Virus record (IMG/VR): IMGVR_UViG_3300042397_000524 | Location: 1-31,394 of that record | Strand: one strand, 5' to 3' | Origin: a virus | DNA: 31,394 nucleotides | Shown: positions 1 through 31,394 of the stretch, in pieces | Layout: each line of letters starts with the position of its first letter | Numbering within the stretch: position 1 is the first letter of the stretch | Notes under the pieces: model-generated | What the model was told of the DNA's origin: nothing | Seen by the model: only the letters and a program-made list of their open reading frames with translations | Database searches by the model: none | Program-made: the position numbers and the translations under genes

Positions 1-743
1 AAAAAAGGGCAAATCCATCAGAAATGCCCTTTTTGCTCAACAACTATATGAATCAAAACCTTAATCTTTCAATGCAATATTACACAATTTTCCCATCTTT
101 TATCATAATGTTTTCAACCTTTGATTTTCCATCTGTGATCGTTACAACCGCAAATCCGTTGTTGTGCTGTGCAAATGGGTAATATTTAGGTGATAATTGC
201 GTCAAACATCCTGTGGAATATGTATGGATGTATCGTTTAAATCCATCCTTTTTGATTGTGTTTGTTGTTCTGTGAACGTGTCCAATCAATGTATTGCAGA
301 ACGTTTTATTGAACGTGCTTTGTGATGGGTTCATCCCACCTGCCATCAATTCGTGACCGTGGCACACTAACAAATCGCCCATTTCCATGCCCTGCCAATC
401 AGGAACAAATTTGATGTCCAACACATCCATCCGGAAAAACTTATCAAATTGCATTTCGTGCAATTGGGAAAATTCCTCAGCCTGCTCATTCAAATACCGT
501 TGGTATCTGTTTTCGTGATTGCCTGCCTTGAAATAGATCGGGATCGTTGGAAATATTCCACGCAATGTTTGCAGAAAATTACGGCACATTTCTATTTCCT
601 TTGGAAAATCCCTCAAATCCTTTTCCTTTTCGTGCCGGCTGATGCTGTAAAAATCGAATGTGTCTCCATTTAGATACAGGCAATCAATGTTTCTTTCTTT
701 TAACTCCTTGATGGCACACACAACGGCTTCAACTGAATGGAAC
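1..743. repeat. Terminal overlap, left copy (pairs with 30652-31394)
   Basis: Bases 1-743 align without any gap to 30652-31394 at a fixed offset of 30,651. The first 127 bases are identical; beyond that I count about 42 substitutions in 616 bases, nearly all at third codon positions of the phosphoesterase gene. This is what a circular or circularly permuted genome gives when a contig runs round the circle and its two ends come from two co-existing variants. It is too divergent to be an ordinary exact terminal repeat. Confidence 0.9.
2..34 (-). terminator. Strong intrinsic terminator after the phosphoesterase gene
   Basis: A perfect 10-bp stem (AAAAAGGGCA with TGCCCTTTTT) closes a 13-nt loop. 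U-rich runs on both sides make it potentially bidirectional. On the minus strand it lies about 45 bases past the stop of the phosphoesterase gene, the last gene of the structural run. In the circular map it separates that run from the early promoter. The same element recurs at 30653-30685. Confidence 0.85.
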
Positions 744-1090
744 GGCACGTGTATGTCGGACAATATCCCAATGACCTTTAAATGATCCGGCAATCGATCT
801 GATGTGTATTCCTTCCCAATGGATGGTTCAATGCCGAAATTCTCTAATTCGAAAAATGTCGTGGATTCAATCTGTGCCTTTGGCAAATTTTTCAATTGTG
901 CCTCATTACGTTCACGGATTAAAATATTATGCTTTCTCATTGTTTTACGCAACAACTCAGCCGTTTGGTATCCGTAGGTTTGGTAATATGTTTCCGAAAA
1001 CGTTTTTAAGTTTAATGGCGATGAATAAAAATGATCTCTGATCTGATCGTGTTTTAGCCCCATGAATAGTTTTTTTTCAAAATTAGCCAT
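80..1090 (-). CDS. Calcineurin-like metallophosphoesterase
   Basis: A 336-aa predicted metal-dependent phosphoesterase. All signature motifs of the calcineurin-like fold are visible: D-x-H at 112-114, GD at 142-143, GNHE at 190-193, HGH at 244-246 and GHVH at 270-273, so the two-metal active site looks intact. Phage members of this family act on nucleic acids or nucleotides; the substrate here cannot be read from sequence. About 100 N-terminal residues precede the catalytic fold and contain a helical, possibly DNA-binding stretch (about 28-60). The gene is the last of the structural run, with a terminator between it and the tail tip gene and another after it, so it may be its own transcription unit. 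A weak -7-like box (TTTATTTG, 1112-1119) lies 22 nt upstream of the ATG. A second, 94%-identical partial copy is at the right edge of the window. Confidence 0.88.
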   Translation of the reverse strand: MANFEKKLFMGLKHDQIRDHFYSSPLNLKTFSETYYQTYGYQTAELLRKTMRKHNILIRERNEAQLKNLPKAQIESTTFFELENFGIEPSIGKEYTSDRLPDHLKVIGILSDIHVPFHSVEAVVCAIKELKERNIDCLYLNGDTFDFYSISRHEKEKDLRDFPKEIEMCRNFLQTLRGIFPTIPIYFKAGNHENRYQRYLNEQAEEFSQLHEMQFDKFFRMDVLDIKFVPDWQGMEMGDLLVCHGHELMAGGMNPSQSTFNKTFCNTLIGHVHRTTNTIKKDGFKRYIHTYSTGCLTQLSPKYYPFAQHNNGFAVVTITDGKSKVENIMIKDGKIV

Positions 1091-1122
1091 TTAACTAATT
1101 AGTAAAACCGACAAATAAAACA

Positions 1123-1154
1123 AAAATGGCCGTAGATAATTCCACGACCATTTT
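1123..1154 (-). terminator. Intrinsic terminator between tail tip and phosphoesterase genes
   Basis: On the minus strand AAAATGG pairs with CCATTTT, with one mismatch and then a 3-bp CGT/ACG inner stem around a 10-nt loop. It is followed by a U-rich tract (TTTTTGTTTTATTTG). It sits in the 139-bp gap after the stop at 1230 and before the start at 1090. Confidence 0.75.
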
Positions 1155-1171
1155 GCATTCAACCTAATCAA

Positions 1172-1201
1172 CATCCGATTCACCCATAAGATGAACGGAT
1201 G
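1172..1201 (-). other. Extra hairpin in the gap after the tail tip gene
   Basis: CATCCG/CGGATG plus TTCA/TGAA form a 10-bp stem with a single bulged base and a 9-nt loop. It lies about 20 nt before the intrinsic terminator at 1123-1154 and has no U-tract of its own. It could protect the 3' end of the tail-gene transcript. No open frame of useful size fills this gap. Confidence 0.5.
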
Positions 1202-1229
1202 CGCACTACCAAACCTATGAAAAACAAAA

Positions 1230-3158
1230 TTATTCCTGATACGATACCCTGTATGTACTTGCAACATCCGTGTAATTATTCGGAATATGGAATTGGCACG
1301 TGTACAGGTTTGATTTTAATTGCACCCGAATTGAATCCACAATGGCCGAATCCGTTTCAGTCAATGTTGGAAATTTAATGTACAATTTATGGGCCAATGT
1401 CATCACAGAATAATCATCCATGTTGTACAAATCACCTTCATATTGCATGGAATATTGCCTGAAATCATTCAATCTTTGCTGTGTGACTATTTGTTCAATA
1501 TATAATCCTGTGCCATCCTGCGCACGTTTGAATGAATTATTATCCGTAAATGCGCCTAAAAATAAAACTGAATCTACATCAGCCTGTACAATATCTGTGT
1601 GTTCCATCACATCAGATGTTGCAAATGTGCCTGATTGCTCACGGATAAAATATGCCTCTTTGTACACGTTTTGTTCTTTGTCAATGTTCCTGATGGCGCA
1701 ATTGTCCAAATACATTCCTGTGTATGAACCCGGTGAATTTATGTATGGATACGAAAACCCAATTTGCATTTGTCCGGGTTCCGGTGCATCCTTTGCTGTG
1801 AATTTGAATGATTCAAATGTACCTGCCCCAACAACTTGCGCTTCATTCCATAAAACTGAACCCCCTGATGTGCCCCACGTTTTGTTCACATCACTCCAAT
1901 ATGTATAAACACCCGGTGCATATTCAATCCGTAAAAACCACGGCAATCTGTTATCGCTTCCGCCTTTGTCTATATTTACCGAAAACAAAACCTGATATTG
2001 GTTGCCCTCAATTGCCGATGCTGCCCCTGCACTAACTAATCTAACCGTGTAAACACCCAATGCGCTTGTGCCAACATATTTCAACGATCTACGGCCTGCA
2101 AATGGTGCATTAACAAATTCTGTTGTGACTAATGTTGTTGTCCAATTCTCGTAATCAAATTCAAACGATGCGTTCAAATTCAAATCCACCTGTTGTTGTG
2201 AAATATCAACAATTTCCTGATATTTTTTCACCGGTCTGCGTGGTGTTCTAAACAGGTTTTGTCCGATTGGTTGCATATTCGTTGGCACAACCTTCAACAT
2301 ATTTGTTGTTACGGTTGATTGTTCCACCCCTGATGCATTATAAATCCAATATTTGATGTTTTCTGTGCCTGCATTTAAAAATGCCTGCTTTGCTGTTAAA
2401 ATGCCCGATCCTGTGTATGTGCCGGCCTGTATTCCTTCAATGATTCGTTGATCACCATATGATGAACAATTAACAATATACCAACGGCCAAATGATTGAA
2501 ATAAACGGCAATTAAATCCAATTAGGATTGACCGCAATGTCATTTTTGCATCGTTTATGATGTAATAATCATGATAAAAACCTGATTTTTTGATTGTAAC
2601 CTGATTAAACACGTTTTTCCACGCTGAATCGGTTGCAATTCTTAAATCATTGCTGATGTATATGTCATAACCTAATGATAAATTTGACAATGCATTATAC
2701 ATAAATTGCCACAATGTAGGATTGTCTGTGCCAATTGCAGGCATCCATGTATCATACCCATCTAACTGCCCCAAATTGTCTGTGGCTGTGATTGACAATG
2801 AATATGGTGTTGATACCAATGCCTGTGAATAAAGATCGTTTACAACCCATCCTGACCAATATGTTTGCCATGATCCGGCTGATGCCTCAAAATACACAAC
2901 CACTTTGTATTCACGTTCATCATACAGGTAGAAATCGTCATACGTAACGTCATCCGTTACTAATAAATTCAACGTGCATAATGATCCAATCAATGGCTCA
3001 TACAAATCTTCTTCGGCCTTCCACTCGATTTCAACCGGCTCACCTGTTCCAATCATTGGCAAAACGGCACCTGAATATCCGTTTTTAAAGATTTCAACCT
3101 TTCGTTTATTGCCTTTTAAATCATCAAATTCTAATCGATATTTTACACCGTATGCCAT
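1230..3158 (-). CDS. Tail tip / distal tail (hub or receptor-related) protein
   Basis: A 642-aa protein encoded directly after the tape measure (2-nt gap), the standard place for distal tail and tail-hub proteins of siphoviruses. The first ~330 residues are mixed beta and aromatic-rich, as in tail hub proteins. Around residues 340-480 there is a beta-rich segment beginning with an 'N-x-SFEFDYENW' type motif, and the text resembles carbohydrate-binding jelly-roll modules found in phage tail tips. Such a module would help bind surface glycans; this is inference. A hairpin and an intrinsic terminator follow the stop. No catalytic motif was recognised. The call rests on position and composition, not on a specific family match. 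Confidence 0.65.
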   Translation of the reverse strand: MAYGVKYRLEFDDLKGNKRKVEIFKNGYSGAVLPMIGTGEPVEIEWKAEEDLYEPLIGSLCTLNLLVTDDVTYDDFYLYDEREYKVVVYFEASAGSWQTYWSGWVVNDLYSQALVSTPYSLSITATDNLGQLDGYDTWMPAIGTDNPTLWQFMYNALSNLSLGYDIYISNDLRIATDSAWKNVFNQVTIKKSGFYHDYYIINDAKMTLRSILIGFNCRLFQSFGRWYIVNCSSYGDQRIIEGIQAGTYTGSGILTAKQAFLNAGTENIKYWIYNASGVEQSTVTTNMLKVVPTNMQPIGQNLFRTPRRPVKKYQEIVDISQQQVDLNLNASFEFDYENWTTTLVTTEFVNAPFAGRRSLKYVGTSALGVYTVRLVSAGAASAIEGNQYQVLFSVNIDKGGSDNRLPWFLRIEYAPGVYTYWSDVNKTWGTSGGSVLWNEAQVVGAGTFESFKFTAKDAPEPGQMQIGFSYPYINSPGSYTGMYLDNCAIRNIDKEQNVYKEAYFIREQSGTFATSDVMEHTDIVQADVDSVLFLGAFTDNNSFKRAQDGTGLYIEQIVTQQRLNDFRQYSMQYEGDLYNMDDYSVMTLAHKLYIKFPTLTETDSAIVDSIRVQLKSNLYTCQFHIPNNYTDVASTYRVSYQE

Positions 3159-3160
3159 AT

Positions 3161-5383
3161 TTATCCTATTCTATTGCGTTGTTTTTCTGCTCTTTGTAAA
3201 GCTACCACCAAATCCTGACCTCTCAACACAAATTCACCGGATACGTTTGCCGTTCCGCCATTGCCTTGATCTAACATTCCCTGTAATTTGTTTAATGGTG
3301 CAATCACCTCAGGATTTGATTTTGCGCCCGGATATTCACCCATCAAACCCATTGTTGGGCCTGATACGATACCACCTGCGGCAAATTTTGGAATCGCTGC
3401 AAATGCTGATAATACACCACCAATTGCCGTTGCAATAAATGCCGGTGTTGTAAAGATTGCAGCCGGCCCGGTTGCTGCTCCCGATTGTGTTGCACCTGCC
3501 ACCGCACTTGACATTGCTGATGCCTGATTCATGACAATCTGTTGCAAAATCATTGATCCTAATTTTACCAATGTTTGCATCATTACCTGTGCAAAACCTT
3601 CAAATCCTGTTGATGCCAACCCCATTGATTTGATAACGGAATCACCCAATGCCGTGAATGCCTGCCCTGTTGTATCTGCAACCATTTGACCAATGGCCAT
3701 GATGCTGTTGTATTTTTCCGCTAATAAATCAATCTGCGCGCTTTGTAATGTTGTTGATGCAACAATTGATGCATCCATCACAGACAATGGGGATTTTAAC
3801 GATCCTAAATTGGTCGTAATTCCCATGATCTTTTCACCAATTGCCGGGAATTTCTCAAAATGTTTAACAAGATCACCTGCAAATGTTGGTAAATCTTTGA
3901 CATTTGATGTGTCACCAAATGCCTGAAATTTAGCCATTTTTAGTTCCTTTTTGGCAATTTCTTCATCCAATGCGGCATTTTTCAATTTTAACAACTGCAT
4001 TTCAAGTAAATTGTCCTTTTCTACTTGATGCGCTTTTGTTTTTGTTCCTAATGATGCCGAAACCCTTTGTTGCTCTTTTTGTGCGGCTTTGTCTGCTTCC
4101 GCTGTTGCTTTTGCATCTGCTTGTGCCTTCTTTTCTATTCCTGCAATTAATGCATTGTTTTGTGCCAACAATTTCTGTTGTGCGGCAATCTGTGTATCAA
4201 ATGATTGTGTTGATATACCCTGTGCCGTATTCATTCCGGTCACCGGGCCTGATGCCATCCCTTTTTGCTTTTTAAGCAATTCAATTGATGCTAATATCTC
4301 TTTGTTTTTTGCCCGAATAGCATTGGCATCCTTTTTTTCTTGTTCTGATAATTTATTATCAGGATTCAACGCTTTGGTGTAATCATATGCTGATACAGCC
4401 GCCAATCCCAATAATGTTGCTAATCCTGCAATTCCACCGGCTGTTTTCAATGTTAAATTGAATTTAACCGCTGCGGCACTCATTAGATTAAACCCTTCAA
4501 TTACTTTCGGAACAATTGTACCCACCAAAAACAATAATGGCCCAACACCTGCCGTGATTCCTGCTAATGCAACAATAAATGTTTTTGTGCCTTCACTTGA
4601 ATCTGAAAAACCTTGGATCATTGAATTTAATGAACTGACAATTGATGTGACTGCCGGCAACATAACCTGTCCAAATTGCGCACTCAATTGTTTTACACCC
4701 TCCCCAAACATACGCATCTGATTGGCTGCGCCTTCGTTTGTTCGTGCGAAATCACCCTGTGCATTCTTTGTGTTTGCCATCACATAATTGTAACGCAACA
4801 TCACCTTTTCTGCCTGTGACATCGTATCATATTGCTTTGTCATCCCCTGCGATAATGCATAGGTTTTCAAATTGGTTTCGGTCATAATAACACCTAACCT
4901 TTTCAATGATTCCGTTTCACCGGTAAAAATTCCATTTAGGGCCGTTGTGGCTTCCTTAATGTTTATGTTTTTAAAGGATGATAAATCCCCGGCCAATCCA
5001 ACTAATGATGTGGACAATTTGGATGCCTCACCAACACCCAATCCCATTGATGTTGCCATATCGCCAAACAATGCAGCCATATCCAAGGCCGTACCCTCAG
5101 CAATACCAAAGGATGTCAATGATGTTTTGGCAAAATCTTTCACCGCCTGTGATGATGATGCAAATGCCACATCAACTTTGTTCATTGACTCGTTGAAATC
5201 AGATGCCATCATTACAGATGCCGTTCCGGCTGCCAACAATGGTGCCGTGACAAATGTGGACATTGTTTTGCCTAATTCTGCCGCTTGCTTTGAAAACGAC
5301 ACCAATGATTTCTGTGCATCGGACAATGCTGCATTCAGATCGGCCGCATCACCGGTTATTCGTACTTTTAATTCTTCTGCCAT
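3161..5383 (-). CDS. Tail tape measure protein
   Basis: A 740-aa protein, the longest in the tail region after the fibre, rich in Ala, Gly, Ser and Met. It opens with the typical helical start (VRITGDAADLNAALSDAQK). Hydrophobic segments around 270-295 and 310-335, and again around 630-670, fit the membrane-active stretches of tape measures. A Lys/Gln/Ala-rich coiled-coil stretch lies around 400-480. Siphoviral tape measures set tail length at roughly 1.5 Angstrom per residue, so about 110 nm is expected. It follows the tail assembly chaperone pair and precedes the tail tip gene, the canonical order. A terminator between the chaperone stop and this start suggests that expression relative to the chaperones is tuned. 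Confidence 0.9.
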   Translation of the reverse strand: MAEELKVRITGDAADLNAALSDAQKSLVSFSKQAAELGKTMSTFVTAPLLAAGTASVMMASDFNESMNKVDVAFASSSQAVKDFAKTSLTSFGIAEGTALDMAALFGDMATSMGLGVGEASKLSTSLVGLAGDLSSFKNINIKEATTALNGIFTGETESLKRLGVIMTETNLKTYALSQGMTKQYDTMSQAEKVMLRYNYVMANTKNAQGDFARTNEGAANQMRMFGEGVKQLSAQFGQVMLPAVTSIVSSLNSMIQGFSDSSEGTKTFIVALAGITAGVGPLLFLVGTIVPKVIEGFNLMSAAAVKFNLTLKTAGGIAGLATLLGLAAVSAYDYTKALNPDNKLSEQEKKDANAIRAKNKEILASIELLKKQKGMASGPVTGMNTAQGISTQSFDTQIAAQQKLLAQNNALIAGIEKKAQADAKATAEADKAAQKEQQRVSASLGTKTKAHQVEKDNLLEMQLLKLKNAALDEEIAKKELKMAKFQAFGDTSNVKDLPTFAGDLVKHFEKFPAIGEKIMGITTNLGSLKSPLSVMDASIVASTTLQSAQIDLLAEKYNSIMAIGQMVADTTGQAFTALGDSVIKSMGLASTGFEGFAQVMMQTLVKLGSMILQQIVMNQASAMSSAVAGATQSGAATGPAAIFTTPAFIATAIGGVLSAFAAIPKFAAGGIVSGPTMGLMGEYPGAKSNPEVIAPLNKLQGMLDQGNGGTANVSGEFVLRGQDLVVALQRAEKQRNRIG

Positions 5384-5394
5384 GATGTAAAGTT

Positions 5395-5431
5395 AAAAAA
5401 AAAGCCAACCCATTATTTGGATTGACTTTTT
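5395..5431 (-). terminator. Intrinsic terminator overlapping the chaperone stop
   Basis: On the minus strand a 13-bp stem (two G-U pairs) forms from 5419-5431 and 5399-5411 around a 7-nt loop, followed by a run of nine U. The 5' arm lies within the last codons of the chaperone frame and the U-run ends about 10 nt before the tape measure ATG. It may be a partial terminator that lowers tape measure expression. Confidence 0.7.
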
Positions 5432-5715
5432 TCAATTTGTTTCAAAAATGCCTCGAATTGTTCCGGTGTCGATTTCGGTTTGCCTTTCTCCAAATACACA
5501 TCCTGTGGCAACGGGAATAATTTATCAGGTGTAATCACCTGTGATTTTTTGGTGGCATTCGAATTGACAATCATGGTGGAAATGAATCGTGCCATTTCCC
5601 AATTCAAGTTCACATTTACACTCCACGATTCCCCCAACAACGCATTTTCTTTCCAAGTATTGCGCCAAAACTGATCCGGTGAAATACCTGCCTGACCGAT
5701 ATAAAAATCAAGCAT
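5413..5715 (-). CDS. Tail assembly chaperone, C-terminal (T) part made by -1 frameshift
   Basis: The frame from the ATG at 5715 gives 100 aa, but the same frame stays open upstream to 5748, directly under the slippery heptamer in the preceding gene. The likely product is a G-T fusion: about 123 residues of the upstream protein plus 111 residues here (about 234 aa, spanning 5413-6116). In lambda-like siphoviruses the G and GT proteins bind the tape measure during tail assembly and are absent from the mature virion. The aromatic-rich stretch after the junction (WDRMLDFYIGQAGISPDQFW) is typical of such second parts. Initiation at the internal ATG is possible but not needed. The tape measure lies immediately downstream. 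Confidence 0.75.
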   Translation of the reverse strand: MLDFYIGQAGISPDQFWRNTWKENALLGESWSVNVNLNWEMARFISTMIVNSNATKKSQVITPDKLFPLPQDVYLEKGKPKSTPEQFEAFLKQIEKSQSK

Positions 5716-5726
5716 TCGATCCCACG

Positions 5727-6116
5727 TTAGGGGTTGATCTGCTTTGGGTTTTTTGTTGATTTTTCAACGTTTCTGCGCACACCTGCATTCAAGTCATTAC
5801 CCAAAATTCTTGATTCCATTAATGTATTCACCAACAATGTCAATGAATCCGGTGTCATATCCTCCATCCACGATCCTACCTGAAAAACGTTGTAATCAAT
5901 TTCATTTCCATTCTCCTGATCGTATGCCAATAAACCTGCATAAACCAATGCACGCATTGTGTTCAATGAAATGCCTGATGAAAATACTTTGTCGATTTCC
6001 GAAATTTTGTGTCCGCTTGCATCCTCAAATGCAACCCAAAAATTCATGCTGAAATGTAATGTGCGATCCTTACCGCCAATATTTAATTGACAATAACCAC
6101 GTTTGCGATTTTCCAT
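5727..6116 (-). CDS. Tail assembly chaperone, N-terminal (G) part
   Basis: A 129-aa protein placed between the tail tube and tape measure genes, where siphoviruses keep the tail assembly chaperone. It has an N-terminal beta segment and a helical remainder (around 50-120). Near its end the zero frame reads ACA AAA AAC, which contains the slippery heptamer A AAA AAC at codons 121-123. Ribosomes that slip back by one continue into the frame ending at 5413; the others stop at 5727 after six more residues. Two products from one start, G in excess and a rarer GT, are the family norm. Confidence 0.75.
   Translation of the reverse strand: MENRKRGYCQLNIGGKDRTLHFSMNFWVAFEDASGHKISEIDKVFSSGISLNTMRALVYAGLLAYDQENGNEIDYNVFQVGSWMEDMTPDSLTLLVNTLMESRILGNDLNAGVRRNVEKSTKNPKQINP
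5748..5754 (-). other. Programmed -1 frameshift site, A AAA AAC
   Basis: The minus strand reads A AAA AAC in exact X XXY YYZ register with the zero frame (codons AAA at 5753 and AAC at 5750). After a -1 slip the next codon is CCC at 5748, and the frame stays open for 111 residues to 5413. The zero-frame stop comes only 19 nt after the heptamer. I see only a weak downstream stem (CCC/GGG region) and no clear pseudoknot. Confidence 0.75.
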
Positions 6117-6143
6117 TTATGTTTGATTAGGTGTTTAAACTTT

Positions 6144-6173
6144 AAAACCCTGCACCATTTTACTGATGCAGGG
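6144..6173 (-). terminator. Intrinsic terminator after the main tail tube gene
   Basis: On the minus strand CCCTGCA pairs with TGCAGGG around a 12-nt loop and is followed by TTTTAAAGTTT. It lies 20 nt after the stop of the tail tube gene at 6196. With the -7 box at 6640-6647 it brackets that gene as a single transcription unit. Confidence 0.75.
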
Positions 6174-6195
6174 AATTTATTTCTGAATCAGCAAA

Positions 6196-6606
6196 TTATG
6201 AATTTGTTGATTTTACGATTGCGCCTGTCAATGTGATTGATCCTGAGAATGTCACCGCTGCTTCCATTTCTGCTGATTGCTCGATGGATGCAATGTATCC
6301 TTCCGCTGTATAGATCACATCACCTGTTGCAGATGTACCGAATACACAGGTAACGATTGTGCGATTCAATACGTAATCAACTAATTCTTCTGCGTTTGCA
6401 GCCGATGCATAGTTTACTAAACCATCAAATGAAATTTCACCTGAACGTAAACCGCTGATTCCCTCAGACCAACCGCCTGAATTTTTTGTTGTTGCATCTG
6501 CAATGTCTTGTGAAATAGACAATGTGCATGATGTTGTGTGTGCAATGGCCGTTCCTTCAACTTTGATCAATAGGTTCGTGCCGTTAAATACTCCCGATGT
6601 TGCCAT
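6196..6606 (-). CDS. Major tail tube protein (copy 2)
   Basis: A 136-aa protein, beta-rich and Ser/Thr/Ala-rich, with the layout of siphoviral tail tube subunits: an N-terminal 'NGTN-L-I-K-V-E-G' strand, an 'ISGLRSGEISFDGLVNY' loop and a C-terminal 'FSGSITLTG' strand. It is clearly paralogous to the product of 6659-7108 (matching NGTN, NS-GW, LVxY and C-terminal S-G elements). It has its own TATATTTG -7 box 34 nt upstream and an intrinsic terminator 20 nt downstream, as expected for a protein needed in hundreds of copies. I infer that this copy is the major tube subunit. Confidence 0.75.
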   Translation of the reverse strand: MATSGVFNGTNLLIKVEGTAIAHTTSCTLSISQDIADATTKNSGGWSEGISGLRSGEISFDGLVNYASAANAEELVDYVLNRTIVTCVFGTSATGDVIYTAEGYIASIEQSAEMEAAVTFSGSITLTGAIVKSTNS

Positions 6607-6639
6607 ATTTTTGTTTAATTTTTATGCTCTTATTTTATG

Positions 6640-6647
6640 CAAATATA
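6640..6647 (-). promoter_or_regulatory. Bacteroidota-type -7 box before the tail tube gene
   Basis: The minus strand reads TATATTTG, a perfect match to the TAnnTTTG -7 consensus of Bacteroidota housekeeping promoters, in the 52-bp gap before the tail tube gene. Transcription would start near 6633, leaving a leader of about 27 nt. No good -33 TTTG was found at the usual distance. Confidence 0.55.
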
Positions 6648-6658
6648 TTCAAAATGCA

Positions 6659-7108
6659 TTATAGATTTTGCCATTGAATATTTAAGTTTTCCCAATTGGT
6701 AAACACCAAATTCCAAATCAATCGTTGATCTGTATAAATCCGGCCCGAAATAGTAAAATCAACCGAATATGTGGAAACGTTTTCCATTTGACTGACCTGT
6801 TCAACATTGTTAATGTATCCTAATCCGTAATAAAACATCCCGGCCGTTTGAAATACCCATTGCACCTCTTTTCGTGTGATGATCCGTTCTGCAAATTGGT
6901 TAAAATTAACCTGATCGGAATAATCCACCAATCCTTCCGCTGTAAAGGATGCCGATCGTTTACCGGCCAACACTTCCTTCCATCCCTGCGAATTTTTATT
7001 GGTAAATTCGGCCATGTCCATTTGCAAAGACATTGTGGCATTTTTGGAATGTCCTAATGCCACATCGCCTTCATACAAAACAACATTTGTGCCGTTTACT
7101 AATGCCAT
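6659..7108 (-). CDS. Tail tube paralogue (copy 1)
   Basis: A 149-aa protein that lines up with the following tail tube gene along most of its length: 'VNGTNVVLYEGDVALGHSKNA' in one against 'FNGTNLLIKVEGTAIAHTTSC' in the other, then NKNSQGW against TKNSGGW, and AEGLVDY against FDGLVNY. Its C-terminus is longer and ends in an aromatic, Asn-rich tail (FTNWENLNIQWQNL). It starts in a TAATG overlap with the preceding gene, so the two are translationally coupled. It may be a minor tube or neck-proximal subunit, or a tail completion protein. The paralogy is seen in the sequence; the division of labour is inferred. Confidence 0.65.
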   Translation of the reverse strand: MALVNGTNVVLYEGDVALGHSKNATMSLQMDMAEFTNKNSQGWKEVLAGKRSASFTAEGLVDYSDQVNFNQFAERIITRKEVQWVFQTAGMFYYGLGYINNVEQVSQMENVSTYSVDFTISGRIYTDQRLIWNLVFTNWENLNIQWQNL

Positions 7109-7452
7109 TAAACCGCAGGTGATTCAATTTCAGGTTCCGGTGTTGGCTCCGTTGTTGGTGGAACCGGTGGCAACGGTGGCACATATTCTCCTGTAATTGT
7201 TAAATTCAATTGCTGTGCAACCCAATCCCATGCATATGAATCAATTGTCCATTGTGCATATGCTTCGCCTGTCATTATTAAATTACCATATGCCAATTGC
7301 TTCATCATTGTTGGATTAATATTTGTTTCATACAATGAATATGCAAATGTGGCTGAATTACCCAATGAAACATTTGTTGCATATGCATCCAAAATTGTTG
7401 CTTCCTGTACTAATCCATTGTCCCAAATTGAAACCGGTTCGATTGTTTTCAT
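7108..7452 (-). CDS. Hypothetical tail-region protein with proline-rich end
   Basis: A 114-aa protein of unrecognised family. Residues 1-90 are rich in Tyr, Ala, Asn and Trp without a signal peptide. The last ~25 residues form a Pro/Glu/Thr-rich tail (VPPLPPVPPTTEPTPEPEIE type) that is probably unstructured and could be a flexible linker. It follows the 7456-7851 gene after 3 nt and overlaps the tail tube paralogue by one base (TAATG). A structural or tail-accessory role is inferred from position only. Confidence 0.6.
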   Translation of the reverse strand: MKTIEPVSIWDNGLVQEATILDAYATNVSLGNSATFAYSLYETNINPTMMKQLAYGNLIMTGEAYAQWTIDSYAWDWVAQQLNLTITGEYVPPLPPVPPTTEPTPEPEIESPAV

Positions 7453-7455
7453 ATC

Positions 7456-7851
7456 TTATAATTCTATTTCCTCATGTACATTTATAAACTCTACACCCTC
7501 AACCCAATCTTTTAAGAATCCAAATTCCTCTAATCCTTCCGGATTCACAACCTGTATTGCATCAAAATCAACCTCAGTCAAATTTAATTCCTTTGATTTT
7601 TCTGTCAATTTTTTCAACCCCTCTTTTGTGTATGAAAATCCGCCACCCTCTTTTAAAATTAGATTGCCATCTTTATCAACTGATGCATTGTCCAAACGGT
7701 ATTCCTCTGCCTGTTCCTCGTATTTATCCAAATATGGCTTTAATTTCTCGTTGATTTTAGCCAATTTCTTTTGTGCTTTTGTCTTTTGCTCACCGGCAAA
7801 ATGGCTTAATACACGTGACAAAACAATAATTTCTGCGTACTTCTTTTTCAT
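7456..7851 (-). CDS. Hypothetical charged tail-region protein
   Basis: A 131-aa Lys/Glu-rich protein. Residues 15-55 look like a coiled coil (repeated KxxAKINEKLKPYLDKYEEQ pattern), followed by 'VDKDGNLIL' and a basic segment and an acidic C-terminus. The ATG at 7851 is preferred to an upstream ATG at 7881, because the latter sits inside the TATATTTG promoter box and adds only residues unlike the rest. A new transcription unit probably begins here, in front of the tail tube genes. Function not recognised. Confidence 0.6.
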   Translation of the reverse strand: MKKKYAEIIVLSRVLSHFAGEQKTKAQKKLAKINEKLKPYLDKYEEQAEEYRLDNASVDKDGNLILKEGGGFSYTKEGLKKLTEKSKELNLTEVDFDAIQVVNPEGLEEFGFLKDWVEGVEFINVHEEIEL

Positions 7852-7878
7852 TTTATGTTGATTTGGTTGTTTAATATG

Positions 7879-7886
7879 CAAATATA
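7879..7886 (-). promoter_or_regulatory. Bacteroidota-type -7 box before 7456-7851
   Basis: The minus strand reads TATATTTG followed by CAT, exactly as at 6640-6647, in the short gap after the stop at 7891. It would start transcription near 7872, about 21 nt before the ATG at 7851. The shared TATATTTGCAT suggests that the two late units are co-regulated. No clear -33 element. Confidence 0.5.
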
Positions 7887-7890
7887 CTGA

Positions 7891-8334
7891 TTATGGGCAA
7901 TACGTGGAACCACTTACAATTTGAATTGATCCATTATATCCGGATGGTATGTTTACCTGTGGTCCTTGTGATATTCCATTGTAATAAAAAAAACGATTAG
8001 TAAAACCGGGCAAAATATACCTTTGGCCAACTCCTAATGTTGGTGCAATTCGTGTCCATGCTCCTGCACCGCCATCACATGCAGTTAATTGATAATATGT
8101 GTATTGAATTGCAACTAATTGGCTTTTGACCACCAATTCATTGTTTGGAACACCGGCTAATGGTGCAGATTGGATTTCAATGTATGATTGTATTAATTCT
8201 TTTCTAACGCAACGGCTTGCAGATTCACCTGATGGTGGCATTGGTAATAATTGCAGAAAATATCCATTATTAACCGCACTAATTAAACTATCCCACGAAC
8301 ACGTTTGGTTTGATGCCACGTTTATCCATTGCAT
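7891..8334 (-). CDS. Hypothetical fibre-associated protein
   Basis: A 147-aa protein encoded directly after the large tail fibre (1-nt gap), with cysteines at about 12, 42, 86 and 146. It is beta-rich with aromatic Gly/Pro segments near the end (PGFTNRFFYYNG). Position suggests a tail fibre partner, fibre assembly factor or small distal-tip subunit. No domain was recognised. Confidence 0.55.
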   Translation of the reverse strand: MQWINVASNQTCSWDSLISAVNNGYFLQLLPMPPSGESASRCVRKELIQSYIEIQSAPLAGVPNNELVVKSQLVAIQYTYYQLTACDGGAGAWTRIAPTLGVGQRYILPGFTNRFFYYNGISQGPQVNIPSGYNGSIQIVSGSTYCP

Positions 8335-8335
8335 A

Positions 8336-11300
8336 TTAATTCAGGTTTAATTGTTTTTCTAATTCTGCAACCCTTTGTTCTAATCGAGCAATTTTAGCCG
8401 TGTGAACTTCACGATATGATAAATTTAAAAATCCATCCATATTTGTAGTAACGGCATATGGCATCAATTCCTGTGCATCCTGTGCAAAATATCCAAATTC
8501 AATTTTGCCATCCTTTTCATATAATTTAGCCTGTAAATTTTCAATTCCTGAAATCTGTGCTGAATCATCAATTAGTGTTTTTAAACGCATATCTGATGAC
8601 TCAAAAAATGATGTTGCCGTTGATGATCCTGCAACCGTTTGATTGCCTGACATATCCAATTGCCATCTATTTGCTGCGGCACTCCATCCACCAATTCGCA
8701 TGACATTATCAGAATCCAATCCAAAATTAACCGCAAATACTCCTGCCCTATGAAATGCCATAATTGCGCCTGTACCTGAACCGGTTGGAGTGTAAATTTG
8801 AAATCCAACACCGGCAGATCCATTTACTGAACCTCTACCGTATGCGTAAACTTCTTTAAATAATGATGTAATTCCATTTCTTGCAATATTTACATCAGGC
8901 GCATCCCAACCGCCAAAATTTACACCATTTTGACCATCAATATTTATATATCCTGATGATGATCCACCAACCCAAGATGAACCAAATGCGTGAATTGTTG
9001 AATTATTTGTACCATCATTATAAAAACGGATTCGGCCATAATATGATGATGAATGATAAATCCCGGCACCAACATTATTTCCTGAATTATTACCAATATT
9101 TACAACAGCCCCTGCAACTAATGTTGATGCACTTAATGTTCCTGTACTAGATTGAATTGTAACAGAATCGCATGAATACAAATGTGATGGATTTCCTGCT
9201 GCCCAAACAACGTTGTATGCCGCAGAATCTGTCCTGCCTGAAAAATGTGACACGGTGCTTGATGAACCTGTCACACTAATTGCCCAACTACCTGATGCCC
9301 CTGATCCTGTTAGTGTTGGGGAATATGCTGTGTAATTTGAATCATTTAATAAAGTTCGCCACGGATTAAATGTACCTGCATCTCCATTTCTTGTTCTAAC
9401 TGCAAATTGTGAACCTCCACCACTATATGATGCATTAATTTGCAACGAATAATTGCCATTACCAACCCTCATAATTGGGCCTGTGTATGGCGCATTTACC
9501 GCATATGTAAATCCTGATGCATTTGTATCCATTGTATTTGCATCAAGTGTAAATCCTTGATAATAAAAAATTGCATCAGGTTTACTCGTAACATTACCCC
9601 ATGCAACTGATGATGCACTATCTGCAATTCTTGCCGAATCTACACGTACACCAAAAGTAGTTGAACCATTCCAACCCATTAATGTTGGATATTGAGATGT
9701 CCACGCTTCTGCGGAATCTCTTCGACTCACACTTGTTCCACTTGGAGATGTTGCGTTTGATGCATCAAAAATTACGTGACCATTACCGTAATTTTTCCAT
9801 GCTAATAAGCCCACAACATTATCAATTACTAAATTACCAACCGTCCAATTTGATTGCGATCTATTTACAACCGCATAGGTTGAAATGTTGTTTGAATGAA
9901 TTATTGGATATTCTGTGTCCGAATCTAATGCATTTACAACGGTATTATTTGATAAAATAACTTTACCCATTCCATTACCACCTAATGAATTTATTCGCAA
10001 TGTTTCCCATGCCCCCATTGCATTATTATGACCAAATATTCCTGATTTGCCCAAATAATTGCCAATAAATGTACCGATGTTTGCCGTTGCATTATATGAT
10101 CCTATAATTCCCCTCCAAACACCTGATGTTCCATCGTGTTGCGCTCTATAATTATAAATTGATGCTGATGCATTGTTGTAAATTGTTCCGGTCATTGTTC
10201 CACCTGATAATGGCAATGCATATGAACCAAAATTTGCATCATCTAATAATCTTGTCCAACCAACATCAACAATTCCACCGCTTGTTGTTCTATAATATGC
10301 TCCTGTACCTGTTTGTGCAGCAAATGCTAATTGAGAAACCCAATTGGCTTGACTAATTCTACTCCAAGCCATATTTAATACGTGTGTCCAACCTGAAATT
10401 CCTGATGTTGTGGACATTGCAATCCAATCCCCTGTTGTTGTCATTGGGGTATTAATTCCATAAATTGCATTTACAGCATCAGTAATTCCGTATCCTGATA
10501 ATGTTGTGGGCTTACTTGCTATATTTGACCAATCAATTGCGCTTGATGATGTTAAATAGGTATTTGAATCAATTGATCCGTCTGCCTTTAAAAATTGACT
10601 TGCTGTCCCACCATCTTTTATTATTGTGCCATAAACACGCAATCCTGCTGATGTCATTCGTGCAACTTCGGCAATTGTAAAAACGCCATCTGCCTTTGCA
10701 AAGAATCGTAAATCAGCACCATAATTGGTTGCTGTTGTTCCAACCAAATTTGACTGAATTGCTGATCCAACAATTCGTGATGAATCGTTTTGATTAACTA
10801 TAAAGGATAAACCACCAATCAACCCACCGTTTGTCGTTGTATTACTTACCGCCTCAAATCCAAACGATGCTGAACCAAATGCCGCCCCACTTAATGTCCT
10901 ACCATAACCGCCCCTGTTTGGTGTTGTGTATGCAATACCAATGGATATATCTTCATAAATTATTGATGAACCAATGTTGGCAGCCGTAGTCCATTTAGGA
11001 ATATACCCTGCCGATCCTGAACCGGTCACCGGACTTGATAATGTAGAAACGGAACCATCAGCCATCAGGAATTGTGTAGATAATCCACCGGATTTTACAA
11101 ATGTTGTTGCCGTAATATTTGCAGCCGTTAAATCCTTATTAAATGTAATCCCGGCTGATGTCATTCGTACAACCTCTAATAAAACTGCATTATCAGGTTT
11201 TACAAAAAACCTTAAATCTGCGCCCTGATGCGTTGATGTTGCCCCTGAAATATAGGATTGAATCGCTGATCCAATTCTGCGTGTGGAATCATTCCCTGCA

Positions 11301-12865
11301 ATAACCATTGACAAACCCCCGATTAAACCGCCATTTGTTGTTGAACCTGTAACCGCTTCGAAACCAAATGATGTTGATCCAAACCCTGCACCTGTAAATG
11401 CACGGCCATATGATCCATAATTCAATGTGATTGTTCCAAAACCAATATTTGCACCACTTTCAAATAAATTTGATGATGCAATGACTGCTGATGAACCAAA
11501 TTTAGCAATGTATCCTGCTGTTCCACTTCCTGAAATAATATCCCCTGTAATTACATTCACACTACCATCAGCACGCAAATACTCATTTGATGTGCCACCT
11601 GTTTTGACAAATGATGTTGCTGTAATTGATCCGGTTAATGTTCCACCGGTTAATGCAAGGTATGTGGATGCTGCATCCGCTGTGGTTAAATACGTTGAAT
11701 TATCATACGATATTGTCGTGCCTGATGCCTTCACAAATCCGGTGCCGTTTAATTGTGCCTGTGGTGTGTATCCTAATGCTGATGCAATACTTTTGTTTTT
11801 CCACAAACCATCAGCCGAATCATAAAATAAACCATTATTATTTGCAGGATCTGCAATGTAAACATCATGAATTTCCTTTAATTCAAAACCATTTTGAACG
11901 TTTACAAAGATTTCACCATTGTTTGATTGTACACGTGTTACAACCCCAATATAAACTAAATGTGCCGGTGCATAAGGTTTATTTGCTAAACCAAAAATCA
12001 ATGCACCATTGACACCCAACCAAACCGGATCACCTGCTGTTGCTGTTGATGTATCCAAACCGGCTAATAATCCGAATGTAACGCATTTAACTAAATCATT
12101 AGTCACACCACCTGTTTCAAGTAAACCCAACGTTTTTGATGATGTGGCTTCACTTGCATTTGATGCAGCCGAAACAATCATATTTGTTCCGTTGGCTGAT
12201 GAAACGTAAACCGCTGCACCCTTTCCCAATGTCTGCCCCAATTTGACTTCATTTTTTGTCTGTGTGGCAAAATTATCAATCCAATGGGCATTGTAATCCG
12301 TTGTGTCAATTTTAGCCAAAATTTGGCCTGCTGTGCCACCTGTTGGTAAACCACCCGGTAATGTTGGGAATGTAGCCAATGTGCCATCTCCACGAATGTA
12401 TTGCGAAATTGTACCGGTTGGATTATTGTATTTGGCATTTAAGGCATTTTGCAAATCAGTCTGATTGCTTAATGTGCCGGTGATATTTCCCCACACGGCT
12501 GATGTACCGGCAATTGTCCATGATCTATTTGCACTCAAATCATACGTTGTGCCATTAATTGTCAATGTACGTGCGTTTGTCACCGGTGTGTACCCTAATG
12601 CCGTGATGATTTGTGAACTTGTGATACCTGTTAAATAGGTATTTGCATCCAATGATCCATCCGCTTTTAAAAACTGCGTGGCTAAACCATTAGTGACCTT
12701 GTATTTGTTTGCTCTTAAAAACCCCTGTGAATCAATGAAAACATTTGATCCGCCACCCAATCCATCTGTGATTTGCTTTTCGCTTGCTGTTAGGATGTCA
12801 TTGTCAATGGTTTTTAACAATGCTTTGTATGTTTCCGCTACTAATTGACCGGTTAATGATGCCAT
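8336..12865 (-). CDS. Tail fibre / receptor-binding protein with S74 chaperone end
   Basis: A 1509-aa fibre, the largest gene in the window. It is Gly/Ser/Thr/Asn-rich with recurring 'LKADGSxxxxTYLT' and 'LGYTP' motifs typical of trimeric beta-helical fibres. The last ~90 residues match the intramolecular chaperone/auto-protease domain (peptidase S74 family): 'SSDMRLK' with the expected Ser-Asp cleavage dyad near residue 1422, 'GYFAQDAQEL', and a final coiled coil (IARLEQRVAELEKQL). In this family the chaperone directs trimerisation and then cuts itself off. An internal duplication is visible (residues about 480-575 and 647-742). It binds the host receptor by inference. Placement between the lysis and tail genes, rather than after the tape measure, is notable. 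Confidence 0.88.
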   Translation of the reverse strand: MASLTGQLVAETYKALLKTIDNDILTASEKQITDGLGGGSNVFIDSQGFLRANKYKVTNGLATQFLKADGSLDANTYLTGITSSQIITALGYTPVTNARTLTINGTTYDLSANRSWTIAGTSAVWGNITGTLSNQTDLQNALNAKYNNPTGTISQYIRGDGTLATFPTLPGGLPTGGTAGQILAKIDTTDYNAHWIDNFATQTKNEVKLGQTLGKGAAVYVSSANGTNMIVSAASNASEATSSKTLGLLETGGVTNDLVKCVTFGLLAGLDTSTATAGDPVWLGVNGALIFGLANKPYAPAHLVYIGVVTRVQSNNGEIFVNVQNGFELKEIHDVYIADPANNNGLFYDSADGLWKNKSIASALGYTPQAQLNGTGFVKASGTTISYDNSTYLTTADAASTYLALTGGTLTGSITATSFVKTGGTSNEYLRADGSVNVITGDIISGSGTAGYIAKFGSSAVIASSNLFESGANIGFGTITLNYGSYGRAFTGAGFGSTSFGFEAVTGSTTNGGLIGGLSMVIAGNDSTRRIGSAIQSYISGATSTHQGADLRFFVKPDNAVLLEVVRMTSAGITFNKDLTAANITATTFVKSGGLSTQFLMADGSVSTLSSPVTGSGSAGYIPKWTTAANIGSSIIYEDISIGIAYTTPNRGGYGRTLSGAAFGSASFGFEAVSNTTTNGGLIGGLSFIVNQNDSSRIVGSAIQSNLVGTTATNYGADLRFFAKADGVFTIAEVARMTSAGLRVYGTIIKDGGTASQFLKADGSIDSNTYLTSSSAIDWSNIASKPTTLSGYGITDAVNAIYGINTPMTTTGDWIAMSTTSGISGWTHVLNMAWSRISQANWVSQLAFAAQTGTGAYYRTTSGGIVDVGWTRLLDDANFGSYALPLSGGTMTGTIYNNASASIYNYRAQHDGTSGVWRGIIGSYNATANIGTFIGNYLGKSGIFGHNNAMGAWETLRINSLGGNGMGKVILSNNTVVNALDSDTEYPIIHSNNISTYAVVNRSQSNWTVGNLVIDNVVGLLAWKNYGNGHVIFDASNATSPSGTSVSRRDSAEAWTSQYPTLMGWNGSTTFGVRVDSARIADSASSVAWGNVTSKPDAIFYYQGFTLDANTMDTNASGFTYAVNAPYTGPIMRVGNGNYSLQINASYSGGGSQFAVRTRNGDAGTFNPWRTLLNDSNYTAYSPTLTGSGASGSWAISVTGSSSTVSHFSGRTDSAAYNVVWAAGNPSHLYSCDSVTIQSSTGTLSASTLVAGAVVNIGNNSGNNVGAGIYHSSSYYGRIRFYNDGTNNSTIHAFGSSWVGGSSSGYINIDGQNGVNFGGWDAPDVNIARNGITSLFKEVYAYGRGSVNGSAGVGFQIYTPTGSGTGAIMAFHRAGVFAVNFGLDSDNVMRIGGWSAAANRWQLDMSGNQTVAGSSTATSFFESSDMRLKTLIDDSAQISGIENLQAKLYEKDGKIEFGYFAQDAQELMPYAVTTNMDGFLNLSYREVHTAKIARLEQRVAELEKQLNLN
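10640..11425 (-). repeat. Internal tandem duplication in the tail fibre gene
   Basis: Two segments of about 285 bp, at roughly 11140-11425 and 10640-10925, encode strongly similar ~95-residue modules. Shared peptides include 'TNGGLIGGLS', 'GSAIQS', 'GADLRFF' and 'VRMTSAG'/'ARMTSAG'. DNA identity is also evident. Each module is followed by a 'FLxADGS' spacer. Boundaries are approximate. This looks like module duplication that lengthens the fibre. Confidence 0.7.
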
Positions 12866-12891
12866 TTTCTACCTGCTTATTTTAATGCAAG

Positions 12892-13341
12892 TTAAAAAAT
12901 AAATAGCCTCATTTTATAAAACACGTATCCGATAATGATGACCGATTCAAAAAAGATGGTGATAATGGCCCACGCAGGAACAACATTTCTGATCACCTCT
13001 TTGTTCGAAATTCGAACATTGTCCGATTTTGACAATTGGTATTTGGATTTGTACACAGATTCGATTGAATCGATGTCTATTTTGGCCTCAATTCTGCCAC
13101 GTGCCGAACGCAAAGTGATTGATCCCTGTGGTATCACAAATTTTGAATAAAAGTCCGTTAAAATGCCCAAAGAATCGCACGGATTTTCGATGATAATTGA
13201 ATCACGAATGGCCCTTGTTTTATATATAACATCTGATGTGTGGATCGTGTCGTATTTTACAATCGTGTTTTCTTTAATAATTGTTTTTGATGGTTTGCAA
13301 CTTGCAAACAAAACAATGGCGATGATTAGGAATTTTTTCAT
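12892..13341 (-). CDS. Unimolecular spanin (lipoprotein with C-terminal TM helix)
   Basis: A 149-aa protein with both membrane anchors of a spanin complex in one chain. The N-terminus has a signal peptide and lipobox-like L-F-A-S-C with Cys15, for lipidation and outer-membrane insertion. The C-terminus has a hydrophobic helix at about 121-141 followed by a short basic tail, for the inner membrane. The periplasmic middle is beta-rich and then charged. U-spanins such as phage T1 gp11 span the periplasm and fuse the two membranes in the last lysis step. It follows the endolysin gene directly, completing a lysis cassette and implying a Gram-negative host. The topology is seen in the sequence; the function is inferred from topology and neighbours. 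Position -3 of the lipobox is Phe, not the usual Leu. Confidence 0.75.
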   Translation of the reverse strand: MKKFLIIAIVLFASCKPSKTIIKENTIVKYDTIHTSDVIYKTRAIRDSIIIENPCDSLGILTDFYSKFVIPQGSITLRSARGRIEAKIDIDSIESVYKSKYQLSKSDNVRISNKEVIRNVVPAWAIITIFFESVIIIGYVFYKMRLFIF

Positions 13342-13342
13342 T

Positions 13343-13831
13343 TTAGATTATTACGTAACCCTGTGAATCTACTTTTTTCGCATTCCACAATGCAAAATAT
13401 TGCGATGGTGTTTTGCCAAATGCTTTTTGAAAATGTGGTGCATCAGGAAATTTTTTCCAATCACCGCCCCATTCCCAACCGTACTTTTTAAATACGGCCA
13501 CAACTTCCATCCAATCTGCTTTTCCATCCCCATCAAAATCTTTTTTCATATCCCATGAAACAGATTTGGCATCAATCAAAACAATGTCAATTGCCAATCC
13601 GTAATTGTGTAAACTCAAACCCGGTTTTGCCTTTGAAACGATTGGCCCCGGTTTTGTTCTGCCCTGTGCATATATTGCCTCCTGTTCCTTAAATGTGCGC
13701 AATGTATGCGTGAATCTGCAAAATGCTTTGCCTCTTAATGCGTTCACAATTTCATCATAAATAATTGCAACCTCAGCACGCAATTTTGGATGCACTAATT
13801 TGATGCGATCTAATGTGATTTGATCTTTCAT
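13343..13831 (-). CDS. Endolysin, M15-type L-alanyl-D-glutamate peptidase
   Basis: A 162-aa single-domain peptidoglycan peptidase. Zinc ligands are in place: 'SLHNYGLAID' at 73-82 supplies His75 and Asp82, and 'DAPHFQ' supplies His133, with W-E-W-G-G-D ahead of it as in T5- and Ply500-like VanY/M15 enzymes. An insert at 98-109 (DFDGDGKADWME) matches a 12-residue EF-hand loop with Asp at 1, 3, 5 and 9 and Glu at 12, suggesting a calcium switch like that described for T5 endolysin. No signal peptide is present, so release depends on a holin. The gene overlaps the upstream membrane-protein gene by TAATG and is followed by the u-spanin gene. Confidence 0.9.
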   Translation of the reverse strand: MKDQITLDRIKLVHPKLRAEVAIIYDEIVNALRGKAFCRFTHTLRTFKEQEAIYAQGRTKPGPIVSKAKPGLSLHNYGLAIDIVLIDAKSVSWDMKKDFDGDGKADWMEVVAVFKKYGWEWGGDWKKFPDAPHFQKAFGKTPSQYFALWNAKKVDSQGYVII

Positions 13832-14118
13832 TATTCGTTATCTTCTTTCTTTTTTACAGGTTTTCCATGCTTTAATTTGTGGTTTTCTTCACGCAGGTTT
13901 TCGATTTCAACCGTTAATTCATCAACCTTTTTGCTCAATTGGTCAACCTTCGCTTCCAACTTTTCATTCATTTGGGTAACCATGTCAATCACACGTTGGG
14001 AATTTTCTAATTGTATTGTACTAATATCTGCATTCTCTTTTCGTTTGCCTACTATCCACGAAATGAATGCCGTAATTGATGATGATACAATGCCAATGAT
14101 GGCTTCCCTTGTTTCCAT
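13831..14118 (-). CDS. Putative holin: one TM helix plus coiled coil
   Basis: A 95-aa protein. Residues 7-24 form a hydrophobic helix (AIIGIVSSSITAFISWIV), followed by a long heptad-patterned coiled coil at about 35-85 and a very basic/acidic tail (KPVKKKEDNE). It is encoded immediately before the endolysin with a TAATG overlap, the usual holin place, and no other gene of the cassette has holin features. Small phage proteins with one TM segment and a coiled coil occur as holins or holin-associated proteins (for example the XhlA type, though with the order reversed). An alternative is a tail- or neck-associated membrane protein. Function is inferred from topology and context. Confidence 0.55.
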   Translation of the reverse strand: METREAIIGIVSSSITAFISWIVGKRKENADISTIQLENSQRVIDMVTQMNEKLEAKVDQLSKKVDELTVEIENLREENHKLKHGKPVKKKEDNE

Positions 14119-14119
14119 T

Positions 14120-14560
14120 TTAAATTGTTTGTTGGATTTTATTACTTATTTCAACTATGCCACGAAAATACGTGTGATCACGTTCATCATCCACAATATA
14201 CGTTGATGACTCCTTTACGCAGGTAAATACATTGAATCCATCCGCAGATAAATCAAAGTAACCATTTGAACGTGTTCTGATTAATTCTAAAATTCTATTA
14301 ATTGCCTGATTGGCTGTTAATTCACCACCGGAATCCGATGCAAAACGTGTCACCACCTCAATGCGTGTGATTGTTTCTGTGATATATGATGATTGATTGA
14401 AATCTGTTTCATCTGATGAAACGGAATAAACTAAAATGTACGGAAATGATGCCGTTGATGGAACCCGGTTATAAACACCAAATGTCACACCGCCAATCAC
14501 CACGTTATTTGTCAAACGTGTGATGATCGCTTTGCGAATGAATTGAATCGGTTCTAACAT
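14120..14560 (-). CDS. Tail terminator / tail completion protein (DUF3168-like)
   Basis: A 146-aa protein beginning with a helix and then 'VPSTASFPYILVYS', which resembles the start of tail terminator proteins of the gpU/DUF3168 type ('R...P..P-Y-I-x-I'). A mid-length 'ETITRIEVVTRF' strand and a C-terminal 'HTYFRGIVEI' strand complete the expected alpha/beta layout. Such proteins cap the tail tube and join it to the head. It is coupled by TAATG to the gp10-like gene, in the canonical neck order connector, head closure, gp10-like, terminator. Confidence 0.7.
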   Translation of the reverse strand: MLEPIQFIRKAIITRLTNNVVIGGVTFGVYNRVPSTASFPYILVYSVSSDETDFNQSSYITETITRIEVVTRFASDSGGELTANQAINRILELIRTRSNGYFDLSADGFNVFTCVKESSTYIVDDERDHTYFRGIVEISNKIQQTI

Positions 14561-15006
14561 TATTTCGTTAATTGTTTAATTTTTGTTTCTAATCTATCTG
14601 TCAAATTCCCTAATTCTTTACGCAAATTTGTAAAGAAAAAAGGCCGTGCCGGCAAATTTACTTTCTTGATCCCTTTGCCTTTAAATTGGGCCGCATATGA
14701 TGCCGGAAATCCTAATTTTGTCAAATGTTGCAAATCTACCAATCGACCTGTGCCAAATTCCACAAATGGTGCATATGGCGCACGTGAAAAAATCACAACG
14801 GTGTTTTCATTTTGCCTTTCGAATCCGGTTTGATTTCTCAAATTACCGGTATCATGTCGGGCATCACTTTTCATCGCACCAACGGCAAACATTGCAGTTT
14901 TAACCAATTCATTAGACAATTCCTGTTTGGACAATTTGCCTAATTGGTTGATTTTGTTTTGCAAATCAGCCAATTGCTTTTCATCAACACCGCTTTTTTT
15001 TGCCAT
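14560..15006 (-). CDS. HK97 gp10-like neck/tail protein
   Basis: A 148-aa protein of the HK97 gp10 family. The N-terminal ~60 residues are helical. The middle carries the signature 'DTGNLRNQTGFER', then 'YAPFVEFGTGRL', and the end has 'PARPFFFTNL' before a terminal helix, as in 'T-G-x-L-R...Y-A-x-x-V-E-x-G-T...P-A-R-P-F'. These proteins act at the head-tail interface in siphovirus assembly. Genes on both sides are joined by TAATG overlaps. Confidence 0.85.
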   Translation of the reverse strand: MAKKSGVDEKQLADLQNKINQLGKLSKQELSNELVKTAMFAVGAMKSDARHDTGNLRNQTGFERQNENTVVIFSRAPYAPFVEFGTGRLVDLQHLTKLGFPASYAAQFKGKGIKKVNLPARPFFFTNLRKELGNLTDRLETKIKQLTK

Positions 15007-15350
15007 TATCCCTCAATTTTGGTGGCTGTCATTTTAACCCAAAAATTTTCGAACGTTTGAAAATTGGAATTAATACGATACAATGCCGGGAATCCTTCTA
15101 CCTGCAAAACATCTTCATTGCCAATCAAATCGGCTGTTTCTTTTCTAATTGTGATTTCAATTTCTGTAGACAATAAACGGATGCCCATTCTTTCATCAAT
15201 ATCACCCTTTGTTTCCTGTACACGACACCAAACCGTGTCAATGGTTACATATCCACCATTGGTTGTTCCACCGTATCCATCAGATGTTTTTGACATCCTT
15301 TTGATCAGAATACGTTGTTTTAAAATTGATGCCGTGTTGGTTGTTGCCAT
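15006..15350 (-). CDS. Head closure / head-tail joining protein
   Basis: A 114-aa protein of the phage head-tail adaptor type (SPP1 gp16 / HK97 gp7 family). It starts with 'LKQRILIKRMSKTSDGYGG', followed by 'TVWCRVQE' and a strand-rich remainder ending in a Trp-containing 'FENFWVKMTATK'. The 'GYGG ... vWarv' pattern is the usual mark of this family. It closes the connector after DNA packaging and offers the tail-binding face. Located between the gp6-like connector and gp10-like genes, coupled to both. Confidence 0.82.
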   Translation of the reverse strand: MATTNTASILKQRILIKRMSKTSDGYGGTTNGGYVTIDTVWCRVQETKGDIDERMGIRLLSTEIEITIRKETADLIGNEDVLQVEGFPALYRINSNFQTFENFWVKMTATKIEG

Positions 15351-15859
15351 TATATAAATACTGATTTTATCCCATCTAATAATTTTGCTGATGAACTCGG
15401 AACCTCATTAACGGTCATCCCTGTCATGAAATCTGTGCGATTGTCATAATATGTGGAAACCATCATCAACAATGCCTGTTTCAATAAACCATCACTCATC
15501 CCCTCCGTTGTAAAATCAATTTTTATGTTGGTTCCTAATGGCTCAATTTCCACCATCGGATCACCTAATCCGTAAACGGTAAATGAAACGGCAATGCCTT
15601 TCACGGTTACATCATCAACGGATGCCACCGGCCCAAATGGAACATCAATAAACCCGGTATCTGAATAATCCAAATAATACGTGCGTTCCTTTGCGATAAT
15701 ATCACGGCTCATGTAATTTTCTGCCGCTGTGTGTGCTGCCTCGATCATCAAATCAATCAACAAATCATCCGCTGTTGTATCAATCCTGATGTAATTCTTT
15801 GCATCCGCACGTGAAATGATTGGAACACCAATCACATCATTAATCTTGATCTGCCGCAT
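15350..15859 (-). CDS. gp6-like head-tail connector
   Basis: A 169-aa protein with the typical helical N-terminal motif 'ISRADAKNYIRIDTTADDLLIDLMIEAA...AENYMSRDI', which matches head-tail connector proteins of the HK97 gp6/SPP1 gp15 type. A beta insert (about 70-115) precedes a C-terminal helix with 'QALLMMVSTYYDNRTDF'. It forms the ring between portal and closure proteins. The start at 15859 overlaps the preceding small gene by 20 nt, and the stop overlaps the closure gene start (TAATG). Confidence 0.88.
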   Translation of the reverse strand: MRQIKINDVIGVPIISRADAKNYIRIDTTADDLLIDLMIEAAHTAAENYMSRDIIAKERTYYLDYSDTGFIDVPFGPVASVDDVTVKGIAVSFTVYGLGDPMVEIEPLGTNIKIDFTTEGMSDGLLKQALLMMVSTYYDNRTDFMTGMTVNEVPSSSAKLLDGIKSVFI

Positions 15860-16091
15860 CCTTTTTTGCTTTGTTTCCCTTTGTCTTGTAAACTATTTTT
15901 TCCTCTTTTGTTTCAACCTCTACGGCCTCCACAATTGGTGCAATAACTTCGGGCTGATCATCAACCTTTGTGCCAAAATTATTTGCCAAATAATGTCTTT
16001 CAACATCAGCCGAAACCGTTACGATTTCACCGGCTCTGTGGTATCCTGTTTTATTATCGAATACCGTTTTTCTCATTAAAACTTTGCCCAT
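15840..16091 (-). CDS. Small hypothetical protein after the capsid gene
   Basis: An 83-aa protein. Residues 1-30 form a compact start with a 'YHRAGEIVTVSADVERHYLANNFG' segment, as in small proteins often encoded between capsid and connector genes. The rest is acidic and then Lys-rich (about 45-83), probably disordered. The ATG at 16091 is chosen, since the alternative at 16136 lies in the terminator behind the capsid gene. A TATATTTG promoter box ends 20 nt upstream. Possibly a head accessory protein; not recognised. Confidence 0.6.
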   Translation of the reverse strand: MGKVLMRKTVFDNKTGYHRAGEIVTVSADVERHYLANNFGTKVDDQPEVIAPIVEAVEVETKEEKIVYKTKGNKAKKDAADQD

Positions 16092-16110
16092 TATTGTGCT
16101 ATTTTTTGAA

Positions 16111-16118
16111 CAAATATA
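16111..16118 (-). promoter_or_regulatory. Bacteroidota-type -7 box behind the capsid terminator
   Basis: The minus strand reads TATATTTG, perfect for TAnnTTTG, beginning within the U-tract of the capsid terminator. Transcription would start near 16104, about 13 nt before the ATG at 16091. It re-starts transcription of the neck, lysis and fibre genes after capsid mRNA ends. Confidence 0.6.
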
Positions 16119-16122
16119 AAAA

Positions 16123-16153
16123 GAAAAGCCACCCAATATTTAGGTGGCTTTCT
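16123..16153 (-). terminator. Intrinsic terminator after the major capsid gene
   Basis: On the minus strand AAAGCCACC pairs with GGTGGCTTT (9 bp, extendable with one bulge) around a 9-nt loop, followed by TCTTTTTATATTT. It begins 24 nt after the capsid stop at 16177. Confidence 0.85.
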
Positions 16154-16176
16154 TTTAATTTGAAATTGTATTAAAA

Positions 16177-17373
16177 TTAAACTCCGATTGCAGCGATGTC
16201 CGTTGCAAATGTACCCTTAACGATTGCTAATGGTGCGTAGTTAGTTAATGCAATTCTTTCTACTAAACGAACGGTTACGAAACCATCACGAACGTTTGTT
16301 CCATCCTCACGGAAAAACTCCAATGAAAGATTCTCACGCACCCACATTTGTGTTCCTAAACCGAAATTACCAACAAGGTATGTTCCTGCTGTGATTGCTG
16401 TATTAACTACAACCGGCACACCCAAGAATTGTGGTTGTAATCCCATGTATACCTGATCCTTCAAATACTCATTTGTTGTTGACTTTAACAATAAGATTTT
16501 GTGGAAATCTGTTGGGTTTACCATGATGTAATCAGGACGATAGTTAGCCAATGCTAATTGGTTGATTGCTACCGTTAAAACGTCAAATTGGTTTGCCGCT
16601 GTGATTGAATCTGCAAATCCGCCTGCTGCGAATGCTGTTGATCCTGATGTCACGATACCTGAAATGTTTGGTGCTGTACCGTTACCATAAAGTAATTGTG
16701 CATCTTCAACCGTTAACAATTTCTCAGGAGCACGTGCTGCCAAATATGATGTTAGCTGTGGTGTATCTGCTAACATTTCCTCAGAAATACGGAAATAAGT
16801 ACCGATTTTCTGAACGTTTGCATCGTATGCTGTCAAATCGAAATCTGACTCACCCAATGTTGAACCTTGTGCGCGTGTTGCTGCACCGTTGTCATATGCT
16901 GACTCACGTACATAACGAACAACCTCAGAATTGGTTGAACCTTGTGCCAATAATTGGCGAACGTGTACAGGGTTTGTTGGATCGTACTTGATACCCGGAA
17001 CGTATTGTGCCGGAATAACTTCGCCTGTAAAGTTAGCCGCAACGGTCATATCTGCCGCCTTGATTTCAAATTTAGCTGAACGGCTGTTGCCATTTACTAA
17101 ACCATCTAAACCACCTTTTGTGATACCATCGATCAAAGATTGTTTGAAAGATTGTGCGTTTGCTCCTGTTGCTGTTTTCTTTGCTGCAACCTCTGCTGCA
17201 TCAATACGACCGTGAACCTCAGCAAATTTTGCCTCTAAATTCTTGATCTCGGATTTTAATAATTCATCCGCTTTGCCTGTTGCTGATGCAACTGCTTGTC
17301 CTTCTGCTTTTGCGATTCTCGCATCAATTGCCGAATTTAATTCGTTCAATTGGTTTTTGATTTCTTCTGTCAT
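16177..17373 (-). CDS. Major capsid protein, HK97 fold
   Basis: A 398-aa protein. Residues 1-70 form a charged coiled coil, as in the scaffolding delta domain of HK97-type capsids. The mature part follows a linker around 85-115 and carries features of the family, such as 'VRYVRESAYDNGAATRAQGS', an acidic 'GESDFDLTAYDANVQKIGTYFRISEEML' segment, 'QLLYGNGT', 'DYIMVNPTDFHKILLLK' and a C-terminal 'RLVERIALTNYAPLAIVKG'. It lies 1 nt after the prohead protease gene, which is predicted to remove the delta domain. A strong terminator follows, keeping the abundant capsid mRNA separate. Confidence 0.93.
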   Translation of the reverse strand: MTEEIKNQLNELNSAIDARIAKAEGQAVASATGKADELLKSEIKNLEAKFAEVHGRIDAAEVAAKKTATGANAQSFKQSLIDGITKGGLDGLVNGNSRSAKFEIKAADMTVAANFTGEVIPAQYVPGIKYDPTNPVHVRQLLAQGSTNSEVVRYVRESAYDNGAATRAQGSTLGESDFDLTAYDANVQKIGTYFRISEEMLADTPQLTSYLAARAPEKLLTVEDAQLLYGNGTAPNISGIVTSGSTAFAAGGFADSITAANQFDVLTVAINQLALANYRPDYIMVNPTDFHKILLLKSTTNEYLKDQVYMGLQPQFLGVPVVVNTAITAGTYLVGNFGLGTQMWVRENLSLEFFREDGTNVRDGFVTVRLVERIALTNYAPLAIVKGTFATDIAAIGV

Positions 17374-17374
17374 C

Positions 17375-18058
17375 TTATTTTGACTTAATTTGATTGTTTA
17401 AATATGAAAATATTTCGGAAATATCCACCTGTTTAACTTCCGGCACGGTGACAATTTCTGCCGGCCGTGTGGTAACATCAATAAACAATGATTTCAATTT
17501 CATCAACTCACCTTCAATTGCGTACCCTAATTCATCGGATACGTTTTCTTTCTTGATCATTTTGGCTAAAATGTCGAAACGTTTTGCCAATAAATCCTGA
17601 TCAATTTCACCCTTTGCATCTGTAATCAATGCCATTGGGTTTGCTGCTAATGTAACGCACGAAATTTCGTACAACTTCACCTCTTTCAATTCACGAACAC
17701 CATCCTGTCTGTAATTCTTTACAATCGGCATAATACCAACGGAATTTTCCGTAATCACACCGTTTTTCATTAACAACAAAATGTCTTCGCCCATTCGTGT
17801 TTTTGGAACCTCAGCCACAAAATACAACCCTTTTGCATCTTCACGCAATTCGTTGAATTTGCCTAATGGCTGATCAATTCTGTGTTGGTTGCAATACCGT
17901 ACACGTGATCCGTTTTCAGATAATGTTTTGGTGTATGCTCCCGACAAAATGATGTCATTGTCTGAATCAATGTTGCCGAATATTGAACCGTAACCGGACA
18001 CGATGCCGTTTGCCTCATCAATGTCATCAATCCCAATGGATGTTTGTTTGTAAATCAT
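17375..18058 (-). CDS. Prohead protease, peptidase S78 family
   Basis: A 227-aa HK97-type head maturation protease. The N-terminus reads 'ANGIVSGYGSIFGNIDSDNDII', the standard opening of the family, followed by 'AYTKTL', a catalytic His near 59 (CNQHR) and Ser near 106 (TENSVGI), and an Asp/Glu-rich 'ELKEVKLYEISCVTLAANP' end-strand. It would cleave the capsid delta domain during maturation. The ATG at 18058 is preferred; the longer reading begins at a TTG inside a probable -7 box. The last ~60 residues are an extension beyond the protease core. Confidence 0.9.
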   Translation of the reverse strand: MIYKQTSIGIDDIDEANGIVSGYGSIFGNIDSDNDIILSGAYTKTLSENGSRVRYCNQHRIDQPLGKFNELREDAKGLYFVAEVPKTRMGEDILLLMKNGVITENSVGIMPIVKNYRQDGVRELKEVKLYEISCVTLAANPMALITDAKGEIDQDLLAKRFDILAKMIKKENVSDELGYAIEGELMKLKSLFIDVTTRPAEIVTVPEVKQVDISEIFSYLNNQIKSK

Positions 18059-18073
18059 AACCTTTCTTTTGCC

Positions 18074-18081
18074 CAAAATTA
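18074..18081 (-). promoter_or_regulatory. Putative -7 box before the prohead protease
   Basis: The minus strand reads TAATTTTG (matches TAnnTTTG) 15 nt before the ATG at 18058, in the 63-bp gap after the head protein gene. A CTAATTAG palindrome lies just upstream (18091-18098), and a similar ACTAATTAGT lies before the phosphoesterase gene (1094-1103). No well-placed -33 box. Confidence 0.35.
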
Positions 18082-18121
18082 GTCAAATTGCTAATTAGAA
18101 AACGGAATCCAAAAATTAATT

Positions 18122-19174
18122 TTAACCCCCCAAATTTTCCTCAGCCACAATTGCACCTGTTGTGCCGGTGATTACATCTGCACTAATAATGGCATCAATT
18201 ACGGTTGCCTGTGCAATACCAAATCCAATGTCTGTGATTGGCGCACCAATTGTGTTTGCATTTGCCTTTGGCAATACAATCATTGAACAACGGCAATTGA
18301 TAACATTGCTTGCTGATCCATTAGGATCGCCCGGTCTTTGTAATGACTCCCCACCAACCGAAAATTTGCTATTAAACGGAACAACCTGCCCATTTGCTTC
18401 CCTGTGTGCATCACGAACACGTGCATCAAATCCTGATCGCCATGTTTTGGTTAAATCCTGACCTGCAAATAAATTGACCGCTGCCTGTTCGGTTGCATAA
18501 TTAGCTGCGTTTGTGGCCTCCGTTCTAACAATCCTGCGTGCCTGATAATCAGCCAACCCATCAAATTTTTGTCGTAACATTTTGCCCTGCACCTTTTCAC
18601 CGGCTGATTGGAAAACAGGATCGGCCATAAATTGGCGAATTGTGTTTGTCAATGTTGCCTGTGCTGTTGATGAAACCATTGTCACCCTTTGGCCTGCTAC
18701 CTTTTGGCCCATAAATGCAAAGGCATTGCGCCAAATAGATTGCATATTTGCCGGATCGGCTTTTAGCATATATTTCTGCACGTTTTTGGAATACCAATTG
18801 GCAAATTGTAAACCGATTTTGGAATACATACCCTCATACATTTTTATGTATTTGGCATCCTGAAAAAATCCCTGTGCTGTGGCCTGTGTCATCTGCCCGA
18901 CCTTTAAATAAAGGTCAATAGCATCATTATATTCGGCTTTGTAAAACTCCGTAAAATCACGAACGGATGTGCGTTCTGCTTTCTCTAATTGATTTTCAAA
19001 ATCGTTTTCCCAATCTTTCTGCGCCTTTGTTTCTTTCTGTGGATTAAATAGATTGCTGCACACCGCCACACGCTGATCAATAGTGCCAAAATCATTGACA
19101 ATATTAGGATCAACAACACAACGGGCCATGAAATCATTTTGGCTTTCGCCATTATTAGGATTCGGTAACGGCAT
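18122..19174 (-). CDS. Mu F-like minor head protein
   Basis: A 350-aa protein. The C-terminal half carries the phage Mu F / SPP1 gp7-type domain: 'RRIVRTEATNAANYATEQAA', 'KTWRSGFDARVRDAHREANG', 'LQRPGDPNGSASNVINCRC', ending near residue 305. These proteins bind the portal and take part in head assembly and DNA ejection. The first ~45 residues form a separate small motif (PLPNPNNGESQNDFMARCVV ... QRVAVC) that I have seen described in phage head proteins without a known role. It starts 20 nt inside the portal gene and precedes the protease and capsid genes. Confidence 0.88.
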   Translation of the reverse strand: MPLPNPNNGESQNDFMARCVVDPNIVNDFGTIDQRVAVCSNLFNPQKETKAQKDWENDFENQLEKAERTSVRDFTEFYKAEYNDAIDLYLKVGQMTQATAQGFFQDAKYIKMYEGMYSKIGLQFANWYSKNVQKYMLKADPANMQSIWRNAFAFMGQKVAGQRVTMVSSTAQATLTNTIRQFMADPVFQSAGEKVQGKMLRQKFDGLADYQARRIVRTEATNAANYATEQAAVNLFAGQDLTKTWRSGFDARVRDAHREANGQVVPFNSKFSVGGESLQRPGDPNGSASNVINCRCSMIVLPKANANTIGAPITDIGFGIAQATVIDAIISADVITGTTGAIVAEENLGG

Positions 19175-20879
19175 CTATTTCCTTTATTTTCTTGATTGCC
19201 CAATCAACACCCTCAGTTCCGCCCCATAAGTTCCAAGCCACATACCCTGCATCCTTCCATGGTGTTTCCTTATATTCATCTGCAACCGTTGCGTTTTGGC
19301 GATGGCGATTGAATTGCGCCATTCTGCTGACAATATCACGGCTGATTTCATCACGGTTTGCCAATTGTCTTGCACGTGTCCAACCAATTTCGGTGCCTCC
19401 ACGAATTTCATCCGGGTATTCCTGTTTCCAATCCAACATCTTTTGTGCATTCAAAGATGCTTTCTTTGGATAATCATCGTACATTTCATTTGATTCAGCC
19501 TTTGTTGAATACTGAATATCTAATGATTTTGGATTCTCTAATGATGGCATTGATGGATTCTGTGCCATTAAATTAGCCGGGATGAAATAATCATCCATGA
19601 ATGCATTTTCTTTGTCCGTAGCGTAATTCATTGCATCACGTTTCTCGTTTGGTGTAACCCACCACGCTGCTGCTAATTGCGACACCAATTTGTCAACCTC
19701 CTCTTGCATTTCGCTGATCACGGTAAAATCGAAATCAATGAAATATTCTTTGCCGTACTTTGGTGCCAACCATCTGTTTAATTCATCACGTATCTTGATT
19801 AATTCAGGAATCACGGCATTTTGGTATAATGCCTTTTTAGCCTCCTTCATATTGTTGTATGTGGATGCATCTGTGTTGTTTAGCAATTGCACAGGGATGT
19901 TGTATAAATTACACAAATCCTTCACCGTTCCATTGTACTGCTCAATCAATGATAAATCTGATGCCGACAAACCAAAATTCACCCAACTCAAATCCTTTGG
20001 TGTGATGATCACATCACCTGCGTTCCCTGCACCCTGATAATTTTTGCGGAATTTGTCTTTTAATGCCTGTGCTTGCACCTCAGTCAAATTACCATCCTTT
20101 GAAATCAACATACCACGTGATGTTTGATTCTGTAAATATTTTAATCCGGTGGTTACGGCTTCATTGTTGGCCGATAAAACACGCAGGCCGGCACGCAAAG
20201 GTGATTGGCCATATAGGTTTGAACCGCTGCTGTCGTAATCCGGATTAAAATCTTTTATGTGGCAAATGTATTCGGGTGCCACCTCAATCATTGAATTGTA
20301 TTGGATTTTGTACCCTGCCACCGGCTCCATCACACCACCTGAAACGATTTCAACCAATTGTGATGGTAAATTGTACAACTCCGTAAATTTTCCCTGATTT
20401 GGCCCTGAATCAGGCCCGATGCCGTAGATGTAACGGTTTCCGGTTAATTTACCGAATGCAACGATTTCACCCAACCATGCTGAAAATGATTGTGCCGGGT
20501 TTGGTCGCATTAACAATGCCTCTAATTCTGAATCCTTTATTTCTTCAAATGCTCTTTTGCGTAATATGTTGGCCTTGTATATTGCAGGGCCATCCATTAC
20601 ACCTGATGTCATCGCCTTGTATTGCTTTGCTGTGCCTTCGTTTGTGACACGGTAAACAGAAACAGGGATTGTTGTGGCTGCCTTAACAATCAGGTTAATG
20701 ATTGAATAAATGGTGGCATTTCGTTGATACCCATCACGAATGTATGTGGTATCGTTATCCTCATTCATTATGATATTCGTGCCAAGCCACGTGTATATCA
20801 GTTTATTATATGATTCGTTTGTGCCGCTTGATAATGCTTTGGCAATGGATTGTTTGAATGTATCAATGATTGATGCCAT
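19155..20879 (-). CDS. Portal protein with extra C-terminal domain
   Basis: A 574-aa HK97-type portal. The N-terminal part shows the typical 'GYQRNATIYSIINLIVKAATTIPVSVYRV' and 'LLMRPNPAQSFSAWLGEIVAF' stretches, and the core has 'QTSRGMLISKDGNLTEVQAQALKDKF' and a long stem-helix region ending around 450. From about 466 to the end an additional ~105-residue region is present (MYDDYPKKA..., 'GWTRARQLANRDEISRDIV', 'MAQFNRH', 'AWNLWGGTEGVDWAIKKI'). This module occurs in various phage head proteins; its function is not established to my knowledge. The portal is the packaging and ejection pore and the head-tail vertex. Confidence 0.9.
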   Translation of the reverse strand: MASIIDTFKQSIAKALSSGTNESYNKLIYTWLGTNIIMNEDNDTTYIRDGYQRNATIYSIINLIVKAATTIPVSVYRVTNEGTAKQYKAMTSGVMDGPAIYKANILRKRAFEEIKDSELEALLMRPNPAQSFSAWLGEIVAFGKLTGNRYIYGIGPDSGPNQGKFTELYNLPSQLVEIVSGGVMEPVAGYKIQYNSMIEVAPEYICHIKDFNPDYDSSGSNLYGQSPLRAGLRVLSANNEAVTTGLKYLQNQTSRGMLISKDGNLTEVQAQALKDKFRKNYQGAGNAGDVIITPKDLSWVNFGLSASDLSLIEQYNGTVKDLCNLYNIPVQLLNNTDASTYNNMKEAKKALYQNAVIPELIKIRDELNRWLAPKYGKEYFIDFDFTVISEMQEEVDKLVSQLAAAWWVTPNEKRDAMNYATDKENAFMDDYFIPANLMAQNPSMPSLENPKSLDIQYSTKAESNEMYDDYPKKASLNAQKMLDWKQEYPDEIRGGTEIGWTRARQLANRDEISRDIVSRMAQFNRHRQNATVADEYKETPWKDAGYVAWNLWGGTEGVDWAIKKIKEIDAVTES

Positions 20880-20898
20880 TTGTATTGCTTTTTTTTCT

Positions 20899-20906
20899 CA
20901 AAAATA
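20899..20906 (-). promoter_or_regulatory. Putative -7 box before the portal gene
   Basis: The minus strand reads TATTTTTG, matching TAnnTTTG, 19 nt before the portal ATG in the 32-bp gap after the large terminase stop. A weak AT-only hairpin with a U-run (AAAAATC/GATTTTT) overlaps the terminase stop just upstream. Confidence 0.4.
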
Positions 20907-20911
20907 CATAA

Positions 20912-22096
20912 TTAAACCACAAAAAAATCAGAACGATTTTTGTATTTGGTATAAACCCCATACCGGATTGCATCCATCAGGTGATTGTGTTTGTCTATTG
21001 GCTTATTTATAATCGTTCCATCCTTTAATTGTTCCCAAAAATAAAACTGAAATTCATTGTGTAAATTATGCGATTCAGATGAACAAATCACCTCGTGTTC
21101 CTTTAATAAACTAATCCCGGCCTTTATTGATCCTTCACCTTTTATTGCAGGAACGGCCAAAATATCCATTTGTCGCAATTCCTCAATTGATTTGGGTTCC
21201 GCTGATTCACAATAAATTATGTGTTCGTTTATTTTCTTTTCTTTTAGGAAATCAGCAATATCACGGTTGGTCATTCCCTTTTTGTACATGATTTCATGGA
21301 TGTACAATTTATCCCCAACCTTTGCCAACTGCACAATGGCCGTTGGATCGTGACTAAATCCAAAATCAAGGCCGTAAAACACATCATCAAATTCGGGAAA
21401 TTCTGCCTTTGGAATGAATTGCCAATTAGGAAATATTTGGCGATTACTAAACACCGCACGTTTCCCCTCACCGTACACCCTCCAATAGTCCGGATCTTTG
21501 GCTTTTAATCTTTCGATTTCATGCACCAATTCAGCCGGCAAAAACTTATTATCCAAATACGTTGTGATCCATGTGTCACAATCATCACGTGTGATGACTT
21601 CATCATAAATCCAATGCACAGGATCGGATGGATTAAAATCGCATATCATTTCATCCGTTGTACGCATTAATAACTGCCTGAAATCTTCATGATCTAATTC
21701 GTTGACCTCGTTACAATAGCAAATATTTCTTTTACGGCCCCTGATCTTTTGTGGCTCATCAACTGAAAGAAATTCCACAACGTGATTGCCAAATGTGTAC
21801 GTGTTTTCCGATTTGTTGTGTTGTCCGACATACAAAATGCCCAACGTGTCTAATATTTCGAGAAAATCACGCATCACCGATCCTTTTAATGCCGGCAATG
21901 TTTTACGGACAATCGAAATCACCAATGGTTTCTGTGATGATGTTAATTTATAGATTAGGTATTGGCACAGGGCATAAGTTTTCCCCGAACGTGTTCCGCC
22001 CTGATGAACTTTGATTCTTTTGGTGCTGTTTAACGTTTGATAAAACTGAACATTGCATTTCTGCTTTATTCGTTTTCGATTTGTGCCGGTGTCCAT
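20912..22096 (-). CDS. terL: Terminase large subunit
   Basis: A 394-aa packaging motor with ATPase and nuclease halves. Walker A is 'GGTRSGKT' (33-40), Walker B and catalytic Glu are in 'ICYCNEVNEL' (125-134), and a coupling-type 'DFNPSDPVHW' follows. The nuclease half begins with 'YGLDFGFSHDPTAIV' (Asp244), has 'IYCESAEPKSIEEL' and ends with the 'HLMDAIRYGVY' aspartate. These match the PBSX/Terminase_3 type. It starts 31 nt inside the small terminase gene. It cuts concatemeric DNA and drives it into the prohead through the portal. Whether packaging is headful or cos-type cannot be told directly, but the permuted circle fits headful. Confidence 0.95.
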   Translation of the reverse strand: MDTGTNRKRIKQKCNVQFYQTLNSTKRIKVHQGGTRSGKTYALCQYLIYKLTSSQKPLVISIVRKTLPALKGSVMRDFLEILDTLGILYVGQHNKSENTYTFGNHVVEFLSVDEPQKIRGRKRNICYCNEVNELDHEDFRQLLMRTTDEMICDFNPSDPVHWIYDEVITRDDCDTWITTYLDNKFLPAELVHEIERLKAKDPDYWRVYGEGKRAVFSNRQIFPNWQFIPKAEFPEFDDVFYGLDFGFSHDPTAIVQLAKVGDKLYIHEIMYKKGMTNRDIADFLKEKKINEHIIYCESAEPKSIEELRQMDILAVPAIKGEGSIKAGISLLKEHEVICSSESHNLHNEFQFYFWEQLKDGTIINKPIDKHNHLMDAIRYGVYTKYKNRSDFFVV

Positions 22097-22431
22097 TCTA
22101 TTATGGCAGATTCAATGCCGGTTTCATGTACAACCTCCGTGCGTTCAACATACCCACGTTGTTTGCCTTTGGTCTTTAAATAAAATATTGTGGCTGTTGT
22201 GTTGCCATCTTTGATTTGCTTATGCAATTGCGATTCAGCAAAATCCAATGTCATATCAGCCAACTCATCAACGGCCTTTTTGTATTGCGGATCATCACGC
22301 ATCCAATCATAATGCATTGAACGGTTGATGTTGGCAATCTTTGCAGCGGATGTGACAATTCCCAAAGACTTTTCAAGGGCCTCCAACATACGTTTTTTGT
22401 TCAGTTTTGTCACACTCTTAGGTACTGCCAT
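22066..22431 (-). CDS. terS: Terminase small subunit
   Basis: A 121-aa protein with an N-terminal helix-turn-helix: 'LEKSLGIVTSAAKIANINRSMHYDWMRDDPQYKKAVDE', the typical terminase small-subunit DNA-binding domain. It is followed by helices and a C-terminal 'AIIEWTPAQ' tail. It selects viral DNA and delivers it to TerL, whose gene overlaps this one by 31 nt. A ParB-like gene lies just upstream. Confidence 0.88.
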   Translation of the reverse strand: MAVPKSVTKLNKKRMLEALEKSLGIVTSAAKIANINRSMHYDWMRDDPQYKKAVDELADMTLDFAESQLHKQIKDGNTTATIFYLKTKGKQRGYVERTEVVHETGIESAIIEWTPAQIENE

Positions 22432-22434
22432 AAT

Positions 22435-22947
22435 TTATTTTTTACAAAAGCAATTTAGTCCATTTTCAATGAAATGTTTGTATGCCATTTGCCTTTGTTC
22501 CTCAGATTCAAACGACACCTCAATCACAAATTTATCCTTTGGCTCATTCTCATTGTCAACCGGTAAATCTTCGCCTAATTCTTTATAAATCGGCAAATCC
22601 AATCCCCAATCTTCTAAATCAGCCATTTCCCAATCATTAGCCAACAAATCCCAATCCCATTCACCAAATCCCACATTGTCGGTAATGATAAAACGTTTCT
22701 GTTGTTCGGCTGTCAATGCTGATGCCTTAATAATTGGCACACGCTTCAATCCGGCTTCAATACAGGCACGCAATCGCATATTCCCACCCAATACCACGCA
22801 ATTATCATCAACAATGATTGGTCGCAATTGCAGCATTTCCGGGAACTCCTTGATGGACTTCACCAATTTTTTGAATTTATCATCCTTAATCAACCGGGGA
22901 TTGTTAGGATGTGGAATTATCAATTTGATGTTTATTTCCTCAATCAT
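22435..22947 (-). CDS. ParB / sulfiredoxin-fold protein
   Basis: A 170-aa protein whose first ~75 residues match the ParB N-terminal/Srx fold: 'IPHPNNPR', 'FKKLVKSIKEFPEMLQLRPIIVDDN', 'VVLGGNMRLRACIEAGL', including the nucleotide-binding 'GGNMRLRA' motif. In many phages and mobile elements this domain is fused to a DNA methyltransferase or binds DNA; here it stands alone with an acidic, Trp-rich C-terminal half (about 85-150). It lies between the early genes and the terminase pair, 3 nt before TerS, so it may be involved in packaging or DNA modification. This is inference. Confidence 0.8.
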   Translation of the reverse strand: MIEEINIKLIIPHPNNPRLIKDDKFKKLVKSIKEFPEMLQLRPIIVDDNCVVLGGNMRLRACIEAGLKRVPIIKASALTAEQQKRFIITDNVGFGEWDWDLLANDWEMADLEDWGLDLPIYKELGEDLPVDNENEPKDKFVIEVSFESEEQRQMAYKHFIENGLNCFCKK

Positions 22948-22957
22948 ATTTTATTAA

Positions 22958-23083
22958 TTAATCCATCCATTTGCCATGATTGAACAAATGCCACGTTCTG
23001 TGCTTTAAAACTTCAATAATTAAGGAAAACAATGAATCTGATTCATATTCCCCTGCATCCACTATTAATTTCATCTTTTTCAT
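22958..23083 (-). CDS. Small hypothetical protein, 41 aa
   Basis: A 41-codon frame (starts MKKMKLIVDAGEYESDS, ends HLFNHGKWMD). Its ATG overlaps the stop of the preceding 35-aa gene as ATGA, and its stop lies 10 nt before the ParB-like gene. Coupled spacing and good coding composition support it; function unknown. Confidence 0.55.
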   Translation of the reverse strand: MKKMKLIVDAGEYESDSLFSLIIEVLKHRTWHLFNHGKWMD

Positions 23084-23187
23084 GGTCGATTTTTTTCATC
23101 AAATATGAATTTGATCATTACTAATATAAACACGAACTCAATACCTCCAACACACCAACCCATTGTGACTAAATCATCTGCATCCAT
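23080..23187 (-). CDS. Small single-TM protein, 35 aa
   Basis: A 35-aa frame with a start (MDADDLVTMGW) followed by a hydrophobic helix at about 12-29 (CVGGIEFVFILVMIKFIF) and a short charged tail. Its start overlaps the DUF3310 gene stop (TAATG) and its stop overlaps the next start (ATGA), a strong sign of real translation. Too short for the usual ORF cut-off. Function unknown. Confidence 0.6.
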   Translation of the reverse strand: MDADDLVTMGWCVGGIEFVFILVMIKFIFDEKNRP

Positions 23188-23405
23188 TATCCTTTAAATT
23201 TAGAAAGTTCCCTATTGATATACCACAGGGATTTTTCCAAATCCTGTTTCTTGTTGCCTTTTTTGTCGGCCCTCAAAATATATTTGATTGCGTTCCCCAA
23301 ATTAAAATTTAGGCTGAACCCTTCGATTACATCAATTGCCTCGATGCCTCCATCAGATTGATAATGTTGCGGATGATCCACCATTTCACGGCTCTCATTT
23401 TTCAT
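23187..23405 (-). CDS. DUF3310 protein
   Basis: A 72-aa protein with a clear match to DUF3310, a common phage family: 'VDHPQHYQSDGGIEAIDVIEGF', 'FNLGNAIKYILRADKKGNKKQDLEKSLWYINREL'. Its molecular role is not established; some members have been annotated as nucleotide-kinase-like. It heads the mini-operon leading to the ParB-like gene and the terminases. An internal Met at residue 8 is an alternative start. Confidence 0.88.
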   Translation of the reverse strand: MKNESREMVDHPQHYQSDGGIEAIDVIEGFSLNFNLGNAIKYILRADKKGNKKQDLEKSLWYINRELSKFKG

Positions 23406-23478
23406 TCTGTATTGATTAGGTAAATATGTGCTTTTGTTTCCGGCAGTTATTCATCACCCAACTGCTCCACAAATTTAT

Positions 23479-23865
23479 TTAATTTTTCCATAGGTTTGAC
23501 ATTGGTTTTTCCCAACAATCAATCCCATAAGATTTTAGCAAAATATTAATCTGTGTATTCAATGAATCTTTCTTTGTTTGATCCATCTGATCCATTTCCA
23601 TTCCAAGCATGAAAAATGACTCCATTGCTGTGCAGGCATTTTGGAATGTATCCAAAGCATCAGGCAAATCCGGATCATCGTTTCTGTTTGCCGGGAATAA
23701 TACGGCCATTGTTTTTTCCAACTCCCTAATCATTTGCTTTGTCACCATCTTAACGGCCTGTTTGTTTGCCGGATGGCCGTGCCACGATCCATCAATGAAA
23801 TCCAACATATTTTGGCACAATGCAAAGAATGTTAATAAACGTATTTTGTCTTTTGTAGTTTTCAT
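23479..23865 (-). CDS. Hypothetical helical protein, 128 aa
   Basis: A 128-aa mostly helical protein with an unusual number of Met residues in the second half (MESFFMLGMEMDQMDQTKK). No catalytic motif or TM helix was recognised. Just upstream is a tiny frame (23862-23894, MAGINKKTNR) whose stop overlaps this ATG as ATGA, which may be a translation-coupling leader. It precedes the DUF3310 gene after a 73-bp gap that holds only a 14-codon frame. Confidence 0.6.
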   Translation of the reverse strand: MKTTKDKIRLLTFFALCQNMLDFIDGSWHGHPANKQAVKMVTKQMIRELEKTMAVLFPANRNDDPDLPDALDTFQNACTAMESFFMLGMEMDQMDQTKKDSLNTQINILLKSYGIDCWEKPMSNLWKN

Positions 23866-23910
23866 CGGTTTGTTTTTTTGTTAATGCCGGCCATTTATTG
23901 CCTTGTATTT

Positions 23911-24102
23911 TTATGGTTTACCTATGTCCAACAATTCACGTGGAAATTTGTAAGGATCAATGCACAAATCAAGTTTTATGATTTTGTGGAATATCATAAT
24001 TTCTTGTATTTCCTCAATTATTTCAATTGCCTCATCACGTGTTATGCCATCGGAACATTTGATGTCACCGTGTACAAATATATCTTCATCTTGAAATATC
24101 AT
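23911..24102 (-). CDS. Hypothetical acidic protein, 63 aa
   Basis: A 63-aa acidic protein with a helical centre (DEAIEIIEEIQEIMIFHKIIK) and an 'LCIDPYKFPRELLDIGKP' end. Overlaps the preceding gene by 17 nt. Not recognised; part of the early gene run. Confidence 0.5.
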   Translation of the reverse strand: MIFQDEDIFVHGDIKCSDGITRDEAIEIIEEIQEIMIFHKIIKLDLCIDPYKFPRELLDIGKP

Positions 24103-24313
24103 TGTAATACGTTTTTAGGTTTCTAACACGATTATAAACAACACGTTTTTCCCTTTCTGATCCGTATGTAAGCCGGGCCACACAGGTTTCAAGAAACAAT
24201 TTTGGATTGTGAATCAGTTCCCATGCGTTTACCCGGATTGGCTGTTCACTAAAATTTGGATCTGCAATTCTTTCATTGGCCCAATCAATGGCCTTTTGTC
24301 TGTTAATATTCAT
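24086..24313 (-). CDS. Hypothetical protein, 75 aa
   Basis: A 75-aa protein with an 'AWELIHNPKLFLETCVARL' stretch and a basic 'SEREKRVVYNRVRNLKTY' end. The general type is common in Bacteroidota phage early regions, but I cannot name a family with certainty. It starts in an ATGA overlap with the VRR-NUC gene. Confidence 0.55.
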   Translation of the reverse strand: MNINRQKAIDWANERIADPNFSEQPIRVNAWELIHNPKLFLETCVARLTYGSEREKRVVYNRVRNLKTYYNDISR

Positions 24314-24735
24314 CGTATTGTTGTTTGATTTTCTAATTTCCCATCAATGTATCCTGACCGATATGCGGCCATCATTTTATCCTGTTCCACGAATTTTTGC
24401 GCCTCATAGTATTTCAATTTCTCAATTAACTCATCCAATGATCGCACAATTATGTATTCATATCCGCAATCCCTTGCTTTCTGTTCGAAATCCTTTTGAT
24501 TTGGCTGTTGATAATTGCCTGCAATTTTGACTTCAACAAATAGGCCGTGAAACGTTTGATTTGGCAACAGAATCAGTAAATCAGCCACACCGGCTTTCAC
24601 TCCCTCAGCCTTTAATTTGGCCGCAACTGCTTTGTTTCTCCATCCACCGTTTGGAATGGCAAAAAACGTGTAATTGTTCAAATCAAGATATTTGGCCAAC
24701 ACCGTTTGCAATCTGTGTTCGTGTTCGTTTCTCAT
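24310..24735 (-). CDS. VRR-NUC domain endonuclease
   Basis: A 141-aa single-domain nuclease of the VRR-NUC family (PD-(D/E)XK type). Visible motifs are 'AIPNGGWRNKAVAAKLKAEGVKAGVADLLIL' with Asp52, and 'GLFVEVKIAGNYQQPNQKDFEQ' with Glu68 and Lys70, followed by a helix. Phage members act as Holliday-junction resolvase-like or replication/repair nucleases. It is coupled by ATGA overlaps to the genes on both sides. Confidence 0.9.
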   Translation of the reverse strand: MRNEHEHRLQTVLAKYLDLNNYTFFAIPNGGWRNKAVAAKLKAEGVKAGVADLLILLPNQTFHGLFVEVKIAGNYQQPNQKDFEQKARDCGYEYIIVRSLDELIEKLKYYEAQKFVEQDKMMAAYRSGYIDGKLENQTTIR

Positions 24736-24965
24736 TTCGCCTTTTGTTTAATTTGAACCAATCCCCTGTGATCATCAAAATAAATCATTTCAAAATCCTC
24801 AATGGGTTCATACGTATCCATCATAAATGCCTGACTAAATTCAGAACGTTTGGCAATTACTTGTTTTTTGCCACCATTCCTTTGCTTTCTGACCTGATTA
24901 ATTGCAATACATACAATTGATCCAATCGTGATAAAAACTGCGCTTAGAATCAAATTCTTTTTCAT
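24732..24965 (-). CDS. Small membrane protein, 77 aa
   Basis: A 77-aa protein with an N-terminal TM helix or signal anchor (about 4-23), then a basic and mixed soluble part that would lie in the cytoplasm or periplasm. Coupled by ATGA overlap to the nuclease gene. Function unknown; may be a host-takeover or superinfection factor. Confidence 0.6.
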   Translation of the reverse strand: MKKNLILSAVFITIGSIVCIAINQVRKQRNGGKKQVIAKRSEFSQAFMMDTYEPIEDFEMIYFDDHRGLVQIKQKAK

Positions 24966-24990
24966 ATGTCGGTTATTGGTTTAGGTTTAT

Positions 24991-25197
24991 TTACTGAATT
25001 ATCTGATTTGCATCAATGTCCAACATTTTACACACTCTCAATCCTGTTATCATATTAGGAACCATTTTCCCTGCTATCCAATTACAAACAGATGAATGTG
25101 TTGTGTTGATTTCATCGGCTAAATCCTGCCGGCTCATTCCTTTTTTTTCTAATCCTTTTAGCACCAATGTGCCAAATTCTGTTTCCTGTGCTTTCAT
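24991..25197 (-). CDS. XRE-family HTH regulator
   Basis: A 68-aa protein that is almost entirely a Cro/CI-type helix-turn-helix domain: 'SRQDLADEINTTHSSVCNWIAGKMVPNMITGLRVCKML'. It is a probable DNA-binding regulator of early phage genes. No partner repressor, integrase or divergent promoter is present, so this is unlikely to be a classic lysogeny switch. A weak TAATTTTA -7-like box lies upstream at 25219-25226. Confidence 0.85.
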   Translation of the reverse strand: MKAQETEFGTLVLKGLEKKGMSRQDLADEINTTHSSVCNWIAGKMVPNMITGLRVCKMLDIDANQIIQ

Positions 25198-25223
25198 AGG
25201 TTATTTATTTATGTAGTTTAAAA

Positions 25224-26039
25224 TTAATCTGTGCAAAATCCTGCCTGACATCCTGAACCTGTTCCAAAATGAAAATCCATTTGCAGTCCGATGTCTTTAA
25301 ATTGAAAATATGTTCCTTCTTTTTTCCATTTCTTTTTTGGTGATTCTTGTTCCGCAAACCATTGCATTTTGTCGGGTTCTAAATCCCAATTTTTACGCAA
25401 TTGTTGCAATGGTTTATGGAAACATCCAACGCAATTTGAATCAGCCGGGAATATTAGATTGGTAGAATCTGCCCATTTTTTTACATCATAATGTGTGATT
25501 CTGTTTTCAATCAATGGGAAATAACCTTCCCTCCATTCAATTTCCTCCCATTTATTTTGTGTTTTTCTTGTTCCAACGATGCCTTTAAATGTTGTTGAAA
25601 ATCTGTCCGCACGTTCCATTTCATCAAAACGAAATCCAATTCCCATTTTTACTTTTTCATTGATATTTTTAAACCACCAATCAAAAATCGGTCGCATTTT
25701 CATTTCTGTTGTGCAAAACCTCCATTGTTGATTTGGTAATCCTTTGCCTCCTGTGGCTTTTCTATTTACCTGCTCAAATGTTTTGCCTGTTACCCAAATA
25801 ATTTCCTGCCCAATTAATTGTTCTAAATCAATAACTGCTTTTAATGTTAAATCTGATTCGGCTGTGGCGATAAATTCCTGACCGATTTTATCTGAAACAT
25901 ATTGAACTAATTTTTGATCATTAGGTGTGCATCTTTTATCCTCAATGCGAATCAATGAAAACAAATTGTAATCTGCCGGGTAATGCTTTGCCAAATAACT
26001 TGATGTTTTGCCTCCGCTTAGTGAATTTATTATTTTCAT
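25224..26039 (-). CDS. PP-loop enzyme, PAPS-reductase-like
   Basis: A 271-aa protein of the PP-loop ATP pyrophosphatase superfamily. 'SLSGGKTSSYLA' (7-18) is the PP-loop, then 'RFCTTEMKMRPI' and a second 'RFDE' block. Cysteines cluster in 'NCVGCFHKP' and in the last residues 'GSGCQAGFCTD', suggesting a metal or Fe-S site. The family includes PAPS reductases and DNA/RNA thiolation enzymes; this protein lacks the ECG(I/L)H C-terminal motif of true PAPS reductases. Start at 26039 is chosen (ATGA overlap); the longer frame to 26093 lies in the preceding gene. A DNA- or nucleotide-modification role is inferred. Confidence 0.85.
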   Translation of the reverse strand: MKIINSLSGGKTSSYLAKHYPADYNLFSLIRIEDKRCTPNDQKLVQYVSDKIGQEFIATAESDLTLKAVIDLEQLIGQEIIWVTGKTFEQVNRKATGGKGLPNQQWRFCTTEMKMRPIFDWWFKNINEKVKMGIGFRFDEMERADRFSTTFKGIVGTRKTQNKWEEIEWREGYFPLIENRITHYDVKKWADSTNLIFPADSNCVGCFHKPLQQLRKNWDLEPDKMQWFAEQESPKKKWKKEGTYFQFKDIGLQMDFHFGTGSGCQAGFCTD

Positions 26040-26788
26040 ATTATTTCTCCGTTTTCGTTTAATGTCATATCCATATCGGCTAATTGATGGCAAAACAATT
26101 TGTATGCCTCACCTTTGCATCCTGATTTCCACAATTCAAAGTCATTGTATTTGGGCCGTAATCGTTTTGATATTTCAACCCGATCTGATTCAGGGCATTG
26201 CCAAATTTCAAATTTGACTAAAAAATCATACAGGTGTGCCAATCCCCCGGCTGTCCATTCAAATTTTTGTCCTGTTTGATCTGCCAATTTTATTCTTTTA
26301 ACGTATGAATTAACATTTGCGATTGCCAACAACTTCAATTCATCATCCGTTGGAACAGGTTTAACAATTTCGGGTTCCGGCTTTTTTACATTCTTTGTTT
26401 CCTGCCTTGCATATTCAATGTATGCGTTCATTATCCGGCCAAAGTATTCACACGAAAAATTCTCATAACATTTGCAATCAGTATTCAATTTACCTGCAAC
26501 TGCCATTTCAAATGCAATGGCTATTTCCTCAGGTGTTTGGTTTCCATAATTAGATTTTATAAATGCAAGCAATACAAATTTTTCCTCATCTGTTGGCATA
26601 TTTGCACCACGTAGTCCAACCATAAGCATTGCCATTCGCAATACCTGTTTCAAATCATTTTCGGGCCGTGTACGGATGTTTCCTGTGCTTTGTGCCTTAA
26701 TGATTAAATTGGCTGTTCCTTTACCAATTTCGGAGGGCTTCAAGTCTTGCCGCACTTGTTCCAAGTTTTTCACCGGTTGAATTTCCAT
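26036..26788 (-). CDS. Hypothetical replication-region protein
   Basis: A 250-aa protein between the initiator-like gene and the PP-loop gene. Helical first half (about 50-130: 'FVLLAFIKSNYGNQTPEEIAIAFEMAVAGKL'), a Cys pair (CKCYENFSCEYF), then a basic linker and a helical end. The ATG at 26788 is chosen because the longer frame would overlap the preceding gene far more. It could be a primosome/helicase-loader-like partner of the replication protein, by position. No family was recognised. Confidence 0.6.
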   Translation of the reverse strand: MEIQPVKNLEQVRQDLKPSEIGKGTANLIIKAQSTGNIRTRPENDLKQVLRMAMLMVGLRGANMPTDEEKFVLLAFIKSNYGNQTPEEIAIAFEMAVAGKLNTDCKCYENFSCEYFGRIMNAYIEYARQETKNVKKPEPEIVKPVPTDDELKLLAIANVNSYVKRIKLADQTGQKFEWTAGGLAHLYDFLVKFEIWQCPESDRVEISKRLRPKYNDFELWKSGCKGEAYKLFCHQLADMDMTLNENGEII

Positions 26789-27413
26789 TGTTGTTGCTGT
26801 TAAATTTATTCTTGTTTGCCATCCATGTGCTGATTCGCCTGCTAATATCAAAGAATTTTTCGGATTGCCATCTTTCTTTGCCTTTTGCGTTTTTTTCTGT
26901 CCAATAAGATTTGAAATTTTCAAATTCAGTTCCAAGTGTTTGAACGTGTGGTGACAATAGGTCACTAAACACAATTTCATTTACTTTACTTTCATTTTCT
27001 TTTATTTCATTTACTTTACTTTCCTTTCCTTTGTTGAACGGTCGTTGAACGGTCGTTGAAATTCTCTTTTCTGCTGATGCTTTGCCGGCCATTTTGCGTT
27101 GTTCCTTCATTCGGAAATATGGCTCTAAATAAACCAACATTTTTGGTGAAAAGAATTTTTGATCCATGTCAACTTCAAACAATTCATAATTGCAAATCGT
27201 TGTTCTAATCTTTGCCTCAGATACCCCAAATTCATCTGATAACAAATCCAAATCATCCATTGGGTACATTAAATCCTGTTGCTCTCTTAGTGTTTCTAAT
27301 AGCATGAAATAAATGCCATATCCTTCAACTCCTAATTCTCTGCGCAACCTGCGGATTTTACGGTCATGCCTCGCATTACAGAAATGCGGAAAATAAAATG
27401 CCTCTTTGTCCAT
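26721..27413 (-). CDS. Replication initiator-like protein (Lin1244/DUF4373)
   Basis: A 230-aa protein. Residues 1-90 match the Lin1244/Lin1753-like N-terminal domain (DUF4373): 'FPHFCNARHDRKIRRLRREL', 'GYGIYFMLLETLREQQDLMYP', 'LLSDEFGVSEAKIRTTI'. This winged-helix-type domain is common in phage replication proteins. The second half has a low-complexity linker (KESKVNEIKENESKVNEI) and a C-terminal helical region. The ATG at 27413 is chosen, since the alternative at 27455 falls inside the terminator hairpin of the upstream RNA element. It is therefore placed just behind that element, which may control it. Confidence 0.85.
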   Translation of the reverse strand: MDKEAFYFPHFCNARHDRKIRRLRRELGVEGYGIYFMLLETLREQQDLMYPMDDLDLLSDEFGVSEAKIRTTICNYELFEVDMDQKFFSPKMLVYLEPYFRMKEQRKMAGKASAEKRISTTVQRPFNKGKESKVNEIKENESKVNEIVFSDLLSPHVQTLGTEFENFKSYWTEKNAKGKERWQSEKFFDISRRISTWMANKNKFNSNNNGNSTGEKLGTSAARLEALRNW

Positions 27414-27420
27414 TACGGTG

Positions 27421-27464
27421 TTAAAAAAATAAAGCCTGAATGCGTAGGAGTGCAAACAGGCTTT
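27421..27464 (-). terminator. Intrinsic terminator of the kissing-loop RNA
   Basis: On the minus strand AAAGCCTG pairs with CAGGCTTT; inside lie a TT/TT internal loop, TGC/GCA, and an 8-nt loop ACTCCTAC. ATTTTTTTAA follows. It sits only 8 nt before the replication gene ATG, so read-through must be controlled for that gene to be expressed from upstream. Confidence 0.85.
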
Positions 27465-27518
27465 GTGGTTCTTAAACCCAATTAATCACCGGAAAACTCC
27501 TACCCTTTCCGCTGATTA
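27421..27518 (-). ncRNA. Predicted structured phage RNA with kissing hairpins
   Basis: The minus-strand sequence between the -7 box at 27524-27531 and the terminator U-run would give an RNA of about 95-100 nt. Hairpin 1 (27483-27518): TAATCA/TGATTA and CGGAAA/TTTCCG separated by a G-G mismatch, with loop GGGTAGGAGT. A small GGTT/AACC hairpin lies between. Hairpin 2 is the terminator, with loop ACTCCTAC. The loop of hairpin 2 is perfectly complementary (8 of 8) to GTAGGAGT in hairpin 1, giving a kissing loop within or between molecules. No open frame of useful size exists here. It could be a small regulatory RNA, an attenuator of the replication gene, or a replication-linked RNA. Confidence 0.65.
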
Positions 27519-27523
27519 CATCA

Positions 27524-27531
27524 CAAATATA
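27524..27531 (-). promoter_or_regulatory. Bacteroidota-type -7 box before the structured RNA
   Basis: The minus strand reads TATATTTG, a perfect -7 box, 4 bases outside the stop of the 92-aa gene. A start near 27517-27520 would put the 5' end directly at hairpin 1. The -33 region is poor (only TTTA at 15 nt spacing). Confidence 0.55.
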
Positions 27532-27534
27532 ATA

Positions 27535-27813
27535 TTATGACATTAATAAACTACCTTTCAACTGCTTAAATTTAAACAAATGCCCAAATTGGGGATGTTC
27601 CAATACAAATTTGCGTGCATACATCGGTGCAAAATTGTTGTTGATTTTGAACGGATCACCATTGGTTGTGAAGTGAAATTCAAAACGCATTTTTTGGAAT
27701 ATGTATCCTGATCCAATTACCTTGCGATTTTGTTGAATCAACTGCATTGCGATGGCCTTATACAACTCATAAAGATGCGGATTGGCCTGATGATATTGCT
27801 GAAACGTTACCAT
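27535..27813 (-). CDS. Hypothetical protein, 92 aa
   Basis: A 92-aa protein with aromatic and basic segments (FKINNNFAPMYARKFVLEHPQFGHLFKFKQLK). No TM helix or known motif was recognised. It is the last gene before the structured RNA. It overlaps a possible 57-aa frame upstream by 47 nt. Confidence 0.6.
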   Translation of the reverse strand: MVTFQQYHQANPHLYELYKAIAMQLIQQNRKVIGSGYIFQKMRFEFHFTTNGDPFKINNNFAPMYARKFVLEHPQFGHLFKFKQLKGSLLMS

Positions 27814-27940
27814 ATTTTTGTTTTTTAGGTTGAATTTTATTTAATTTTTCTAAATTATTTTCTAATTCCTGTGCGATATGCGCCCAAACCTGATTGAACG
27901 TGTACCCCAATTCGTTTGTTTTATTTGTTTTTGTTTTCAT
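27767..27940 (-). CDS. Possible small protein, 57 aa
   Basis: A 57-codon frame (MKTKTNKTNELGYTFNQVW...) with a plausible N-terminal half containing a helix (HIAQELENNLEKLNK). It overlaps the TM gene upstream by 20 nt and the 92-aa gene downstream by 47 nt. Without it there would be a gap of about 107 nt with no gene. The last third, in overlap, is Ser-rich and less protein-like. Confidence 0.4.
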   Translation of the reverse strand: MKTKTNKTNELGYTFNQVWAHIAQELENNLEKLNKIQPKKQKYGNVSAISSGQSASL

Positions 27941-28031
27941 TATACATACTGATTAATGCACCTAATACCGTGAAAAACATCTGTGCAATGGCCCAATAAA
28001 ATACTAAATTGATTTTGGTTTCTATGCTCAT
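27921..28031 (-). CDS. Small single-TM protein, 36 aa
   Basis: A 36-aa frame (starts MSIETKINLVFYW), hydrophobic at about 8-28 (NLVFYWAIAQMFFTVLGALIS) with a charged tail. Its ATG forms an exact ATGA overlap with the stop of the 89-aa gene. Similar in size and topology to the 35-aa and 36-aa TM frames at 23080 and 30105. Function unknown. Confidence 0.6.
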   Translation of the reverse strand: MSIETKINLVFYWAIAQMFFTVLGALISMYNENKNK

Positions 28032-28297
28032 TTTTTTACGTATCTAATAATTGACATAATCGGAATCCCAATCAATCTGCGTTCGGGATCCGGATGTTTA
28101 AAAAACAATGTCCGGTTCCCATCTGTTACGTGATCCAATTGGGATTTCAAAAATAAAACCTGATTTCCCAAACGGTATTCCAATTCATATACCGCACCAA
28201 TTTCAATATCCCTGTGCTTTATGTTAGCCGTTGCAACGGAATAAATTGCCCTCAATTCTCCGTGCCGTGTTGTGTAACTATCTACAATTTTTCTCAT
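28028..28297 (-). CDS. Hypothetical protein, 89 aa
   Basis: An 89-aa beta-rich protein ending in 'RRLIGIPIMSIIRYVKK'. It sits right after the SSB-tail protein gene and shows an 'ELEYRLGNQVLFLKS' strand pattern like small OB- or SH3-type barrels; this is weak. Coupled to the next gene by ATGA overlap. Function not recognised. Confidence 0.6.
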   Translation of the reverse strand: MRKIVDSYTTRHGELRAIYSVATANIKHRDIEIGAVYELEYRLGNQVLFLKSQLDHVTDGNRTLFFKHPDPERRLIGIPIMSIIRYVKK

Positions 28298-28299
28298 TG

Positions 28300-28608
28300 C
28301 TAAAATGGTAATTCATCGGTTTCGATTGGATTCACTTCACGTTGGATTGGCTGTGCCGAAACAGGTGCGCCCGGATCATTTAAAATTTTCAACAATTTAA
28401 AATTTCCGATAATTGGCAAATTTACTCCTGCCTCACGTTCTTCCTTTGTCGTGTTCTGCTTTACGAATCCATTGTTTTGATATTGATCAGGTGTATCTGT
28501 CAAAACTCCTGTGATGTCCAAATATCTTGCCCCTGTTTTTATGCTGTGAAAAACTCTGTTTTCATCGATTTTTGAAAGGTCAATTTTAATGCTTACTAAA
28601 CGTGCCAT
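28300..28608 (-). CDS. SSB-like small protein with acidic DELPF tail
   Basis: A 102-aa protein. The body has beta segments (LVSIKIDLSKI, ARYLDITGVLTDTPDQY), and the last residues are 'ETDELPF'. The C-terminal acidic stretch ending in LPF resembles the host-protein binding tip of single-stranded DNA-binding proteins (DDxIPF). It lies two genes after the ERF recombinase, so a DNA-end or ssDNA role is likely. The tail is seen in the sequence; the SSB role is inferred. A classic OB-fold signature cannot be confirmed by eye. Confidence 0.65.
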   Translation of the reverse strand: MARLVSIKIDLSKIDENRVFHSIKTGARYLDITGVLTDTPDQYQNNGFVKQNTTKEEREAGVNLPIIGNFKLLKILNDPGAPVSAQPIQREVNPIETDELPF

Positions 28609-28628
28609 TTGTTATTTATTTAGATTGT

Positions 28629-29093
28629 TTATTTAATTACTTTTTTGATTGTGGTTGTGGATGATTTTGATGGTGGATAAAAATCGTGCAATTCGCCTGT
28701 TTCTTCATCCAAAATTGAAACTTTAAATTTTAATGTTTTACAAAATGCCTCCACCTCTTTTTGTTTCTCTTTTAGGCGATCAATTTCAAATTGCAACTTG
28801 CACCATGATTCTGTTTCAGAATAGTCATATTTTACACCGCCCTCCATTTCCGAAAAGTCCACACCAAATGCTGATAATTTGCCATCCTTATGTTTGCGTA
28901 AATCAGCAAATAAATGCTCTTTAAGGTGTTTGTCCATTTCGGCTGATAATAACGTGAATTTTGCCAATTGTGCCGCCAATTTCACGGTATCTATTGCATC
29001 TGCGTTGGCCATAAATGATTCAGCCATTTGTGCAATCTCTTTTTTGCTTAAATCTAGTATTTGGCCATCAACGGCCATCAATTCGTTTTTCAT
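28629..29093 (-). CDS. Recombination-module hypothetical protein
   Basis: A 154-aa protein, helical first half with coiled-coil potential at about 90-118 (FEIDRLKEKQKEVEAFCK), and a C-terminal strand plus a Lys/Ser/Thr tail (SKSSTTTIKK). It is encoded between the ERF gene and the SSB-like gene. In phage recombination modules similar proteins often assist the annealase or inhibit host nucleases, but no known Gam/Gp157 family match could be confirmed. Confidence 0.6.
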   Translation of the reverse strand: MKNELMAVDGQILDLSKKEIAQMAESFMANADAIDTVKLAAQLAKFTLLSAEMDKHLKEHLFADLRKHKDGKLSAFGVDFSEMEGGVKYDYSETESWCKLQFEIDRLKEKQKEVEAFCKTLKFKVSILDEETGELHDFYPPSKSSTTTIKKVIK

Positions 29094-29104
29094 AGGTTAT
29101 TTTA

Positions 29105-29713
29105 TTATTGGTTTGATAATTCTGCTTTTCTGTGATTAAATAATTGTTGTATTTCTTTGTTTGCTTTTGCCTCATCGGTTAATTTTTCCCAAATTCCCTT
29201 TAATTCACCAATTGCAATCACCCCTTTAACATCTGCAATTAATTCTTTGAATTCAATGTCAAAATTAGATGGTGCCGGCATCCCTGTTTTGGTCTGTGGC
29301 TTTGATTCCTGCGATTTGCCGTGATCATTTGTTGCATCTGAATCCTTTGTATCATCAATAGCAAATAATCCGTTTAATGCGTACTTTCTTGCGTAACTAG
29401 ATGCGGCCCCTGTAATCTGCGATCCATCCATTCCCTTTTTGGTTTCTTCTTCACGTGCAAATCCTGTTGCCTGATATTCAATTTCACCGTTGTCTAGTGT
29501 TGCCGTTGATTGAACATAAATACGGCCACCAACTTCACCAACTGAATCTGTTAGTGTAATTGAAAATCCCATTGGATTCACAACCTTTTTGACTGCCTCC
29601 AAAATATCTTCGGCTGATCTGTAATGGTATTTACCAAATGAATTGAATTGCCCTTTTGGTGCCTTTAATTTTGCCTGTATTTCGGCTAATGGATTACTTG
29701 ATTTTTGACTCAT
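29105..29713 (-). CDS. erf: ERF-family single-strand annealing protein
   Basis: A 202-aa ERF-type recombinase. Signature stretches are 'FGKYHYRSAEDILEAVKKV', 'MGFSITLTDSVGE', 'FAREEETKKGMDGSQITGAASSYARKYALNGLFAIDDTKDSDA', the latter holding the diagnostic 'GAaSSYaRkYAlnGlf-i-DD' motif. ERF proteins anneal complementary single strands and help circularise terminally redundant phage DNA, which fits this permuted genome. Its start overlaps the 67-aa gene by 20 nt. Confidence 0.93.
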   Translation of the reverse strand: MSQKSSNPLAEIQAKLKAPKGQFNSFGKYHYRSAEDILEAVKKVVNPMGFSITLTDSVGEVGGRIYVQSTATLDNGEIEYQATGFAREEETKKGMDGSQITGAASSYARKYALNGLFAIDDTKDSDATNDHGKSQESKPQTKTGMPAPSNFDIEFKELIADVKGVIAIGELKGIWEKLTDEAKANKEIQQLFNHRKAELSNQ

Positions 29714-29897
29714 CGTATAATTGTTTTGAAATTCGGTTGATTGATTCCCACATTAGGGGATAGTTTAATTTTCTTGAAATGGCCATCTGCACATTGTGTG
29801 GCTCCCATTTGTCTTTGCGTGGTGGCTGAATCCCTTGTTTGTTTAAATCCTCAGCCACCAACCTTTGTAATTCTGATTGATTAATTTTAACCCTCAT
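29694..29897 (-). CDS. Hypothetical protein, 67 aa
   Basis: A 67-aa basic protein (MRVKINQSELQRLVAEDLNKQG... SINRISKQLYDESKIK). Two helical segments flank a Trp-containing loop. No domain was recognised. Located between the 68-aa gene and the ERF gene, overlapping both. Confidence 0.55.
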   Translation of the reverse strand: MRVKINQSELQRLVAEDLNKQGIQPPRKDKWEPHNVQMAISRKLNYPLMWESINRISKQLYDESKIK

Positions 29898-30093
29898 ATC
29901 TTTTCTCTAAATTCTTTTTATATTTCTGTTCCAACATATCCTGCATGGAATCAAATTGCTCCATGCCGATTTCTTTGCCACCATTATTGGTCAATTCGTT
30001 TTGGATAAATTTTCCAAGTTCATCCGTGCTGTCGAATGATTTGGTCACCGTGTAATATCCTGCGTGATCTTTGAATGTGATTTTGTAAACCAT
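29887..30093 (-). CDS. Hypothetical protein, 68 aa
   Basis: A 68-aa frame beginning MVYKITFKDHAGYYTV, a beta-like start, followed by a helical acidic part. The ATG at 30093 is chosen because the longer frame (to 30141) overlaps the 36-aa TM gene. Not recognised. Confidence 0.55.
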   Translation of the reverse strand: MVYKITFKDHAGYYTVTKSFDSTDELGKFIQNELTNNGGKEIGMEQFDSMQDMLEQKYKKNLEKRYEG

Positions 30094-30104
30094 TGCCGTA
30101 GTGA

Positions 30105-30215
30105 TTAAATGTTTCCAACTATGTACATGATTTTCACACATATTGCAACGGCTGTTAAAACGATAACTAAACCTGCAATGTCATTTTTGTCGATTGTTTT
30201 TAATAGATTCCACAT
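30105..30215 (-). CDS. Small single-TM protein, 36 aa
   Basis: A 36-aa frame (starts MWNLLKTIDKND) with a TM segment at about 13-33 (IAGLVIVLTAVAICVKIMYIV). It fits the free space before the 68-aa gene with a 11-nt gap. Not recognised. Confidence 0.5.
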   Translation of the reverse strand: MWNLLKTIDKNDIAGLVIVLTAVAICVKIMYIVGNI

Positions 30216-30236
30216 ATTGTTGTTGTTTAAAATATT

Positions 30237-30254
30237 GCCGGGAATCCGCCCGGC
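30237..30254 (-). other. GC-rich hairpin after the first early gene
   Basis: GCCGGG/CCCGGC encloses a 6-nt loop, followed on the minus strand by AATATTTTAA. A strikingly GC-rich 6-bp stem in AT-rich DNA, in the gap after the stop at 30266. It may be a weak terminator or an mRNA-stabilising element. Confidence 0.5.
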
Positions 30255-30265
30255 TCGGTGTTGTT

Positions 30266-30547
30266 TTATATTACTTTAAATTCCTTAATTGTAATTGATT
30301 TTGATTGTGGTTTTTTAAATTGGTCAATTTCAATTGTATTATTTTCAAATCTGTAAAATGCTCGCCATTCTGAATCTAAAAAATTTAATGGCCCAAAAAA
30401 TACACCATCATTTCTTTCGAAAACAATTGAACCTAATGCTATTAATTGATTTGTAATTCTTGATTTTTTTGAAACTGAATTAACACGTGTTGTTGCATTG
30501 ACAACTAAAATTGTTTTGTTTTCTAATGATTTTGCTATGTTTTCCAT
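30266..30547 (-). CDS. First early gene, hypothetical protein, 93 aa
   Basis: A 93-aa protein, basic and strand-rich (ILVVNATTRVNSVSKKSR, YRFENNTIEIDQFKKP). No family was recognised. The ATG at 30547 is chosen because the longer frame to 30607 would cover the promoter. As the first gene after the strongest promoter it may be an immediate-early host-interaction protein; that is inference. Confidence 0.6.
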   Translation of the reverse strand: MENIAKSLENKTILVVNATTRVNSVSKKSRITNQLIALGSIVFERNDGVFFGPLNFLDSEWRAFYRFENNTIEIDQFKKPQSKSITIKEFKVI

Positions 30548-30568
30548 TGTTGTTGTTATTTGTTGATG

Positions 30569-30598
30569 TAAAATTACACCTTTTTTCGGTATTCCAAA
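30569..30598 (-). promoter_or_regulatory. Early promoter with -33 and -7 elements
   Basis: On the minus strand TTTG (30598-30595), an 18-nt spacer and TAATTTTA (30576-30569) match the Bacteroidota -33/-7 pattern, with one mismatch in the last base of TAnnTTTG. A start near 30562 would leave a leader of about 15 nt before 30547. The stretch upstream (about 30608-30650) is very A-rich, and no gene is seen between it and the terminator at 30653. Confidence 0.6.
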
Positions 30599-30652
30599 CA
30601 ATTTCAAACAAAAAATATCAAAAAAAATATTAAAAATTATTTAACGGTCATA

Positions 30653-30685
30653 AAAAAGGGCAAATCCATCAGAAATGCCCTTTTT
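30653..30685 (-). terminator. Intrinsic terminator, right copy
   Basis: Identical to the terminator at 2-34 (10-bp stem AAAAAGGGCA/TGCCCTTTTT). Here it is seen in its true context, after the phosphoesterase gene and about 55 bp before the early promoter elements. Confidence 0.85.
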
Positions 30686-30730
30686 GCTCAACAACTATAT
30701 GAATCAAAACCTTAATCTTTCAATGCAATA

Positions 30731-31394
30731 TTACACAATTTTCCCATCTTTTATCATAATGTTTTCAACCTTTGATTTGCCATCTGTGATTGTTACAACC
30801 GCAAAACCGTTATTGTGCTGTGCAAATGGGTAATATTTAGGCGATAATTGTGTCAAACATCCTGTGGAATATGTATGGATATATCGTTTAAAACCATCCT
30901 TTTTGATTGTGTTTGTGGTTCTGTGAACGTGTCCAATTAATGTATTACAGAACGTTTTGTTGAACGTGCTTTGCGATGGGTTCATTCCACCTGCCATCAA
31001 TTCATGGCCGTGACATACCAACAAATCGCCCATTTCCATGCCCTGCCAATCAGGAACAAATTTGATGTCTAATACATCCATTCGAAAAAACTTATCAAAT
31101 TGCATTTCGTGCAATTGGGCAAATTCCTCTGCCTGCTCATTCAAATATCGTTGATACCTGTTTTCGTGGTTACCTGCCTTGAAATAAATCGGAATTGTTG
31201 GGAATATACCACGCAAGGTTTGCAAAAAATTACGGCACATATCTATTTCCTTTGGAAAATCTCTCAAATCCTTTTCCTTTTCGTGCCGGCTGATGCTGTA
31301 AAAATCGAATGTGTCTCCATTTAGATACAGGCAATCAATGTTTCTTTCTTTTAACTCTTTAATGGCACACACCACGGCTTCAACTGAATGGAAC
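30731..31394 (-). CDS. Metallophosphoesterase, partial second copy
   Basis: The C-terminal 221 residues of the same phosphoesterase, cut at its 5' side by the window edge; the reading frame stays open to 31394 (FHSVEAVV...). The GD, GNHE, HGH and GHVH motifs are kept, while D-x-H would lie beyond the edge. Compared with the left copy I find two amino-acid changes (Glu167 to Asp, Ser208 to Ala) against about 42 nucleotide changes. An internal GTG at 31375 could be miscalled as a start. This is most probably the same gene in a variant genome, not a paralogue. Confidence 0.85.
   Translation of the reverse strand, partial: FHSVEAVVCAIKELKERNIDCLYLNGDTFDFYSISRHEKEKDLRDFPKEIDMCRNFLQTLRGIFPTIPIYFKAGNHENRYQRYLNEQAEEFAQLHEMQFDKFFRMDVLDIKFVPDWQGMEMGDLLVCHGHELMAGGMNPSQSTFNKTFCNTLIGHVHRTTNTIKKDGFKRYIHTYSTGCLTQLSPKYYPFAQHNNGFAVVTITDGKSKVENIMIKDGKIV

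Follow-up and report, generated by a model that had tools for sequence, protein, structure and literature searches.

A covarying kissing-loop RNA ahead of replication initiator genes in uncultured phages, probably a replication switch

An RNA element of uncultured phages, in which the loop of one hairpin pairs with the loop of an intrinsic terminator just ahead of a replication initiator gene, is in our view a real, previously undescribed switch that probably controls phage replication. We favour, with reasonable though far from full confidence, the reading that it attenuates transcription of the phage replication initiator by means of its kissing loops. No description of the element was found in the open-access papers searched. 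The host group of these phages is apparently Bacteroidota, as judged from the promoter box.

The window, i.e. the whole stretch of DNA analysed, comprises the 31,394 bases of a virus record, and the element lies on its minus strand between 27531 and 27423. It opens with a -7 promoter box, TATATTTG (27531-27524), of the Bacteroidota type with the consensus TAnnTTTG. This motif occupies positions -12 to -5 relative to the transcript start (PMC9723704), so that the start is predicted at about 27519, adjoining the 5' end near 27518 that a sequence-only reading of the window had anticipated. Hairpin 1, AATCA-G-CGGAAA(GGGTAGGAGT)TTTCCG-G-TGATT (27517-27484), has a stem of 5 + 6 bp with one mismatch, and its loop contains the kissing strand GUAGGAG (27497-27503), including the three-base barcode AGG (27499-27501). 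The linker forms a mini-hairpin, GGUU(UAAG)AACC (27478-27467; GGTT(TAAG)AACC in the DNA), and is followed by the intrinsic terminator AAAGCCTG-TT-TGC(ACTCCTAC)GCA-TT-CAGGCTTT (27464-27431), which consists of an outer stem and an inner UGC/GCA stem. The terminator loop (loop 2) contains the kissing strand CUCCUAC (27444-27450), complementary to loop 1. Nine nucleotides past the U-tract (27423-27433), in which TTTATTTTTTT runs to 27423, is the start codon of a replication initiator gene of 230 aa (26721-27413, minus strand), the proposed target of attenuation, whose product matches PF14297 (E 6e-15) and the replication initiation protein phrog_2562 (E 3e-19). The upstream neighbour, outside the RNA, is a minus-strand gene of phrog_13625, of unknown function (27535-27813). 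Phage genes elsewhere in the window are related to a ParB-like protein/DNA methyltransferase (22435-22947), a Holliday junction resolvase-like endonuclease (24310-24735), PAPS reductase (25224-26093) and a metallophosphoesterase (30731-31375).

The element folds at -34.6 kcal/mol, compared with -21.7 +/- 2.8 for shuffles (z -4.65), and neither loop 8-mer recurs elsewhere in the window. A tRNA/tmRNA search found none. The structured RNA that the sequence-only reading had described, equipped with a promoter and a terminator of its own, is present, box, hairpins and terminator alike, and a stable terminated small RNA is plausible. The gap from box to ATG is 110 nt. Other boxes had been said to lie close to start codons, and the gaps of three on the minus strand were confirmed (19, 27 and 33 nt), but a fifth minus-strand box at 24075-24082 had been left uncounted, and the next start codon found is 209 nt away from it. 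The argument that such loop complementarity is unlikely by chance did not survive for a single genome: under permissive rules, complementary 8-mers in two loops near a T-run are not rare, with 3.8 per dinucleotide-shuffled window. It is therefore the comparison with relatives that decides, and there the conclusion proved right nonetheless, since both loops show compensatory changes, the very test that had been named for the pairing.

A covariance model identified 136 copies of the element, representing 85 distinct RNAs, in IMG/VR viral contigs. A pattern in which both loops were fixed matched 112 viral contigs, most of which clearly carry the same element with near-constant loop spacing. Loop-independent searches used neighbouring proteins, linker patterns and terminator flanks with the barcode left open. 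The proposed Rfam search was run on Rfam 15 at gathering and at permissive thresholds and gave no credible match, with no riboswitch and no P4 CI/c4-type family. INPHARED phages held no DNA relatives of the element and only distant relatives of the initiator protein, in Enterococcus and Lactobacillus phages. An exact pattern scan of 84,980 genomes gave no match, and neither did the covariance model when run, without a positive control, on six genomes that bear the initiator and on 395 of a single class; given its absence from the genomes scanned, the element looks virus-borne. One contig of 59 kb (IMGVR_UViG_3300027969_000114) contains two non-identical copies about 31 kb apart, L074 (7520-7620) and L174 (1226-1324), and may be a chimera, two genomes joined together, or a single phage that has two replication modules.

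Covariation was computed on an alignment (A5) that was fitted to the stems of the model and not to the kiss; compensated cells in it are sequences counted and not independent events. With the kiss included, 98.6% of the cells of the structure are paired, and changes on both sides are seen in 22 of its 29 pairs. The whole structure holds 306 compensated cells, as opposed to 70 +/- 6 in shuffles and at most 27 in slid controls. Compensatory changes were found among relatives in 10 of the 11 pairs of hairpin 1, and the outer and inner stems of the terminator both covary. For the kiss alone, compensated cells number 49 (7.5 +/- 2.3 in shuffles), and the share of paired cells is 97.2%, compared with 29-64% when the kiss is slid; its counts of covarying pairs and of pair types are not above those of shuffles, as expected where loop classes are few.

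In each of the 85 distinct RNAs, which are spread over several loop classes, the two loops can form an unbroken run of seven or more Watson-Crick pairs. The kiss of 8 bp that had been read from the window therefore stands as a conserved kiss of 7 bp, the eighth pair being unpaired in 19 of the 85 relatives. Four of the kiss pairs are invariant (GU..AG / CU..AC) and flank the barcode, whose three pairs covary with zero broken and zero half-changed cells; it occurs in six forms, and the other loop always matches. A scan blind to loop 1 and to the barcode found a matching loop 1 in 78 of 78 intact members, namely GTAGGAG (48), GTCGGAG (19), GTGGTAG (10) and a new class, GTCGTAG/CTACGAC (1), while its other four matches comprised a single truncated copy plus three that arose by chance and lack the element. 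GTGAGAG and GTGGAAG are further loop classes. The fewest-change count for loop class is 19 on an upstream-gene tree of 89 rows, a figure to be read with the shortness of that protein and possible recombination in mind. The loops are far more conserved than the stems, with 18 apical stem haplotypes inside one loop class, and the bases flanking the kiss differ between classes. Linkers measure 14-21 nt, and a stem of at least 4 bp is possible in 83 of 85 of them, compared with about 30% of shuffled linkers. The terminator loop of the window and its flanking G (27443-27451) read ACUCCUACG, which we take to be a universally conserved 16S rRNA stretch; this is probably a coincidence, and 16S rRNA was dropped as a target of loop 1, since no such match exists for the other loop classes.

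The genomic setting is equally regular. A distance of 17-21 nt separates the end of the -7 box from loop 1 in 92 of 98 distinct copies. About 15 of these 98 boxes (e.g. those of L102, L143 and L208) read TATATTGC or TATATTGT and fit TAnnTTGY, motif SM5 of Flavobacterium psychrophilum, which is believed to be that of an alternative sigma factor (PMC9723704). In 124 of 132 copies the next open reading frame (at least 60 codons) begins 0-9 nt past the end of the model, which leaves no space for a second promoter, so same-strand initiator transcripts must cross the terminator unless they begin inside the gene. A replication initiator lies downstream in 123 of 131 informative copies, in 100 of those within 100 nt and in the more distant cases mostly with a small gene, an HNH endonuclease gene or a methylase gene inserted in between; no recognised initiator was found in the other eight. 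The N-terminal parts of these initiators are of four kinds (Lin1244_N, a second Lin1244-like domain, HTH_36 and the phrog_6251 replisome organiser), so the RNA tracks initiator function and not one gene family. Upstream, a relative of the phrog_13625-type gene is present in 96 of 125 copies. Sequence and evolution together establish the structure of the element, the pairing of its loops and its location.

Between the RNA and the initiator position, L199, L205, L210, L234, L240 and L006 carry HNH endonuclease, methylase or small genes, as if this gap were an insertion hot spot; no known initiator was recognised in L199, L205, L234 and L240. The initiators of L042, L050, L072, L076, L154 and L211 have similar C-terminal parts joined to N-terminal domains of four unlike kinds, and several initiators end in LGTSAARMEAL. 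Judging from these sequences, the DNA-binding half of the initiators appears to have been swapped.

In phages whose upstream gene is closely related, the same locus can be occupied by a dissimilar RNA (type II). Its layout includes a promoter box, a hairpin GGCAC-GATCTCACAACATA-GTGCC, a conserved ACTTAAAATGC, and a terminator enclosing ACCG-AAGTGAGATC-CGGT, and in it the purine-rich kissing strand sits in the terminator loop. The hairpin occurs with the stem haplotypes ATCGC/GCGAT, GGTGT/ACACC and GGAAC/GTTCC, and the loops occur as the compensated pairs GATCTCAC/GTGAGATC or CTCCTTAC/GTAAGGAG. Type II was found at loci L016, L032, L034, L038, L039, L045, L046, L053, L186 and L190. When all fetched loci were scanned for kissing terminators in general, types I and II were recovered, and the remaining matches were chance-like. 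That two unlike scaffolds follow the same logic at one locus speaks for the kiss with the terminator as the function.

These results support one of the options raised by the sequence-only reading, an attenuator of the replication gene, and we infer that the kiss opposes the terminator. The promoter puts the predicted start of transcription right at the base of hairpin 1. In the mechanism we propose, this hairpin would capture the terminator loop as it emerges from RNA polymerase. The kissing complex, held on a linker of 14-21 nt that the mini-hairpin shortens, would then strain or delay the outer terminator stem, and some polymerases would read through into the initiator gene; where the kiss is absent, the terminator would be completed and an RNA of about 95 nt released. 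The element sequence shows no linear anti-terminator, which makes the kiss the only obvious partner of the terminator. By a rough geometric estimate, a straight stack of hairpin 1, the kiss and the full terminator is about 30 bp long, so the four helices could hardly coexist on such a linker without bending. A contest between kiss and terminator is plausible from the mean nearest-neighbour energies, -10.9 kcal/mol for the isolated kissing strands and -15.2 for the terminator hairpin. Against an attenuator, the initiator could be read from promoters inside the gene, eight informative copies lack a recognised initiator, and conservation of the loops beyond that of the stems is not explained by pairing in cis alone.

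In the main rival reading, the terminated RNA of about 95 nt would be the chief product, a copy-number or immunity RNA acting in trans, which pairs by its loops with the nascent leaders of the same or related phages and forces termination before the initiator, the barcode being an incompatibility type. We regard this as a serious but secondary possibility. Feedback in trans would explain both the excess conservation of the loops and the small number of discrete, matched loop types among freely varying stems. In addition, contigs from one sample often hold several loop types, the pseudotemperate phage EF62phi has an initiator of the same family, and the P4 CI RNA with the P4 replication genes offers a precedent (PMC4825925). 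However, covariation cannot tell cis from trans pairing, and no sign was seen of plasmid-like or lysogenic persistence in these phages. The two readings could be joined in a more speculative extension of the attenuator: the released RNA might kiss nascent leaders in trans through the same loops, its dosage might report genome copy number and lower initiator synthesis, and the barcode might decide which phages regulate one another. Searching the antisense strand over element copies for TAnnTTTG boxes, the one promoter type considered, gave 17 compared with 20.8 expected. We tentatively suggest, as a somewhat doubtful generalisation, an antisense-free form of phage copy control, in which the loops of the leader RNA are both sensor and signal, the barcodes define RNA incompatibility or superinfection groups, and the dissimilar scaffolds I and II serve one genomic slot by a common kissing-terminator principle.

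A leader controlled by a ligand or protein, in which read-through is set by a metabolite, or by a protein of phage or host, that stabilises or disrupts the kiss, would fit the guanidine-IV-like architecture, the invariant GU..AG pairs and the conserved linker hairpin. We think it unlikely, as there is no invariant unpaired core of the aptamer type, the bases flanking the kiss vary between classes and the kissing bases themselves change; moreover, the regulated gene is a phage initiator and not a metabolic or transport gene, and no Rfam riboswitch scored. The promoter and terminator of the element would also suit an independent small RNA that acts on other phage or host transcripts, its kiss merely closing and protecting the molecule. 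This is rather improbable, because the element nearly always abuts a start codon and an initiator, complementary 7-mers elsewhere in the phages are not in excess (36 found, 40 expected), and the changing loop types argue against a fixed outside target. The sequence-only reading had also floated an RNA that oligomerises, with a loose likeness to the phi29 pRNA, and complementary loops could pair between molecules. Such a packaging-type role is very hard to credit: the element, unlike that pRNA, accompanies replication initiators and not DNA-packaging genes, one loop belongs to an intrinsic terminator, and Rfam gave no match.

The element adds to the RNAs of environmental phages an undescribed, strongly covarying family tied to replication initiators. 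Its natural forms, with matched and apparently orthogonal loops, make gating in cis or trans by a terminator-loop kiss directly testable. If the trans reading is true, these phages would have RNA-only control of replication, and the loops would be natural orthogonal parts useful for RNA circuits.

Among known systems, the guanidine-IV riboswitch is the closest in build. There, the loop of an upstream hairpin kisses that of the terminator hairpin, and this kiss competes with the terminator stem (PMC7736828, PMC11611296); the riboswitch binds guanidine through highly conserved bases and controls transporter genes. The attenuator that we favour shares with it (GGAM-1) the upstream hairpin, the short linker, the loop-loop kiss with a terminator hairpin and a start codon soon after the U-tract, and the direction that we assign to the kiss, as an anti-terminator, is borrowed from it by analogy. 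It differs in that its kissing bases change with compensation, no conserved aptamer core or ligand-binding bases were seen, and the gene downstream is a replication initiator and not a guanidine-related transporter. In phage P4, the CI RNA causes premature termination of the replication operon; it arises by processing of the transcript, and its complementary partners, seqA and seqC, lie up- and downstream on that same strand (PMC4825925). The element likewise precedes phage replication genes and has complementary same-strand sequences, and by analogy its terminated RNA perhaps also feeds back in trans; its partners, however, are two hairpin loops, one of them the terminator itself, and it has no Rfam homology. 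In attenuators of the pT181 type and in R1, pMU720 and ColIb-P9, loop-loop contact sets the specificity of a counter-transcribed antisense RNA (PMC4878617). The element resembles the pT181 type in having an intrinsic terminator in the leader of a replication initiator, a terminator that in our reading would be conditional. It differs in that antisense -7 boxes are not enriched over its copies and that no linear anti-terminator, such as pT181 uses, was seen. Transcription attenuation by loop-loop pairing is thus already known; what is novel here is the RNA family and its setting.
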